Assembly: GCF_011067135.1 (NCBI RefSeq) | Contig: NZ_JAAMOW010000010.1 | Location: 124,001-188,000, forward strand | Length of the DNA stretch: 64,000 nt | Direction: 5' to 3' | From: Solimonas terrae | Lineage (GTDB): Bacteria; Pseudomonadota; Gammaproteobacteria; Nevskiales; Nevskiaceae | Shown: positions 1 to 64,000 of the stretch, in pieces | Numbering within the stretch: the first letter of the stretch is position 1 | Layout: every line of letters starts with the position of its first letter | Made by a program: the position numbers and the translations under genes | Notes under the pieces: model-generated | Seen by the model: only the letters and a program-made list of their open reading frames with translations | Database searches by the model: none | Told to the model about the DNA's origin: nothing

Positions 1-156
<156 letters not shown>

Positions 157-232
157 TTATCCCGTTGGCCTTCTGGCCTCGGGAACGCGATTTGCCGCTG
201 CGATGGCGGCGGTGCACATTCTCACATTCCAG

Positions 233-238
233 TAGAAT
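233..238 (+). promoter_or_regulatory. Possible -10 element for gatCAB
   Basis: TAGAAT matches the sigma-70 -10 consensus in 5 of 6 positions, about 108 bp upstream of gatC, in the mreB/gatC divergent spacer. No convincing -35 sits 16-18 bp upstream (the best reading is GGTGCA), so this is a weak call. Confidence 0.3.
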
Positions 239-345
239 TGTGCATCCGCACATCATAAACGATTCCCGGCGCCGCAAGGCTGCGGGAATGGCCTTTTCAG
301 CTTGGCCCGTCGGCCATGCCCACCACGTCGGAAACGCCGCAAGCG

Positions 346-633
346 ATGAGTCTGAGTCCAGAAAATATCAAGCAGGTCGCGCATCTGGCGCGCCTCGAAT
401 TGCCGGCCGACCGGATCGGCCCCTATGCCGAGCAGCTGTCGAACATCATGCAGCTGGTGGACCAGCTGTCGAACGCCGACACGCAAGGCGTGACGCCGAT
501 GGCGCATCCGCTGGCCATGCACCAGCGCCTGCGTCCGGACGCGGTCACCGAGTCCGACCGCCGCGAGGCCTTCCAGGCGATCGCGCCGGAGGTCGACGAG
601 GGCGTCTATCTGGTGCCCAAAGTCATCGAATAA
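346..633 (+). CDS. gatC: Asp-tRNA(Asn)/Glu-tRNA(Gln) amidotransferase subunit C
   Basis: GatC is the small scaffold subunit of the GatCAB complex, which converts mischarged Glu-tRNA(Gln) and/or Asp-tRNA(Asn) to the amidated forms. The 95-residue product starts [19 protein letters not shown], with the typical LARLEL helix, and ends with [11 protein letters not shown], the usual GatC C terminus that wraps around GatA. An in-frame ATG at 316 would add ten unconserved residues, so 346 is preferred. Neither start has a strong Shine-Dalgarno. It is the first gene of gatC-gatA-gatB, with 95 bp before gatA. Confidence 0.95.
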
Positions 634-728
634 GCCCGACGGCCGTTCGCGGCTTGCGGCGGCCGCCGGCAAGAGCAGATCAGGCGCGGTCGTTCGCGCC
701 GTTCGCCGAAACAAGAGCTGGAACCCCA

Positions 729-2234
729 ATGCACACTCTGTCGATCAAAGAACTTTCCGAAGGCCTGCGAGCGAAGAAATTCTCGTCTCGCGAGCTGACC
801 GCGCATTTCCTCGGCCGCATCAAGGCGCACGATGGCGCGCTCAACAGCTTCATCACGGTCACCGACGAACGCGCGCTCAAGCAGGCCGACGCCGCCGATG
901 CGCGTCTGGCGCGCGGTGACGCCCAGCTGCTGACCGGCATCCCGCTCGCGCAGAAGGACATCTTCTGCACCCTGGGCGTGAAGACCAGCTGTGCGTCGAA
1001 GATGCTCGATTCGTTCATCTCGCCTTACGACGCCACCATCGTCCAGAAGCTGCATCTCGATGCCGGCATGGTCATGCTCGGCAAGTGCAACATGGACGAG
1101 TTCGCGATGGGTTCTTCGAACGAGACCAGCTGGTACGGTGCGGTCAAGAACCCCTGGGACACGGCGCGCGTACCGGGCGGCTCCAGCGGTGGCTCGGTCG
1201 CCGCGGTCGCCGCCGGTCTGGCGCCGATCGCCACGGCGACCGATACCGGCGGCTCGATCCGCCAGCCGGCCGCGCTGTGCGGCCTGACCGGCATCAAGCC
1301 GACCTACGGGCGGGTGTCGCGCTACGGCATGATCGCCTTCGCGTCCAGTCTCGACCAGGCCGGCGTGGTCGCGCGCTCGGCGGAAGACGCGGCACACGTG
1401 CTGCAGGCGATGTCCGGCTTCGATCCGCTGGACTCGACCAGCGTCGAACGGCCGGTCGATGATCTGGTCGGCGGCCTGAACGACTCGATCAAGGGCCTGA
1501 AGATCGGCCTGCCGAAGGAATATTTCGCCGAGGGCCTGGCGCCGAGTTCGCGCGAGAAGATCGAAGCGGCGATCAAGACACTGGAAGGACTGGGCGCGAT
1601 CATCAGCGAGATCTCGCTGCCGAATTCGCCGCTGTCGGTGCCGACCTACTACGTCGTCGCGCCGGCCGAGGCCAGTTCCAATCTCGCACGCTTCGACGGC
1701 GTGCGTTACGGCCATCGCGCCGAAGGTGTGAAGACGCTGGAACAGCTCTACAAGAAAAGCCGCGGCGAAGGCTTCGGCGCGGAAGTGCAGCGGCGCATCA
1801 TGATCGGCACCTACGTGCTCAGCCACGGCTACTACGATGCGTACTACCTGCAGGCGCAGAAGGTCCGCAAGCTGATCTACGAGGATTTCCGGCGCGCGTT
1901 CGACAGCGTCGATCTCGTGCTCGGGCCGACCGCGACCGACGTCGCGTTCCCGCTCGGCAGCAAGACCGACGATCCGGTCGCGATGTATCTGAACGACATC
2001 TACACGATCGCCGCCAACCTCGCCGGCATTCCGGCGATGTCGCTGAACTGCGGCTTCGTCGACGGCCCCTCGACGCAGCTCGGGACAGGCCCCTCGACGC
2101 AGCTCGGGACAGGCCTGCCGGTCGGCCTGCAGCTGATGGGCAACTTCTTCAGCGAGGCGAAGCTGCTGAACGTCGCGCATCAGTTCCAGCAGGTCACCGA
2201 TTTCCACAAGCAGATGCCCAAGGCATTCTCGTAA
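729..2234 (+). CDS. gatA: Asp-tRNA(Asn)/Glu-tRNA(Gln) amidotransferase subunit A
   Basis: GatA is the glutaminase subunit of GatCAB, releasing ammonia from glutamine for transfer to the mischarged tRNA. The 501-residue product is of the amidase-signature family. Visible elements are the catalytic lysine in [10 protein letters not shown] (about K76), the GGSSGGS loop (about 151-156) and [11 protein letters not shown] (Ser at about 176), which together hold the Ser-cisSer-Lys triad. Reading continues openly upstream to position 165, but homology begins at [10 protein letters not shown]. Near the C terminus (residues 446-461) the conserved GFVDG-LPVGLQ segment is split by two copies of GPSTQLGT, from a 24-bp tandem duplication. 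The frame is kept and the active-site motifs are intact, so the gene is probably functional. Confidence 0.95.
2064..2111 (+). repeat. Two exact 24-bp tandem units inserted in gatA
   Basis: The 24-bp unit (GGCCCCTCGACG followed by CAGCTCGGGACA) occurs twice head to tail at 2064-2087 and 2088-2111. It encodes GPSTQLGT twice and lies exactly between the otherwise contiguous family residues FVDG and LPVGLQ. Because the length is a multiple of three, gatA stays open. Confidence 0.9.
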
Positions 2235-2246
2235 GGGCGCAACGAC

Positions 2247-3695
2247 ATGGCATACGACAGCTCAACCTGGGAAGTGGTGATCGGACTCGAAGTCCATTGC
2301 CAGCTCCGCACGCAGTCCAAGATCTTTTCCGGCGCCGCGACCGCGTACGGCGCTGCGCCGAACACGCAGGCCGATGGCGTCACGCTCGGCATGCCTGGCG
2401 TATTGCCGGTGCTGAACCAGACCGCGCTCGAATACGCGGTCAAGTTCGGCCTGTCGGTCGACGCCAAGATCGCCGAGCGCTGCGTGTTTGCACGCAAGCA
2501 CTACTTTTATCCCGATCTGCCGAAGGGTTATCAGATCTCGCAGTACGAACTGCCGATCGTCTACGAAGGCCATCTCGATATCGAAGTCGATGGCAAGGTC
2601 AAGCGCATCGGCATCACGCGTGCGCACATGGAAGAGGACGCCGGCAAGTCCATGCACGAAGGTCATGTCGGCCAGTCCGGGATCGACCTCAATCGCGCCG
2701 GCACGCCGCTGATCGAGATCGTCTCCGAGCCCGACATCCGCTCGGCGGCCGAGGCGGTCGCGTACCTGAAGAAGCTGCACCAGCTCGTCGTCTACCTCGG
2801 CGTCTGTGACGGCAACATGCAGGAAGGCAGCTTCCGCTGCGACGCCAACGTGTCCGTGCGCAAGCACGGCGCCGAGAAGTTCGGCACGCGGACCGAAACC
2901 AAGAACGTCAATTCGTTCCGCTATGTCGAAAAAGCGATCGAATTCGAGATCGAGCGGCAGATCGACGTCATCGAAGCCGGCGGCAAGATCGTCCAGGAAA
3001 CGCGTCTGTTCGATCCGGGCACCGGCGAGACGCGCTCGATGCGCACCAAGGAAGACGCCAACGACTATCGCTACTTCCCGGATCCGGACCTGCTGCCGGT
3101 GGTGGTCACGAGTGACGAGATCGAGCGCATCCGCGGCACGATGCCGGAGCTGCCGGAAGCCAAGAAGGCGCGCTTCGTCGAGCAGTACAAGCTGCCGGTC
3201 TACGACGCCGGCGTGCTGACCGCCGAGCAGGCGCTTGCCGATTTCTATGAATCGGTCGTTGCCGAATCGAAGGGCGATCCGAAGATCGCCGCGAACTGGG
3301 TGATCGGCGATCTGCTCGGCGGTCTCAACAAGGCCGGCAAGACCATCGCCGAGTCGCCGGTCGATGCCGTGCAGCTGGCCGGTCTGATCGCGCGCATCGC
3401 CGACAAGACCATCTCCGGCAAGATCGCGAAGGACGTGTTCGAGGCGATGATGGCCGGCGAGGGCAATGCCGACGAAATCATCAAGGCCAGGGGCCTGGTG
3501 CAGATCACCGACGAGTCGGCGATCATCAAAGCGATCGAGGACGTGATGGCAAAGAACCCCGGCCAGCTCGCAGAGTACCGGGCCGGCAAGGACAAGCTGT
3601 TCGGTTTCTTTGTCGGCCAGACCATGCGCGCGACGCAGGGCAAGGCCAATCCGGATGCCCTGAACCGGCTGCTGAAAGAGAAGCTGGCAGGCTGA
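2247..3695 (+). CDS. gatB: Asp-tRNA(Asn)/Glu-tRNA(Gln) amidotransferase subunit B
   Basis: GatB is the tRNA-binding kinase/amidotransferase subunit that phosphorylates the misacylated carboxylate and accepts the ammonia made by GatA. The 482-residue product has the typical opening [13 protein letters not shown], the metal/ATP cradle segments [14 protein letters not shown]-like ([19 protein letters not shown]), GKSMHEG and RNSF-type [14 protein letters not shown], and a C-terminal YqeY-like tail ending near [10 protein letters not shown]. The length is normal for the family. It starts 12 bp after gatA and closes the gatCAB operon. No terminator with a T-run is visible after it. Confidence 0.96.
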
Positions 3696-3923
3696 AACGC
3701 CGGACAAGCGACTGCGCTCGGCATCCCGCGTGCAGGCGGTGCTCGCAATGCTCGCGTACGGAAGTACGCTGATGTTCGGCTCAAGCCGGACTGGCATTGA
3801 GTCAGTCAGCCCCGAGGGCCGAACATTGCCGTGCTCCGTCCTCGCGTGGACTGCCTTCGCTCGCTACGCTTCTCCGACATTCCAGAATATTGAATTGTCT
3901 GATGCCGACACGATATTGAGCCG
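3696..3923. repeat. gatB-hslO spacer with several hairpins
   Basis: This 228-bp spacer has no plausible gene. It contains a perfect 6-bp stem GCGTAC-GGAA-GTACGC (3754-3769) and a 9-bp inverted repeat ATGTTCGGC (3772-3780) / GCCGAACAT (3818-3826). Neither hairpin is followed by a T-run, so it looks like a palindromic intergenic repeat and not a simple terminator. A weak TTGAAT / GATATT promoter-like pair lies just before hslO. Confidence 0.5.
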
Positions 3924-4814
3924 ATGAACAACCGACTGACCGAATTCCTGTTGCCCGATCTCGGCGTGCGCGGCGCGATCGTCGAGTACGAAGCCGGCGT
4001 CGATACGATGCTCGGTTCGCGGCCGTACCCGGCCGACGTGCGCAAGCTGCTCGCGCAGGCGGTCGCGGCGATGCCGCTGCTCGCCGCGCACACCAAACTC
4101 GAGGGACGCATCAGCCTGCAGTTCCAGCACAGCGAAGGGCCGGTGCAGCTGCTGATCGCGCAGGTCGAGAGCGCGCAAGGTGTCGATGCCGGCATGCGCG
4201 TGCGCGGCATGGCCAAGGCCGAAGCCGATGCGCAGGGTGATTTTGCTGCGCTGATGCAGGGCGGCCAGTTCGGCCTGCTGATCGAGCCGGAACGCGGCGG
4301 CCAGAACTATCAGGCGATTGTCGCGATCGAAGGCCAGCATCTGGCCGATGCGATGGAATTCTATTTCGCGCAGTCCGAGCAGCTGCCGTCGCTGCTGCGA
4401 CTGGCCTACGACGGTACGCATATCCGCGGCCTGATGCTGCAGCGCCTGCCGCTCGGCGAGAAGAACAGCAGCGAAGATCACTGGCAACACGTCAGCGTAC
4501 TGTTCAACACCTTGCAGGAAGCCGAGCTGGCCGAGACGCCGGGGCTGACGATCCTGCGGCGCCTGTTCCACGAGGACGATGTCCGCGTCTTCGATCCGCA
4601 ACCGGTACATCTGGCCTGCCGCTGCTCGCGCGAGGGCATCGGCGCGATGCTGCGGTCGCTGGGCGAAGCGGAAGTCGAGGATCACCTGCAGGAACACGGC
4701 AAGTTCGACGTCACCTGCGAGTTCTGCGGCCGCGAGTATTCGTTCAGCGCCAGCGACGCCCGCCAGCTGTTCGTACCGGCCAACAGCCAGCCGTCGAACG
4801 ACACCCGGCATTGA
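3924..4814 (+). CDS. hslO: Redox-regulated holdase chaperone Hsp33
   Basis: Hsp33 is a cytosolic chaperone activated by oxidation, protecting unfolding proteins during oxidative and heat stress. The 296-residue product has the N-terminal Hsp33 core (RGAIVEYEAGVDTML at about 16-30) and the diagnostic C-terminal zinc/redox switch: C232-X-C234 in ACRCSREG and C265-XX-C268 in VTCEFCGREY. Length is normal. The upstream sequence has no clear Shine-Dalgarno. It stands alone between gatB and the glycosyltransferase gene. Confidence 0.95.
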   Translation: MNNRLTEFLLPDLGVRGAIVEYEAGVDTMLGSRPYPADVRKLLAQAVAAMPLLAAHTKLEGRISLQFQHSEGPVQLLIAQVESAQGVDAGMRVRGMAKAEADAQGDFAALMQGGQFGLLIEPERGGQNYQAIVAIEGQHLADAMEFYFAQSEQLPSLLRLAYDGTHIRGLMLQRLPLGEKNSSEDHWQHVSVLFNTLQEAELAETPGLTILRRLFHEDDVRVFDPQPVHLACRCSREGIGAMLRSLGEAEVEDHLQEHGKFDVTCEFCGREYSFSASDARQLFVPANSQPSNDTRH

Positions 4815-4899
4815 GCGGCACCGCGCCAGGGCGTCGGCGCGGCGTGTGCGCACGGCGCCGGGCGCGTGGCGGCAAGGACCGGCAGGCGGACTTCAAGCG

Positions 4900-5610
4900 A
4901 TGCTGACATTCGTCATCAATCTGCCGGGAAGTGTCGAACGCCGCGCGACGATGGACCGGCAGCTGGCCGGACTCGGGCTCGAGGTCGAGTTTGTCGACGC
5001 GCTGGACGGTCGACGGCTGGATCGCCGTGAGCATCCGACCGCATCCGGTCTGCTCGATGCGGAACTCGGTTGTTACCTGAGTCACCTCGCGGTCTGGCGG
5101 CGCCTGATCGCTTCCGGCCGGGATTGCGCGATCGTGCTCGAGGACGACGCCGTTGTCGCGCCCGATCTGGCCGCGCAATGCGCGGAATTTTCCGGTTTGC
5201 CCGAGCGACCGGACATGGTGCGGATTTCCAGCGTCAAGCAGCCGGCCGGCATCGAGATCCGCAAGCTGGCGTCCGGCCGCCGCGTCCTGCTGCCGACCGA
5301 GCATCCCAGCGGTTGCCAGGGATACTGGCTGACGCGGGACGGCGCACGAAAGTTCCTCGATTGCCTGTCGAGACCGCGCATCGCGATCGACTGCGCGCTC
5401 GATCGATACTGGCGATACGGCCTTCGCGTGTTTCTGCTCGACCCGCCGGCGGTACGCGAGCGGTCCGGTATTGCCAGCACCATCGGCGAGCGCTCGCGCA
5501 ATCACCGCCGGAACCGGATCGCCCGCAAATTCGAGAAGTGGCAACGTCACTTCGCGGTGCGGCGAATCCTCGCCCGTCTTCGCCGCAGGCCCCAGGCGGC
5601 GCCCCGCTGA
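4900..5610 (+). CDS. Glycosyltransferase family 25 protein
   Basis: A 236-residue protein of the GT25 (LPS/LOS-type galactosyl- or glucosyltransferase) family, likely acting on lipooligosaccharide or another cell-surface glycan at the inner membrane. It begins with the family signature FVINLPGSVERRATMDRQL, followed by DALDGR, ELGCYLSHLAVWRRL and IVLEDDAVV (the acidic metal-binding motif at about 88). The reading frame is open upstream to 4579 because it overlaps hslO, but homology begins at MLTFVINL. The C terminus is strongly basic, with many Arg. Donor and acceptor cannot be read from sequence. Confidence 0.82.
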   Translation: MLTFVINLPGSVERRATMDRQLAGLGLEVEFVDALDGRRLDRREHPTASGLLDAELGCYLSHLAVWRRLIASGRDCAIVLEDDAVVAPDLAAQCAEFSGLPERPDMVRISSVKQPAGIEIRKLASGRRVLLPTEHPSGCQGYWLTRDGARKFLDCLSRPRIAIDCALDRYWRYGLRVFLLDPPAVRERSGIASTIGERSRNHRRNRIARKFEKWQRHFAVRRILARLRRRPQAAPR

Positions 5611-5771
5611 GGGTGGGCGCCACGGCGCCTGCGATACGTCCGGCGAGGTGCGCCTGACGGCGGCGACCGATCGGCATCGTGCCACATGCGCCGCCGCGAG
5701 ACTTGGTCGGTGGCGGCTGATCCGGGCTAAGCTGGCCGGCCCTGCCACCCGCCGTTGCGCCACGCCGTTCC

Positions 5772-6233
5772 ATGATCATTCCCCGCTATCGTGTCGACGT
5801 CTCCCGCATTCCGCAGTCCGGCAGGGGCTTGTTCGTCGAGGAGCCGGTGCGGCGCGGCGCGGTGATCGTTGCGCCGGACAAGGTCCATACCGTGTGGACC
5901 GAGGCGCAGCTGCGCCAGTATCCGGACGATTCGATCGAGGTCGAGTCCAGCGTGCGCTGGTTCGAGGACCGGTTCTCGCTGACGCCGGAGTGGAGCGACG
6001 AGTGCTACGTCAATCACAGCTTCGCGCCGACCGCGCTGTGGCATCTCGGCTTCATCTTCGCCTTGCACGATCTGACGGCCGGCGACGAAGTGACGATGGA
6101 CTATCGTCACGTGATCGGTGACGGCGAGCGCATGCCGTTCGCCGACAGCGTGAGCGGGCGCGAGATTGTCGGTCTGCCGTGGCGCGAGGCGCTGGCCGGC
6201 AGCAGTCGGCAGCTGCTCGAACTGCTGGGCTGA
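5772..6233 (+). CDS. SET domain-containing protein
   Basis: A 153-residue stand-alone SET-domain protein. SET domains transfer methyl groups from S-adenosylmethionine to lysine side chains; bacterial versions have mostly unknown targets. The N-terminal SGRGLFVEEPVRRG matches the SET opening, and NHSFAPTA followed by DLTAGDEVTMDY matches the NHS...GEEL-x-xDY catalytic pseudoknot. There is no extra domain and no signal peptide. It precedes the DUF1295/Cfa genes on the same strand with an 87-bp gap, so it may be the first gene of that operon. Substrate unknown. Confidence 0.75.
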   Translation: MIIPRYRVDVSRIPQSGRGLFVEEPVRRGAVIVAPDKVHTVWTEAQLRQYPDDSIEVESSVRWFEDRFSLTPEWSDECYVNHSFAPTALWHLGFIFALHDLTAGDEVTMDYRHVIGDGERMPFADSVSGREIVGLPWREALAGSSRQLLELLG

Positions 6234-6320
6234 GCACGACCACGGTCGCGCCGTCCGGCCGAAACGGGATTCCGGGCCGTTGGCATCCGCATCGGCGGCT
6301 GCTGCGTATAGGAGCAGACG

Positions 6321-7121
6321 ATGAATGTCCTTGACGCCTTTCTGCTGACCGTCGTGATCGTGATCGCCGCCAAAACGGTGGCCTGGCTGCTGCAATGGCG
6401 CAGCGGCAATGCCGGCGTCGTCGATGCGATCTGGTCGTGGACGCTGGGCGGGCTCGCCGTCGTCTACGCGCTGGCCGGCGACGCACCCGCCGCGCTGCGT
6501 GGCCTGCTCGCGATGATGGGCGGACTCTGGGGCCTGCGCCTGGGAAGCTACATCTGGCGGCGCAACGCCGGCCGACCGGAGGACTTCCGCTACCGGAAAT
6601 TCCGCGAAGCGTGGGGCGGCAGGGCCAACGTCAACATGTTCTGGTTCTTCCAGTTCCAGAACATTTTCACGCTGGCGCTGTCGGCCTCGGCTTTCCTGCC
6701 GGTGGCGTACCGGGATGACCTGCCGTCCGTGCCGGCGCTCGTCGCGGCCCTCGCGATCTGGCTGGTTTCGGTCGGCGGCGAAAGCCTTGCCGATCGGCAG
6801 ATGAAGGCCTTTCGCGCCGATCCGGCCAACCGCGGCAAGGTCTGCCGCGATGGGCTCTGGGGCTGGTCGCGCCATCCGAACTATTTCTTCGAATGCGTGC
6901 ACTGGCTCGCCTATGTGCCGCTGGCGATCGGCGCGGCCTGGGGTGGGCTCAGCCTGGTTGCGCCGCTGGTGATGGCGTTCCTGCTGATGAAGCTGTCGGG
7001 CGTGCCGCTGCTCGAAGCCGAGATGATTCGCCGCAAGCCTGGCTACGCCGACTACGTGCGCACCACCAGCGCGCTGTTGCCGCTGCCGGCCAGGCGTTCT
7101 TCCACCGCTGTTCAAGACTGA
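6321..7121 (+). CDS. DUF1295 membrane protein (steroid 5-alpha-reductase-like)
   Basis: A 266-residue polytopic inner-membrane protein of the DUF1295 family, related to steroid 5-alpha-reductases and isoprenylcysteine methyltransferases. The C-terminal signature is clear: GLWGWSRHPNYFFE, then EAEMIRRKPGYADYVRTTSALLP. Several hydrophobic segments precede it. A good Shine-Dalgarno (AGGAG) lies 7 bp before the ATG. It is followed 12 bp later by a Cfa-like methyltransferase, a pairing common in proteobacterial lipid-modification operons, so a role in membrane fatty-acid modification is likely; the reaction is not known. Confidence 0.85.
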   Translation: MNVLDAFLLTVVIVIAAKTVAWLLQWRSGNAGVVDAIWSWTLGGLAVVYALAGDAPAALRGLLAMMGGLWGLRLGSYIWRRNAGRPEDFRYRKFREAWGGRANVNMFWFFQFQNIFTLALSASAFLPVAYRDDLPSVPALVAALAIWLVSVGGESLADRQMKAFRADPANRGKVCRDGLWGWSRHPNYFFECVHWLAYVPLAIGAAWGGLSLVAPLVMAFLLMKLSGVPLLEAEMIRRKPGYADYVRTTSALLPLPARRSSTAVQD

Positions 7122-7133
7122 GTCCGGCCCTGC

Positions 7134-8195
7134 ATGAGTGTCATCGATTGGTGTGAGCGCGGTTTGATTCCCGACGTGGCGGCACGTTTCGGCATGCGCA
7201 GGCTGATGGCCAGGCGGCTGGTCGACGAGGCGGCCGGCAATGGCGAACGTCGCGCCGAACGTTTCGACCGCTTTCTTGCCGAGCTGCGCGCCAGCCCGAT
7301 CGCGATCGAAACCGGCGCGGCCAACGAGCAGCACTACGAGGTGCCGGCCGAATTCTTCCATCTGCATCTCGGCCCGCGCCTCAAATATTCGTGCTGCCTG
7401 TACCCCGGCGGCCACGAGACCCTGGCGGAAGCCGAGGAGCAGATGTTCCGCCTGTACGCCGTGCGCGCCGGGCTGGTCGATGGTCAGTCCCTGCTCGATC
7501 TCGGCTGTGGCTGGGGTTCGCTGTCGCTGTGGCTGGCCGAGCGCTACCCGAACTCGCGCGTCGTCGGCCTGTCGAACTCGCATGGCCAGCGCGACTACAT
7601 CATGGCGCGCGCCGCGGAGCGCGGCTTGCGCAACCTGACGATCCTGACCGGCAACATCGTCGACTTCGAGATGCCGACAACGCAGCTTGCGGGCGGTTTC
7701 GATCGCGTGCTGTCGATCGAAATGTTCGAGCACATGAAGAACTACGCCCTGCTGTTTGCCAAGGTCGCGCGCTGGCTCAGGCCGGAAGGCCGTCTGTTCG
7801 TGCACGTGTTCGCGCACAAGCTGCTGGCCTATCACTTCGAGTCGCAGGACGAGAGCGACTGGATGAGCCGCTATTTCTTCACCGGCGGGACGATGCCCAG
7901 CGAGCATCTGTTCGCGCACTTCCAGGATGATCTGAAGCTCGAAGCGCAGTGGTGGGTCAATGGCCGGCACTACGAGAAGACCTCGAATCACTGGCTCGCC
8001 GGCATGGACGCCCGGCGCGACGAGATCATGCCGGTGTTCCGCAGGGCATACGGCGATGCGGACGCCAGAATCTGGTTCCAGCGCTGGCGCATGTTCTACA
8101 TGGCCGTCGCGGAGCTGTTCGGTTATGCGCGAGGTGAAGAATGGGGCGTCGCGCATTTTCTTTTTTCGCCGCGCCGGTCTGGCGGCACGTCATGA
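7134..8195 (+). CDS. Cyclopropane-fatty-acyl-phospholipid synthase family methyltransferase
   Basis: A 353-residue SAM-dependent methyltransferase of the Cfa/CfaB class, which modifies unsaturated acyl chains of membrane phospholipids. Visible are NEQHYEVPAEFF (about 64-75), the lipid-pocket KYSCCLYP, SAM motif I LLDLGCGWGS (120-129) and the FDRVLSIEMFEHMKNY segment. It lacks the long N-terminal extension of E. coli Cfa, so it may be a Cfa paralogue with a different product. It overlaps the next gene by 4 bp (ATGA), showing translational coupling. Confidence 0.88.
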   Translation: MSVIDWCERGLIPDVAARFGMRRLMARRLVDEAAGNGERRAERFDRFLAELRASPIAIETGAANEQHYEVPAEFFHLHLGPRLKYSCCLYPGGHETLAEAEEQMFRLYAVRAGLVDGQSLLDLGCGWGSLSLWLAERYPNSRVVGLSNSHGQRDYIMARAAERGLRNLTILTGNIVDFEMPTTQLAGGFDRVLSIEMFEHMKNYALLFAKVARWLRPEGRLFVHVFAHKLLAYHFESQDESDWMSRYFFTGGTMPSEHLFAHFQDDLKLEAQWWVNGRHYEKTSNHWLAGMDARRDEIMPVFRRAYGDADARIWFQRWRMFYMAVAELFGYARGEEWGVAHFLFSPRRSGGTS

Positions 8196-8944
8196 AGTCT
8201 CTTGTCTTCGCGCTGATGTTCGCAGGCCTGGCCTGGAGCGGTGTCGCATCGGCGGAGACCTTTGCGTTCTACGGTTATGCCTACGATCTGAAGACCGGCC
8301 GCTACCTGTACACGGAAGTCCATCATCAGAACATCGTGGGCGAGCACTGGCTGGGCGGCACGATCCGCTACTACGCGCCGGACGGCCGACTGATCGGTGA
8401 CAAGACCCTGGACTTCAGCGCCGATCCATTCATTCCGGTCTATCGCTTCGACATGAAGACCGACGGCTATCACGAGGCGATCACGGCGGTCGATGCCGAT
8501 CACGTGATGATGGAAAAGCGCAGTTCGACGAAGGACAAGCTCGAACGCAAGACCATCGATCACGTGATGCCGATGACGGCGGACTCCGGCTTCCATTCGT
8601 TCCTGCGCGCACACTTCGCCGAGCTGATGAGCGGCAAGACCGTGAGCTTCACGCTGGCAGTCGCCGGCAATCTCGACGCCTACCACTTCCGCGCCAGACG
8701 CATCGCCGACACGACGTTCGAGGGTCGGCCGGCAGTGCGTTTCCGCGTCGAACCCGATTCGCTGCTGCGCTGGTTCGTCGATCCTCTTGAAGTGACCTAC
8801 GACCCGAAGCAGGAAAAACTGCTCGAATACCGCGGGCTCGCCAATGTTCCGGATCCGGCGAGCGGCAAGCCCTACGTTGCGCGCATCGCGTACTATTCCC
8901 AGCCACCGAAGGACGCTCCCGAACTTCCACCGCTGGATCCGTAA
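8192..8944 (+). CDS. Secreted protein of unknown function in the Cfa operon
   Basis: A 250-residue protein with an N-terminal signal peptide (MKSLVFALMFAGLAWSGVASA, cleavage near residue 20) and no membrane anchor, so periplasmic or outer-membrane associated. I do not recognise the family. The mature part is rich in beta-strand-like segments and basic and aromatic residues (FYGYAYDLKTGRYLYTEVH, DHVMPMTADSGFHSFLR). The start at 8192 is chosen over 8141 because it gives a clean signal peptide and overlaps the Cfa stop as ATGA. It also overlaps the next start by one base (TAATG), so the three genes are co-translated; a role in membrane-lipid handling is inferred only from that context. Confidence 0.75.
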   Translation: MKSLVFALMFAGLAWSGVASAETFAFYGYAYDLKTGRYLYTEVHHQNIVGEHWLGGTIRYYAPDGRLIGDKTLDFSADPFIPVYRFDMKTDGYHEAITAVDADHVMMEKRSSTKDKLERKTIDHVMPMTADSGFHSFLRAHFAELMSGKTVSFTLAVAGNLDAYHFRARRIADTTFEGRPAVRFRVEPDSLLRWFVDPLEVTYDPKQEKLLEYRGLANVPDPASGKPYVARIAYYSQPPKDAPELPPLDP

Positions 8945-10302
8945 TGTCGCCATTGTCGCGCTTCGCCGTTGTCCTCTGCCTCAGCCTGCCCCTGTTCGCT
9001 GCCTGCAATCGCAGGCCCGCGGCACCGGAACCGGCTGCACCGGCGGCGGCGAAACCGGCCTTGAGCTTCGACGAAGGTCTCGCCCAGGCCAGGTCGCATC
9101 AGTCGCCGCTGATCGTCGATTTCCACGCGCCCTGGTGCTACTCCTGCTACTTCATGGCAACCAATATCCTGACCGGCGCCGACTGGGCGGCAGTCGAGAA
9201 GAAGGCCGTGGTCGTCGAAGTCGACGCCGACTCGCCCGACGGCGCGGCGCTGATGCAGAAGTACGGCATCAAGTTCCTGCCGAGCTATCTGGTGCTGAAC
9301 GCCGGCGGCGACGAACTGGGGCGCATCCTCGGCGAGAAGACCCGCGCCGAGTTCTATCCGCAGATCAACAAACTGGTCGACAGCGGCGAAACACTCGATG
9401 CCCTGCGTGCGACGGTCACGGACGGTGCCCCGACGTCGGTCGTCGCCGGCCGCAGCGTGCTGAAGTCCTATCTCGCGCGCTATGACGCCGCTGGTGGCCT
9501 GCAGTGGCTGACCACGCTGTCGGCCGACGCGAGCAAGGCGCTGCACGACGACACCGCCGCGGCGCTGACGATCGCGCGTCTGCAGTTTCTGCAGGCCAGC
9601 CAGCAGAACGATGGCGATGCGGTACTGCGCATCGGTGCGACCGTGCTGGCCGGCGATCTCGGGTGTGAACGGCCTTACGAACTCGACCGTTATTTCGAGT
9701 TCGCGTCGAAGCGGCCTGATGCGCACGCGCTGATTGCAGCACAGCAGCCGGCGGCGGAGAAGCTGGTGGCGACCGGCGTGTTCGGCGACCGCCCCTGCGC
9801 CGACAAGCGTTCCGCGGTGCTCTCGCTGGCCGACATCGACGACGCACTCGGCGACCAGACCGCCAAAAAGGCCTTGCTCGAGCGGGCGATCGCCGACGTC
9901 GAAAAGGACCTCGGCGGCGACCTGAAGAAGGATCGCAATCTCGACGACAACCTGCGCATCTACAACGACCAGCTTGCGGCGCTGACCGGCAACTACGCGG
10001 CCTACGACGCGCTGATGCCGCGCCTGATCGACGCCTGGCCGGATGACTACGTCTACGCCGCGCGCTGGGGCAAGAGCCTGCTCGCACGCGGCGACGCCGC
10101 GCAGGCCCTGCCGCAGTTCGAGAAGGCCGCCGAACAGGCCTACGGCATCAATCGTCTGCAGGTCGCCGAACAACGCGTCAAGGCCCTGCAGGCGCTGGAT
10201 CGCGACGCCGACGCCAGACGCGTCGTCGCCGACGCCCTGAAGGCCAACGGTCCCTGGTTCCCGGATGAAGCGGCCAGGCTGAAGGCACTGATCAAGGCCT
10301 GA
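8944..10302 (+). CDS. Thioredoxin-fold lipoprotein with helical repeat C terminus
   Basis: A 452-residue lipoprotein. The signal peptide ends in the lipobox LFAAC (Cys21), followed by a Pro/Ala-rich linker. Residues about 40-150 form a thioredoxin-like domain with the active-site motif APWCYSCYFM (C65, C68), resembling DsbD-gamma/thiol:disulfide interchange domains, so a periplasmic reductase or isomerase role is likely. The remaining ~300 residues are helical and TPR-like (KSLLARGDAAQALPQFEKAA near the C terminus), probably a binding scaffold. It is the last gene of the Cfa operon and is followed by a 9-bp hairpin (10308-10335). Confidence 0.8.
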   Translation: MSPLSRFAVVLCLSLPLFAACNRRPAAPEPAAPAAAKPALSFDEGLAQARSHQSPLIVDFHAPWCYSCYFMATNILTGADWAAVEKKAVVVEVDADSPDGAALMQKYGIKFLPSYLVLNAGGDELGRILGEKTRAEFYPQINKLVDSGETLDALRATVTDGAPTSVVAGRSVLKSYLARYDAAGGLQWLTTLSADASKALHDDTAAALTIARLQFLQASQQNDGDAVLRIGATVLAGDLGCERPYELDRYFEFASKRPDAHALIAAQQPAAEKLVATGVFGDRPCADKRSAVLSLADIDDALGDQTAKKALLERAIADVEKDLGGDLKKDRNLDDNLRIYNDQLAALTGNYAAYDALMPRLIDAWPDDYVYAARWGKSLLARGDAAQALPQFEKAAEQAYGINRLQVAEQRVKALQALDRDADARRVVADALKANGPWFPDEAARLKALIKA

Positions 10303-10318
10303 ATCCGGCCGGCGCGCG

Positions 10319-10347
10319 TCGCCAAGCGCGCCGGCTTCCGGTATAAA
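10319..10347 (+). promoter_or_regulatory. Likely purU promoter, overlapping a hairpin
   Basis: TCGCCA (10319-10324) and TATAAA (10342-10347) are separated by exactly 17 bp, giving 4/6 and 5/6 matches to sigma-70 consensus, 39 bp before the purU ATG. The -35 falls in the loop of a 9-bp stem (GCCGGCGCG 10308-10316 / CGCGCCGGC 10327-10335) that may end the upstream operon. Confidence 0.45.
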
Positions 10348-10385
10348 CGCGCCTCCCGCGGCGCTGCCGCAGGCCCAGCGCCGCC

Positions 10386-11255
10386 ATGACGACCGAACCC
10401 GATACCACCGCCCGCCTGCTGATCACCTGTCCGGACCAGCCCGGCATCGTCGCGGCGGTGACCACGTTCCTGTTCCAGCACGGCGTCAACATCACCGAGC
10501 TCGATCAGCATTCGACCGATCCGGAAGGTGGCCGCTTCTTCCTGCGGCTCGAATTCCAGACGCCGCATCTCGACGTGCCGCGTGCCGTGCTCGAAACCGC
10601 GTTCCGCGAAGCGGTCGCCAGCCGTTTCACGATGGACTGGCGCATCAGCTACGCCGCCGACAAGCCGCGTATGGCAGTGCTGGTGTCGAAGCATGATCAC
10701 GCCCTGCTCGAACTGCTGTGGCGCTGGCAACGCGGCGAACTGCGGGTCGACATTCCCGTGGTGATTTCCAATCACGCCGATCTGCGCGAGTCGGTGGAAC
10801 GTTTCGGCGTGCGCTTCGAACACGTTGCGATCGATGCCGCCACCCACGCCGATGCCGAGGCGAGGATGCGGGCGCTGCTCGCCGACCGCACCGACTTCAT
10901 CGTGCTCGCCCGCTACATGCGAATCCTTTCGGCAGATTTCGTCGCGCACTATCCGCATCGCATCATCAACATCCATCACAGCTTCCTGCCGGCGTTCGTC
11001 GGCGCCGATCCCTACCAGCAGGCGTACACGCGCGGCGTCAAGCTGATCGGCGCGACCGCGCATTACGTGACCTCGGATCTCGATCAGGGGCCGATCATCG
11101 ATCAGGACACCGGCCGCGTGTCGCACCGCCACGAAGTCCCGGACCTGCGTCGCCTCGGTCGCGATCTCGAACGTCAGGTGCTCGCGCGCGCCGTGCGCTG
11201 GCATGTCGAGGATCGCGTCATCGTCGACGGCAACAAGACCATCGTCTTTGCCTGA
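10386..11255 (+). CDS. purU: Formyltetrahydrofolate deformylase
   Basis: PurU hydrolyses 10-formyl-THF to formate and THF, balancing the one-carbon pool and supplying formate for purine synthesis. The 289-residue product has an N-terminal ACT regulatory domain (about 8-90; LLITCPDQPGIVAAVTTFLF) and a C-terminal formyltransferase fold with VISNHADLR, NIHHSFLPAFVGADPY and the DLDQGPIIDQD loop holding the catalytic His and Asp. Length is typical. It appears monocistronic with its own promoter. Confidence 0.95.
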   Translation: MTTEPDTTARLLITCPDQPGIVAAVTTFLFQHGVNITELDQHSTDPEGGRFFLRLEFQTPHLDVPRAVLETAFREAVASRFTMDWRISYAADKPRMAVLVSKHDHALLELLWRWQRGELRVDIPVVISNHADLRESVERFGVRFEHVAIDAATHADAEARMRALLADRTDFIVLARYMRILSADFVAHYPHRIINIHHSFLPAFVGADPYQQAYTRGVKLIGATAHYVTSDLDQGPIIDQDTGRVSHRHEVPDLRRLGRDLERQVLARAVRWHVEDRVIVDGNKTIVFA

Positions 11256-11314
11256 GCGCGGCGGCCGCGGCGTCGTTCACGACGGATTCACCGTGACGCG
11301 CCTTCAATGGTGCG

Positions 11315-12178
11315 ATGGCGACGCTCTGGCACTCGCTGAAGCAGGATCCGCAGCAGGCGCGCATGTTGTTGACGGCGCTCGCGCTCGGCGTGGCGATGGC
11401 GCTGGAAGCCTTGTGGCCGCGACGTGTCGCACAGCGTCGCCGGCGCTGGCTGGTGAACGTCGTGCTGGTCTTGCTGGCCGGTCTGCTGCTCAGTGTCCTG
11501 CCGATCGCCGCGATCGGTGTTGCCGCCTGGGCGCAGGCGCATCGGCTCGGTTTGCTCGCGATCCTGTCGCTGCCGCCGCCGGCCGCGATCGTGGTCGCGG
11601 TGATTGCACTCGACGCCGCGATGTACTGGCAGCATCGCTGCATGCACGGGCCGGACTGGCTGTGGCGTCTGCATCGTGTGCATCACAGCGACCTGGAATT
11701 CGACGTGACCACGGCGCTGCGTTTTCATCCCGCCGAGTTGCTGGCGGCCTGGACCTGGAAGCTCGCCGCGATCGTGCTGCTCGGCGCGTCACCGCTTGCG
11801 GTGCTGGTCTTCGAAACGCTGACCGGCATCTACTCGCTGTTCATCCACTCCAACCTGCATCTGCCCGAGCGCTGGGATCGCCGTCTGCGCATGCTGCTGG
11901 TGACGCCCGATCTGCACCGCGTCCATCACTCCGTGCGCATCGACGAAGGCAATCGCAACTTCGGCACGATTCTCACGCTCTGGGATCGCGTTTTCGCCAG
12001 CCACTGCGGCCGGCCGCTGGACGGCCACGATGGCATGCAGCTCGGCCTGCCGGTGTTTCGCGATGCAGACGCGCAGTCCCTGCCGGCCCTGCTCTGGCAG
12101 CCGCTGCGTGGGGCCGCGGGACCGGAGATCATGCCGACGGACGCTGCACCGAACGGCGGTCGCGACCGCGGTTCATGA
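11315..12178 (+). CDS. Sterol desaturase / fatty acid hydroxylase superfamily protein
   Basis: A 287-residue integral membrane di-iron oxygenase. The histidine clusters of the family are visible: HRCMH (after DAAMYWQ), HRVHHS, the single-His helix around IHSNLHLPE, and HRVHHSVRIDEGNRNFG. Several transmembrane helices precede them. Such enzymes hydroxylate or desaturate sterols, carotenoids or fatty acyl groups; the substrate is not evident. It overlaps the convergent LysR gene by 6 bp at the stop codons, so no terminator fits between them. Confidence 0.85.
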   Translation: MATLWHSLKQDPQQARMLLTALALGVAMALEALWPRRVAQRRRRWLVNVVLVLLAGLLLSVLPIAAIGVAAWAQAHRLGLLAILSLPPPAAIVVAVIALDAAMYWQHRCMHGPDWLWRLHRVHHSDLEFDVTTALRFHPAELLAAWTWKLAAIVLLGASPLAVLVFETLTGIYSLFIHSNLHLPERWDRRLRMLLVTPDLHRVHHSVRIDEGNRNFGTILTLWDRVFASHCGRPLDGHDGMQLGLPVFRDADAQSLPALLWQPLRGAAGPEIMPTDAAPNGGRDRGS

Positions 12179-13126
12179 GCGGTGCGCGCGGCGCCTGCCA
12201 GGCGCGACCGGCGGCAGGGCGTCGTCGACGCTGAGGGCGCTCGGGACGTGCTGGACGAGATGATCGATCAGCGCGCGCACCGAGGGCAGGGTCTCGCGAC
12301 GGCTGGCGAACACCAGATGGATGTCGCGTTCCGCCGAGCTCCAGTGCCTGGCGACGCGCAGCAGCGAACCGTCTTCGAGGCTGGGCCAGACCACGCGCAA
12401 GGGCAGCAGTGCGATCCCGACACCGCCGAGCGCGGCCTGCATCTGCACGGTGAAATCCGAGCACAGCATGCGGGGCCGGTGCGCCAGGCGGAAGCTGTCG
12501 CCGTCGCGGCTCAGCAATGACCAGCTCTGCTCCGGGCCTTCGCGCAGACCGCTGATCGTCGCCTGCGCGGCGAAGTGCGCCGGATCGTCGCCGGGCCGAT
12601 GCGTGGCGACGTAGTCCGGGCTGGCGACCAGCACCATGCGCCCGGACGCGATGCGGCGCGCGACGAGGCCCGGATCGCCGAGACCGGCGCCGCCAGTGCG
12701 CAGCGCGATGTCGATGCGCTCTTCAAGCAGGTTGATCACGCGGTCGGTGGAGTCGAGTTCGACGCGCACCTTCGGATACTGGCGCATGAAGTCGGCGATC
12801 AGGCGCGTGACGTAGAACTGCGCCATTGCCGAGGGGCAGGTCATGCGCACGGTGCCAGCCGGCTCGCTGCGCAACTGTTCGACCGCCAGCCTCGCCGCAT
12901 CGGCCTCGACCAGCATCGCCGCGCAATGCTCGTGGAATGCGCGGCCGGCCTCGGTCAGTGCGAGACGGCGCGTACTGCGCCGGAGCAGCCGCGTGCCGAG
13001 GCGATCCTCGAGCAGCGCGATGCGACGGCTGAGCTTGGATTTGCTGATGTGCGCATGCCGCTCGGCGGCGCTGAAGCCGCCGTGTTCGACGATCAGGGCG
13101 AAATAGCGCAGATCATTGAGGTCCAT
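12173..13126 (-). CDS. LysR family transcriptional regulator
   Basis: A 317-residue LysR-type regulator. The N-terminal winged helix is complete (MDLNDLRYFALIVEHGGFSA, then KSKLSRRIALLEDRLGTRLL and LTEAGRAF), followed by a periplasmic-binding-like effector domain (about 90-300). An AGGA Shine-Dalgarno lies 8 bp before the ATG. It is divergent from the AhpD-like gene at 13251 with 124 bp between; LysR proteins usually control such a divergent neighbour, and a 35-bp inverted repeat sits in that spacer. The last ~20 residues are Arg/Pro-rich and unusual. Confidence 0.92.
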   Translation of the reverse strand: MDLNDLRYFALIVEHGGFSAAERHAHISKSKLSRRIALLEDRLGTRLLRRSTRRLALTEAGRAFHEHCAAMLVEADAARLAVEQLRSEPAGTVRMTCPSAMAQFYVTRLIADFMRQYPKVRVELDSTDRVINLLEERIDIALRTGGAGLGDPGLVARRIASGRMVLVASPDYVATHRPGDDPAHFAAQATISGLREGPEQSWSLLSRDGDSFRLAHRPRMLCSDFTVQMQAALGGVGIALLPLRVVWPSLEDGSLLRVARHWSSAERDIHLVFASRRETLPSVRALIDHLVQHVPSALSVDDALPPVAPGRRRAHRS

Positions 13127-13154
13127 TCTGATCGTCCTATTTTCAGAACAATGA

Positions 13155-13189
13155 GTTGCAAAATTACCGGATTACGGTCTATTTGCAAC
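13155..13189. promoter_or_regulatory. Candidate LysR operator in the lysR/ahpD-like spacer
   Basis: Perfect 8-bp arms GTTGCAAA (13155-13162) and TTTGCAAC (13182-13189) flank a nested palindrome ACCG-GATTA-CGGT (13166-13178). The element is AT-rich in a GC-rich genome and lies between two divergent genes, as expected for a LysR autoregulatory/activation site. Confidence 0.55.
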
Positions 13190-13250
13190 ATCCGTATCGT
13201 CTGTTCCCGTCAAACACGCCCCGATGGGGCAACTTCCAAGGAGCAGCACG

Positions 13251-13688
13251 ATGGAACCTCGCCTCAATTTCTACAAAGCCAGCCCGAACGCGATGAAAGC
13301 GATGATGGGTCTCGAAGCGCACGTCGCGGCCAGCGGGCTCGAAAAGCCGCTCGTCGAACTGGTCCGTCTGCGCGCCTCGCTGATCAATGGCTGTGCCTAC
13401 TGCGTCGACATGCACACGACGGACGCGCGCAAGGCTGGCGAAACCGATCGGCGTCTGGCGACGCTTGCGGTCTGGCAGGAAGCGCCGTTGTTCAGCGACC
13501 GCGAACGCGCGGCCCTGGAATGGACCGAGGTGGTGACGCAGGTGGCGGACGGCCACGTGCCGGACGAGGTCTGGGCCCGCGTCAAGCCGCAGTTCACACC
13601 GGAAGAGATGGTCGATCTGACGCTGCTGATCTCGGCGATCAATGCCTGGAACCGCTTCGCGATCGCGTTCCGCAAGCAGCTGGACTGA
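13251..13688 (+). CDS. Carboxymuconolactone decarboxylase / AhpD-like protein
   Basis: A 145-residue protein of the CMD/AhpD family. The redox signature is present: C48-XX-C51-XXX-H55 in NGCAYCVDMHTTDARKAG, which in AhpD forms the alkylhydroperoxidase active site. The start at 13251 has a strong Shine-Dalgarno (AAGGAG) 7 bp upstream; the in-frame start at 13224 has none. Likely a small peroxidase or thiol-redox enzyme controlled by the divergent LysR protein. Confidence 0.88.
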   Translation: MEPRLNFYKASPNAMKAMMGLEAHVAASGLEKPLVELVRLRASLINGCAYCVDMHTTDARKAGETDRRLATLAVWQEAPLFSDRERAALEWTEVVTQVADGHVPDEVWARVKPQFTPEEMVDLTLLISAINAWNRFAIAFRKQLD

Positions 13689-13761
13689 GCGCTGCGGGCA
13701 GGGCGCGTCGTGCCGTCGGAAACCGCATCGGGCGGGCGCCGCTCGCGCCGGGGCGCCTCGC

Positions 13762-13793
13762 TCGCCAAGCGGATCACGAGATCCGCTTGGCGA
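13762..13793. repeat. Near-perfect 14-bp-stem hairpin over the 3' end of the GNAT gene
   Basis: CGCCAAGCGGATC (13763-13775) pairs exactly with GATCCGCTTGGCG (13780-13792) around the loop ACGA, and the flanking T/A extends the stem to 14 bp. It spans the stop codon of the minus-strand acetyltransferase. No T-run follows on either strand. Confidence 0.7.
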
Positions 13794-14208
13794 ACACCTG
13801 CTGGTGCTTGGTCGCAGCATAGCCCTGACGGCGATAGAACGCGTGGGCGCGCTCGCGGCTCAGATTGGAGCGCACGCGCACTTCGTGATGGCCGCGCTGC
13901 CGTGCCCAGTTCTCCGCCGCCGCGACCAGCGCCGCACCGATGCCGGTGCTGCGCAGCTGCTCGTCGACGACCAGTCCGGCGATTTCCGCGAAGCTTTCGC
14001 TTTCCAGCGAATGTCGCAGCATCACGTGCAGCCAGCCGGTGACGGCGTCATCGCTGACGGCCACCAGCACAGCGTGATCGGCCTTTGCGAGCAGGATATG
14101 CAGGCGTCTGCGATGCGCATCGGCGTCGTCGCGGTAGCCGAACATCGCCGACAGGCGGGAGATCGTCGGCGCGTCGTCGGGCGTCGCGACACGCAGGGTG
14201 TACTTCAT
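13774..14208 (-). CDS. GNAT family N-acetyltransferase
   Basis: A 144-residue GCN5-type acetyltransferase transferring acetyl from acetyl-CoA to an unidentified amine. It starts MKYTLRVATPDDAPTISRLS and has the acetyl-CoA-binding motif A, AGLVVDEQLRSTGIGAALV (Q/RxxGxG/A as RSTGIGA), and the C-terminal NLSRERAHAFYRRQGY segment. The start at 14208 has GGAGG 7 bp upstream; the longer open frame to 14304 lacks homology. It is convergent with the AhpD-like gene, and its last codons form one arm of a strong hairpin. Confidence 0.88.
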   Translation of the reverse strand: MKYTLRVATPDDAPTISRLSAMFGYRDDADAHRRRLHILLAKADHAVLVAVSDDAVTGWLHVMLRHSLESESFAEIAGLVVDEQLRSTGIGAALVAAAENWARQRGHHEVRVRSNLSRERAHAFYRRQGYAATKHQQVFAKRIS

Positions 14209-14327
14209 CGCAGCCTCCGGCCGGGCGGGTCGTTCAGCCGCCATTGTGCAGCGATGCGCGATACCGCGGCAGCGGCCGGGATCTGCGCGGCCGTGCCCGA
14301 TCACGCCTTCGAAGGGATATCAGAGCC

Positions 14328-15284
14328 ATGTTGAGCATCCACCGCAATGATCATCGCGAGCCCGTCGTCTGGCATGCCGGCGAGGATTTTCCCGCTGGTG
14401 CCGTCTGGTTCGATCTGTCGGCGCCGGACAGCGACGAGCTGCGACGCATCGAAGCGATGACCGGGTCCGCCGTGCCGAGACCCGAGCAGCTCAGCGCGTT
14501 GGGACTCGCACAACGCAATCGCGACGACGAGCACACCCTGCACATGCAGCTCACCTTGTTCGCGGACGAAGCCGGCGCCGTGGACACACCGCTTGGTATC
14601 GCCCTCGACGAGCGGTTCATGATCAGCCTCGCCTATACGCCCTCGTCGATCGTCGAACACGCCGGCAGCCAGTGGCGACAGGCGCGCGAGCAGACGCCGG
14701 CCTCGGCGTTCGCCATGCTGCTCGAAACCGCGATCAACGAGATCGCCGCACGGATGCAGCAGATCGCTGCCGATCTGGCAACGCTGTCGGACGAAGTGTT
14801 TGTCGAGCGTGCGCGGCGTACCGACGAGCTGCACGACATGATGCTTCGGGTGGGCCGGCTCGAAGGTCGGCTCGCACGCTTCCGGCCGTCGCTGCTCGGT
14901 TTCGCGCGCACCCTGGGTTTCGTCGACAACCGCGCACCGGACTGGCTGTCGAAGGCCGCGCGCTCGCGGCTCAAGGTGATCGCCAGCGATCTGAAGACGC
15001 TCGAAGAGTTCGACGACCAGCTGACCGAGAAACTGCAGTTCCTGCTCGACGCCATCCTCGGCTTCATCAGCACCGCGCAGAACGCGGTGATGAAACTGCT
15101 GACCGTGGTGTCGGTCGTCACCATTCCACCCGTCATCCTCGCTGGCGTCTGGGGAATGAACTTCCGGCACATGCCGGAACTCGACAAGCTCTGGGGCTAT
15201 CCGGCGGCGCTCACCGCATTGCTGCTGAGCATGCTGCCGCCGCTGCTGTGGTTCAGGCTGCGCGGCTGGCTGGGGAAGGATTGA
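14328..15284 (+). CDS. CorA/ZntB family divalent cation transporter
   Basis: A 318-residue CorA-superfamily transporter, a pentameric inner-membrane channel for Mg2+ (CorA) or Zn2+ (ZntB). A long cytoplasmic domain ends in a helical stalk (SRLKVIASDLKTLEEFDDQL), then two C-terminal membrane helices with the pore signature GVWGMNF (GMN at 276-278) between them. The loop MPELD follows the GMN motif, as in ZntB/CorA proteins. Start 14328 is chosen because upstream codons to 14085 overlap the GNAT gene and are not conserved. Substrate metal not decided. Confidence 0.9.
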   Translation: MLSIHRNDHREPVVWHAGEDFPAGAVWFDLSAPDSDELRRIEAMTGSAVPRPEQLSALGLAQRNRDDEHTLHMQLTLFADEAGAVDTPLGIALDERFMISLAYTPSSIVEHAGSQWRQAREQTPASAFAMLLETAINEIAARMQQIAADLATLSDEVFVERARRTDELHDMMLRVGRLEGRLARFRPSLLGFARTLGFVDNRAPDWLSKAARSRLKVIASDLKTLEEFDDQLTEKLQFLLDAILGFISTAQNAVMKLLTVVSVVTIPPVILAGVWGMNFRHMPELDKLWGYPAALTALLLSMLPPLLWFRLRGWLGKD

Positions 15285-15303
15285 GTGGAGCGGCCTTGCG
15301 CCG

Positions 15304-15487
15304 GAAATGGCGACGCGGACGTTGAAGTCCGCTGGCATTCGCTGAAATCGTGCGCTCGGAGCGGGGCCTCAACCCCGCTCGTTCGTGCGGCAGGAAGCGC
15401 CACTGGCGCTTCCTGAAATCCTGCACTCGACAATGGGGCCCCAGCCCCATTGGTTCGCCCGGCAAGGATTGCCACTGGCAATCCTTG
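15304..15487. repeat. Structured double-hairpin repeat: two full copies and a degenerate third
   Basis: Copy A (15344-15414, 71 nt) and copy B (15415-15486, 72 nt) each carry an 8-bp stem followed by an 11-bp stem. Stem 1 is GAGCGGGG/CCCCGCTC in A and CAATGGGG/CCCCATTG in B. Stem 2 is AGGAAGCGCC/GGCGCTTCCT in A and AAGGATTGCC/GGCAATCCTT in B, both with loop ACT. All seven base-pair differences between copies are compensated on the other arm. A decayed third copy lies at 15304-15343 with stem GCGGAC/GTCCGC. It sits between two convergent genes and has no T-run. Confidence 0.85.
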
Positions 15488-15498
15488 AAAGCCCGGGC

Positions 15499-17148
15499 TC
15501 ACTCCCAGACCACTTTTTCCTTGACGTTGGGCGCGTGCTTCTCGAGCAGCTCGCCGTACTTTTTCTCGACCTCGTTGCGCTTGACCTTCATGGTCGGCGT
15601 CATGATGTTGTTGTCGATCGTCCATGCGTCCCTGGCGACGATGATCTTGGCGATCTCTTCGTGGTTTTCGAGCGTGGCGTTGACGGCATTCATTTCGGCG
15701 ATCAGGCCGGCTTCGACTTCGGAGCGGGGCTTGCGGGCGCCGTCGGCGCTGAGCGTGACGATCATGATCGGCTGCTTGAGGCCGGTGCCGACGAAGCAGA
15801 GCTGGTCGATGTCGGTATCGCGCGACAGCGCGCCTTCGATCGGCGCCGGCGCAACGTACTTGCCCTTGAGCGTCTTGAAGATGTCCTTGGTGCGGCCAGT
15901 GATGTACAGATAGCCGTCTTCGTCGATGCGGCCCTTGTCTCCGGTGCGCAACCAGCCGTCGCTGGTGAACAGCTCGGCGGTCTTTTCGGCGTCGTGGTAG
16001 TAGCCCTGCGTGACGGCGGCATGCTTGAACTGGATTTCGCCGTCTTCGGCGATGCGCATGTCGGCACCGGGCTGTGCACGGCCCACCGAACCCCAGCGGT
16101 TGGCGCCCGGCAGGTTGGCAGTGGCGTAGATGTTGTTTTCGGTCATGCCGTAGCCCTGCAGCACGTCGATGTCGAGCCTGGCCAGCCATTTCATCAGCGG
16201 GATCGGCATCGGCGCGGCGCCGACGAACAGATAGCGGGCGTTCTGCAGGCCCATGCCTTTCTTGATCTTCTTCTTGATCAGCGACGACACCACCGGGATC
16301 TTCAGCAGGCGATCGAGTTTCTTCTGCGGCAGCTTCTTGAGGATGCCGGCCTGGAAGCGGCCGTAGACCAGCGGGACGCCGAAGAAGCGCGTCGGCGCGA
16401 CTTCCGGCAGCTGCTCGGCGAGCTTCTCGAGGTTCTCGAGGAAGAACACTTCGGCGCCGTAGTAGATCGAACCGAGTTCGACCGCGCCGCGTTCGAAGGC
16501 ATGGGCAAGCGGCAGGTACGAGAAGAAGCGCTCCTGGCCCTTGCCCGGCATCGCCTTGAGCATGCCCTCGCCGGCGAACAGCATGTTGCCGATCGTGATG
16601 ATCACACCCTTGGGGTTGCCGGTGGTGCCCGAGGTGTAGATCAGGGTGTAGATCGACGACGGATCGGGCGTCTGGTAGCCGGCGAACGGCTCGGACGCGC
16701 GCACCAGGTCGTCCCATTTGTGATCGCACTGGCCGACGCCTTCGTACGGGAAGCCGATCTTGATCGTGCCTTCCGGTACCGCGGCCATGAACTCGTCGGC
16801 GTCCGGCATCGGCCCGACGAAGATCGCCTTGGTGTCGGAATGCGTCAGGATGAACTTGACGGCGTCGCCCGACTGCTTCGGATACAGGCCGACACTGATG
16901 TAACCGGCCATCGCGATCGCCAGATCGGCGAGGAACCAGTGTGCGGTATTGCGGCCGGAGATTGCGATGCGCGAACCGGCCGGCAGACCGAGCTTGCGCA
17001 GCGCCGTGGCCATGCCGCGGACCTGGGCTTCGCATTCGGCAAAACTGTATTTCTTCCAGATGCCGTCGACCGGTTGATACAGCCAGGCCTTGTTCGGCTG
17101 CTCCTTGGCCCACTGCAGCAGCATTTCGACCGGATTCTTGAGAGACAT
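15499..17148 (-). CDS. Long-chain acyl-CoA synthetase (AMP-binding)
   Basis: A 549-residue ATP-dependent fatty acyl-CoA ligase of the FAA/long-chain type. It shows the P-loop-like motif YTSGTTGNPKGV, the adenylate motif QGYGMTENN, GWLRTGDKGRIDEDGYLYITGR and the LKTLKGKYVAP-type C-terminal hinge (IFKTLKGKYVAPAPIE). It activates free fatty acids for beta-oxidation or lipid synthesis and fits with the fad genes at 23.7-29.5 kb and the storage-lipid operon. The stop lies 12 bp beyond the double-hairpin repeat. The upstream frame beyond 17148 is unconserved. Confidence 0.93.
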   Translation of the reverse strand: MSLKNPVEMLLQWAKEQPNKAWLYQPVDGIWKKYSFAECEAQVRGMATALRKLGLPAGSRIAISGRNTAHWFLADLAIAMAGYISVGLYPKQSGDAVKFILTHSDTKAIFVGPMPDADEFMAAVPEGTIKIGFPYEGVGQCDHKWDDLVRASEPFAGYQTPDPSSIYTLIYTSGTTGNPKGVIITIGNMLFAGEGMLKAMPGKGQERFFSYLPLAHAFERGAVELGSIYYGAEVFFLENLEKLAEQLPEVAPTRFFGVPLVYGRFQAGILKKLPQKKLDRLLKIPVVSSLIKKKIKKGMGLQNARYLFVGAAPMPIPLMKWLARLDIDVLQGYGMTENNIYATANLPGANRWGSVGRAQPGADMRIAEDGEIQFKHAAVTQGYYHDAEKTAELFTSDGWLRTGDKGRIDEDGYLYITGRTKDIFKTLKGKYVAPAPIEGALSRDTDIDQLCFVGTGLKQPIMIVTLSADGARKPRSEVEAGLIAEMNAVNATLENHEEIAKIIVARDAWTIDNNIMTPTMKVKRNEVEKKYGELLEKHAPNVKEKVVWE

Positions 17149-17469
17149 CGGAACTCCTTGTTATCGGGATTCGGCATGACGGCACGCCGTACCGTCATGC
17201 GATGCCGGAACCTGCCGCGCACGACGACGGCGTGGTGCGGTTCCTGTATCGCTGCGGGCGGACGTCCGGCGCGGCATTGCGCGGATCAGCAGTTCCCCCC
17301 GGACTGTACGGCTGCTGCCAGGGCTGCGCGGCGTTGGGGGCGACGCCGGACGACCTCGGTTGGCCGCATTGTAGCGGCGGCACCGCGTTGACGGGGAGCC
17401 GCGCGTCGGCGCCATTGGCAAACCGCCATCACGCTCGCAAGATGTACGATTTGCAGAAGAGAGGATTTG
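17149..17469. other. Divergent spacer without a recognisable gene
   Basis: 321 bp between the divergent acyl-CoA synthetase and lactonase-like genes. It contains a 9-bp inverted repeat GCATGACGG (17174-17182) / CCGTCATGC (17192-17200) just upstream of the synthetase, which could be an operator. A TTGGCA near 17413 may be a -35 for the downstream gene, but no good -10 is apparent. Open frames here have no recognisable homology. Confidence 0.4.
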
Positions 17470-18573
17470 ATGAAGCGCATTGCGATATCGCTGCTCGTGG
17501 TCGCTGCGATCGCCGGCTATCTGCTGTTCTGGCCGGTGCCGTTCGTGCCGGTGCTGTGGCAGCCCGCGCCGGCGCCGTCGGCCGACGCCTATCCGCGGAA
17601 CGATCGGCTGCGCAATATCGAAAGACTCGCCGACAAGCTCGGCCGCGGCCCGGAAGGCATCACCGTCGACGCCCAGGGCCGGATCTATGCCGGTTACGAC
17701 GACGGCCGCGTGATGCGCTTCGACGGCGACGGTGCGAACGGCGTGCTGCTGGCCAATACCGGCGGCCGTCCGCTCGGCATCAGCGTCGGCGACAAGGGAC
17801 TGTTCGTTGCCGACGCACGCAAGGGCCTGCTGCAGATCAGGGACGACGGCAGCGTCGTCGTGCTCAGCACGTCCGCCGACGGGCAGCCGTTCAAGTTCGT
17901 CGACGATGTCGCGCAGTCGCCGGTCGACCCCTATCTGTATTTCACGGACGCGTCGGCGCGCTTCGGCATCGACCAGCTGATGGCGGATGTGCTCGAACAC
18001 GGCGACACTGGCCGCCTGCTGCGCTACGACCCGGCCACCGGCGAGACCAGGACCCTGATGCACGGCCTGCATTTCGCGAATGGCGTGGCGATCGGTCCCG
18101 GCGCGAGTTATCTGCTGGTCTCGGAAACCAATGAATACCGGATCTGGCGCTACTGGCTGAAAGGCGTGAAGGCCGGTCAGCAGGATGTCTTCGCCGACAA
18201 TCTGCCGGGTTTTCCGGACAATCTCAGCATCAATGGCGACCGCGTCTGGCAGGCTCTGTACGCACCGCGCAAGCCGGCGCTCGATGCGATCGCCGATTCG
18301 CCGCTGCTGCGCAAGATCGCCTACCGTCTGCCGGCCTTCCTGCAGCCGAAGCCGGCCCTGCACAGCTGGGTGCTGGCGTTCGACCTGGACGGCCATCTGG
18401 TTCACGACCTGCAGTACGCCGGCGATCCGTCCGATGCGCAGGCGCCGACCCCATACGGTCCGATCACCAGCGTCCGTCAGGTCGGCGGCACCCTGTACTT
18501 CGGCAGCCTCAGCGACACCGCGATCGGCCGCCTCGTGATGCCGGACACGCCGGCCGGGGCCGCGACACCGTGA
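17470..18573 (+). CDS. SMP-30/strictosidine-synthase-like beta-propeller protein
   Basis: A 367-residue membrane-anchored six-bladed propeller. Residues 1-22 form an uncleaved signal anchor (MKRIAISLLVVAAIAGYLLF). The body has the strictosidine synthase/gluconolactonase pattern: GPEGITVDAQGRIYAGYDDGR, FKFVDDVAQSPVDPYLYFTDAS, HFANGVAIGP and LPGFPDNLSINGDRVW (the Asn-binding calcium loop). The family includes lactonases and arylesterases. It overlaps the next gene by 4 bp (GTGA), so it is translated with the FAD oxidoreductase. The ATG at 17470 is used in preference to a TTG one codon earlier. Confidence 0.82.
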   Translation: MKRIAISLLVVAAIAGYLLFWPVPFVPVLWQPAPAPSADAYPRNDRLRNIERLADKLGRGPEGITVDAQGRIYAGYDDGRVMRFDGDGANGVLLANTGGRPLGISVGDKGLFVADARKGLLQIRDDGSVVVLSTSADGQPFKFVDDVAQSPVDPYLYFTDASARFGIDQLMADVLEHGDTGRLLRYDPATGETRTLMHGLHFANGVAIGPGASYLLVSETNEYRIWRYWLKGVKAGQQDVFADNLPGFPDNLSINGDRVWQALYAPRKPALDAIADSPLLRKIAYRLPAFLQPKPALHSWVLAFDLDGHLVHDLQYAGDPSDAQAPTPYGPITSVRQVGGTLYFGSLSDTAIGRLVMPDTPAGAATP

Positions 18574-20186
18574 GCGAGCGTTACGACGCCGTCATCGTCG
18601 GCGCCGGCCACAATGGCCTGGTCTGCGCAAACTACCTCGCGCGTGCCGGCAGGAAGGTGCTGGTGCTCGAACGCCGCGGCATCGTCGGCGGCGCCGCCGT
18701 CAGCGAGGAGATCGCGCCGGGTTATCGCGCGTCGACCGCCTCCTACCTGATCTCGCTGCTGTTGCCGGACATCGAACGCGAACTCGAACTCGCGCGGCAT
18801 GGTTACAAAGTGCTGCCGCGCAATCCCTCGTCGTTCACGCCGTTGCCCGACGGACGCTCGCTGCTGATGGGGCCGGACGCCGAGCTGAACCGTCGCGAGA
18901 TCGCGAAGTTCTCGACCCGCGACGCCGAGGCCTACCCACGCTACGAAGCCTGGCTGACGCGCATTGCCGAGGCACTGGAGCCGGCACTCGAAGACATTCC
19001 GCCGGAGCTGTTGCCGCTGCCGGCGCATGTCCGCAGGCGCGGCGTATTCGAGCAACTGCGCAATCTGCGGCGCGCGCTGCGTTTTCATCGCGCGCTGAAA
19101 AAACTCGGCGACGATCTGCCGACCGCGCTCGAGCTGCTGACCGGGCCGGCGACGCCGATCCTCGATCGCTGGTTCGAATCCGACGCGCTGAAAGCGACGC
19201 TGGCGACCGATGCCATCATCGGCGCGATGTCGCCGCCGTCGGCTGCCGGCACCGGCTACGTGCTGCTGCATCACGTGATGGGGGTCGCCGGTGGCGCGCG
19301 CGGCGTCTGGGGCTATGTCGAAGGCGGCATGGGCGCTCTGAGCACGGCCTTGCGTCGCAGCGCCGAGGCGGCCGGGGTCTCGATCCGGGTCGATGCGCCG
19401 GTCGCGCAAATCGAGGCGCAGGGCGGCAGGGCGGTGGCGGTGCGGCTCGCATCCGGTGAACGCATCGCCGCGCACGCCATCATCTCGAACGCGACGCCCG
19501 CGGTGACCTTCCTGCAGCTGCTCGACGCCGCCGCATTGCCGCCGGCGTTTCGTGCGGCGGTGACGCGCATCGACTATTCGAGTGCGGTGATGAAGATCAA
19601 TCTCGCGCTGTCGGACCTGCCGGACTTCAGGTGCATGCCGGGCGCGACGGTCGGCCCGCAGCATCGCGGCACCATTCACATCAGTCCGACGCTGGAGTAC
19701 ATCGAACGCGCCTACGAGGACGCGCGTCGCGGCGAACCGTCGCGGCAGCCGGTGATCGAGATGACCCTGCCGACCTCGGTCGACACGACGCTGGCGCCGG
19801 CCGGCCATCACATCGCGCAGCTGTTCGTGCAGTACGCGCCGTACCGGCTGGCCGACGGCAGCTGGGACGAACACGGCGAGGCCTTTGCCGAGCGTTGCAT
19901 CGACGCCATCAACGACTATGCGCCGAATTTCCGCGCCTCGGTGCTGCATCGCCAGCTGCTGTCGCCGCTGGAACTCGAACGACGTTTCGCACTGACCGGC
20001 GGCAACATCTTTCACGGCGCGATGTCGCTGCATCAGCTGTTCGGTTTCCGGCCGGTGCCGGGCTGGGGCGACTACCGCACGCCGCTCGCCGGGCTGTATC
20101 TGTGCGGTGCCGGCGCGCATCCCGGCGGCGGCGTCAGCGGTGCGCCCGGTCGCAATGCGGCGCGCGTGCTGCTGCAGGATCTCTGA
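18570..20186 (+). CDS. FAD-dependent oxidoreductase, phytoene desaturase/PYROXD2-like
   Basis: A 538-residue flavoprotein. The N-terminal Rossmann motif is intact: AVIVGAGHNGLVCANYLARA followed by KVLVLERR, and the C terminus has the second FAD contact GLYLCGAGAHPGGGVSGAPG, typical of NAD(P)/FAD-dependent oxidoreductases of the phytoene desaturase/PYROXD2 group. The start is GTG, overlapping the stop of the propeller gene. Substrate unknown; together the pair could oxidise and hydrolyse a lipophilic compound, but this is inference. Confidence 0.87.
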   Translation: MSERYDAVIVGAGHNGLVCANYLARAGRKVLVLERRGIVGGAAVSEEIAPGYRASTASYLISLLLPDIERELELARHGYKVLPRNPSSFTPLPDGRSLLMGPDAELNRREIAKFSTRDAEAYPRYEAWLTRIAEALEPALEDIPPELLPLPAHVRRRGVFEQLRNLRRALRFHRALKKLGDDLPTALELLTGPATPILDRWFESDALKATLATDAIIGAMSPPSAAGTGYVLLHHVMGVAGGARGVWGYVEGGMGALSTALRRSAEAAGVSIRVDAPVAQIEAQGGRAVAVRLASGERIAAHAIISNATPAVTFLQLLDAAALPPAFRAAVTRIDYSSAVMKINLALSDLPDFRCMPGATVGPQHRGTIHISPTLEYIERAYEDARRGEPSRQPVIEMTLPTSVDTTLAPAGHHIAQLFVQYAPYRLADGSWDEHGEAFAERCIDAINDYAPNFRASVLHRQLLSPLELERRFALTGGNIFHGAMSLHQLFGFRPVPGWGDYRTPLAGLYLCGAGAHPGGGVSGAPGRNAARVLLQDL

Positions 20187-20193
20187 GTGCCGG

Positions 20194-20243
20194 AATCAGA
20201 GCGCAAGCTCCGGATGGGGCCGTCGTCGGCAGCCGCCTAAGCT
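20194..20243 (+). promoter_or_regulatory. Ada box and promoter of the ada-alkA-oxygenase operon
   Basis: AAT (20194-20196), six bases, then GCAA (20203-20206) matches the AAT-N6-GCAA Ada-binding site described for E. coli ada. A -10-like TAAGCT follows at 20238-20243, placing the box about 50 bp upstream of the expected start site, the position used by methylated Ada to activate transcription. No good -35 is present, as expected for an activated promoter. Confidence 0.65.
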
Positions 20244-20276
20244 CGTCCGCACACTGTGAAAACGGAAGCGCGTGAC

Positions 20277-21356
20277 ATGAATACCGAGATCCCCGATGAC
20301 GCTGTCTGCTGGCAGGCCGTGCAAACGCGCGACGCCGCGATGGACGGCCGGTTCTTCTATGGCGTGATGACCACCGGCGTCTATTGCCGGCCGTCCTGTG
20401 CATCGCGCCAACCGCTGCGCAGGAACCTGCGCTTCTACCGCGATGCGGCGTCCGCCGAGCGCGACGGCCTGCGGCCCTGCAAGCGCTGCAAGCCGCGCGA
20501 TCCTGCGGCCGGCGCCGAAGCGGCGCGCATCGCCGAGGTCTGCCGCTACATCGAGACGCATGTCGACGCGAAGTTGTCGCTCGCCGCCCTCGCGCAGCGT
20601 GCACACCTGAGTCCGTTTCATTTCCAGCGGCGCTTCAAGGCGATCGTCGGGCTCAGCCCGCGCGAGTACGCCGATGCCTGCCGCCTGAAAACCCTGCGCC
20701 GCGAATTGCGCGCCGCGCCCTCGCTGAGCGACGCGATCTACGGGGCCGGTTACGGCTCCGGCAGCCGCGTCTACGAAAGGATCGACACGCGGCTCGGCAT
20801 GACGCCGGCCGAATACCGGGCCGGCGGGCAGGGCGTCGCGATTTCGTACGCCTGCGGGCAGACGCCGCTGGGACAGATCCTGATCGGCGCCAGTGACCGC
20901 GGCATCTGCTTCCTGCAATTCGGCGATGACGACGCGAGCCTGATCGCGGCATTGCGCAGCGAATATCCGCAAGCGCGCATTGCGGCGATGGCGCCGGTCC
21001 GGGCGCCGCAGTTCCACGACTGGATGCAGCGCCTCGGCGAGCATCTTGCCGGGCGCCGGCCGCAGCTCGAACTGCCGCTGCATACCCGCGGCACGGCGTT
21101 CCAGCTCGAAGTCTGGAAGTATTTGCAGACGATCCCCTACGGCGAAGTGCGTTCGTATTCGGAGGTGGCCGCGGCGATCGGCAAGCCGAGCGCGGTGCGT
21201 GCGGTGGCCAGCGCCTGCGCGCGCAATCACGTCGCACTGCTGGTGCCCTGCCATCGCGTGATTCGCGGCGACGGCGCGCTGTCCGGCTATCGCTGGGGAC
21301 TGGAGCGCAAACGCGTGCTGATCGATCAGGAACGCGCGACGCGCGGCGGTCGCTGA
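20277..21356 (+). CDS. ada: Ada: methylphosphotriester/O6-methylguanine-DNA methyltransferase and activator
   Basis: A 359-residue bifunctional Ada. The N-terminal zinc/methyl-acceptor domain has GVYCRPSCASR (C37, C41) and RPCKRCKPR (C68, C71), the four zinc ligands, of which C37 accepts the methyl group from phosphotriesters. Residues ~85-185 form an AraC-type helix-turn-helix (LSPFHFQRRFKAIVGLSPREY). The C-terminal O6-alkylguanine transferase domain has VLLVPCHRVIRGDGALSGYR-type active site (Cys about 326). Methylation turns Ada into an activator of its own operon, and a matching box lies upstream. A GTG at 20256 could add seven residues. alkA follows with a 1-bp gap. Confidence 0.96.
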   Translation: MNTEIPDDAVCWQAVQTRDAAMDGRFFYGVMTTGVYCRPSCASRQPLRRNLRFYRDAASAERDGLRPCKRCKPRDPAAGAEAARIAEVCRYIETHVDAKLSLAALAQRAHLSPFHFQRRFKAIVGLSPREYADACRLKTLRRELRAAPSLSDAIYGAGYGSGSRVYERIDTRLGMTPAEYRAGGQGVAISYACGQTPLGQILIGASDRGICFLQFGDDDASLIAALRSEYPQARIAAMAPVRAPQFHDWMQRLGEHLAGRRPQLELPLHTRGTAFQLEVWKYLQTIPYGEVRSYSEVAAAIGKPSAVRAVASACARNHVALLVPCHRVIRGDGALSGYRWGLERKRVLIDQERATRGGR

Positions 21357-21357
21357 G

Positions 21358-22152
21358 GTGGCGGACACCCTGCGCTTCGCGCTGGCCGTGCGCCAGCCGT
21401 TTCCGTGGCCGGCGCTGCTCGGCTATTTCGAGTCGCGGCTGATCGAAGGCTTCGAGACGATCGACGCTGCGGGCTACACGCGCTGCGAGCGCGCGCTGCG
21501 GCTGCAGGTCGGCTACGACGCGGCGGACGGGCGGCTCGACGTCGTCGCGGCAGGCCTGTCGCGCTCCGAGGCCGAAGCGCGCGTCGTGCAACTGTTCCGT
21601 CCGCAGCATGATGGTCGTGTGATCGAAGCCGCGCTCGCGCGCAGTCCGGCGCTCGCGGCGCGCATCGCCGCCTGTCCCGGCTTTCGCCCGCTCGGCTGCT
21701 GGTCGGCTTTCGAGCTGTGCATCCGCACGCTGATCGGCCAGCAGGTGACGGTGGCCGCCGCACGCACCTTGCTGAAACGCCTGATCGCGCGCTGCGGCGA
21801 GCTGACGCCGGCGGCGGTCGTGCGGGCCGATCTCGAGCAGCTCGGCATGCCCGGCAAGCGGGTCGCGGCGATTCGCGGTTTCGCTGCCGCCGTCGCCGAC
21901 GGCGACCTTGCACTCGATCAGCCCTGGACCCGGCTCGAGGCGCGTCTCGCGCGTCAACCCGGTTTCGGCCCCTGGACGCGTGCCTATCTGGCGATCCGTC
22001 TCGGTCGCAACGACGATGCGTTTCCCGACACCGACATCGGCCTGCTGCGCGCTGCCGGCGTGGCGACGCCGCGCGAGCTGCGTGAGCTGGCCGAAGCCTG
22101 GCGCCCCTATCGCGGCCACGCCGCGACTCTGCTGTGGGCGGTGGCGCCATGA
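21358..22152 (+). CDS. alkA: DNA-3-methyladenine glycosylase II
   Basis: A 264-residue helix-hairpin-helix base-excision glycosylase removing 3-methyladenine and other alkylated bases. The AlkA N-terminal domain (about 1-95) is followed by LIGQQVTVAAARTLLKRL, the hairpin LGMPGKRVAAIRGFAAAV, and QPGFGPWTRAYLAIR; the catalytic Asp is in FPDTDIGLL (about D226). The start is GTG directly after the ada stop. It overlaps the oxygenase gene by 4 bp. Alone it would be slightly shorter than E. coli AlkA (282). Confidence 0.92.
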   Translation: MADTLRFALAVRQPFPWPALLGYFESRLIEGFETIDAAGYTRCERALRLQVGYDAADGRLDVVAAGLSRSEAEARVVQLFRPQHDGRVIEAALARSPALAARIAACPGFRPLGCWSAFELCIRTLIGQQVTVAAARTLLKRLIARCGELTPAAVVRADLEQLGMPGKRVAAIRGFAAAVADGDLALDQPWTRLEARLARQPGFGPWTRAYLAIRLGRNDDAFPDTDIGLLRAAGVATPRELRELAEAWRPYRGHAATLLWAVAP

Positions 22153-22865
22153 GTGGCGCCGGGATCGCCGCCGGCATCGCGCAGCTGGACTGGTCCGCGC
22201 TGCATGCGCAGCTCGATGCACGCGGTCACGCGGTGACACCGGTTCTGCTCGACGAGGCGCAGCGTCGGCGGCTGATCGCACTCCACGAACAGGACGATCG
22301 TTTCCGTTCGCGCGTCGTCATGCAGCGGCACGGCTTCGGTCGCGGCGAATACCGGTATTTCGACTACCCGCTGCCGCCGATCGTGCAGGCGCTGCGGGCC
22401 GGGTTCTACGCGCAGCTGGTACCGCTGGCGATGCGGTGGGCGGCGCAGCTCGGCGTCGACAGGTCTTATCCGGCCGATCTCGAAGGCTTTCTCGCGGCCT
22501 GTCGTGCGGCGGGACAGTGCAAACCGACGCCGCTGTTGCTGCGCTATGCCGCCGGCGACTACAACTGCCTGCATCGCGATCTCTACGGCGAGCAGCAGTT
22601 TCCGCTGCAGATCATCGTCCAGCTCAATGCGCCGGGCGAGGATTTCAGCGGTGGTGAACTGGTGCTGGTCGAACAGCGGCCGCGCGCGCAATCGATCGCC
22701 CGCGTCGTGACACTGCCGGCCGGTGCGGCGGCGATCATCGCCGTCCATCACCGGCCGGTCGCGGGCACGCGCGGCTGGTATCGCGCGCAACTGCGCCACG
22801 GCGTCAGCGAAATCCGCCGTGGCCAGCGTCACACGCTCGGCGTCATCCTGCACGACGCCGCCTGA
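22149..22865 (+). CDS. 2OG-Fe(II) oxygenase of the ada operon
   Basis: A 238-residue 2-oxoglutarate/iron dioxygenase. Iron ligands are H142 and D144 (NCLHRDLYGEQQFPL) and H217 (QLRHGVSEIRRGQRHTLGV), with R227 as the likely 2-oxoglutarate contact. FSGGELVLVEQRPRA is characteristic. It is not the AlkB sequence family; it resembles the bacterial oxygenase family (Pfam Oxygenase-NA, from memory) often encoded with ada/alkA and thought to repair alkylated nucleic acid. Translational coupling to alkA (ATGA) puts it in the adaptive-response operon. Confidence 0.85.
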   Translation: MSGAGIAAGIAQLDWSALHAQLDARGHAVTPVLLDEAQRRRLIALHEQDDRFRSRVVMQRHGFGRGEYRYFDYPLPPIVQALRAGFYAQLVPLAMRWAAQLGVDRSYPADLEGFLAACRAAGQCKPTPLLLRYAAGDYNCLHRDLYGEQQFPLQIIVQLNAPGEDFSGGELVLVEQRPRAQSIARVVTLPAGAAAIIAVHHRPVAGTRGWYRAQLRHGVSEIRRGQRHTLGVILHDAA

Positions 22866-22882
22866 GCGACCGAAGCAGCGCG

Positions 22883-23401
22883 CTACTTCGACGATTCGGC
22901 GCTCGCCTGCAGCGTGTCGCCCGCCGACAGGCACTGACCGCCGGTGCCGTCGGCATTGAATTGCGTGCTGCCGCCGGGCAGTGCGCGACAGGCGATCCAG
23001 TTGACGCCCCAGTCGTTGTCCTTGCCGGCGAGCAACTGATCGTCGGTTGGCACGCGAATGCTGCCGTGCGCCGGCACTGCGCGCGTCCTGCGCTGTGCAA
23101 CACGGTCGCAGGCGCGAATCTCGGCGCCGTCGTCGGCAATGCAGTACGAAACCGTGACGGCGTAGTCGCAGTGATTGCTGAGCATCGGCGTGACGTCCGA
23201 CATCGAGTCCTGCATCGGGCGGTGCCGCGCATCGAGACGGATGCAATCGTTGGCGCCTCGCGCGATGCCCGGGTCCAGCACGATCGAGCCCGTCGTCGCG
23301 CTCGCCGCCGGCTCGCCGGTCGCGGCGTTGCCGATCAGGGGCAGGGCGATGACGGCGCTTGCGATGCCGAGTGTCAGTTGCTTCCAGTTTGCAGTTGTCA
23401 T
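22883..23401 (-). CDS. Secreted protein of unknown function
   Basis: A 172-residue protein with a signal peptide (MTTANWKQLTLGIASAVIAL followed by PLIGNAATG, cleavage near 26) and four to six cysteines in the mature part (NDCIRLDARH, NHCDYAVTVSYC, CDRVAQ, WIACRALP, GQCLSAG) that could form disulfides. I do not recognise the family. The start at 23401 has GAGGGGAT upstream; the longer frame to 23650 is unconserved. It is convergent with the ada operon, 17 bp away. Confidence 0.7.
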   Translation of the reverse strand: MTTANWKQLTLGIASAVIALPLIGNAATGEPAASATTGSIVLDPGIARGANDCIRLDARHRPMQDSMSDVTPMLSNHCDYAVTVSYCIADDGAEIRACDRVAQRRTRAVPAHGSIRVPTDDQLLAGKDNDWGVNWIACRALPGGSTQFNADGTGGQCLSAGDTLQASAESSK

Positions 23402-23627
23402 GTCGTATCCCCTCGTGGTCTGCAGCCCGGTCAGGCGCTGCCTTGCGATCCCGGCGATTCCGCACAGCGGCGGGCGTTCCGTGATCCTGGCGACGTGGCG
23501 ATGCGTCGGCATTGCCGTGCGTCTCGGCTCTGAGATGCGTGACCGCCGCCCAGGGTTTAATACCGGCATGCTTCCGGTTTGCGACCGGCTCGCGGCGCCG
23601 TCGCGGACCCCACTGTGCGGCGCGCAC

Positions 23628-23659
23628 AAAAAAGCCCGCCTCGTCTGCACGAAGCGGGC
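23628..23659 (-). terminator. Rho-independent terminator after fadE
   Basis: On the minus strand GCCCGC (23659-23654) and GCGGGC (23639-23634) form a 6-bp stem followed directly by TTTTTT (23633-23628), about 20 bp beyond the fadE stop. A second possible A/T-flanked reading on the plus strand lacks a T-run. Confidence 0.75.
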
Positions 23660-23677
23660 ACTTTGGCGTTCGGCGCG

Positions 23678-25933
23678 TCAGCTGTTGACGGCCATCCGGT
23701 ACTCGATGCCGCCGTCGCGCTTGATGTCGGCGAAGTACTGTTCGGCAGTGAACTGATCGACCTCGATCGCCGCCAGCCGCGCCGCATGCGCCTCATGGAG
23801 TTGCCGGGCTTCCTGTGCGTTGACGATCCCGGCCTGCACCGCGGCGTCGGCGATCTCGGCTGGCGCCGGACCGCGCGGCAGCTGCCGGCTGCGTTGTGCC
23901 TGTGCGATGCGATCGTGGAAGCCCTGCGTCTGGCTGACCAGCCTGAATGCCTTGAGCAGACGGCCGGTGCCGCTGTTGTCGGCCGAAGGCAGGAAGACAT
24001 TGCTCGCGAGCCGTTCGTATTGCGCGCCGTACTGCTGGATCACGCGCGCGGCGCGCACCGACAATTCGTCTTTCGGCATCGCGCCGACCGGATTGGCGCG
24101 TGCCTCGAACACGCCGATGGTCTTCATCCACGCACCGAGCGGGCCGTCGAAGTTCTGGTAGATGCCGACGAACGCCTCCTGCACCTGTGCCAGCGCGTAC
24201 TGGCAGGCGTAATGGACCAGCGGCAGGTCTTCGGCCTTGCGGCCCTCGGCCTCGAAGCGGCGCAGCGCACCGAGCGCGAGGATCTGCCACGCGAGCGCAT
24301 CGGCATAGCGGCCGGTGAGCTTGCCGCGCGCCTTGAGCTTGCCGCCGATCGCGAACATCGCCAGATCGGTCAGCACGCCGAAACGCGCTGCCGACCATCC
24401 CAGACGCCGGTAGTAGCCGCGCGTTTCCGGCGCGACGTCCGGCACCGACACGAAGGCGCCGCGCGTCAGGAAGTGAGCTTCGGCGCGGAAGATGCCGGCG
24501 ATGAAATGACCGATCCAGCCGAGCAGGTTCTTGCGGAACTTCGGCACGTCGCTGTTCTCGACCGCGTGCACGACGTTGAGCGCGTAGGGATGGCAACGCG
24601 TCGCGCCCTGGCCGAAGATCATCAGCGTGCGCGTCATGATGTTGGCGCCCTCGACGGTGATCGATACCGGCGCCGACTTGTACATCATGCCGAGGATGTT
24701 GCTCGGCCCCTGCATGACGCCGGCGCCGGAGAACACGTCCATCGCGTCGCTGATCAGCTGGCGGCTGATGTCCGTCGTGTACGCCTTCATCACCGACGAC
24801 ACCACCGGCGGCTGGATGCCGTTGTCGACCGCGGTGCAACCGAAGATGCGCGCGCCTTCCATCATGTACGACAGCGCCGCGATCTTGCCGACCTTGTCTT
24901 CGATGCCTTCCATGTGGCCGATCGAAATGCCGAACTGCTGACGCACGACCGAGTACGCACCGGTCATCGCCGACGCGACGCGCGCGGCACCGACCGCGCC
25001 GGCCGGCAGCGATACCATGCGGCCACCAGCGAGCTGTTCCATCAGCATGCGCCAGCCCTGGCCGGCGTATTCGGCACCGCCGATGATGTTGTCGACCGGC
25101 ACGATCACATCCTTGCCGAGCAGCGGGCCGTTGTAGAACGGATCGCCGATCGGATCGTGATGATCGCCGTGCGTGAAGCCCGGCGTGCCTTCGTGAATCA
25201 TCACGCAGGTGATGCCGACGTCCTCGCCTTTGCCCAGCAGATTTTCGGGGTCATGGACGCGACAGGCGAGCGTCACCAGATTGGCGATCGGCGCGAGCGT
25301 GATGTAACGCTTGCGGAAATTGAGCTTGAGCTTGAGCGTGCCGTCGCCGTCGCGGAACATCAGGCCCTCTGCCTTGATGCTGGCCGCGTCCGAGCCGGCG
25401 GTTGGCTCCGTCAGGCCGAAGCAGGGGATGTATTCGCCGCGCGCAAGCTTCGGCAGATACACATCCTTTTGTGCCTGCGTGCCGTAGTGCTTGATCAGCT
25501 CGGCCGCGCCCAGCGAATTCGGAATCACGACCAGGGTGCCGACCGCGGCGTTGTACGCCGACAGCTTGGCCATGATCGTCGAGATTGCCAGCGTCGAGAA
25601 TTCCAGCCCGCCGTAACGCTTCGGAATCAGGAAGGACATGAAGCCCTTCTTTTTGACGAACTCGAAGACCTCGTCGGGGATCCGCTTGCTGCGCTGCACG
25701 TCGTAGCGATCGAACATCGCCAGCAGCTCGTTGCACGGGCCGTCGATGAACGCCTGCTCTTCGGCCGTCAGTTGGCCGTAGGGCTCGGCGAGCACCTTGG
25801 CGAAGTCCGCCTTGCCGGAAAAGAACTGGCCGTCGATCCACACCGAGCCGGCTTCGAGCGCCTGGCGCTCGGTGTCGGAAATCTGCGGCAGGATCTTGGC
25901 GGCCTGCATCCACTTCATCAGTGCCTTGAACAT
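23678..25933 (-). CDS. fadE: Acyl-CoA dehydrogenase, FadE type
   Basis: A 751-residue FAD-dependent acyl-CoA dehydrogenase catalysing the first step of beta-oxidation. The central ACAD fold shows CFGLTEPTAGSDAAS, the FAD-binding LAGGRMVSLPAGAVGAARV and GANIMTRTLMIFGQG segments; the C-terminal ~280 residues are the DUF1974-type extension found in FadE (ending MAVNS). Length is near the ~815 of E. coli FadE, with a shorter N terminus lacking clear membrane helices. GGAGAG precedes the ATG. It lies 172 bp downstream of fadB on the same strand and ends at a terminator. Confidence 0.92.
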   Translation of the reverse strand: MFKALMKWMQAAKILPQISDTERQALEAGSVWIDGQFFSGKADFAKVLAEPYGQLTAEEQAFIDGPCNELLAMFDRYDVQRSKRIPDEVFEFVKKKGFMSFLIPKRYGGLEFSTLAISTIMAKLSAYNAAVGTLVVIPNSLGAAELIKHYGTQAQKDVYLPKLARGEYIPCFGLTEPTAGSDAASIKAEGLMFRDGDGTLKLKLNFRKRYITLAPIANLVTLACRVHDPENLLGKGEDVGITCVMIHEGTPGFTHGDHHDPIGDPFYNGPLLGKDVIVPVDNIIGGAEYAGQGWRMLMEQLAGGRMVSLPAGAVGAARVASAMTGAYSVVRQQFGISIGHMEGIEDKVGKIAALSYMMEGARIFGCTAVDNGIQPPVVSSVMKAYTTDISRQLISDAMDVFSGAGVMQGPSNILGMMYKSAPVSITVEGANIMTRTLMIFGQGATRCHPYALNVVHAVENSDVPKFRKNLLGWIGHFIAGIFRAEAHFLTRGAFVSVPDVAPETRGYYRRLGWSAARFGVLTDLAMFAIGGKLKARGKLTGRYADALAWQILALGALRRFEAEGRKAEDLPLVHYACQYALAQVQEAFVGIYQNFDGPLGAWMKTIGVFEARANPVGAMPKDELSVRAARVIQQYGAQYERLASNVFLPSADNSGTGRLLKAFRLVSQTQGFHDRIAQAQRSRQLPRGPAPAEIADAAVQAGIVNAQEARQLHEAHAARLAAIEVDQFTAEQYFADIKRDGGIEYRMAVNS

Positions 25934-26105
25934 GAATCTCTCCGAAGTTTGAACGTCAACTGTTGCGCGATCGTCGCGGCCTCACCATGGCCGCAGCGCA
26001 GACCCCGGCGCGGCGCTGATGCGAATCCGATCGCGACGCAGGCGCGCATCCTTCACGCCCCGGTCGTACCCGCAGTCGCGGCCATGACGCCGACGGCCGT
26101 GCTTC

Positions 26106-28256
26106 CTAGACGAAGGCCTGATTGTCCCTGGCCATCCTGAGCAGCAGCTTGCCCGGCTTGAAGCGCGCGCCGTAGCGCTTCTCCAGTGCCTTTGCGCGTT
26201 TCACGAACGCGGCGCTGCCATGGGCGTTGATGAATTGCAGGGCGCCGCCCTGATGTGGCGCGAAGCCCCAGCCGAAGATCGAGCCGATGTTGGTGTCGGC
26301 AACGGTTTCGACGACGCCTTCCTCGAAACACTTCGCGGCCTCGATCGCCTGCGCGAACATCAGGCGGTCGATCAGCTCGCTCTGCGCGGGCTGTTCGCTT
26401 GCGACAGGAAACTGCGTGGCAAGACCGTCCCAGAGATGCTTGTGCGCACCGGAGGGATAGTCGTAGAAACCCTTGCCGGCCTTCTTGCCGGGGCGGTCGA
26501 GTTCACGAACCATCTTCTCGATCACCGCGTTGGCCGGATGCCCGACGTAGGGCCTGCCTTCGGCGGCGAAATCCTTGCGTGTCTGGTCGAGGATATGCAA
26601 CGACAGTGACAGCGAGACTTCATCCTGCAGAGCCAATGGCCCGACCGGCATGCCGGCCTGCAGACCGGCGACTTCGATCGACCGCGGATGCACGCCGTCG
26701 AGCAGCAGCGCGATGCCTTCCATCACGTAGGTCGCGAATACGCGCGAGGTGTAGAAGCCGCGCGAGTCGTTGACGACGATCGGCGTCTTGCGGATCTGCT
26801 GCACGTAGTCGAACGCGCGCGCCAGGGTTTCCGGCGAGGTCTTCCTGCCCTTGATGATTTCGACCAGCGGCATCTTGTCGACCGGCGAGAAGAAATGCAG
26901 GCCGATGAAATGCTTCGGCCGCTCGCTGGCCTGTGCGAGGCCGGTGATCGGCAGCGTTGAAGTGTTCGATGCGAAGACCGCGGTCTTCGCGAGCACCGCT
27001 TCGGCCTTCCTGGTGACGTCGGCCTTGAGGGCGCGATCCTCGAACACCGCTTCGATGATCAGATCGCAGCCGTCGAGATCTTCATACGCCGTGGTCGCCT
27101 TGATACGTGCGAGCAGCGCGTCGCGCGCCTCGGCGGTGGTACGGCCCTTCTTCAGATCCTTGTCGAGCAGGCCGGCGGAATAGGCCTTGCCCTTGTCGGC
27201 GGCGTCCTGCGTGGTATCGAGCAGCACCACGTCAATGCCGACCTGGGCCGACACGTACGCGATGCCGGCGCCCATCATGCCGGCGCCGAGCACGCCGAGC
27301 TTCGTGACCTTGCTGCGCTCGAAGCCTTCCGGGCGTGATTTGCCCTTGTTGATCGCATTGAGCTGGAACCACAGCGAGCCGATCATGTTCTTCGACACCT
27401 GCGAGACCACGCAGTTGGCGAAGTAGCGTGATTCGAGCCGACAGGCCGTGTCGAAGTCGACGAGGCCGCCTTCGAACACGCAGGACATGATGTTGCCGAT
27501 CGCCGGGAAATTGCCCCAGCTCTTGGCGCTGGCCATCGACGGCGCGATCGCCCACATCTGCACGTTGGCCGGACTCTTGGAATCGCCGCCCGGCCATTTG
27601 AATTTCTTGTCGTCCCAGGGCTGCGCCGCCTGCGGGTTGGCGGCGATCCACGCGCGCGCCTTCGCCATCATGTCGGCGGCGTCGCTGGCGAGCTCGTGAA
27701 TGATGCCTTGTTGTTTTGCTTGCGCCGGTTTGAGCGCCTTGCCTTCGAGCATCAGTGGCAGCGCCGCCTGAATGCCGATCAGACGCGGCAGACGCTGCGT
27801 ACCGCCGCCGCCCGGCAGCAGACCGAGTTTGGATTCCGGCAGACCGAACTGCGCTTTCGGATTGTCGATCGCGATGCGGTAATGGCAGCCGAGCGCAAGT
27901 TCGAGACCGCCACCGAGCGCGGTGCCGTTGAGGGCCGCGACCACGGGGCGGCCGCAGGTTTCAAGGCGGCGCAGGAAGGCTTTGAAATCTTCAGCGAGCT
28001 TGAATGCGTCTTCGGCGTTCGTCATCGCGAACACTTTGTCGATGTCGGCGCCGGCCAGAAATTCCTTCTTGCCGGAGGTCAGGATCGCGCCCCTGATCGA
28101 CGCATCGGCTTCGATCTTCGCAATCGCGTCGGCGAGCGGGGCACTGAGTTCGTCATTGAGCACGTTCATCGAACGGCCCGGCATGTCGAGGGTCAGCGTG
28201 ACGATGCCGTCGGCATCCTTTTCGAATTTCACGGCGCTGTGATGGGTCGTATCCAT
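26106..28256 (-). CDS. fadB: 3-hydroxyacyl-CoA dehydrogenase / enoyl-CoA hydratase, FadB/FadJ type
   Basis: A 716-residue multifunctional beta-oxidation enzyme. The N-terminal crotonase domain (about 1-190) has [19 protein letters not shown] and [21 protein letters not shown] with the two catalytic Glu. The 3-hydroxyacyl-CoA dehydrogenase part starts at [15 protein letters not shown] (about 320) and continues with [14 protein letters not shown] and the C-terminal helical domains. GAGGAA precedes the ATG at 28256; the extra N-terminal codons to 28316 overlap the thiolase. It is 11 bp downstream of the thiolase, forming the classical pair. Confidence 0.93.
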
Positions 28257-28267
28257 GTTGTCGTTCC

Positions 28268-29473
<1,206 letters not shown>

Positions 29474-29497
29474 GGCGCTCCGGGGGTTGCCAGTATC

Positions 29498-29513
29498 GGT
29501 AATTAAAATTACC
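29498..29513. promoter_or_regulatory. Perfect 16-bp palindrome upstream of the thiolase operon
   Basis: GGTAATT-AA-AATTACC has two perfect 7-bp arms and is strikingly AT-rich here. It lies 25-40 bp before the thiolase ATG and about 160 bp before the divergent tetR ATG, so it is a good candidate operator for that regulator, overlapping the thiolase promoter region. Confidence 0.6.
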
Positions 29514-29673
29514 ATTCGCGCATTCCGGGAGCCGGGATGCGAACGTGAACGCGCGACATCGGCCGCGGTCGATGTCGATGTCCACTCTATCCAGCAGGCT
29601 GGAGCCGGTCAATACGTCAGCGTATGGCCTCGCTCGAATCGACAGTAACAGGTCTTACTCGAAGGATATTTTC

Positions 29674-30288
29674 ATGCGCCGAAGTGATGCCGTGGTCAGT
29701 GATCGCAGCCAGCTCGATGCCGCTACCAAGGCGCGCATCGAACAGGCCGTGCTCGATGTCTTTTCCGAACGCGAATTCCACCGCGTCGGTCTGATCGAGA
29801 TCGCGCGGGCGGCGAACGTCTCGCTGCAGACCATTTACAAGTACTACGGCAGCAAGGAGGCGCTGCTGTTCTCCAGCCTCGACGTCTGGCTGGGCAAGCT
29901 CGCGGTGCGCATGATCGATCACCTGCAGGGCATCGAGGACTACAAGGAACGCCTGCGCAAGGTGTTCTGGGTCAGCCTCGACTTCTACGAGAAGAATCCC
30001 AAGCTGATGCAGCTGCAGATGAGTTCGGTCTACGTCAACACCTGGCGCAAGCACGAGCAGTTCGACAATCCCGAGCTGTTCGGCACCTTCCTCAAGGTGC
30101 TCCACGAGGGCCGCGGGAAGGGCATCATCACCGACGAGGTCGACGAGAAATACGTGCTCGATTTCATCATGGGCACGCTGGCCCGCATCGTGCAGATGTA
30201 CGTGCATCGCGGCATGAAGGAATCGCTGACGGCACAGGCGAATCCGATGTTCGAGATGCTCTGGCGCGCCATCGCGAAGAAGCCATGA
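29674..30288 (+). CDS. TetR family transcriptional regulator
   Basis: A 204-residue TetR/AcrR regulator. The N-terminal helix-turn-helix is clear: ATKARIEQAVLDVFSEREFH, then LIEIARAANVSLQTIYKYYGSKEALL. The ligand domain is all-helical. A GAAGGAT Shine-Dalgarno lies 8 bp before the ATG at 29674; the open frame back to 29545 is not conserved. It is divergent from the thiolase-fadB-fadE block, so it probably senses acyl-CoA or fatty acids, in the manner of FadR/PsrA-type TetR proteins (inference). Confidence 0.92.
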   Translation: MRRSDAVVSDRSQLDAATKARIEQAVLDVFSEREFHRVGLIEIARAANVSLQTIYKYYGSKEALLFSSLDVWLGKLAVRMIDHLQGIEDYKERLRKVFWVSLDFYEKNPKLMQLQMSSVYVNTWRKHEQFDNPELFGTFLKVLHEGRGKGIITDEVDEKYVLDFIMGTLARIVQMYVHRGMKESLTAQANPMFEMLWRAIAKKP

Positions 30289-30303
30289 ATCCGTCTGCTG
30301 CGC

Positions 30304-30374
30304 GGCCCGAGTTCGCACCGGCGATGCTCGCTGTGCTTCAGCACAGCTGCGCGTGGCCGGCGCGAACTCGGGCC
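30304..30374. repeat. Long inverted repeat with a nested hairpin
   Basis: GGCCCGAGTTCGC (30304-30316) is an exact inverted copy of GCGAACTCGGGCC (30362-30374). Near the centre lies GCTGTGC-TTCA-GCACAGC (30330-30347), a 7-bp stem. It sits between tetR and the MOSC gene and has no T-run, so it resembles a palindromic intergenic element. Confidence 0.75.
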
Positions 30375-30413
30375 TGCTCGCAACGACGGCTACATGGCTT
30401 CTAGACTATTGCG

Positions 30414-31076
30414 ATGAAAACCATCGTTACGCAGATTTTTGCCGGCGCGGTGCAGGCGATGCCGGGCGACGGGCGGCCGACGGGGATTTTCAAGCGCGCG
30501 GTCGATGGCGAGGTGGAGATCGGCTACGAGGGCATCGTCTGCGACGCGCAGGCGGACAGGCGCGTGCACGGTGGGCCGGAGAAGGCGCTGCATCATTTTC
30601 CGGCGCTGAACTATGCGCTGTTCGTGCCACGCTTTCCGGAGATCGCGGCGCAGTTCGTGCCCGGTTCGATCGGCGAGAATTTCTCGACCGGCGAATGGCG
30701 CGAGGAGGATGTCTGCATCGGCGATGTCTACGCGCTTGGCTCGGCGCGCATCCAGCTCAATCAGCCGCGCTCGCCGTGCTGGAAGATCGATGCGCGTTAC
30801 GGCGTCGACGGCCTGACGAAGTTCGTCGCCGAGCAGGGCGTCGCCGGCTGGTACTACCGCGTGCTGGCGCCGGGGCATTGCCGTGCCGGGGATGCGCTGG
30901 CGTTGATCGAGCGCCCGGCGCATCCGGTCAGCCTGCGCGAATACTGGGACCTGCGACATGCGCACCGGCCGGAGCCGGCTGCGCTGCAGCGCCTGATCGA
31001 TACGCCGGGTCTGGCGCCTGACAAGCGGGAAGGCTGGCAGCAGCGCCTGACCTGGCTGCTCGCGAACCCGCCCTGA
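30414..31076 (+). CDS. MOSC domain-containing protein (YiiM-like)
   Basis: A 220-residue MOSC protein of the YiiM type. MOSC proteins bind molybdenum cofactor or carry sulfur on a conserved Cys; YiiM reduces N-hydroxylated compounds. Visible are DRRVHGGPEKALHHFP (about 48-63), PGSIGENF and the cofactor Cys122 in QPRSPCWKID. The C-terminal helical extension (PLREYWDL-like, VSLREYWDLR) matches YiiM. Stand-alone, convergent with lysE. Confidence 0.88.
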   Translation: MKTIVTQIFAGAVQAMPGDGRPTGIFKRAVDGEVEIGYEGIVCDAQADRRVHGGPEKALHHFPALNYALFVPRFPEIAAQFVPGSIGENFSTGEWREEDVCIGDVYALGSARIQLNQPRSPCWKIDARYGVDGLTKFVAEQGVAGWYYRVLAPGHCRAGDALALIERPAHPVSLREYWDLRHAHRPEPAALQRLIDTPGLAPDKREGWQQRLTWLLANPP

Positions 31077-31125
31077 TCGATTGCCGGAGCGCGCTTCGCG
31101 CACGACCGTTGCGGCCGGCGGCGAC

Positions 31126-31776
31126 TCAGCGATAAAACCAGGCGCCGAGCGTGCGGGCGATGACGAACAGGCCGAGGCCGATCAGCACCAGACCCATCGC
31201 GTGATCGATGCGGTGCGCCTGACGACGCACCGCGCGGCGCAGGCCGTCGTGCGACAACAGCAGGGCCAGGGTGGCGAACCAGGCGAAGGTCGCCAGCGGC
31301 AGCCAGATCGCGAGCACCCACATCAGGGTCGCCGAGATCGGGCCGCTGACGACGGCCGTGAACAGCGCGACGAAGAACAGCGTCACCTTCGGATTCAGCA
31401 GGTTGGTTGCCAGTCCGGTTCCGTAATTGCGCTTCCAGTCGCCGGCCACGGGCGCCGGCGCATCGCTGGCGACTTCCGGCAGCGGCCGCGCACGCAAGGC
31501 CTTGACGCCCATCCAGATCAGAAAGCCGGCGCCGACCAGGGCAATCACCCACAGCGCCCAGGGCAGGGTCCGCGTCAGCCAGCGCAGTCCGAACAGGCTG
31601 TAGCTGACATGGAACAGGATGCCGGTGCCGATACCGGCCGCCGTCCACAGGCCGGCGGCACGCCCATGCGCGAGCGACTGGCGCGTGACGATCGCGAAGT
31701 CCGGTCCCGGGCTGATGACGCCGAGGGCATGGGCGGCGGCCACCGCGCCGAACACGGCCAGTCCGCTGCTGGCCAT
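31126..31776 (-). CDS. LysE family amino-acid exporter
   Basis: A 216-residue inner-membrane translocator of the LysE/RhtB family. It has the family opening AHALGVISPGPDFAIVTRQSL, then GIGTGILFHVSYSLFGL, the NLLNPKVTLFF motif, and about six hydrophobic helices, ending in a charged tail. The ATG overlaps the stop of the upstream double-thioredoxin-fold gene by one base (TGATG), so they are co-translated. Export substrate unknown. Confidence 0.9.
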   Translation of the reverse strand: MASSGLAVFGAVAAAHALGVISPGPDFAIVTRQSLAHGRAAGLWTAAGIGTGILFHVSYSLFGLRWLTRTLPWALWVIALVGAGFLIWMGVKALRARPLPEVASDAPAPVAGDWKRNYGTGLATNLLNPKVTLFFVALFTAVVSGPISATLMWVLAIWLPLATFAWFATLALLLSHDGLRRAVRRQAHRIDHAMGLVLIGLGLFVIARTLGAWFYR

Positions 31777-32534
31777 CAGACGGCGTAGGTGGCGTCGAGA
31801 TAGGCGAGGATGTTCGCCGACTCGAACATTTCGGTGCCGGTGTTCGGGTCGATCAGATACGGCACCTGCACATGACCGGCACGCGCGAGCAGCGCGGCGC
31901 GGTTGCGCGACGTCGCCTTTTCGCTCTTGAACCAGCGGTCGCGCACAGTCGGCGGACCGATGTCCCTGGGCGCGCCCTTGCCGGTGCTGCGCAGCCGGTA
32001 CGGCAGCTCCAGCTCGCACAGGCGCTCACGCACCAGACGCGAATACGGACTGGTTTCGAAGCTGTACAGCTCCAGCGGCTGGGCCGCGGCGCGCGAAGGC
32101 CGCACCATCAGTCCGCGTCCCAGTTGCGCGGCGCTCGCCAGCGTCGAGCTGGCGACCTTGAGTGCTCGGTTCAGGCCGCGGGCGCTGCCGACGCGGCCTT
32201 CGTAGGTCTGAGCCAGGTATTCGACGATGTCGGCCGATTCGTAGAGCTTGCGGCCCGTGTTCGGATCGACCAGCAGCGGGAACAAGGCCTTGCCGCCGAG
32301 TTCGCGGGCCTGCGGCCGGAATCGTTCGCCGCCTTTCGGACACGGCCGGATCAAGACATCGAGGTCGAGCCGGGTCAGGGTTTCACGGACCAGACGGCAG
32401 TACGGGCAGGCCTCGATGTCGTACAGCTCCAGCATTTCGGCCGGTTGCTGGCGTGCCGGGCGAAAGGCAACGCTGCCGCGCCAGCCGGCGAGGGTGCTGA
32501 CCAGAACCGAACGACCGACGGCGAGTGCGCGCAT
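31776..32534 (-). CDS. Protein with two glutaredoxin/GST-N-like domains
   Basis: A 252-residue protein built from two copies of a thioredoxin-fold (GST N-terminal/glutaredoxin-like) domain. The first has LYDIEACPYCRLVRETLTRL with a CPYC motif and ends LFPLLVDPNTGRKLYESADIVEYL; the second has LYSFETSPYSRLVRERLCEL, where both cysteines are Ser, and ends VPYLIDPNTGTEMFESANILAYL. So one domain keeps the redox motif and the other has lost it. Start 32534 is the first Met with sensible homology. Operon with lysE; likely glutathione-linked, function unknown. Confidence 0.8.
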   Translation of the reverse strand: MRALAVGRSVLVSTLAGWRGSVAFRPARQQPAEMLELYDIEACPYCRLVRETLTRLDLDVLIRPCPKGGERFRPQARELGGKALFPLLVDPNTGRKLYESADIVEYLAQTYEGRVGSARGLNRALKVASSTLASAAQLGRGLMVRPSRAAAQPLELYSFETSPYSRLVRERLCELELPYRLRSTGKGAPRDIGPPTVRDRWFKSEKATSRNRAALLARAGHVQVPYLIDPNTGTEMFESANILAYLDATYAV

Positions 32535-32724
32535 GCGTAGGCATCCATGAAGCGGGAGAACGGGCCTTTTTAAACGCTTTTGCGTGCCGGTGCATCTATT
32601 CCGGCAACAGAGGAACGATGCGATGAGCGCGATGACATGGGATGCGCTGGCGGGGCGGGACGACCGGTGCGGCGATGCTAGTCTGCCGCGGCGACCGTTG
32701 GCCGGGGCCACAAAGGGACGTGAT

Positions 32725-33291
32725 GTGCAGCGGCTAGAGCAGGCAGGCAGCGAAGCAAGCGATACCGATTGCGTGGCCCTCGCGGTCGGTGGCGACACGC
32801 GCGCGTTCGAGCAGCTCTATCGCCGCCATGTCGGTCGCGTGTTCGGTCTGTGCCTGCGTCTGGTCGACGGTGACCGTGCCCGCGCCGAGCAGCACACCCA
32901 GGACGCATTCGTGCGGGCCTGGGAGAAACTCGCGAGCTTTCGCGGCGACGCGCAGTTCTCGACCTGGCTGCATCGCCTGACGGTCAATCTGGTGCTCGGC
33001 GAACACCGATTGCTGAAACGCTGGGTGACGTTCGACGAAACGCCCGGCGACACCGATGATGGTAGCGGTGACGCCGCACTGGGCGAGCACCCGCAGCAGC
33101 GCGCGGGCGAACGTCTCGATCTGGAACGCGCGCTGGCAAAATTGCCGAAAGGAGCGCGCACCGTGCTGATGCTGTATGACGTGGAAGGCTATGCGCACGA
33201 GGAAATCGCCGAACTGACCGGCATTGCGGTCGGCACGTCGAAAGCGCAGCTGCATCGTGCGCGCCGTCTGATGAGGGAAATGCTGTCATGA
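32725..33291 (+). CDS. ECF-type RNA polymerase sigma factor
   Basis: A 188-residue sigma-70 family factor of the extracytoplasmic-function group. Region 2 is LYRRHVGRVFGLCLRLVDG through TQDAFVRAWEKLASFRGDAQFSTWLHRL; region 4 is LAKLPKGARTVLMLYDVEGYAHEEIAEL with the TGIAVGTSKAQLHRARR helix-turn-helix. The GTG at 32725 is preferred because AAGGGA lies 8 bp upstream; an ATG at 32623 would add 34 residues of low complexity. It overlaps the next gene by 4 bp (ATGA), coupling it to its probable anti-sigma factor. Confidence 0.88.
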   Translation: MQRLEQAGSEASDTDCVALAVGGDTRAFEQLYRRHVGRVFGLCLRLVDGDRARAEQHTQDAFVRAWEKLASFRGDAQFSTWLHRLTVNLVLGEHRLLKRWVTFDETPGDTDDGSGDAALGEHPQQRAGERLDLERALAKLPKGARTVLMLYDVEGYAHEEIAELTGIAVGTSKAQLHRARRLMREMLS

Positions 33292-33758
33292 ACCGCGACA
33301 CCCGGGAGCAACACGAGGCAGACGAAGCGCCGATCGCCGGCCTGCGCGACCTCGATTTCAGTGCGCAGCCGTCGCGCGATCTGTGGCCGGGCATCGCCAC
33401 GCGGCTGGCGCCGCGTCGCCGACGCCTCGGTGCCAATGGCTGGATGAGTCTGGCCGCCGCCGCCTGCGTCGTGGCGATCGTCGGCCTGGCCGTGGTGCCG
33501 GCGCCGCCGTCCGGCGACGCTGCGCCGCATGCGCAGCTTGCCGGCATCGATCAGGCCTTCGCTGCGCCGGACCTGCGGGTGGTCGCCGGCAGTCGCGCGC
33601 TGGTCAAGGCCAATCTGCAACTGTCGCGAAATTCCGAGGCGCAGATTCGTCGTGCACTCGAACAGGACCCCGATTCCTCATCGCTGCGTCATCTGTTGCT
33701 GACTACCGAAAGCCGCAGCGATCAGCTGCATCACATGCTGCTGGCGCAAGCGACCTGA
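33288..33758 (+). CDS. Probable anti-sigma factor, single-pass membrane protein
   Basis: A 156-residue protein with an N-terminal cytoplasmic stretch (about 1-45, with DLDFSAQPSRDLWPGIATRL), one transmembrane helix (about 52-72, WMSLAAAACVVAIVGLAVVP) and a periplasmic C terminus ending in a helical segment (RALEQDPDSSSLRHLLLTTE). No zinc-binding HXXXCXXC motif is present. Topology and the 4-bp overlap with the sigma gene suggest it restrains that sigma factor at the membrane. Confidence 0.72.
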   Translation: MNRDTREQHEADEAPIAGLRDLDFSAQPSRDLWPGIATRLAPRRRRLGANGWMSLAAAACVVAIVGLAVVPAPPSGDAAPHAQLAGIDQAFAAPDLRVVAGSRALVKANLQLSRNSEAQIRRALEQDPDSSSLRHLLLTTESRSDQLHHMLLAQAT

Positions 33759-33776
33759 TTTTCCGGAGCAAGAACC

Positions 33777-34679
33777 ATGGATACCGCTTACACATTCCGC
33801 AACGCCGCCGGCGTGCTGCTGGTCCTCGCCGGCCTCTGCACTGCGCCGTCGGGCCGGGCCGGCGAGCGCACATCGATCAACGAGACGCGGGCACTGGCCG
33901 CCAGTGGCAAGCTGGCGATCAACAACATGGCCGGCAGCATCGTCGTCCGTGGCTGGGATCGCAACGAAGTCGCGATCACCGGCACGCTCGGTGCCGACGT
34001 CGAAAAGCTCGACATCAGCGGCGATGCCAACAATCTCAGCGTCGTCGTCCGTTATCCGAGCCGTGTGCACGGGAATGTCGACGACACCGAGCTTGAATTG
34101 CGCGTGCCGGCGCGGACGCAGCTGGCGATCGACGCGGTCAGTGCCGATGTCCGCGTCAGCGACACCAGCGGCAACATCGACGCCAGGAGCGTCAGCGGCG
34201 ATGTGCTGCTGACCGTCGGCAGCGGCGAGATCAAGGCGAGCACGGTCAGCGGCGATCTGACGGTGCGTGCGCCGGCCTACAAGACCAGCCTCAATTCGGT
34301 GAGCGGTGATTTGAGTGCGAGCGGCGTGCGTGGCAGCCTAGACGCCGACACCGTGTCCGGCGATCTGTCGCTCGACGGCGGCAGCTTCAGCGCGGTCAAG
34401 CTGCAGAGCGTGTCGGGTGACCTGAACCTCAAGCTCGGGCTCGATGACGGCGGTACGCTCAGTGCCGAAACCCTGTCCGGCGACATCGGTCTGCATCTGC
34501 CGAAGATGCCGGACGCAAAGCTGACGATGAAGACTTTCAGCGGCGATCTGCACAACGGTTTCGCGCCGCAGCAGGACGACGATGCCCACAGCCTGTCGGC
34601 GACGCTCGGCAGCGGCAAGGGCCAGATCGCGCTGCACAGTTTCAGCGGCGACATCCAGATCGGCAGCGATTCGCGCTGA
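33777..34679 (+). CDS. DUF4097 beta-repeat secreted protein
   Basis: A 300-residue protein with a signal peptide (residues 1-~28, ending SGRAG) and a repetitive DUF4097 domain. The body is a run of short strands built on the motif V-S-G-D-L/V (for example [40 protein letters not shown]), about ten turns, likely folding as a right-handed parallel beta-helix. GGAG precedes the ATG. It is the last gene of the sigma/anti-sigma operon and ends at a strong terminator. Function of DUF4097 proteins is unknown; a cell-envelope role is likely. Confidence 0.83.
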
Positions 34680-34682
34680 ACA

Positions 34683-34718
34683 AAAAAGGGACGGCGGATC
34701 GCGCCGCCGTCCCTTTTT
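34683..34718. terminator. Bidirectional terminator between DUF4097 gene and purH
   Basis: A 15-bp perfect stem: AAAAAGGGACGGCGG (34683-34697) pairs with CCGCCGTCCCTTTTT (34704-34718) around ATCGCG. It has a T-run on the plus strand and, through the A-run, on the minus strand, so it can end both convergent units. Confidence 0.9.
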
Positions 34719-34733
34719 GTCGTGCGTGAAAAC

Positions 34734-36311
34734 TCAGTGCCGGAAGTGGCGGATGCCGGTGAACACCATCGCCATGCCGGCTTCGTCGGCGGCGGCGATC
34801 ACTTCCGCATCGCGCATCGAGCCGCCCGGCTGGATCACCGCGGTGATGCCGGCCTGCGCGGCCGCATCGATGCCATCGCGGAACGGGAAGAACGCGTCCG
34901 ACGCCATCACCGAGCCGGGCACTTCGAGTTTCTCGTCGCCGGCCTTGATGCCGGCGATCTTCGCCGAATAGACGCGGCTCATCTGGCCGGCGCCGACGCC
35001 GATGGTCATGCGGTCCTTCGCGTAGACGATGGCGTTCGACTTGACGAACTTCGCGACCTTGTACGCGAACACCAGGTCATGGATTTCCGCTTCGGTCGGC
35101 GCGCGCCTGCTGACGACCTTGAGCTCGTCGTCGCGCACGATGCGGGTATCGACGTCCTGCACCAGCAGGCCGCCGGCGACCCGCTTGTAGTCGAACGCGG
35201 GCCGGCGTGCGGCGGGGAACGCGCCGCATTCGAGCAGGCGCACGTTCTGCTTGGCGGCCACCACGGCGCGGGCATCGTCGCCGATGCGCGGTGCGATGAT
35301 GACCTCGACGAACTGGCGATCGACGATCAGCTTCGCGGTCGCGGCGTCGAGTTCGCGGTTGAACGCGATGATGCCGCCGAACGCCGAGGTCGGATCGGTG
35401 CGGAACGCACGCTCGTAGGCTTCCCGGATGCCGGATTCGTTGACGGCGACGCCGCAGGGGTTGGCGTGCTTGACGATCACGCAGGCCGGCTTGGCAAATG
35501 CCTTCACGCATTCGAGCGCCGCATCGGCGTCGGCGATGTTGTTGTACGACAGTTCCTTGCCCTGAAGCTGCGTGCTCGCCGCCACCGTGCCGGCTTCCGC
35601 GTCGCGCTCGCCGTAGAACGCTGCGCGCTGATGCGGATTCTCGCCGTAGCGCAGGTCCTGCAGCTTGTCGAACTGCAGCCCGAGCACCGGGGCGAAGCTG
35701 TCACGCGTGCCGTCGTCGTGCAGCGACGAAAGATAGGCGGACACCGCAGCGTCGTAGCGCGAGGTCAGCGCATAGGTCTTGGTCGCGAGACGGAAACGCG
35801 TCGCCTGCGTGGTGCCGCCGGCGTCGATCTCGGCGAGCACCGTGGCGTAGTCGGCGGGATCGGTCAGCACCGCGACCCAGGCGTGGTTCTTGGCCGCGGC
35901 GCGCAGCATCGCCGGGCCGCCGATGTCGATATTCTCGATCGCGTCCTCGCGCGTGCAGCCGGGTTTGGCGACGGTCGCCTCGAACGGATAGAGATTGACG
36001 ACCAGCAGGTCGATCGCGGCGATGCCGTGCTGCGCCATGACCTCGGCATCGACATCGCGCCGGCCCAGCAGGCCGCCGTGGATCTTCGGATGCAGGGTCT
36101 TGACGCGGCCGTCCATGATTTCAGGAAAGCCGGTGTGGGCCGAGACTTCGGCGGCGGCGAGGCCGGCGTCCTTCAGCAGTTTGTAGGTGCCGCCGGTCGA
36201 CAGCAGTTCGACGCCGCGCTGCGCGAGTTCGCGCGCGAATTCGACGATCCCGGACTTGTCGGAAACGGACAGCAGCGCGCGGCGGACCGGCGTGTGGAGA
36301 GAGTCGGTCAT
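34734..36311 (-). CDS. purH: Bifunctional AICAR transformylase / IMP cyclohydrolase
   Basis: PurH carries out the last two steps of de novo IMP synthesis. The 525-residue product has the N-terminal IMP cyclohydrolase domain ([51 protein letters not shown]) and the C-terminal AICAR formyltransferase ([28 protein letters not shown] with its Lys-His pair, [13 protein letters not shown]). Length is normal. It is downstream of fis on the same strand and works with guaB/guaA and purU elsewhere in the window. Confidence 0.96.
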
Positions 36312-36344
36312 CGGCGGATTCGTCTTGAGGGTTGAAAGCGGCGA

Positions 36345-36611
36345 TCAGTTCGCGGCGTCGGGCTTGATCTTGTGCATCTTGAGCTTCTTGCGCAGCGTGG
36401 CGCGATTGAGGCCCAGCATTTCCGCAGCGCGCGACTGGTTGCCGTGGCAATAGCGCAAGGTCGTCTTCAGCAACGGCGGTTCGACCTGTTCGAGAAACAG
36501 GTCATAGAGGTTCTTCGGCGCGTGCCCGTTCAGCGTCTGGAAAAAATCGTCGAGGCATTCCGAGACGGAATGACCGAGCGGCTTGATGTCCGTTGAACGG
36601 AGCGATGACAT
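36345..36611 (-). CDS. fis: DNA-binding protein Fis
   Basis: An 88-residue Fis-type nucleoid protein/regulator. The C-terminal helix-turn-helix is nearly invariant: LLKTTLRYCHGNQSRAAEML followed by GLNRATLRKKLKMHKI. The N-terminal part has the FFQTLNGHAPKNLYDLFLEQVE dimer helix. GGAG lies 8 bp before the ATG. Located between prmA and purH, similar to the prmA-(dusB)-fis grouping of gammaproteobacteria, which supports that placement. Confidence 0.95.
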   Translation of the reverse strand: MSSLRSTDIKPLGHSVSECLDDFFQTLNGHAPKNLYDLFLEQVEPPLLKTTLRYCHGNQSRAAEMLGLNRATLRKKLKMHKIKPDAAN

Positions 36612-36722
36612 GAGGAGACTCCAAAGCCGCGAACCGGTTGCCGCGAGCCTGACCTGAAAATGGGGGCGGCAATCATACCCTCGTCGCCGTGTCGGAAAAA
36701 GCCGGAATGCAGCCGATTAGGC

Positions 36723-41126
<4,404 letters not shown>

Positions 41127-41136
41127 TCGCAACGAT

Positions 41137-41159
41137 GCCCCGGTTCGCCGGGGCTTTTT
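41137..41159 (+). terminator. Rho-independent terminator or attenuator between guaB and guaA
   Basis: GCCCCGG (41137-41143), loop TTCG, CCGGGGC (41148-41154), then TTTTT (41155-41159). It starts 10 bp after the guaB stop and ends 14 bp before the guaA ATG, so guaA is either read through or has its own start. Confidence 0.85.
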
Positions 41160-41173
41160 CGTAGCATCGATCC

Positions 41174-42745
41174 ATGAACATACATTCCGACAAGATCCTC
41201 ATCCTCGATTTCGGTTCGCAGCTGACGCAGCTGATCGCGCGTCGCGTCCGCGAGCTCGGCGTGTACTGCGAGCTGCATCCCTGGGACAGCAGCGATGACC
41301 TGATCCGCGAATTCGCGCCCAGGGGCGTGATCCTGTCCGGCAGCCCCGAGTCGGTGGCGGAAGCCGGCTCGCCGCGTGTGCCGGCGGCGGTCTGGGAACT
41401 GGGCGTGCCGGTACTAGGCATCTGCTACGGCATGCAGGTGATGGCGCATCACTTCGGCGGCGCCGTCGAACCGCACGACCAGAAGGAATTCGGCTATGCC
41501 GAAATTCGCGCGCGCGGTCACTCGAAGCTGCTGCGCGACATCGAGGATCGCGTCAACGACGAAGGTCACGGCCTGCTCGACGTCTGGATGAGCCACGGCG
41601 ATCGCGTCGTCAGATTGCCGGACGGTTTCAAGTGCATCGCGAGCACGCCGGACCTGCCGCTGGCCGGCATGGCGGATGAAGCGCGCGGCTATTACGGCCT
41701 GCAGTTCCACGCCGAGGTCACGCACACCAGGCAGGGCGCGCGCATCTATTCGCGCTTCGTGCACGAGATCTGCGGCTGCGGCGATGCCTGGAAACCGGAC
41801 AGCATCATCGACGACGCGATCGCCCGCGTGCGCGAACAGGTCGGTGACGGCCACGTCCTGCTCGGCCTGTCGGGCGGCGTCGATTCATCGGTGGTCGCCG
41901 CGCTGCTGCACAAGGCGATCGGCCCGCAGCTGACCTGCGTGTTCGTCGACCACGGCCTGCTGCGCCATCACGAAGGCGATCAGGTCATGAAGATCTTCGC
42001 CGACCATCTCGGCGTGAAGGTCATTCGCGTCAACGCCGAGCAGCGTTTCCTGTCGGCGCTCCAGGGTGTCAGCGATCCGGAAGCCAAGCGCAAGGTCATC
42101 GGCAAGCTGTTCGTCGATGTCTTCGATGAAGAGTCCGCGAAGATCGACAACGTGCAGTTCCTTGCGCAGGGCACGATCTATCCGGACGTGATCGAATCGG
42201 CTGGCAGCAAGACCGGCAAGGCGCACGTCATCAAGAGCCATCACAACGTCGGCGGCCTGCCGGCGCACATGAAGCTCAAGCTGGTCGAACCGCTGCGCGA
42301 ACTGTTCAAGGACGAAGTGCGCCGCATCGGTGTCGAGCTCGGCCTGCCGCGCGAGATGGTCTACCGCCATCCGTTCCCGGGACCGGGTCTGGGCGTGCGT
42401 ATTCTTGGCGAAGTGACCAAGCAGGCCGCCGACACGCTGCGTCTTGCCGACCACATCTTCATCGAGGAACTGCGCAAAAGCGGCTGGTACGACAAGACCA
42501 GCCAGGCTTTCGCGGTGTTCCTGCCGGTGAAGAGCGTCGGCGTGACCGGCGACGGCCGTCGTTACGAACCGGTCATCGCCCTGCGCGCGGTCGAGACCAT
42601 CGACTTCATGACCGCGCACTGGGCGCATCTGCCGTACGAGCTGCTCGACGTCTGTTCGCGCCGCATCGTCAATGAAATCGCCGGCGTCTCGCGCGTGGTC
42701 TACGACGTCTCCGGCAAACCGCCCGCGACGATCGAGTGGGAGTAA
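41174..42745 (+). CDS. guaA: GMP synthase (glutamine-hydrolysing)
   Basis: GuaA aminates XMP to GMP using glutamine and ATP. The 523-residue product has the N-terminal class-I glutaminase ([35 protein letters not shown] with the catalytic Cys, [10 protein letters not shown] with the His/Glu), the ATP-pyrophosphatase domain ([20 protein letters not shown]) and the C-terminal dimerisation domain ([24 protein letters not shown] end). Length is typical. Downstream is a tandem repeat instead of a terminator. Confidence 0.97.
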
Positions 42746-42754
42746 CAGCCCGAG

Positions 42755-43008
42755 CAGCGTGGAGGGGCCCCACGGAGTGGGGATCCAGCGTCGCGAGGGC
42801 TGTATCAGGAGACGCGGGTCGGTTCCGTGACCGTCACGAATGGTCCGGCCGTCAGCGTGGAGGGCCCACGGAGTGGGGATCCAGCGTCGTGAGGGCTGTA
42901 TCAGGAGACGCGGGTCGGTTCCGTGACCGTCACGAATGGCCCGGCCGTCAGCGTGGAGGGCCCACGGAGTGGGGGTCCAGCGTCGCGAGGGCTGTATCAG
43001 GAGACGCG
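42755..43008. repeat. Tandem repeat of 96-98 bp, about 2.6 copies
   Basis: Copies begin with CAGCGTGGAGGG at 42755, 42853 and 42949; spacings are 98 and 96 bp (copy 1 has two extra bases) and the third copy breaks off near 43008 at GAGACGCG. Copies differ by only a few substitutions. Each contains a short hairpin, CCCAC-GGA-GTGGG. This repeat fills most of the 383 bp between guaA and the next gene (42746-43128); the remainder has no recognisable feature. Confidence 0.9.
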
Positions 43009-43128
43009 CCTCGAGCCGCGTGATCCCGCGCCGGGCTTCGACCCGCATCGGCCGATGGCGTCCGCGGTCCGGACGCGGCAATCTGATGACATCGCCCGAC
43101 CCGGGTTTCGTGGCGCACGCCGATCCCG

Positions 43129-43737
43129 ATGCTGCAGGTCTTCATCACCGCGTTGTCGTGCACCGCGATCGAGTTCTTCGAGACGCTGGCGATCGCCTAT
43201 GCGCTGGCACGAGCCGGGTATCGGCGGGAGGCCATCTTCGGCACGCTGCTCGGCCAGTCGCTGATCGTCGTGACCGCGCTGCTGTCGCCGTGGCCCGCCG
43301 CGTTCGTACCGCTGCCGTGGCTGCGCGCGCTGGCCGCGCTGCTGTTGCTGGGCACCGGCGCCTACTGGAGCTGGAAGTCGTGGCGGCGACTGCGCGCGCG
43401 GCAACGCCCGCGCTGGGTCGAGCAGCCGCTGGACAAGATCGGCGTGACCGCCGTGGCGAGTGACCGCATTTCGCCGTTCGTGCTGCTGGTCATGGCCAAG
43501 AGTTCGGCGGTCGAAGCGCTGGAGGTCCTGATCGTCGTTGCGCCGCTGGCACTGGCCGCGCACGCCTGGCCAGCGGCGCTGAGCGGCATGCTGCTCGCCG
43601 TACTCATGGTCGGCGCGCTTGCCGTGTTGCTGCACGGACGGCTCAAGGCCATTCCCGAAGTTCGCCTGAAGCTTGCGACCGGCGTGCTGCTGATGCTGAT
43701 CGGCCTGTGGTGGCTGGTCGAACTCGTGGCAGCCTGA
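43129..43737 (+). CDS. Six-helix membrane protein (COG4280-like)
   Basis: A 202-residue integral membrane protein with about six hydrophobic helices and a two-fold internal similarity. Each half contains an acidic intramembrane motif: ALSCTAIEFFETLAIAYALA in the first and AKSSAVEALEVLIVVAPLAL in the second, each followed by a Gly/Leu-rich helix. Such inverted or repeated halves with buried Glu suggest a transporter. I place it near COG4280 membrane proteins from memory; function unknown. Convergent with the FMN reductase, 6 bp apart. Confidence 0.72.
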   Translation: MLQVFITALSCTAIEFFETLAIAYALARAGYRREAIFGTLLGQSLIVVTALLSPWPAAFVPLPWLRALAALLLLGTGAYWSWKSWRRLRARQRPRWVEQPLDKIGVTAVASDRISPFVLLVMAKSSAVEALEVLIVVAPLALAAHAWPAALSGMLLAVLMVGALAVLLHGRLKAIPEVRLKLATGVLLMLIGLWWLVELVAA

Positions 43738-43743
43738 TCGGCT

Positions 43744-44334
43744 TCAGTACGGTGGCGCCTTGCGTGCGCGCTGCGCCTTGGCTGCTTCGGTCCACCACGA
43801 CAGATCGTCGGCGAAACGTCCGAACGCCTTCTGCAGCGATTCGCCGGGCTTGCCGATCGGCGCGGCGTTCTCATCGAGCGTCTGCGATATCGGTCCGACC
43901 GCGAGCGTGCTGGAAATCACCACCATGCCCATTTCCGACAACGTGCCGTGCCACGCAGTGCCCGAGCGCACGCCGGAGAAGCGGCCAGCCGAATAGCTCG
44001 CGATCGCGGCCGGACGCCAGAACCATTCTTCGAGAAAATGATCGGTGAGGTTCTTCAGGCCGGGCTGCATGCCCCAGTTGTATTCGCCGGTCACGAACAC
44101 GAACGCGTCGGCTGCCTTGATCTTGCCAGCGAGCGTTGCCATTGCCGCAGGGGCGGTGCCCGGCGCGTGCTCCTTGTACATGCGATCCAGCATCGGCAGA
44201 CCGACGGCCTTGGCGTCAATCAGTTCGGCGTCCGCGCCACGCGCCTGCAGCCCGGCGACGATGAAGTCCGCGAGCCGGATGCCCATGCGGTCCGACCGAT
44301 ACGAGCCGTAGAAAACGAGAATCCGGTCTGCCAT
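43744..44334 (-). CDS. NADPH-dependent FMN reductase family protein
   Basis: A 196-residue flavodoxin-fold oxidoreductase. The N-terminal FMN phosphate loop is ILVFYGSYRSDRMGIRLADF; FVTGEYNWGMQPGLKNLTDH matches the (T/P)EYN(W/G)...P..LKN.D motif, and SGVRSGTAWHGTLSEMGM the next conserved loop. Likely reduces flavins, quinones or azo compounds using NAD(P)H. Single gene. Confidence 0.88.
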   Translation of the reverse strand: MADRILVFYGSYRSDRMGIRLADFIVAGLQARGADAELIDAKAVGLPMLDRMYKEHAPGTAPAAMATLAGKIKAADAFVFVTGEYNWGMQPGLKNLTDHFLEEWFWRPAAIASYSAGRFSGVRSGTAWHGTLSEMGMVVISSTLAVGPISQTLDENAAPIGKPGESLQKAFGRFADDLSWWTEAAKAQRARKAPPY

Positions 44335-44390
44335 CGTTCGCTCCAGTTCAGGGTGTCGACGATACGGGATCGCGTCGGCATTCGCGCGGC

Positions 44391-46607
44391 CTACGGCAGC
44401 TGATCGGCGCTGACCCCGGCCGGCAGATTGGCGCCGTCGCGCACGTACAGCGGCAGCTGCGCGAGCGGCACGAGCGCCAGGAACGTGCGCGGGCCGTCGA
44501 TCGTGTTGCCGTTCCAGAAATTGTGCCAGCGGCCGGCCGGCAGATAGATGCGGCGCGTCGTGATGCCGGTTTCCGAGGCCAGGCTGGTGACCGGCGCGAC
44601 CAGCAGATCGGGGCCGAACAGGTACTCGTCCGTGGTCGCCACCGCCTGCGCATCATCCGGGCAGGAAAACGGCAGCGGCCGCACGATCGGCAGGCCGGCA
44701 TCGACCGCCTGTTTCGCGGCAGCGGCGATGTACGGCACGAGGCGATCGTGCAGGGTCGCGTAACGACGGTAGACGCGCACCGCATTGTCGCTGACCCACC
44801 ACGGCGGCACGTCGGTCTGCATGACCGGCGACAGTGCGCCGAGTTCGAGCCAGCGGATGTAGGTCGGCTCGTCCGGCGGCAGCAGCGGAATGCCGCCGGC
44901 CGATTCGCCCTGGTCCTGGCGCACGCCGGCATAGCCGCCGATGTCGCCACCGACGAACGGGAAGCCGCTCGCGGCCATCGACAGCAGACCGCGCAGCACC
45001 TGCGTCAGCCCCAGATCGCCGAGCAGGCTGGTGTTGTCGGCTTCCCAATGGGCGCTCCAGCGCGCCGAACCGTTCCAGCCGCCACGCGAGAAGATCGCGA
45101 AGTCGCCGTTCGGGCGTTCGCTCTGGAACGCGTCGAAGATCGCATGCTGATAATGATCGACGTAGGCATTGTGATTGAGCCGGTTCGGCAGACCGTTGGC
45201 CCAGACCGAGTCGTCCGACAGGTCCTCCTCGCCGCGGTCGACCTTGACGCCGTCGACGCCGCGACGGATCAGCCTGCGCAGACCGTCTTCCCACCACGCC
45301 GCAGCGTCCGGGTTCGTGAAGTCGAGATGCGGATCGATGCCGCGCGTCGGGTAGTAGGTGGCGTCGTTGCCGTCGGCGCGTGTGCCGGTCACGACCCAGC
45401 CCCTGGCGCTGGCTTCGTCGAAGTACGGGCCGCTGACGAACGGTGACAGCCAGACCATGAAGCGCACGCCCTTGTCGTGCACCTCCTTGATCAGGGCATC
45501 CGGATCGGCGAAGCGTGCGGGATCGAAGTCGAAACTGCCCTTGCCGGCGTCCCAGGGATTGTCGAGCCAGACCGCGCCCAGCGGAATGCCGCGGCTCTGC
45601 ATGCCGTCGACCAGCGCGCGCACGGAATCGGTGCTGGTGTCGCTGTCCTGCCAGACCATCGGCCGCCACATCCAGTCCGGCGGCGTCCATTGCGGGCGAC
45701 CGGTGATGGCGGTCCGCGCCGCCAGCATCTGCGTCGGCGTGCCGCGATACCAGGATAGTTCCAGCGCATTGTTTTCGATCGTCACGCGACCGGCATCGCT
45801 GCGCTGGTTGATCCTGGCGAACACGATCTCGCCGCGGGCGTCGGAGTCCGATGCCAGGCCCCAGCCGCAGGGGCACCAGAAAAAGCTGCTGGCGATCTCG
45901 TTGGTCGAGCCCTCGCGATTGGCGCCGCTGCCATGGCTGATCCACAACGGCAGCGCCGTGCGGCGCAGGTCGACACTGGAAAAACGCTGGCCGCCGCCGA
46001 AATAGTGCTCGCTGCTTGGACTCGCCCAGGCCGTCGACACCGCACTGGCGGCGGCGGCTGGCGCGAAGTGCATGCGCAGCGATCCGTCGCTGGCGAACTG
46101 CACGCGCAGCGTCGCACCGAGGCCGTCGTCGGTGGCGACATCGATCGTCGCCGTATCGCCGTCGAGCTGCACGGCGCTGGCGCCGGTGGCGTAGTGCCAT
46201 TGATCGGCACTCAGGTAGGCGTAGGGTGCGTAGCTGACGGTCGGCAGGCCCGGATAGGCCTTGTCGATGCCGTCCTGGCGGTCGTTGTACTGCGCGTAGT
46301 CCGGATTGGTCTGCGAGCGTGTGCCGTTGTCGCGTGCGTCTTCGACCAGCGTCGTGCCGTCGGCCAGTGCCCAGCGCGCATGCCAGTCGTTGCGATCAAG
46401 CAGGAGCCGGGTTTCGCCGTCGCTGATGACGAACTGGCTGTCGCTCTGCTGCAGACCCAGCAGTTTGCCCGCGCCTCCATCACCGCTGCCGCCGTTGCCG
46501 CCATTGCTGCCGCTGTCCGCGCTGGAGCCGCTGCCTCCGCAGGCGGCGAGCGTCAGCAGCACGAGGAGCAGGGCGGTGCCGGTGTACGGCCTGAGGCGAT
46601 CCATCAT
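44391..46607 (-). CDS. Lipoprotein glycoside hydrolase, family GH31
   Basis: A 738-residue GH31 enzyme (alpha-glucosidase/xylosidase-type) anchored as a lipoprotein: signal peptide with lipobox LAAC (Cys23) followed by a Gly/Ser-rich linker (24-47). The catalytic barrel has the nucleophile D457 in DGVKVDRGEED, the acid/base D524 in HWEADNTSLLGD, WLDNPWDAG and GFPFVGGDIGGYAG. So it probably trims alpha-linked sugars outside the inner membrane. The ATG overlaps the stop of the upstream PHP lipoprotein gene (ATGA), so both are made together. Substrate linkage not decided. Confidence 0.9.
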   Translation of the reverse strand: MMDRLRPYTGTALLLVLLTLAACGGSGSSADSGSNGGNGGSGDGGAGKLLGLQQSDSQFVISDGETRLLLDRNDWHARWALADGTTLVEDARDNGTRSQTNPDYAQYNDRQDGIDKAYPGLPTVSYAPYAYLSADQWHYATGASAVQLDGDTATIDVATDDGLGATLRVQFASDGSLRMHFAPAAAASAVSTAWASPSSEHYFGGGQRFSSVDLRRTALPLWISHGSGANREGSTNEIASSFFWCPCGWGLASDSDARGEIVFARINQRSDAGRVTIENNALELSWYRGTPTQMLAARTAITGRPQWTPPDWMWRPMVWQDSDTSTDSVRALVDGMQSRGIPLGAVWLDNPWDAGKGSFDFDPARFADPDALIKEVHDKGVRFMVWLSPFVSGPYFDEASARGWVVTGTRADGNDATYYPTRGIDPHLDFTNPDAAAWWEDGLRRLIRRGVDGVKVDRGEEDLSDDSVWANGLPNRLNHNAYVDHYQHAIFDAFQSERPNGDFAIFSRGGWNGSARWSAHWEADNTSLLGDLGLTQVLRGLLSMAASGFPFVGGDIGGYAGVRQDQGESAGGIPLLPPDEPTYIRWLELGALSPVMQTDVPPWWVSDNAVRVYRRYATLHDRLVPYIAAAAKQAVDAGLPIVRPLPFSCPDDAQAVATTDEYLFGPDLLVAPVTSLASETGITTRRIYLPAGRWHNFWNGNTIDGPRTFLALVPLAQLPLYVRDGANLPAGVSADQLP

Positions 46608-49315
46608 CGGGCGAGATCCAGGAGGAAGATTTGTTGTGTGCGGTCGCGCTGGATGCGCTGCGCGTTGCGCGTGCTGCTGAAGACGAGCAGGCCGCCGCTG
46701 GTCGCCGGCCAGGTGTTGATGCCGGGTGACAGCAGCAGTTGATCGGCGCCCCAGCCGCCTGAATCGAGGCGCGAGCTCATCACCCGCCAGCGCCAGTCGG
46801 CGGCGCGCGAGTCGTACCAGACGGCGCGGACGCGGCCGTCCGCGTCGACGCCCAGGCGCGGGTACTGGCTCATCGCCTGTGGCTGCGGTGCGACCGTGAG
46901 CGGTGCATCGAAGCTCGCGCCGCCGTCGGCCGAGCGCGCGCTCTGGATCGACAGATTGGCGCCGGACGACTGCAGGGTCTTGCTGTCCCATGCGGCGACC
47001 AGGGTGCCGTCGTCGGCGAACGCAAGGCTCGGATGGCGATCGGCGTGATCGGCGGCGCCCAGTGTTTGCATGGCGCTCCAGGCATCGGCATCGGCGGCGC
47101 GCGTGCGCACCTCGATCTGCCAGTTGTCCGGATCGCTGCCATCGCCGCTGCCGGTGGCGCCGGTCCACAGCGGGTCCGGATCATCGCGGTTGTCCTGCCA
47201 GGCGACGGCGATGCGGCCATCAGGCGCGGTTGCCAGCGCTGGCCAGACCGAGGCCGGATCGCGCGGGCTGCGCGCATCGAGCGGATTGCCGGCGCTGATG
47301 GTCTTGCCGTCGCGCGAAAGGTCTTGCGGCGTCGCATCGCGGCCGAGAATCTGCACGTAGACATCGAACGGCTCGCCGGCCGTGATCTCCTGCCAGGCGA
47401 TCACCGGCCGGCCGTCGCCGTCGAGCGTCAGCGCCGGGTGCTCGGCGCGGCCGTCGATCGCGCGGATCGTCTGCAGCGGCTGCCAGCTGGCGCCGCCGTC
47501 GCCGGAGTGGCGCAGCACGATCTGCGGACGATGCGGCGCTTCGCCGGCCGACTCGTCCTGCCAGACCACATCGACATCGTCGCCCCTGGCGGCGACGCGG
47601 GCGAAGCGCGCGGTCGTCGAATCACCGCTGATCACGCGCGGCGCGGCGTACCAGTTTCCCTTCGCGTCGCGCGCGCGATAGACGATGCGGCTCGCAGTGT
47701 GGTCGTGGGTCTCCAGCACGACATGCGCGATGCCGTTCGAGATCGCGACATCGGCGAAGCCGGCGTAGCGGTCGCGCGCGCCGGCCACCCATTGCGCGCC
47801 GTCGGCGTCGCCGAGTGCGGCCGGCAAGGCCTGCTCGGCTTGCGGCGTCGCCAGCTCCGGACCGATGAAGATCGGCGAGTCGATCGCGCGCAGCTGATCG
47901 AGCAGCTTCAGCTGTGCGGTCAGCCCGTCGATGCTGGTCAGGTCGCTGGTGTCGATGCCGGCGATCAGGCCGGGACCACGCACTTCGGCGCGCAGCCAGC
48001 CCGGCGTATCGGGCGCGCTGTAGTCGATGTCGAAGCTTTGGTCGATCCTGGTCGGCGTGAACCGCTGCAGCGGTCCGGCGCTGCGGCCGGGTGCTGCGTA
48101 CAACGTGACGGTGTCGCCGATGCCCTGCTGCACGCGCAGGCGCAGACGCACGGTGCTGCCGGCCGGCACCGTCAGCTCGTCGCCACCGATCGCCTCGTAG
48201 ATGCCATCGCCGTCCGCGTCCGCTGCGAGCGTGACGACCGGCGACAGTGCATCCGGCGCGATGCCGACGTGGCCGCGATGCAGGCCGTCGAGGATGCCGC
48301 GCGCGCTGGCGGCTGCGGCGTAGACGCGGGTATTCGGTGTGCCCGGTCCGCCGATCGCCCACAGCTCGATGAAGTGGTCGTCGCTGGCACCGGCGATGCC
48401 GAAGCGGAAGCCGGCGTTCCAGCGGTTCTCGCAATAGTCCAGTTCGCGGTCCGGACTGCTGGCGCGGTTCCAGGCCTCGACCAGATCCATGCCCTGCGCG
48501 TTGGCGCGTGCATTGGGCGTACCGTCGTCGTTCATCTCGCCGTCGTCCGGATGCGCCGTGACCCAGACTGCGTCCTGACTGTGCGCATCCCAGATCGATT
48601 GCTGCAGGTTGTAGAACTCCGGCGCGCCGTCCGGGTTGGCGCCCTGCACGATGCTGTCGACCGCGCCCTGCACGGTTGCATGCGGACTGCCGTTGGCTTC
48701 CTCGCCGGGCAGCAGGATCAGCTTCGACGACTGCCACAGCGGGTCGTATTGCTGGTCGTAAGTGCGGTGATCGGTCAGCGCCATGAAATCCAGGCCGACG
48801 CGCTCGGCCTCGCCGATCTGTGCGCTGACCGGGTTGTTGCCGGGCGCCGCCTGGCTGATCAGCTGGCGCGGCAGGCTGCCGTCCGAGGAGTGATCGTCGT
48901 GCACATGCAGATCGCCTTTCAGCCAGACGCCGCTGGGCGCCGCCGCCGCCGGTGCCACGAAATGCGCGACCACCTGCCGGTCGCCGTCCATCGTCAGCAC
49001 GCAGTCGTCCGGGCCGCTGCAGGCGCCGCTCCAGTGATCGAACTGCGCGTCACCGGCGGCGGTCGCGAACAGCGTGACGCTGCTGCCGGGCGCGAACGAT
49101 GCCGAGCAGCTTGGTCCACAGTCGATGCCGGCTGTCGACGAGTGCACGTCGCCGTCGCCGTCGAGCGTGACGCCGAGGTGGTACGGGTCCGATCCGGCGC
49201 TGCCATCAGTGCCCGAAGGCGAGCGTCCGCAGGCCGCGAGCGCTGCCAGCAAGGCCAGGACGATGGCGGTTCCATCGCTGCGAAACGGCAGACATCTGCC
49301 GGCGGTGATCGACAT
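46604..49315 (-). CDS. Lipoprotein with PHP-type metallohydrolase (CehA-like) and BNR-like repeats
   Basis: A 903-residue lipoprotein: signal peptide with lipobox LAAC (Cys29). Residues ~45-110 resemble the bacterial repeat with paired cysteines (GIDCGPSCSASFAPGSSVTL, FDHWSGACSG). A PHP/CehA-like metallophosphoesterase domain follows (~115-330): LKGDLHVHDDHSSDGS, FMALTDHRTYD, LLPGEEANGS, VWVTAHPDDGE, the His/Asp metal-binding blocks. The C-terminal ~400 residues carry sialidase-like blocks (VVWQDESAGE, VIAWQEITAG, VAWQDNRDDPD, AVWYDSRAADW). Start 49315 gives the clean signal. Coupled to the GH31 lipoprotein; probable extracytoplasmic degradation of a decorated glycan (inference). Confidence 0.82.
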   Translation of the reverse strand: MSITAGRCLPFRSDGTAIVLALLAALAACGRSPSGTDGSAGSDPYHLGVTLDGDGDVHSSTAGIDCGPSCSASFAPGSSVTLFATAAGDAQFDHWSGACSGPDDCVLTMDGDRQVVAHFVAPAAAAPSGVWLKGDLHVHDDHSSDGSLPRQLISQAAPGNNPVSAQIGEAERVGLDFMALTDHRTYDQQYDPLWQSSKLILLPGEEANGSPHATVQGAVDSIVQGANPDGAPEFYNLQQSIWDAHSQDAVWVTAHPDDGEMNDDGTPNARANAQGMDLVEAWNRASSPDRELDYCENRWNAGFRFGIAGASDDHFIELWAIGGPGTPNTRVYAAAASARGILDGLHRGHVGIAPDALSPVVTLAADADGDGIYEAIGGDELTVPAGSTVRLRLRVQQGIGDTVTLYAAPGRSAGPLQRFTPTRIDQSFDIDYSAPDTPGWLRAEVRGPGLIAGIDTSDLTSIDGLTAQLKLLDQLRAIDSPIFIGPELATPQAEQALPAALGDADGAQWVAGARDRYAGFADVAISNGIAHVVLETHDHTASRIVYRARDAKGNWYAAPRVISGDSTTARFARVAARGDDVDVVWQDESAGEAPHRPQIVLRHSGDGGASWQPLQTIRAIDGRAEHPALTLDGDGRPVIAWQEITAGEPFDVYVQILGRDATPQDLSRDGKTISAGNPLDARSPRDPASVWPALATAPDGRIAVAWQDNRDDPDPLWTGATGSGDGSDPDNWQIEVRTRAADADAWSAMQTLGAADHADRHPSLAFADDGTLVAAWDSKTLQSSGANLSIQSARSADGGASFDAPLTVAPQPQAMSQYPRLGVDADGRVRAVWYDSRAADWRWRVMSSRLDSGGWGADQLLLSPGINTWPATSGGLLVFSSTRNAQRIQRDRTQQIFLLDLAR

Positions 49316-49442
49316 CTCGGCTATCCCCGGTAGCGGTCGGGCCGGGCCGCTGACGCAGACCGGCCAAACCACTCAAGCTAGAGCGGCAAGGCGTCAATTC
49401 GGTGACGAAAGGCCGTTCGGGCGACGGTCGTGCGCTAGGAAA

Positions 49443-49477
49443 ATCAGATCAAGGCGCCGGCGCATCCCGCCGGCGCC
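49443..49477 (-). terminator. Probable terminator after tadA
   Basis: On the minus strand a 10-bp perfect stem (GGCGCCGGCG at 49477-49468 and CGCCGGCGCC at 49462-49453, loop of five) is followed by TTGATCTGATTTT, a broken T-tract. It lies about 50 bp beyond the tadA stop. Confidence 0.5.
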
Positions 49478-49525
49478 CGCCCGCCGCGGGATCATGCGTG
49501 CCCGGCTCGCCGGCGTGGTCCGCTT

Positions 49526-50020
49526 CTACGGGTGGGACGTTTTGCCCTTGCGCACCGCTGCGCGGCGTTCGCGGAAGAAGCTGCGCAGCAACTCGCCGCA
49601 GGCCTCGCCGCAGACGCCACCCTGCCAGTCGGGCCGATGATTGAGACGCGGTGTCGCGATCACGTCGTACAGCGAGTGCACGGCGCCGGCTTTCGGATCG
49701 CTGGCGCCGAACACCAGCCGGCCGATGCGCGCGTGCACGATCGCACCGGCGCACATCACGCAGGGTTCCAGCGTCACGTACAGGGTCGCACCCGTCAGCC
49801 GGTAGTTGCCGAGCCGGCGCGCGGCGTCGCGCATCGCCAGCATTTCGGCGTGGGCGCTGGGATCGCGGTCCGCGATCGGCCGGTTCCAGCCTTCGCCGAT
49901 GATGCGGTCGTGCTGCACGACGACGGCGCCGACCGGTACCTCGCCGGCCTGCTGCGCGCGTCTTGCGAGCAGCAGCGCGTGGCGCATGAAGACTTCGTCG
50001 CGTGCGGCCGGATCGACCAT
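49526..50020 (-). CDS. tadA: tRNA-specific adenosine deaminase
   Basis: TadA converts A34 to inosine in tRNA-Arg(ACG). The 164-residue product has the cytidine-deaminase-fold zinc site: SAHAEMLAMRDAAR (HAE) and LEPCVMCAGAIVHARIGRL (PCXXC), with VPVGAVVV before it and FGASDPKAGAV after. Start 50020 puts MVDPAARDEVFMRHAL at the N terminus. It follows the ankyrin gene by 10 bp on the same strand. The last residues are basic (FFRERRAAVRKGKTSHP). Confidence 0.94.
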   Translation of the reverse strand: MVDPAARDEVFMRHALLLARRAQQAGEVPVGAVVVQHDRIIGEGWNRPIADRDPSAHAEMLAMRDAARRLGNYRLTGATLYVTLEPCVMCAGAIVHARIGRLVFGASDPKAGAVHSLYDVIATPRLNHRPDWQGGVCGEACGELLRSFFRERRAAVRKGKTSHP

Positions 50021-50030
50021 GGCGCGCGGC

Positions 50031-50693
50031 TCAGTGCTCCGCGAGTTCGAGCAGCGCGGCGGTGCCGAGGTGACCACGCTCGCGGGCGATCTCGGCGGCA
50101 CTCTTGCCGTCTTCGGTACGCGCATTGCGATCGACGCCGCGCGCCATCAGCAATTTGACCAGGCCGTCGAAACCGCGCGATGCCGCCAGATGCAGTGCGG
50201 TCACGTCCGTGCCGCCGACGTGATGGACGTCGGCGCCGAGCGCGATCAGCAAGGGCGCGAGGCTTTCGCCGGCGGCGCCGGCGATCGCCGCGTGCATCGG
50301 CGTATTCGCCATCGGATTGGTCGACCTGGCGTCGAGCGATGCGCCGAGGCCGATCAAGATCAGCGTCGTGTGCTTTGCGCCGAGAAAGGCCGCCAGGTGC
50401 AGCGGCGTCCAGCCGTCGACGCTGTGCGACTGCAGCGCCGCCGGATCGGCAAGCGCGAGTTCGGCGACGCGGCGGGCATCGTCCGAGGCGGCCGCCTCGA
50501 ACAGATCGAGCGGCCGGAATCCCGCGAGCAGCGCCGCGATGTCCGGCGCGCCGTTGTACAGCGCGAACAGCAGCGGCGACAGACCGCCGGGCAGGGGATC
50601 GGTCGCCTGCGAGGCGTCGCGCTCCAGCGCTGACTGCGCAGCAGCGAGATCACGGTTCTGGATGGCCAGCATCAGCGGGCGCACGGCGCTCAT
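50031..50693 (-). CDS. Ankyrin repeat protein
   Basis: A 220-residue cytosolic protein of about five to six ankyrin repeats, with clear ones at DGWTPLHLAAFLGAKHTTLILI, TPMHAAIAGAAGESLAPLLIALGADV, DVTALHLAASRGFDGLVKLLMARG and DGKSAAEIARERGHLGTAALLE. No signal peptide or other domain. Ankyrin repeats bind protein partners; the partner is unknown. It forms an operon with tadA. Confidence 0.88.
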   Translation of the reverse strand: MSAVRPLMLAIQNRDLAAAQSALERDASQATDPLPGGLSPLLFALYNGAPDIAALLAGFRPLDLFEAAASDDARRVAELALADPAALQSHSVDGWTPLHLAAFLGAKHTTLILIGLGASLDARSTNPMANTPMHAAIAGAAGESLAPLLIALGADVHHVGGTDVTALHLAASRGFDGLVKLLMARGVDRNARTEDGKSAAEIARERGHLGTAALLELAEH

Positions 50694-50773
50694 CGAAAAT
50701 CCTCGGCAGGGCGGAACGGACGCGCAGCCTAGCGACGAATGCGCCCCGGCTCAATTGCCCGTCCCCGCAGCGT

Positions 50774-50802
50774 TTGACGCTGTCCGGGGCGCTGACTATC
50801 AT
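50774..50802 (+). promoter_or_regulatory. Sigma-70 promoter of tRNA-Val
   Basis: TTGACG (50774-50779), exactly 17 bp, TATCAT (50797-50802): 5/6 matches at each hexamer. The predicted start lies 5-6 bp before the tRNA 5' end, and the GC-rich stretch TCCGCCCCCTC after the -10 is a stringent-type discriminator. The -35 sits in the loop region of a hairpin (CCCCGCAGCG/CGCTGTCCGGGG). Confidence 0.8.
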
Positions 50803-50813
50803 TCCGCCCCCTC

Positions 50814-50888
50814 GGACGGTTAGCTCAGCGGTAGAGCATCGCCTTCACACGGCGGGGGTCGGGGGTTCGAAACCCTCACCGTCCACCA
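50814..50888 (+). tRNA. tRNA-Val (anticodon CAC)
   Basis: A 75-nt cloverleaf. Acceptor GGACGGT pairs with ACCGTCC, D arm GCTC/GAGC, anticodon stem TCGCC/GGCGG with loop TTCACAC (anticodon CAC, reading GTG), T arm GGGGG-TTCGAAA-CCCTC, encoded CCA end. One G-U pair in the T stem. It is followed after 13 bp by a terminator. Confidence 0.95.
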
Positions 50889-50901
50889 GATTCAAGACCC
50901 G

Positions 50902-50938
50902 GCCCCCGGAATCGCAAGGTTCCGGGGGCTTTGTTTTT
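50902..50938 (+). terminator. Rho-independent terminator after tRNA-Val
   Basis: A perfect 10-bp stem GCCCCCGGAA (50902-50911) / TTCCGGGGGC (50920-50929), 8-nt loop, then TTTGTTTTT. The following 130 bp to 51071 hold no recognisable gene. Confidence 0.9.
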
Positions 50939-51071
50939 GCGATGTTTATTCCCTGCGATAGCGATTGCTGGCAACTCGATTCGCAAGATTTGGCTCTTGT
51001 GGGCCTGTCTCAAGAGACCGATGTTCAATCAGAGTTGCGGGAGGCGTGCACAGCGGGGCGTCGGCCTGTTC

Positions 51072-51959
51072 CTAGCTTCGCATTGACGGTTTGCGCGCGA
51101 TGCCCGGCAATCGCGCCGACAGCCAATCCGTCATGTCGCGATACACGCGGGCACGATCACGAACCAGTTCGTTGAATACTTCGTGATAGAGCCCGTCGTA
51201 GATCTTCAGCGTCTTGTCGGCGGATGCGACGTGGTCGATCACCATCTCGCTGCCGGTGACGCCGGCCAGCTGGTCATCGCTGCCGTGCATGATCAGCATC
51301 GGCAATTCCAGAGCCGGCAGTCGCGGTGGCAGGGCTTGGACAAAGCCGATCATCTCGGCCAGCGTACGCACCGGCACCTTGCCGTGCAGGTTCAGCGGAT
51401 CTGCGACGTATTCGGCGGCCATGCGCGGATCGCGCGTGACCAGCGACGGGTCGACCGGAAAAGTGCCGAGTCGCGGTGCGAGGCACGAAAGCCATTTGCT
51501 GATCGGCCCGAACAGGGGCGGCACCGCATCCAGCGACACGGCGGGGCCGGACAGCAGAAGACCGTCGAGTTTGTCCGGGTGTTCGAGCGCATATCCCAGC
51601 GAAAGCGCGCCGCCCATGCTGTGGCCGAGCAGGAACAGTGGTCGCCCGGTCGAGCTGACTCCCTGCTCGGTGCCGGCGAGCTGCACAAACCGGTCGAGGT
51701 CCGCGACAGCATTCGCGACGCGATCGATCAAGCCCCGGCTGCCGCAGCTGCGGCCATGTCCACGATGATCGATCGCGTAAACCGCACAACCAATGTCGAC
51801 GAGCCGTGATGCCACTTCGACGTAGCGCCCGCTGTGCTCGCCCATGCCGTGTGCGAGCACCACCACCGCACGCACGGGGAACCCCGCCGGGGGCTGCCAA
51901 GCTTGCCAGTAGATCTCGATCTCGCCAGCGCCAGTGAAGCGGCCTTCGTGGTGTCGCAT
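51072..51959 (-). CDS. Alpha/beta hydrolase, monoacylglycerol lipase-like
   Basis: A 295-residue serine hydrolase resembling monoacylglycerol lipases. It has VVLAHGMGEHSGRYVEVA (the HGMGEHSGRY signature of the family), AIDHRGHGRSCG, the nucleophile elbow LFLLGHSMGGAL, MHGSDDQLAG (Asp) and DGLYHEVFNE (His). Probably releases fatty acid from monoacylglycerol. Start 51959 has AGGTGAG upstream; a GTG at 51968 would add three residues. It is the last gene of the lipid operon, 12 bp after the WS/DGAT gene. Confidence 0.87.
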   Translation of the reverse strand: MRHHEGRFTGAGEIEIYWQAWQPPAGFPVRAVVVLAHGMGEHSGRYVEVASRLVDIGCAVYAIDHRGHGRSCGSRGLIDRVANAVADLDRFVQLAGTEQGVSSTGRPLFLLGHSMGGALSLGYALEHPDKLDGLLLSGPAVSLDAVPPLFGPISKWLSCLAPRLGTFPVDPSLVTRDPRMAAEYVADPLNLHGKVPVRTLAEMIGFVQALPPRLPALELPMLIMHGSDDQLAGVTGSEMVIDHVASADKTLKIYDGLYHEVFNELVRDRARVYRDMTDWLSARLPGIARKPSMRS

Positions 51960-51971
51960 GAGACTCACCTG

Positions 51972-53447
51972 TCAGGACTTGGCCGTACGCTTTCGCGCAT
52001 TTGCAGATTTCTTCGCAGCCGGCGCGAGCAGCAGAACCTCCTCGACGCCAAGGCGGAAGCACTCGGCGAGCAGATCGGGCTCGGTGACAGCTGCGGAATC
52101 GCTGTTGATGCCGAGGAAGCAACGCCCGCTGTGGGAGACCAGCGCAATCATCATTCCGCAACCAGGCAGCGGCGGGAACGGCCAGAATTCGACGACTTCG
52201 GCCCCCGCCAGAAAGACCTGATGCGGGATGCCGGGCACATTGCTGATCTGCGCATCCTGCGCGACCGTGAAGCCGGCGATCATTGCCGTGATCGCCGGCA
52301 GCGGCAAGCGCGTAATGGCCGGCATCATCCGTACGAGCAGATCCAGTGCCGGCTCCTGACGCACACCGCGAACGAATTCCTGTATGGCATGAATGCGCTT
52401 CAAGGCATCGGTTTCGAGCAGCGGCGCAGCATATTGGACGCCGGCAAAACGGTTGGTACCGAGCGTGTCGTCGCCGGTGCGCAGGCTGACCGGAAAGCTG
52501 AGCGGCATGTGCGACTGTTCGAGTCCCATCTCTTCGTGATAGCGGCGGAAGCCGCCGATCAGGCCAGCCAGCAGGGCATCGTTGAGCGAAGCGCCTGCCT
52601 GTCTGGCCGCAGCCTTGAGACGTGGCAGCGGAATCTCGATGCCCTCGAAGTGCCAGCTCAGACTGCGACGACGAAAGATCGGCGAGCCCGGCACCGGACG
52701 CACGCCCAGCGTACGTTTCGCGGACGCCAGATAACTCGTCAGTGTGGCTGGATCGTTCAGCGCGCTGCGCAGATGTCGCCGTGCGGTCGACAGACCTTCG
52801 GCGCCATCCTGCGGCAGTGTCCGCAATCTCTTCCTCAACTGTCGCAGGCTCAGTGACAGTGCGGACGGCGCAGCTCGACGCGAACGGGCACGAAGTTCGG
52901 ACTGCGCACGCTCGGTGTCGTCGCGTGTGCGAGACAGCATGCGTGTCAACAACTGGATGATGCCGAGCCCGTCGGACACCGCATGATGCAGCTTCAGTAC
53001 ATAGGCGGCGCGGCCATTTTCCAGACCCTCGATGAGCGTCGCTTCCCATGGCGGTCGCGACCGATCGAATGGCGTCATCGCCAGGGTCTGTGCCAGCTCG
53101 AACAGCTGACGCCGGGAACCTGGTTCGGCGATGCCGATGCGGCGGACGTGGTAGGCGAGATCGAAATGCGGATCGTCGACCCAGGTCGGATGCCCGGTGT
53201 TGAGCGCCGGCACGACGACACGCTGACGAAAGCGCGGCGCCGCATCGACCAGCCAGCGATGTCGCGCCATCAGCTGCGCCCAGTCCGGTGTGCGATCGAG
53301 CACCATTACCGAGGTCACCGTCGAGCGCAGGCGTGGGTCCGCCTCCGCGCGCCACATCACCGCATCGAAAGCACTCATTTCGGCAGGGCCACCCCAGTCC
53401 CGAAGGTCGGCTCGCAGTTGCTGCATCGGGGCTTCTGTCTGACTCAT
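51972..53447 (-). CDS. Wax ester synthase / acyl-CoA:diacylglycerol acyltransferase (WS/DGAT)
   Basis: A 491-residue WS/DGAT, which makes wax esters and/or triacylglycerol from acyl-CoA at the membrane or lipid-droplet surface. The catalytic HHXXXDG is intact (LKLHHAVSDGLGIIQL, H154-H155...D159-G160). Also visible are SLNDALLAGLIGGFRRY, FPVSLRTGDDTLGTNRFAGV and the ISNVPGI block. The tail is Lys/Ala-rich (PAAKKSANARKRTAKS). The open frame upstream to 54020 overlaps the HAD-PlsC gene and is unconserved. Its place behind plsB and plsC supports triacylglycerol synthesis. Confidence 0.92.
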   Translation of the reverse strand: MSQTEAPMQQLRADLRDWGGPAEMSAFDAVMWRAEADPRLRSTVTSVMVLDRTPDWAQLMARHRWLVDAAPRFRQRVVVPALNTGHPTWVDDPHFDLAYHVRRIGIAEPGSRRQLFELAQTLAMTPFDRSRPPWEATLIEGLENGRAAYVLKLHHAVSDGLGIIQLLTRMLSRTRDDTERAQSELRARSRRAAPSALSLSLRQLRKRLRTLPQDGAEGLSTARRHLRSALNDPATLTSYLASAKRTLGVRPVPGSPIFRRRSLSWHFEGIEIPLPRLKAAARQAGASLNDALLAGLIGGFRRYHEEMGLEQSHMPLSFPVSLRTGDDTLGTNRFAGVQYAAPLLETDALKRIHAIQEFVRGVRQEPALDLLVRMMPAITRLPLPAITAMIAGFTVAQDAQISNVPGIPHQVFLAGAEVVEFWPFPPLPGCGMMIALVSHSGRCFLGINSDSAAVTEPDLLAECFRLGVEEVLLLAPAAKKSANARKRTAKS

Positions 53448-53494
53448 GTTGTTCGCTACGCGTGGAGAGAATTTGTGGGAAGCGACGCGTGTCG

Positions 53495-54928
53495 TCAGGT
53501 CGGCCAGTTTTCGAGCGTGGCGATCATGTCCTGACGGACGGCTTCGACATTCGCGCCGAAATCCTTGACCTTCCAGTGGACCACCTGCACGGGTGGCAGC
53601 ACGGCAACCTGCACGGTGCCCGCGCGCATCATCTGATCGTTGCGGCCCATGACTTCGCCGGTATTCCGGAACACCACCGGGACGACCGGTACACGGGCCT
53701 GATGGGCCATGTGGAACGCACCTTTCTTGAAGGCGCCGATGCGCGGTGAATACGAACGCGTGCCTTCCGGAGCGATGGCGACGCACAACCCACGCTGCAG
53801 GCGCTCGACGGCTTGCGAAAGCGCCTCGATTGCCTGGTTCGAATGGCCGCGCTCGACGAACGCCATGTCGGCCATCTTCAGGAAAGTCTTGAAGCCCGGC
53901 GTGTTTGCGGCTTCGGCCTTGGCGACGCCGGTGAAGCCGCGCCGCACCAGATACATCATCAGATACATGTCGAACTTGCTCTGATGATTGACGATGAACA
54001 CGCAGGGGCGGTGTGCCCATAGATGTTCCTCGCCGCGAACTTCGACGTCGATGCCGAGTATGGCAAGCGCCGCATCACTGGAGGTTGCGGCGATGAAATC
54101 GACCGCGCGGCGCTGGTTGCCGGTAAACCTGGCAAGCCCGAGCCCGGCGAGGAATGTCAGGCCCATCGCACCGTATGCACCGACCGTGCGGGCGACGGCG
54201 CGTGGTGGTGCGCGGCGGCGTGGATCGAAGTGCAGCACCGGCCAGTGCTGGTCCTGCGCGTGCCGCAGCAGCAGCGGCTTCGGATTGATGGCAGCCGGCC
54301 TGCCGGTGACGCCGAGGAACGCGCGATCCTCGTCACCGTTGGCGTACGCAAAGCTCTGGTCGAGCGCGATGTCGTGCTTTTCGGCGAAGCTGCGAACGGC
54401 TGCCGCCTTGCCGTCGCCCCACAGCGGCGCGCCGACGATGCTGCCGGTCAAACGACCGTTGCGAACGCGCGGTCGGGTCGCCAGCACATGAGCGATGTCA
54501 TATTCACGGGCGAGCGGCTCGATCTGGTACGGCGTCGCCGACGACGCGATGACGACCGTGTGTCCGCAGCGCTGATGCGCGCGAACCAGATGCCAGGCTT
54601 CCGGGAACATCAGGCTGCCGATTTTCTCGACGAACAAACGTTGCCACAGCGCCCGCATCTCGTCCTCGGACTCGCCGGCCCAGTCGCGTACCCCCTTGCC
54701 GATGAGATCGGCGAATTCGGCGTCCGTCAGTGGCCCGCGCCGCGCGAGACGCAGGGTATCGAACAGTTCGCGTGCGCCCATCTCGCCGCTGCGCAGGCGG
54801 GACGTGAAGTACGCCGCTGCCGAGTAGCCGTCGATCAGCGTCCCGTCGAAATCGAAGAACGCGGCGATGGCCTTGCCGCGCGGTGCGTCTTCGATCTTCG
54901 CCAGCGCCTGCCGGAGTTCCCGATTCAT
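53495..54928 (-). CDS. plsC: HAD-superfamily phosphatase fused to 1-acylglycerol-3-phosphate acyltransferase
   Basis: A 477-residue two-domain enzyme. Residues ~20-230 are a HAD-IB hydrolase (FFDFDGTLIDGY, with the catalytic DFD at 26-28; VIASSATPYQIEPLA; YANGDEDRAFL). Residues ~265-477 are PlsC (FIVNHQSKFDMYLM, the HX4D motif; FVERGHSNQAIEAL; IAPEGTRSYS). The arrangement matches the mycobacterial type annotated as bifunctional phosphoserine-phosphatase/acyltransferase and may make and dephosphorylate phosphatidate in sequence (inference). It starts with a 4-bp overlap with plsB. Confidence 0.9.
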   Translation of the reverse strand: MNRELRQALAKIEDAPRGKAIAAFFDFDGTLIDGYSAAAYFTSRLRSGEMGARELFDTLRLARRGPLTDAEFADLIGKGVRDWAGESEDEMRALWQRLFVEKIGSLMFPEAWHLVRAHQRCGHTVVIASSATPYQIEPLAREYDIAHVLATRPRVRNGRLTGSIVGAPLWGDGKAAAVRSFAEKHDIALDQSFAYANGDEDRAFLGVTGRPAAINPKPLLLRHAQDQHWPVLHFDPRRRAPPRAVARTVGAYGAMGLTFLAGLGLARFTGNQRRAVDFIAATSSDAALAILGIDVEVRGEEHLWAHRPCVFIVNHQSKFDMYLMMYLVRRGFTGVAKAEAANTPGFKTFLKMADMAFVERGHSNQAIEALSQAVERLQRGLCVAIAPEGTRSYSPRIGAFKKGAFHMAHQARVPVVPVVFRNTGEVMGRNDQMMRAGTVQVAVLPPVQVVHWKVKDFGANVEAVRQDMIATLENWPT

Positions 54929-56775
54929 GCGTGAACCTTGCCGATGATGGCGTGGCGGGACTGATCGAGTTCGTCGACGGCTGCCACGCGGCGAACGGCG
55001 TCCCAGAGCTCGTCCTTGAAGGCGCGCCGACGCTCGGCAAGATCACCGCCGACGGGCATCAACAAGCCACGGTTGGCGGCCAGCGCCAAGGCGTTGCCGA
55101 ATACTTCGCGCGAAACGCATTCCGGGTTGTGCAGGCGCTGTTCAAGTACGTATTGCCGGCCCACGGCAACGCACTCGTCGATCAAGGCTTTCTTGTCGAC
55201 TTTGCGATCGGTCGGCTGTTCGGCGAGTCGGTCGGCGACGATGAAATACGCTTCGAGGAACGGCGTGAGGACGCGGTGCGCGACCAGAAAAGGTGCTTCC
55301 GAAAGCATGCGACGGCGCCCTTGCTGTGAGCCGATGCGTTCACGAAATGCGTCACACAGCACCGAGGCTTCGCTCTTCATCTCCTCGCGAAAAGCAGGTT
55401 TGTCGCTGAAGAAAAATTCGAACTTGAGAAGATCGCGCAGCGCAAAGATCGATTCCCAGCCACGCTCGGTTGTATCCGGATCATCGTGCTCCGAAGTTTC
55501 GACCATCACCACTTCGAGGATCGCGCGATTGACGAACCAGTGGATCGCCGAGTTGCGATAGAACGCCGCCACCGAATGCTGACCGGCCTCGATCTTGTAC
55601 ACCGGCCGCAGTCCGGCGCCGTAGAGATTGACGACGCCGCTTTCGACGAGCGTTTGCAGGGTCATCTCGACGCCCGCTTGCTCGTGCAAGTGCTCCAGCT
55701 GCGAGGTCGGCAACTCGCGAATGCGCGCATAGTCGAGCAGCAGATGAACAAGTTCATGGACATCGCCGAGCGTCAGCGCGCGATCACGCACGGCCAGCAG
55801 TGCCATCGTCACCAGCGCCTGCGCCGTCACCGGCGTCACGCGATTGATACGCTGGAAAACCTCAAAGGCGATCTTCGCGACCGTCCATTTCCCCGGGCCT
55901 TCGCTGTCGGCACGTGCCAGGGCGTCACGCAGCGACAGCGGCTCGCCGAAACGGACATAGCACTTGCCGATCCACTTCTGCTGCATGCGGGCATAGCCTG
56001 CGAGCCACGCCAATCCTTCCTTGGCCTTGATGGCACCTGCCTCCTCGGCCGCCATCAAGTTGACTTCGTGCAGCTGGTCGTAGGTATTCGAAACCGGCAC
56101 CAACAGCATGTCATCGACGCCGCCGCTTTCGATCGCCGAGATCAGATAGCTCAACAGGCCGTAGCGTGGCGAGCGCACCTTGCCCGTCCGCGAACGGCCA
56201 CCTTCCATGTACCACTCGAGGTTCGCTTTCGCGCGTGCGATGTAGCCGAGATATTCGCGAACAACCAGTTTGTAGATTTCGTCGTCCTGGAAGCTGCGCC
56301 GGATCAGGATGCCGCCGCAGCGGCGCACGATCGCGCCCATTGGCCAGAAGCCGAGATTGTTGCCGCCGAGAATGTGATTGCGCTTCATGCCTGTGTCGCG
56401 CATCAATCTCGACAGGATGAAGGGATCGGCGTACGAGCGGTGGGTCGGCAGGAACACCAGCGCATGTTCCCGATTGAGTTCCTTGAGCCGCGCCAGACCT
56501 TCTGTGTCGGCATCGACCGTCCATGCCCGCGTGTGCATCGGGCCGAGTCCGTAGTCGAACATCGTCGCGAACGCGGGGCTCTGAACCGTGACGATCTCCA
56601 TCAGGTTCCTGCTTGCCTGCGACATGACCTCCTTCTCGCTGCGGCCGATGCGGCTCGACAGAATCGCGATCTGTTCGGCAAACCGTTCGGTGCCCGCGAC
56701 GGTTCTGGCGACGCGCTTGCGCGCCACCAGTGTCGCGGCGAGTGCCGGGTGATACATCGCAAGTTCGGAAATCAT
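54925..56775 (-). CDS. plsB: Glycerol-3-phosphate 1-O-acyltransferase
   Basis: A 616-residue PlsB-type enzyme adding the first acyl chain to glycerol-3-phosphate. The acyltransferase motifs are in order: FLPTHRSYADPFILSRL (H112-X4-D117), GGILIRRSFQDDEIYK, YMEGGRSRTGKVRSPRYG and LVPVSNTYDQL. It is shorter than E. coli PlsB (~807) at the N terminus, closer to actinobacterial PlsB2 size. It overlaps the upstream hydrolase and the downstream HAD-plsC gene by 4 bp each, so the three are translationally coupled. Confidence 0.92.
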   Translation of the reverse strand: MISELAMYHPALAATLVARKRVARTVAGTERFAEQIAILSSRIGRSEKEVMSQASRNLMEIVTVQSPAFATMFDYGLGPMHTRAWTVDADTEGLARLKELNREHALVFLPTHRSYADPFILSRLMRDTGMKRNHILGGNNLGFWPMGAIVRRCGGILIRRSFQDDEIYKLVVREYLGYIARAKANLEWYMEGGRSRTGKVRSPRYGLLSYLISAIESGGVDDMLLVPVSNTYDQLHEVNLMAAEEAGAIKAKEGLAWLAGYARMQQKWIGKCYVRFGEPLSLRDALARADSEGPGKWTVAKIAFEVFQRINRVTPVTAQALVTMALLAVRDRALTLGDVHELVHLLLDYARIRELPTSQLEHLHEQAGVEMTLQTLVESGVVNLYGAGLRPVYKIEAGQHSVAAFYRNSAIHWFVNRAILEVVMVETSEHDDPDTTERGWESIFALRDLLKFEFFFSDKPAFREEMKSEASVLCDAFRERIGSQQGRRRMLSEAPFLVAHRVLTPFLEAYFIVADRLAEQPTDRKVDKKALIDECVAVGRQYVLEQRLHNPECVSREVFGNALALAANRGLLMPVGGDLAERRRAFKDELWDAVRRVAAVDELDQSRHAIIGKVHA

Positions 56776-57626
56776 GTCGCGACGTTCGCGACGTTCGCGG
56801 CGGCAGGGGCGGTTGCAGCGACATCGAGGATGTGCGCCGCCACGTCCTGCGGTTTGTCGTACATGGGCACATGGCCGGCATCCGGCAGGATCGCGAATTG
56901 CGCTCCGCAGATGGCCCGCGTCATTGGCTGTCCGTAACGCTTGAAAGGGATCGTTCGGTCACATTCCGACCAGACGACGCGCACCGGAGTCGTGCCGACG
57001 TCGAACGGTTCGATCGGCCCGCATCGCTCGATATTGCGGAGCAGCGTTGGCAATATGGCGGTGTTCGCCATTGCCATCAGGGACTTTTTAAAATCATCGG
57101 CCGGCACCTCGTCTGCCCGCTGCATTGCCATTCGCCCCAGCCAGCGGCGCGCTCGTGCGAAGCGCAGCAGCCAGCCGAACAGGCGCAAAAACAATGGCAG
57201 GACCACGAAGGCGCGCAGGATCGAGCGACGAAGCGTTTGAAAATCGGCGCGCGTCTGCCACGCGCCCGCCGGCGATAAAGCGGTTACCGACAATGCAAAG
57301 CCACGTCGCGCGAGTTCGAGCGCAAGCCAGCCGCCAAGCGAATTCCCGGCTACATGAGCCTGCTTCACGCCCAGCGCCGCGAGCTGCGCGAGCAGTGCGT
57401 CGGCGAGCACGGCGACCGACGGACCGGTTCCGGCGGGCAATGGTGCTGCACCGTCGTGGCCCGGCAAGGTGGGCGCGATTACGCGATGATGGCTTTCGAG
57501 CAGGCCGATCACCGGGCGCCATATGTGCCAGGTGCCGCCGACGCCGTGCAGCAGGACCAGCGACGAGCCGGAGCCGCCCAGGTAGCAGCTGTTGTCGTGC
57601 ACGGCAGATCGTCCTCTTCGTTGCAT
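56772..57626 (-). CDS. Alpha/beta hydrolase, first gene of the lipid operon
   Basis: A 284-residue alpha/beta-fold hydrolase: SSLVLLHGVGGTWHIWRPVI (oxyanion HG), PTLPGHDGA, the nucleophile elbow AHVAGNSLGGWLALELA (GXSXG as GNSLG), the acid in VVWSECDRTIPF and the His in DAGHVPMYDKP. It could be an esterase, lipase or thioesterase. The start is uncertain: ATG 57626 is chosen; 57689 would be longer and GTG 57602 shorter. It overlaps plsB by 4 bp, and its place at the head of a PlsB/PlsC/DGAT operon points to acyl-lipid turnover. Confidence 0.83.
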   Translation of the reverse strand: MQRRGRSAVHDNSCYLGGSGSSLVLLHGVGGTWHIWRPVIGLLESHHRVIAPTLPGHDGAAPLPAGTGPSVAVLADALLAQLAALGVKQAHVAGNSLGGWLALELARRGFALSVTALSPAGAWQTRADFQTLRRSILRAFVVLPLFLRLFGWLLRFARARRWLGRMAMQRADEVPADDFKKSLMAMANTAILPTLLRNIERCGPIEPFDVGTTPVRVVWSECDRTIPFKRYGQPMTRAICGAQFAILPDAGHVPMYDKPQDVAAHILDVAATAPAAANVANVAT

Positions 57627-58275
57627 CGCGTGGCTGGCATGGCTCGAACCCAGAAAGGCGCTGCGGTTTGCGCCGATCAGACTCAGCATCGGAAATCACG
57701 GATCAGAGCCGGACCACCTGAAGATCGCGCTGCGGTCTTCAGGCGGAACGTCCTTTGGATTAAACGATACTATTTCGACACAATCAACTAGAACAACAAT
57801 ACGCCGACGACGGAGACGAGTCGTTGGCCGGAATTGCTGCGGATCGGGGTTCCGCCGGCGGGCTCACTGAAATGCGAAACTGCCGTCGATGGGGACATCT
57901 CTCGACGAATGGGCCACAACCGTTCAGCCGGCCTGCGATCGATTCCCCGCGCGTCGCAAAGGACGCGCAGCATCTGCATTCAATTACTTGGCGAGAAGGC
58001 CGCTCCGAGGGGGATTGAAGCAGCGCCGGATTTCCCCGCACCGGCAGGCATCGCCGGCCGATGCGGAGCGCCGGCGCAAGGCCTGAGCCACCCGGGCGCA
58101 GGGATTCATGATTCCGATCGCGGCCGGGCAGAGCCGCTTCGCGAAACCGAAAGCGCGCTTGCTACGGGAGCGGGCCTTGTTTCGGGGCGCCGGCAGTGGC
58201 TGGAGGCGTTGGCCCGCTACGCCGGAGCTGCAGCACCCGCGCATCGAGCAGGCCTGACCGCGAATCGCGGAGGGG
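57627..58275. other. 649-bp stretch without a recognised gene
   Basis: Between the lipid operon and the MarR-like gene, both on the minus strand. It contains an 8-bp inverted repeat CCTGAAGA/TCTTCAGG (57717-57743), an AT-rich patch at 57757-57790 that may hold the lipid-operon promoter, a half-site CGACACAAT (57776-57784) matching the operator at 58979-58987, and a 7-bp hairpin GCGCGTC/GACGCGC (57949-57968). Open frames in all phases lack recognisable motifs, so I call none. Confidence 0.5.
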
Positions 58276-58833
58276 CTAACTCCGCTTGCGGCGAATTGCC
58301 GAACCGCTGCGGCGGACGACGCCGCCGCTGGGCTGCGGCAGCTGCGGTAACGGCTGGCTGAACAGATCTTCGAAGAAACGCGCGCCTTCGACCATGCGCT
58401 CCATGCTCATGTGGGCAAGCCCGACCTCGAAGTATTCGCCGCCGCGATCCTTCATCGAGCGGACAAAGGCCTTTCCTTCGGGGGTCAGGGCGATCAGCTT
58501 CTCGCGCCCGGATTCCGGATTCTCTTCCTGGACGATGAACCGGTGCGGCGGTTTGGCGAGATCGCGAAGCAGCTTGGAGACGTTCGAATTGCTGGTTTCA
58601 AACCAGTCGCGGAGCCGGCGTTCGACGTCTTTGCGGCGAATCTTGCCGCCTTCGCCGATTTCCGACTCCACCAGCCACAGCACGGCGGCCTGGGTGCGAG
58701 AAACGATGCCGTCGCACATTGCAGCTTCGAGCGTCATGCCCAGCCGGTAGTGCACCTGGTAGAAGAAATCGAGGAACTCGGCGTACAGCGCTGCCCTTGT
58801 CTGTCTCGGTTTGCTGACACGACTTTTGGCCAT
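58276..58833 (-). CDS. MarR-like winged-helix transcriptional regulator
   Basis: A 185-residue winged-helix protein of the MarR type: SRTQAAVLWLVESEIGEGGKI, then VERRLRDWFETSNSNVSKLL (recognition helix), a wing with RFIVQEENPESGREKLIALT and PEGKAFVRSM. The N terminus is basic. AAGGA lies 9 bp before the ATG at 58833; further codons to 58935 are not conserved. It is divergent from the P450 operon, with overlapping promoters and a palindrome between, so it probably represses that operon and possibly itself. The C terminus is Arg/Pro-rich. Confidence 0.82.
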   Translation of the reverse strand: MAKSRVSKPRQTRAALYAEFLDFFYQVHYRLGMTLEAAMCDGIVSRTQAAVLWLVESEIGEGGKIRRKDVERRLRDWFETSNSNVSKLLRDLAKPPHRFIVQEENPESGREKLIALTPEGKAFVRSMKDRGGEYFEVGLAHMSMERMVEGARFFEDLFSQPLPQLPQPSGGVVRRSGSAIRRKRS

Positions 58834-58922
58834 CGGTCCTTGTCTCTTTGTGCGGCTCGGGCGCCCACGACTGGATTTTCGAATTTGGTCGCGCCTGCCG
58901 TCCCTGCTTGCGCTGTGTGCCG

Positions 58923-58951
58923 AGTATACCAACAACCTTATTGACCGTGAA
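58923..58951 (-). promoter_or_regulatory. Promoter of the MarR-like gene
   Basis: Reading leftwards, TTCACG (58951-58946), 17 bp, TATACT (58928-58923): 4/6 and 5/6 matches. It is back to back with the P450 promoter; the two -35 hexamers touch at 58946. Predicted leader about 80 nt. Confidence 0.6.
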
Positions 58952-58969
58952 CAATAGTGCGCCTACACT
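58941..58969 (+). promoter_or_regulatory. Promoter of the P450 operon
   Basis: TTGACC (58941-58946), exactly 17 bp, TACACT (58964-58969): 5/6 and 4/6 matches. The predicted start, near 58976, falls in the centre of the palindrome at 58969-58985. Confidence 0.65.
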
Positions 58970-58985
58970 GTGTCGAAGCGACACA
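58969..58985. promoter_or_regulatory. 17-bp perfect palindrome, operator candidate
   Basis: TGTGTCG-AAG-CGACACA, two perfect 7-bp arms, placed from the -10 to about +10 of the predicted P450 promoter. A regulator bound there would block transcription; the divergent MarR-like protein is the natural candidate. Confidence 0.65.
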
Positions 58986-59020
58986 ATAAAGAAACTGCAC
59001 GATGCAGTGGAGGAGAGTCC

Positions 59021-59119
59021 GTGACAGCGATCAACGGTGCGGCGGCGCGATGGTGCCCGGCGCGCATTCCAACTTCCGGCGGCTGCCCAGCGCTTGCCGC
59101 ACTTCCATTCTTCAACTGA
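59021..59119 (+). CDS. Candidate 32-residue small ORF before the P450 gene
   Basis: A short open frame with a GTG start (59021) and a strong Shine-Dalgarno, GGAGGAGAG, ending 3 bp before it. It encodes 32 residues, beginning MTAINGAAARWCPARIP and ending ALAALPFFN, with two Cys and no transmembrane helix. Its TGA (59117-59119) lies 7 bp before the P450 ATG, and the P450 Shine-Dalgarno (GAGAAG) overlaps that stop, so translation of the two could be coupled. It could be a leader peptide or a small protein, or the ribosome site may be fortuitous. No homologue known to me. Confidence 0.4.
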   Translation: MTAINGAAARWCPARIPTSGGCPALAALPFFN

Positions 59120-59126
59120 GAAGATC

Positions 59127-60302
59127 ATGACGTTCGATCCCCTTTCGCCGGAAGTTCGCGAGAACCCCTATCCCTTCTATGCCGATATGCGGGTGAACGA
59201 TCCGGTTTCGTTCTGTCCGACCGTCAATACCTGGGCCGTGACACGACACGAGGACGTCAAGCACGTCCTCAAGAACCACCAGCTGTTCTCGTCGGATCCG
59301 CTGATCCAGATTGCCTTCGGCGAGTTCAACCCGGCGCCCGGAGCCCCGTACCTGCTGTCCTCCGATCCGCCGGAGCATTCGCGACTTCGCAAGCTTGTCG
59401 CCACGGCGTTCTCGAAGAAGTTCGTCGACTCCATCGCGGCATCGATCGAGAAGATGATCAACGAGCTGCTCGACGAGACCAGTCCCAAGGATGGCTTCGA
59501 CCTGATGGACGCGCTCGCATCCCCGTTGCCGGTGACCGTGATCGCCGACGTCATGGGCATCGACGCCAGCATGGGGCCGACTTTCAGGCGCTGGTCGAAT
59601 CAGGTGACGGTGGGCGTCAATCAGACGATCTCCACGGAAGAGCGCGCGGCGATCCAGCAGGACGCCCGGGAATTCCGTGCGTACTTCATCGACCGCATCG
59701 CCGCAGCTCGGCGCAATCCGGGCAGCGACATCATCTCCGCGCTGGTTCGCCAGGAAGAAGGTGCGGTTCTGACGCCGGATGAAGTGATGGCGATGTGCGT
59801 TCTGCTGCTGATCGCCGGCAACGAGACAACGACCAGCACGCTGGGCAACGCCATCCTGCTGCTCACTCAGCATCCGGATCAGCGCAAGCTGGTGCTGCAG
59901 GATCCGTCGCTGACGCCGGCCCTGGTCGAGGAAGTGCTGCGCTTCATTTCGCCCATTCAGATGCTGTTCCGGCGTGCCACCGAGGACGTGGTCATCAACG
60001 GCGTCAGTCTGCCGAAGGACACCATCGTGATGCCGGTTTACGCGAGCGCGAACCGCGACGAGGCGGTTTTCGAACGGGCGGATCAGTTCGACGTGACGCG
60101 CGGCGACATCAGTCAGCACATGGCGTTCGGGCACGGCATCCACTTCTGTGTCGGCCAGGCGCTCGGGCGTCACGAGGCGACCGTGGCGCTGCGCATTCTG
60201 TTGCGCCGCATGCCGCAGATCGCGTGCGACTTTTCGAGCCTGCAGTGGAACGACTCGTTCTATCTGCGTGGCCCCAAGCATTTGCGCGTTGCCGCGGCCT
60301 AG
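59127..60302 (+). CDS. Cytochrome P450
   Basis: A 391-residue soluble bacterial P450 (class I, needing a separate ferredoxin and reductase, none of which is in this window). The oxygen-binding I-helix is LLIAGNETTTST, the K-helix ExxR is EEVLRF with SPIQMLFRRATED after it, and the haem loop is MAFGHGIHFCVGQALGRHEA. The N-terminal part begins with SPEVRENPYPFYADMR. It hydroxylates an unidentified, probably hydrophobic substrate. Followed 37 bp later by an acyl-CoA synthetase on the same strand; under the palindrome-bearing promoter. Confidence 0.93.
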   Translation: MTFDPLSPEVRENPYPFYADMRVNDPVSFCPTVNTWAVTRHEDVKHVLKNHQLFSSDPLIQIAFGEFNPAPGAPYLLSSDPPEHSRLRKLVATAFSKKFVDSIAASIEKMINELLDETSPKDGFDLMDALASPLPVTVIADVMGIDASMGPTFRRWSNQVTVGVNQTISTEERAAIQQDAREFRAYFIDRIAAARRNPGSDIISALVRQEEGAVLTPDEVMAMCVLLLIAGNETTTSTLGNAILLLTQHPDQRKLVLQDPSLTPALVEEVLRFISPIQMLFRRATEDVVINGVSLPKDTIVMPVYASANRDEAVFERADQFDVTRGDISQHMAFGHGIHFCVGQALGRHEATVALRILLRRMPQIACDFSSLQWNDSFYLRGPKHLRVAAA

Positions 60303-60339
60303 TCACGGCGAGGACCGCTTCCACGGCCCGGAGGGCTGC

Positions 60340-61896
60340 ATGCAATTTACCCAAGGTCTGCACCGCGCGGTGCAGCAGAAGCCGGACGAGATCGCGACGA
60401 TATGCGGCGAGCGGCAGCACCGCTTCTCTGACCTGCGCGATCGAGTCGCCAGAATCGCCGGGCTGTTGTCGCAGCTTGGCGTGCGCCGCGGCGACGTGAT
60501 CGCGATTCAGGCCCTCAACAGCGACCGATACATCGAATTTTTTCTGGCGTCGTCATGGCTTGGTGCGGTTGCCAATCCGGTCAACTTCCGCTGGAGCGCG
60601 GCTGAAGTGATCTACTCGTTGAAGGATTCGGCGGCGGTTGCACTGTTCGTGGACGACCAATTCGCTTCGCAAGGAGCGGCCATCAAGGCGCAGACCCCTT
60701 CGCTGCGTGAATTGCTGTTTATCGGCGATGGCGAGTGCCCGACCGGAATGCGCGATGTGGAGGCTGCGCTTCCGGGTGTGGCGCCGATCGACGATGCGGA
60801 AGTCGGCGGCGACGAACTGTTCGGCGTCTTCTACACCGGCGGAACGACGGGCGCACCCAAGGGCGTGATGCTTTCGCATCTCAATATCTGCAGTTCGGCG
60901 CTTTCGCTGATGGCCGAAGGATCGTTCCCGGAAGGCGTCATCGGCCTGCACGCGGCACCGATGTTCCATCTCGGCGACATGATGCTGATCGCCGGTGTCC
61001 TGCTGCGCGGCGGCCGACATGTCGCGATGCCGATGTTCCGTCCGGAACTGGCGCTGCAGGCGATCGCACGGCACCGCATCACGGACCTGCTGCTGGTGCC
61101 GACCATGCTGCAGGCTCTGGTCGACTGTCCGGCGATTCGCGACGCTGACGTCGGAAGCGTGCGGCGCGTGATGTACGGAGCGGCGCCGGTGTCCGAGGCA
61201 CTGCTGGATCGCGCCATGCTGGCTCTGCCCGGCGTCGAGTTCACGCAGGTCTATGGCATGACGGAGATGTCCGCCGTCATGACCGTGCTGCCGCCGAGCA
61301 TGCATCTTCCGGAAAACCGCGGCAGCGGCCGCGTGCGTTCGGCGGGCAGGGCGGCGTACCACATGCAGGTGCGCGTGGTCGATGCTGACGATCGCGAGCT
61401 GTCACGCGGCGAGGTTGGCGAGATCACCTTTCGCGGTCCCAACCTGATGAAAGGGTATCTCAACAAGCAGGACGCCAGTGCCGCAGCGTTGCGCAACGGC
61501 TGGATGCACTCGGGCGACATGGGCTACATGGACGACGGCGGCTATCTGTTCATCGTCGACCGCCTCAAGGACATGATCATCTGCGGTGGCGAGAACGTTT
61601 ATTCGGCGGAAGTCGAAAACGCGATTGGCAGCCATCCGGCCGTGCTGAGCTGCGCGGTGTTCGGTGTGCCGCACGCGGAATGGGGAGAGCTGGTGCACGC
61701 CGCCGTCATTCTCAAGCCCGGCGCCGAGCTGGCGCTGGACTCGCTGCAGGCGCACTGTCGCGCATTGATCGCCGGCTACAAGCTGCCGCGTGGCCTGGAG
61801 ATTCACGAGACTTTTCCGACTTCCGGCGCCGGCAAGATCCTGAAGACGGAGTTGCGCAAGCCGCATTGGCAAGGACGCGAGCGCGCCGTGAATTGA
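60340..61896 (+). CDS. Acyl-CoA synthetase (AMP-binding enzyme)
   Basis: A 518-residue acyl-CoA ligase of the medium/long-chain class. Motifs: FYTGGTTGAPKGVMLSH (phosphate loop), QVYGMTEMSAVMT, GWMHSGDMGYMDDGGYLFIVDR, KDMIICGGENVYSAEVE and the C-terminal Lys in PTSGAGKILKTELR. GGAGGG lies just before the ATG at 60340. As second gene of the P450 operon it probably activates the carboxylate of the same substrate. It ends at a terminator. Confidence 0.92.
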   Translation: MQFTQGLHRAVQQKPDEIATICGERQHRFSDLRDRVARIAGLLSQLGVRRGDVIAIQALNSDRYIEFFLASSWLGAVANPVNFRWSAAEVIYSLKDSAAVALFVDDQFASQGAAIKAQTPSLRELLFIGDGECPTGMRDVEAALPGVAPIDDAEVGGDELFGVFYTGGTTGAPKGVMLSHLNICSSALSLMAEGSFPEGVIGLHAAPMFHLGDMMLIAGVLLRGGRHVAMPMFRPELALQAIARHRITDLLLVPTMLQALVDCPAIRDADVGSVRRVMYGAAPVSEALLDRAMLALPGVEFTQVYGMTEMSAVMTVLPPSMHLPENRGSGRVRSAGRAAYHMQVRVVDADDRELSRGEVGEITFRGPNLMKGYLNKQDASAAALRNGWMHSGDMGYMDDGGYLFIVDRLKDMIICGGENVYSAEVENAIGSHPAVLSCAVFGVPHAEWGELVHAAVILKPGAELALDSLQAHCRALIAGYKLPRGLEIHETFPTSGAGKILKTELRKPHWQGRERAVN

Positions 61897-61929
61897 GCGG
61901 TCGTCGTGCCGCCTGCCAGGTAAATGTGG

Positions 61930-61959
61930 AAAGGGCCGCCAATGGACGGCCCTTTCGTT
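61930..61959. terminator. Terminator after the acyl-CoA synthetase gene
   Basis: A 9-bp stem AAAGGGCCG (61930-61938) / CGGCCCTTT (61947-61955) with an 8-nt loop, then CGTTTT. It sits between convergent genes and can serve both, the minus-strand gene ending at 61961. Confidence 0.75.
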
Positions 61960-61960
61960 T

Positions 61961-62929
61961 TCAGGCTGCGAGGCTTGCCGGGTCGAAATCCGCCCGCCAG
62001 TAGTGTGGTCGCACGATCGGCAGGCCCAGGGCGACGAACACGCGGTTGTCTTCGAAGCGCGTGGTCTCGAGCACGATCTTTCCGTCGCTGTCGTACTGCT
62101 GGAAGGTCGAACCGATGGTCTGCAGGGTTTTGCCCTTGGTCGGCAGGCCGCGGTAAGTGCTGGCACCTTCGATCGTCACGTCCCACAGGATCAGGCCGCA
62201 GCGTTCGTCGCCGAGATACTCGGTAGCCTTGAAGGTGTAGGTGCCGTTCTTGCCGCCGGCGATCCCGCCCAGCCAGCCCTTCATCATCTGCGTGTCGGTG
62301 ATCGTGTCCTTTTCGTGGTCGTCGACCATCGCCCATTCCTGCGTGAAGTACTCGGCGTAAAGTCCGCGCAGCACGTCGGTGTCACGCGCGAGCGCATTGC
62401 ACCAGTCCTGCGCGAAGGCGAGCGTTCCGGCCCGCGCGCCGCTGAGCTTGACGTCGCCGGAGCGTGTCGACCCGGTCAGCTGGTATGCGCCGGTCGGAAT
62501 CTTGGTCGGGCTCACCGGCCCGACCGCGCGCAGGATCGCGGCGGCGTCCCACCACGAGGACTCGCGTTTGATCATCCCGTCCCTGTAGATGTGGAAAGTA
62601 TGTCCCTGCGTTCCGAAAGGCTTGCCGGCCACGTCGAGGCCGAGAAATACGCCGGCGTCTTCCGGCTGCCATTCCCATCGCAGCAGCCCGAAGTTCCGGT
62701 CACCGATGTAGGAACGGATACGGAAGTTGTGGATGCCGACGCCATTGCTGCGGTCCTTGTTGGCGTATGGGGCGAACAGGCGGTGCAGGTCGTCCTGGTT
62801 GTCGATGTTGTGCTGATCGAGCATCACGTCTTCGAAGACGAAGTCATTGCCGGGACCATAGAGCTTGCAGACGGCCTCCGAGCTTTCACGAAATGCCTTG
62901 AGCCACTTGATGCCAAAGTTGTAGTGCAT
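61961..62929 (-). CDS. Protein with two NTF2-like (SnoaL/ketosteroid-isomerase-type) domains
   Basis: A 322-residue protein made of two related NTF2-like cone-shaped domains. The first (about 5-150) contains FRIRSYIGDRNFGLLRWEWQ and GHTFHIYRDGMIKRESSWWD; the second (about 175-310) has the parallel segments FKATEYLGDERCGLILWDVT and GSTFQQYDSDGKIVLETTRF. Such domains act as isomerases, hydrolases (epoxide) or cyclases; catalytic residues cannot be assigned with confidence. GAGGAG lies 7 bp before the ATG at 62929. Same strand and directly after the aldehyde dehydrogenase gene, so probably co-transcribed and part of the same catabolic route as the P450. Confidence 0.7.
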   Translation of the reverse strand: MHYNFGIKWLKAFRESSEAVCKLYGPGNDFVFEDVMLDQHNIDNQDDLHRLFAPYANKDRSNGVGIHNFRIRSYIGDRNFGLLRWEWQPEDAGVFLGLDVAGKPFGTQGHTFHIYRDGMIKRESSWWDAAAILRAVGPVSPTKIPTGAYQLTGSTRSGDVKLSGARAGTLAFAQDWCNALARDTDVLRGLYAEYFTQEWAMVDDHEKDTITDTQMMKGWLGGIAGGKNGTYTFKATEYLGDERCGLILWDVTIEGASTYRGLPTKGKTLQTIGSTFQQYDSDGKIVLETTRFEDNRVFVALGLPIVRPHYWRADFDPASLAA

Positions 62930-63034
62930 GTTGATCTCCTCGATCGGTACCTGACGGCGGGGGTTCCGCGGATGCTTGCGGATGACGAAACGGCGTGGGG
63001 CGGGTGTCCGGACGGACTCGGCACTCCGCCGCAT

Positions 63035-64000
63035 CTAGAGCTTCAGTTCCTTGCGGATATAGGCGTCGAGTTTCTTGCCGTATGGCGGCTTCGAACCCAG
63101 CAGCGCCGCGATGTCGAAGCGCGTCTGCTTGTAGACCGCTTTGGGGTGGCTGAATTCGAGAAAGCCTTCGCGGCCGTGGTAGCGGCCCATTCCCGATCCG
63201 CCGATGCCTCCGAGTGGCAGGTCCTCCTGCATGACGTGAAAGATGACGTCGTTGAGGGTCACGCCACCGGCGATGGTCCGTGACAGCACGATCTGCTGCT
63301 CCGAGTTGTCGCGACCGAAGTAGTACAGGCCAAGCGGTCGATCACGATCATTGATGTGACGTACCGCATCCTCGATACGCTCGAACGGAATGACCGGCAG
63401 CAGCGGGCCGAAGATCTCGTTTCCGAGAATGGCGCTGTCGTGCGGTGCATTGCGGACGATGGTGAACGGCATGATGCGTGTCGCCGGATTGGCCTGGCCC
63501 TCGGTGCCGTCGACGTCGGCACTGACGATGCTCGCGCCACGCTTGCGTGCATCGTCGAGATAGGACTGCAGGCGCGCGTGATGACGTGCATTGACGATCG
63601 CCACGTAGTCCGGATTGCCGGCGTAGCACGGATAAAGGCGCCGCGCCTGTGCGAGCATCGCCTGCACGAGCGGTTCTTCGAGCTCCCTTGCAACCAGAAC
63701 GTAGTCGGGCGCCAGGCAGATCTGGCCGGCGTTGAGCAGCTTGCCGAGCACGATGCGCTCCGCCGCTGCCTCGATGTCGGCGCTGCGCCCGACGATCACC
63801 GGCGATTTGCCGCCGAGTTCCAGCGTCACGGGGACCAGCTTGTCGGCCGCTGCCAGCATGACGTGACGGCCGACTGCGCCGCCGCCGGTGAAAACCAGAT
63901 GGTCGAACGGCAGGCTCGAGAATGCGGCACCCACGGTGGCGTCGCCGAGCGTCACCGCCACCTCAGTCTCGTCGAAATGCTGACTGATCAGTGCGGCCAT
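63035..64000 (-). CDS. Aldehyde dehydrogenase, coniferyl-aldehyde-dehydrogenase type (N terminus beyond window)
   Basis: The C-terminal ~320 residues of an NAD(P)-dependent aldehyde dehydrogenase, close to coniferyl aldehyde dehydrogenases. Visible are the cofactor loop VFTGGGAVGRHVMLAAADKL, the general base in VTLELGGKSPVIVG, the catalytic Cys in NAGQICLAPDYVLV, and the conserved EIFGPLLPVIPF and GSGMGRYHGREGFLEFSHPK. About 150 N-terminal residues are missing at the right edge; the Met at 64000 is only where the sequence begins. Same strand as the NTF2-like gene; it may oxidise the aldehyde produced after P450 hydroxylation. Confidence 0.88.
   Translation of the reverse strand: MAALISQHFDETEVAVTLGDATVGAAFSSLPFDHLVFTGGGAVGRHVMLAAADKLVPVTLELGGKSPVIVGRSADIEAAAERIVLGKLLNAGQICLAPDYVLVARELEEPLVQAMLAQARRLYPCYAGNPDYVAIVNARHHARLQSYLDDARKRGASIVSADVDGTEGQANPATRIMPFTIVRNAPHDSAILGNEIFGPLLPVIPFERIEDAVRHINDRDRPLGLYYFGRDNSEQQIVLSRTIAGGVTLNDVIFHVMQEDLPLGGIGGSGMGRYHGREGFLEFSHPKAVYKQTRFDIAALLGSKPPYGKKLDAYIRKELKL

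Follow-up and report, generated by a model that had tools for sequence, protein, structure and literature searches.

Hairpin repeats between two Solimonas genes as probable copies of a small REP-like mobile element of the Nevskiaceae

The gap between a CorA-type transporter open reading frame (ORF) and an AMP-binding acyl-CoA ligase gene, in the 64-kb stretch of DNA analysed as a whole and here called the window, is the site of two 72-nt repeat units. Both are probably copies of a REP-like repeat with two hairpins, a small mobile element of the Nevskiaceae that is non-autonomous. The element is dispersed, its sites are found empty in congeners, and one of its ends is precise. The conserved feature is the ability of a strand to fold into two hairpins, A and B, with a one-sided bulge, and the constraint most likely acts on DNA rather than on the RNA of one strand.

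Coordinates of the units and of neighbouring features are in Table 1. The two genes are convergent, as the initial annotation of this DNA had it, the transporter ORF ending at 15284 on the + strand and the ligase gene at 15499 on the - strand. The same annotation described two adjacent units with two hairpins each, and this is confirmed: the unit spacing is 72 nt, hairpin A has 8 bp in unit 1 and 9 bp in unit 2, and the inner stem of hairpin B has 11 bp. Its two-stem description was right for A and for the inner part of B, but the 6-bp outer stem of B was missed. The complete hairpin B also has a bulge of about 5 nt, on one side only, between this outer stem and the inner one, and a loop of 3 nt. 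Both hairpins can be folded on either DNA strand in both units, and in single-strand DNA folding 0 of 200 shuffles are equally stable (z of -6.4 on the + and -6.0 on the - strand for unit 1, and of -7.3 and -7.5 for unit 2). Read on the - strand, a unit displays an unpaired TGA-containing head and then the bulged hairpin, which gives it a REP-like look. The precise end of the element is GTGAGC... on this strand (the GCTCAC end on the + strand), and in the window the repeat extends at its right end over the stop codon of the ligase gene (15499-15501).

Table 1. Features of the repeat locus, in window coordinates
Feature	Position	Strand	Remarks
CorA-like Mg2+ transporter ORF	14085..15284	+	neighbour; start codon uncertain
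Weak remnant of a further unit (right half)	15315..15353	+	local match; no covariance-model report
Repeat unit 1	15355..15430 (approx.)	+	covariance model, unit comparison, DNA folding
Unit 1 hairpin A	arms 15359-15366 / 15373-15380	+	8 bp
Unit 1 hairpin B	outer 15385-15390 / 15421-15426; inner 15391-15401 / 15405-15415; bulge 15416-15420	+	
Repeat unit 2	15427..15504 (approx.)	+	covariance model 97.8 bits, unit comparison, DNA folding
Unit 2 hairpin A	arms 15431-15439 / 15444-15452	+	9 bp
Unit 2 hairpin B	outer 15457-15462 / 15493-15498; inner 15463-15473 / 15477-15487; bulge 15488-15492	+	
Unpaired head GTGA, end of element	15499..15502	-	its TGA (15499-15501) is the ligase stop codon
AMP-binding acyl-CoA ligase gene	15499..17148	-	neighbour; 3' end at 15499

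A third, degraded copy had been proposed ahead of the two units. A local match is indeed present at 15315-15353, with a score of 15.5 against unit 1, which 3 of 1000 letter shuffles attain; for the match to unit 2 the number is 40 of 1000. However it is weak, and the covariance-model scan of the window does not report it. At Rfam gathering thresholds the only match in the whole 64-kb window is a tRNA at 50814-50885, with none at the repeat, and no terminator-like or promoter-like sites were found within 15200-15600. Two other inverted repeats were seen elsewhere in the window. One of 24 nt (30304-30374; 88% complementary, 23-nt spacer) is unrelated to the two-hairpin repeat, and a perfect one of 15 nt (34683-34718; AAAAAGGGACGGCGG/CCGCCGTCCCTTTTT) is similar in appearance to a bidirectional terminator.

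When the two units are compared, 10 of 25 stem pairs differ (3/8 in A, 4/11 in inner B and 3/6 in outer B). Nine of these differences are compensated on the other arm, and the tenth is a change of G-T to G-C. A ninth pair of A is formed only in unit 2, where C-G corresponds by eye to C-A in unit 1; with this further one-sided difference, 9 of 11 stem differences are compensated over the whole structure. The earlier claim that the copies differ only by compensated base pairs is thus exact for the two stems then described, but not for the structure as a whole. Unpaired positions also differ between the units.

Further copies, which the initial annotation proposed to look for in this genome and in relatives, are present in both. 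An alignment of 20 copies (A2) was the basis of a covariance model, R1. In A2, 96.7% of 520 pair cells are paired and 20 of 26 pairs show double changes; 94 cells have a double change, 5 a one-sided standard change, and about 17 are unpaired. On any of five measures, 0 of 500 shuffles are as high. The signal is lost when partner columns are slid by 1-3, a control that is biased towards the drawn structure because that structure was drawn from one of the copies in A2. Model R1 reports 9 places in the window's genome at E<=0.001, counting the two units of the window, and 8 with stricter filters. BLAST undercounts the family: it gives only 2 further convincing places there, both downstream of lysS (named by NCBIfam), versus 7 further ones with R1 at E<=0.001. 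Among relatives, R1 has matches in 38 of the 58 genomes searched from the Nevskiaceae, the window's family, covering 11 of 12 genera, and in 3 of 142 other genomes drawn from the class. Carrying genomes of the family have 1-25 copies at E<=0.001, counted with stricter filters by which weak matches are lost. A named genome collection, scanned for an exact pattern, yields 28 stretches. Of these, 26 belong to records under the names Solimonas, Panacagrimonas, Nevskia, Stenotrophobium, Nevskiaceae or Nevskiales, and one each comes from a Lysobacteraceae and a Gammaproteobacteria MAG.

The head of 122 copies is GTGA in 75 and CTGA in 18, and 29 have no TGA. Tandem units, read by eye, are repeated head to tail, and many copies in a Panacagrimonas MAG (G026) are near-identical. 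Some copies (L095, L096 and L047) are found beside or inside longer dispersed repeats that also hold a CTTTTCTTTG..CAAAGAAAAG palindrome. Next to the ligase copy of S. marina (L029), whose genome has 5 matches to Y1_Tnp (PF01797), there is an inverted pair of TGTAGGAGCGGCGCAAGCCGCGA-like palindromes, which we take to resemble Pseudomonas REPs.

At some loci the element lies between direct copies of a neighbouring sequence. A search with 100 sources gave 122 matches in 103 clusters, of which 102 were testable and one was skipped. A target copy was counted if the sequence left of the element recurs to its right with a score of at least 14; clusters were merged and a same-locus control was used because orthologous loci that share a target inflate the shuffled-partner null. 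A direct target copy is found at 26 of the 102 loci, these being the best-listed places among the matches listed plus places in the own genome and not a random sample. In 25 of the 26, the right copy starts at most 4 nt from the head (the GCTCAC end). A control taken 240 nt further gives 0/102, and permuted partners give a mean of 0.45 and a maximum of 4. Long target copies that start at the head, at a quarter of the tested loci, are apparently new.

The target copies are about 15-60 nt long, some longer and imperfect, and thus variable in length. Targets include the 3' ends of genes (lysS, hisI and rpoD by NCBIfam), the 5' starts of genes read by eye as tatD, mtnC and nirB, terminator-like hairpins (also by eye) and tRNA genes. 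In loci read by eye, the intact gene is on the hairpin-A side. At lysS and at the gene read as tatD (L027:3300-3600, L046, L193, L133), an inverted partial target, such as GCGGAAAAAG following CTTTTTCCGC, is present between the first target copy and the element, so that the order is target, inverted target, element, target. Outside the Nevskiaceae, three other families show the same layout, with target copies at 6 of 13 loci, three of them from one array; the targets are tRNA-Met, -Thr, -Lys and -Gly genes. On one side of the tRNA-Met gene of one such genome (G100) there are seven units, each made up of an incomplete tRNA and an element; the other side has two units that are weaker and face the opposite way.

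Occupied and empty sites can be compared directly at rpoD and hisI. At rpoD, a single target with no element is seen in 10 of 11 genomes of the genus (by eye and by model), and 0 of these 10 relatives show an element beside the single target. The remaining genome, S. aquatica (G010), displays target-element-target, and its second target copy is followed by a stop codon and a terminator-like hairpin. At hisI, 10 of 11 genomes are empty (by eye and by model) and only the window's genome is occupied, in the order target-element-target-element-target. In the model check of the two loci, matches above chance are found only in L268 and L279. The empty congeneric sites at rpoD and hisI reveal insertion with long target duplication. 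Two features of mobile elements are thus present, i.e., sites occupied in some relatives and empty in others (1/11 occupied at rpoD, 1/11 at hisI and 5/11 at the ligase gene) and direct target duplication at the element ends (25/102 loci); a mobile repeat with an unseen transposase, as the initial annotation suggested, fits both. As a separate observation, downstream of the rpoD stop codon in the window's own genome (L273), ATTGCCGGCGGCAGTCC resembles part of hairpin B and is not reported by the model.

The head often supplies the stop codon of a gene. Automatic classing puts 38 of 102 clusters in a TGA-stop class, in which the head's TGA ends the longest reading frame that runs into the element from the side of the head. 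Because a longer frame overlaps, it misplaced the window locus and others, which were read by eye. Of these 38 clusters 33 are without and 5 with a target copy. A different cut-off gives the TGA frame as the longest in 38 of 79 loci and the other two frames in 16 and 8. By its gene, the window locus is of the TGA-stop class, and no target copy is present there. At the ligase locus a repeat is present in 5 of the 11 genomes from the genus and ends at the same base in each, with stems that are different but paired; G007 and G008, the closest to the window's genome, have no repeat at this locus. This pattern reflects either an old insertion lost in some species or a site hit more than once. In all, 76 of 102 loci are without a target copy, and in the Panacagrimonas MAG (G026) 0 of 16 loci have one, which the insertion model does not account for. 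The model has to allow for another route of insertion, or for loss.

Selection for structure, put forward in the initial annotation, is supported, and mismatches in the stems bear on the level at which it acts. In the 100 best of 122 copies, 2551 stem cells comprise 2427 Watson-Crick pairs, 33 G-T, 34 A-C and 57 other mismatches; all 122 copies have 43 G-T and 46 A-C. G-U but not A-C would be tolerated in a + strand RNA, and A-C but not G-U in a - strand RNA, so the equal rarity of the two over these larger sets places the constraint most likely on DNA and not on one-strand RNA. A bias of the model does not explain the equality, since the model favours G-U in choosing its hits. The 30 best copies, with 10 A-C and 3 G-T, lean towards what - strand RNA would allow, and this is read as small-number noise. 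A repeat that works as RNA, be it a terminator, a stabiliser of mRNA 3' ends or a small RNA, would agree with the strong RNA folds on both strands and with the position at gene 3' ends. However we consider it very unlikely, given that G-U is no commoner than A-C in 100 or 122 copies, that neither Rfam nor the search of 15200-15600 gave a match at the repeat, and that copies are also found upstream of gene starts (those read by eye above) and at both ends of a tRNA gene. Compensation itself is strong but not absolute. Of 113 copies, 40 have no imperfect stem pair, 34 have one, 21 two and 18 three or more; thus uncompensated changes, which according to the initial annotation would speak against its reading, do occur, 73 copies having at least one non-Watson-Crick pair, but compensation is still strong. 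The closest copies at different loci (<=4 stem differences) show 120 double versus 60 single changes in 75 pairs, and copies at one locus (<=7 stem differences) show 9 double versus 25 single changes in 17 pairs, a comparison whose P value is only a guide, given unlike cut-offs (4 vs 7) and pairs that are not independent. These counts support the earlier suggestion that preformed variant hairpins are amplified, and are read as a filter, whereby mainly well-folded copies spread and copies in arrays drift. Compensated changes could also arise without any selection by template switching during replication, one arm being copied onto the other (quasipalindrome correction). PMC8794818 documents such switching for RNA genes. 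Both sides are changed in 16 of 28 copy pairs that differ at one stem position (pairs not independent), and 108 classified double changes include 33 GC-CG or AT-TA flips and 25 other transversions, all without a wobble intermediate. As an explanation it is possible but doubtful: copies at one locus, presumably the youngest, mostly show single changes, so that correction is not immediate, and many copies stay imperfect. Template-switch correction between arms may nevertheless add to the filter.

Similar weighing applies to how the copies came to be where they are. Tandem duplication or slippage at hairpins, rather than insertion, would account for the target-element-target-element-target arrays at hisI, lysS and the G100 tRNA-Met gene. 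It is quite unlikely in view of the single target-element-target at rpoD with terminator-like sequence after the second copy, the one rpoD target without element in 10/10 other genomes of the genus, and the start of duplications at the head in 25/26 loci. The copies could also belong to an ordinary REP/BIME family that is moved in trans by a RAYT (TnpA-REP), possibly lost from many genomes. The repeat shares the anatomy that the consulted portions of PMC8266576 and PMC3733652 give for REP elements, with a tetranucleotide head, a bulged hairpin, a location often between convergent genes and a head that can be a stop codon, and Y1_Tnp matches are present in 14 of the 28 repeat-bearing genomes of the family covered by both searches, among them that of the window with 3. 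Y1_Tnp was found in 37 of 61 genomes searched (85 rows). However no repeat above chance is present within about 1.5 kb of the match at 52 of the 85 rows (30 loci, then 20 stretches holding 22 rows); one 13-bit match near a Y1_Tnp (L316) is at chance level. In the 37 family genomes covered by both searches, a Y1 match is absent from 14/28 repeat-bearing versus 4/9 repeat-free genomes, i.e., the presence of the one is not associated with that of the other. S. aquatica (G010), with its clean rpoD insertion, has no Y1_Tnp at E<=1e-5. Heads read GTGA or CTGA and not GTAG/GTGG, and larger target duplications are not made by IS200/IS605 elements, according to PMC2817692. A RAYT moving the repeat is therefore unlikely; it was rejected as mover on the lack of nearby repeats at the 52 rows and of a presence association, and the RAYT link raised in the initial annotation is not supported. 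A bacterial SINE-like retroelement inserted by target-primed reverse transcription would explain one precise end, a variable other end and target duplications of variable length, but it is highly improbable. Reverse transcriptase (PF00078) is found in only 3/15 repeat-bearing versus 4/8 repeat-free of 23 genomes, shows no association with the repeat and was rejected as mover, and there is no clear sign of RNA constraint. Three genomes (G003, G004 and G008) have the repeat and neither Y1_Tnp nor PF00078. In G026, Pfam shows no transposase in the 5 ORFs of one interval between neighbouring copies (L324); urate-oxidase N-terminal and LuxR-type domains were found, and three ORFs have no match.

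For the preferred reading, that of a small non-autonomous mobile element, the following course may be envisaged. The element would move as folded single-stranded DNA, with the head and the bulged hairpin as the features by which it is recognised. New sites would be reached mainly by well-folded copies, so that dispersed copies would be compensated and array copies would gather uncompensated changes. The head end would be joined precisely, and the other end would be completed by DNA synthesis that restarts (re-priming) a variable distance back on the target. Such restarted synthesis would duplicate about 15-60 nt and leave the gene or tRNA intact. After insertion the element may be mostly neutral at gene ends, its TGA being able to serve as a stop codon. 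More tentatively, it could represent a distinct class of miniature mobile DNA in Gammaproteobacteria, which would travel as a folded single strand without a RAYT, be joined precisely by its TGA-containing head within the terminal part of a gene or tRNA, and re-copy a variable 15-60 nt of target, so repairing the gene it enters; we regard this wider proposal as possible rather than probable.

The spread of REP-like palindromes is an open question, their "dissemination mechanisms" being "poorly understood" in the words of the abstract of PMC8266576. Long target copies that start at the head are footprints reported for no REP in the portions of the literature examined. They give the insertion point, the direction and, with congeners, the empty site, and thus make the mechanism testable. 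The comparison of G-T with A-C mismatches is a simple test of whether a hairpin acts at the DNA or RNA level, and is applicable to other bacterial repeats.

Like REPs of the GTAG type (group 2 with a bulged stem), the Solimonas repeat has a bulged DNA hairpin with four unpaired head nucleotides at its foot and is intergenic. It differs in its head, which is GTGA/CTGA and not GTAG or GT(A/G)G, in the second hairpin A of each unit, in its long target duplications, and in having no linked RAYT at 52/85 Y1_Tnp rows, where copies do not flank the gene as in a REPtron. Copy number is also low: REPs usually exceed 100 copies per genome, as stated in the abstract of PMC2817692, in contrast to 1-25 per carrying genome here at E<=0.001. 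The alternating (inverted) orientation of BIMEs and REPINs is not found in the tandem units read by eye; opposite-facing copies are seen on the two flanks of the G100 tRNA gene. The REP/BIME-like label of the initial annotation fits the anatomy. The REPINs of Pseudomonas fluorescens (PMC3116915) are similar in their compensatory hairpin changes and in tandem clusters with flanking sequence repeated, and their excision has been observed; however they are REP doublets that fold into one hairpin, whereas hairpins A and B of the Solimonas repeat differ from each other and its units follow one another head to tail. CGTC-tagged REPs (PMC3733652, in part) are likewise tagged palindromes without a dedicated transposase, but have another tag and are mostly alpha-proteobacterial; the word stem "duplicat" is absent from the text of that paper.

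In the open-access literature no work was found on Solimonas hairpin repeat elements, and the best-matching publications, in the parts consulted, describe neither this repeat nor REP-like repeats with long target duplications. A similar layout exists in Escherichia coli K-12 (1285800-1287300; L331), where three repeats lie downstream of the tyrV tRNA and each of them closes with a copy of the tRNA's 3' end. These tyrT/tyrV repeats, presumably the 178-bp repeats, rtT, have an internal TTGCC..GGCAA hairpin and show target-element-target-element order, with part of the tRNA after each GC-rich unit. They were rejected as family members, the best model score being 7.5 bits (not significant) and no sequence relation being seen. 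Integron attC sites act as a folded single strand with extrahelical bases, as the Solimonas repeat may also do; long target duplications are not known from attC recombination. We call the Solimonas repeat a REP-like variant that works like a mobile palindrome and departs from REPs in the three tested features of head, RAYT flanking and copy number.
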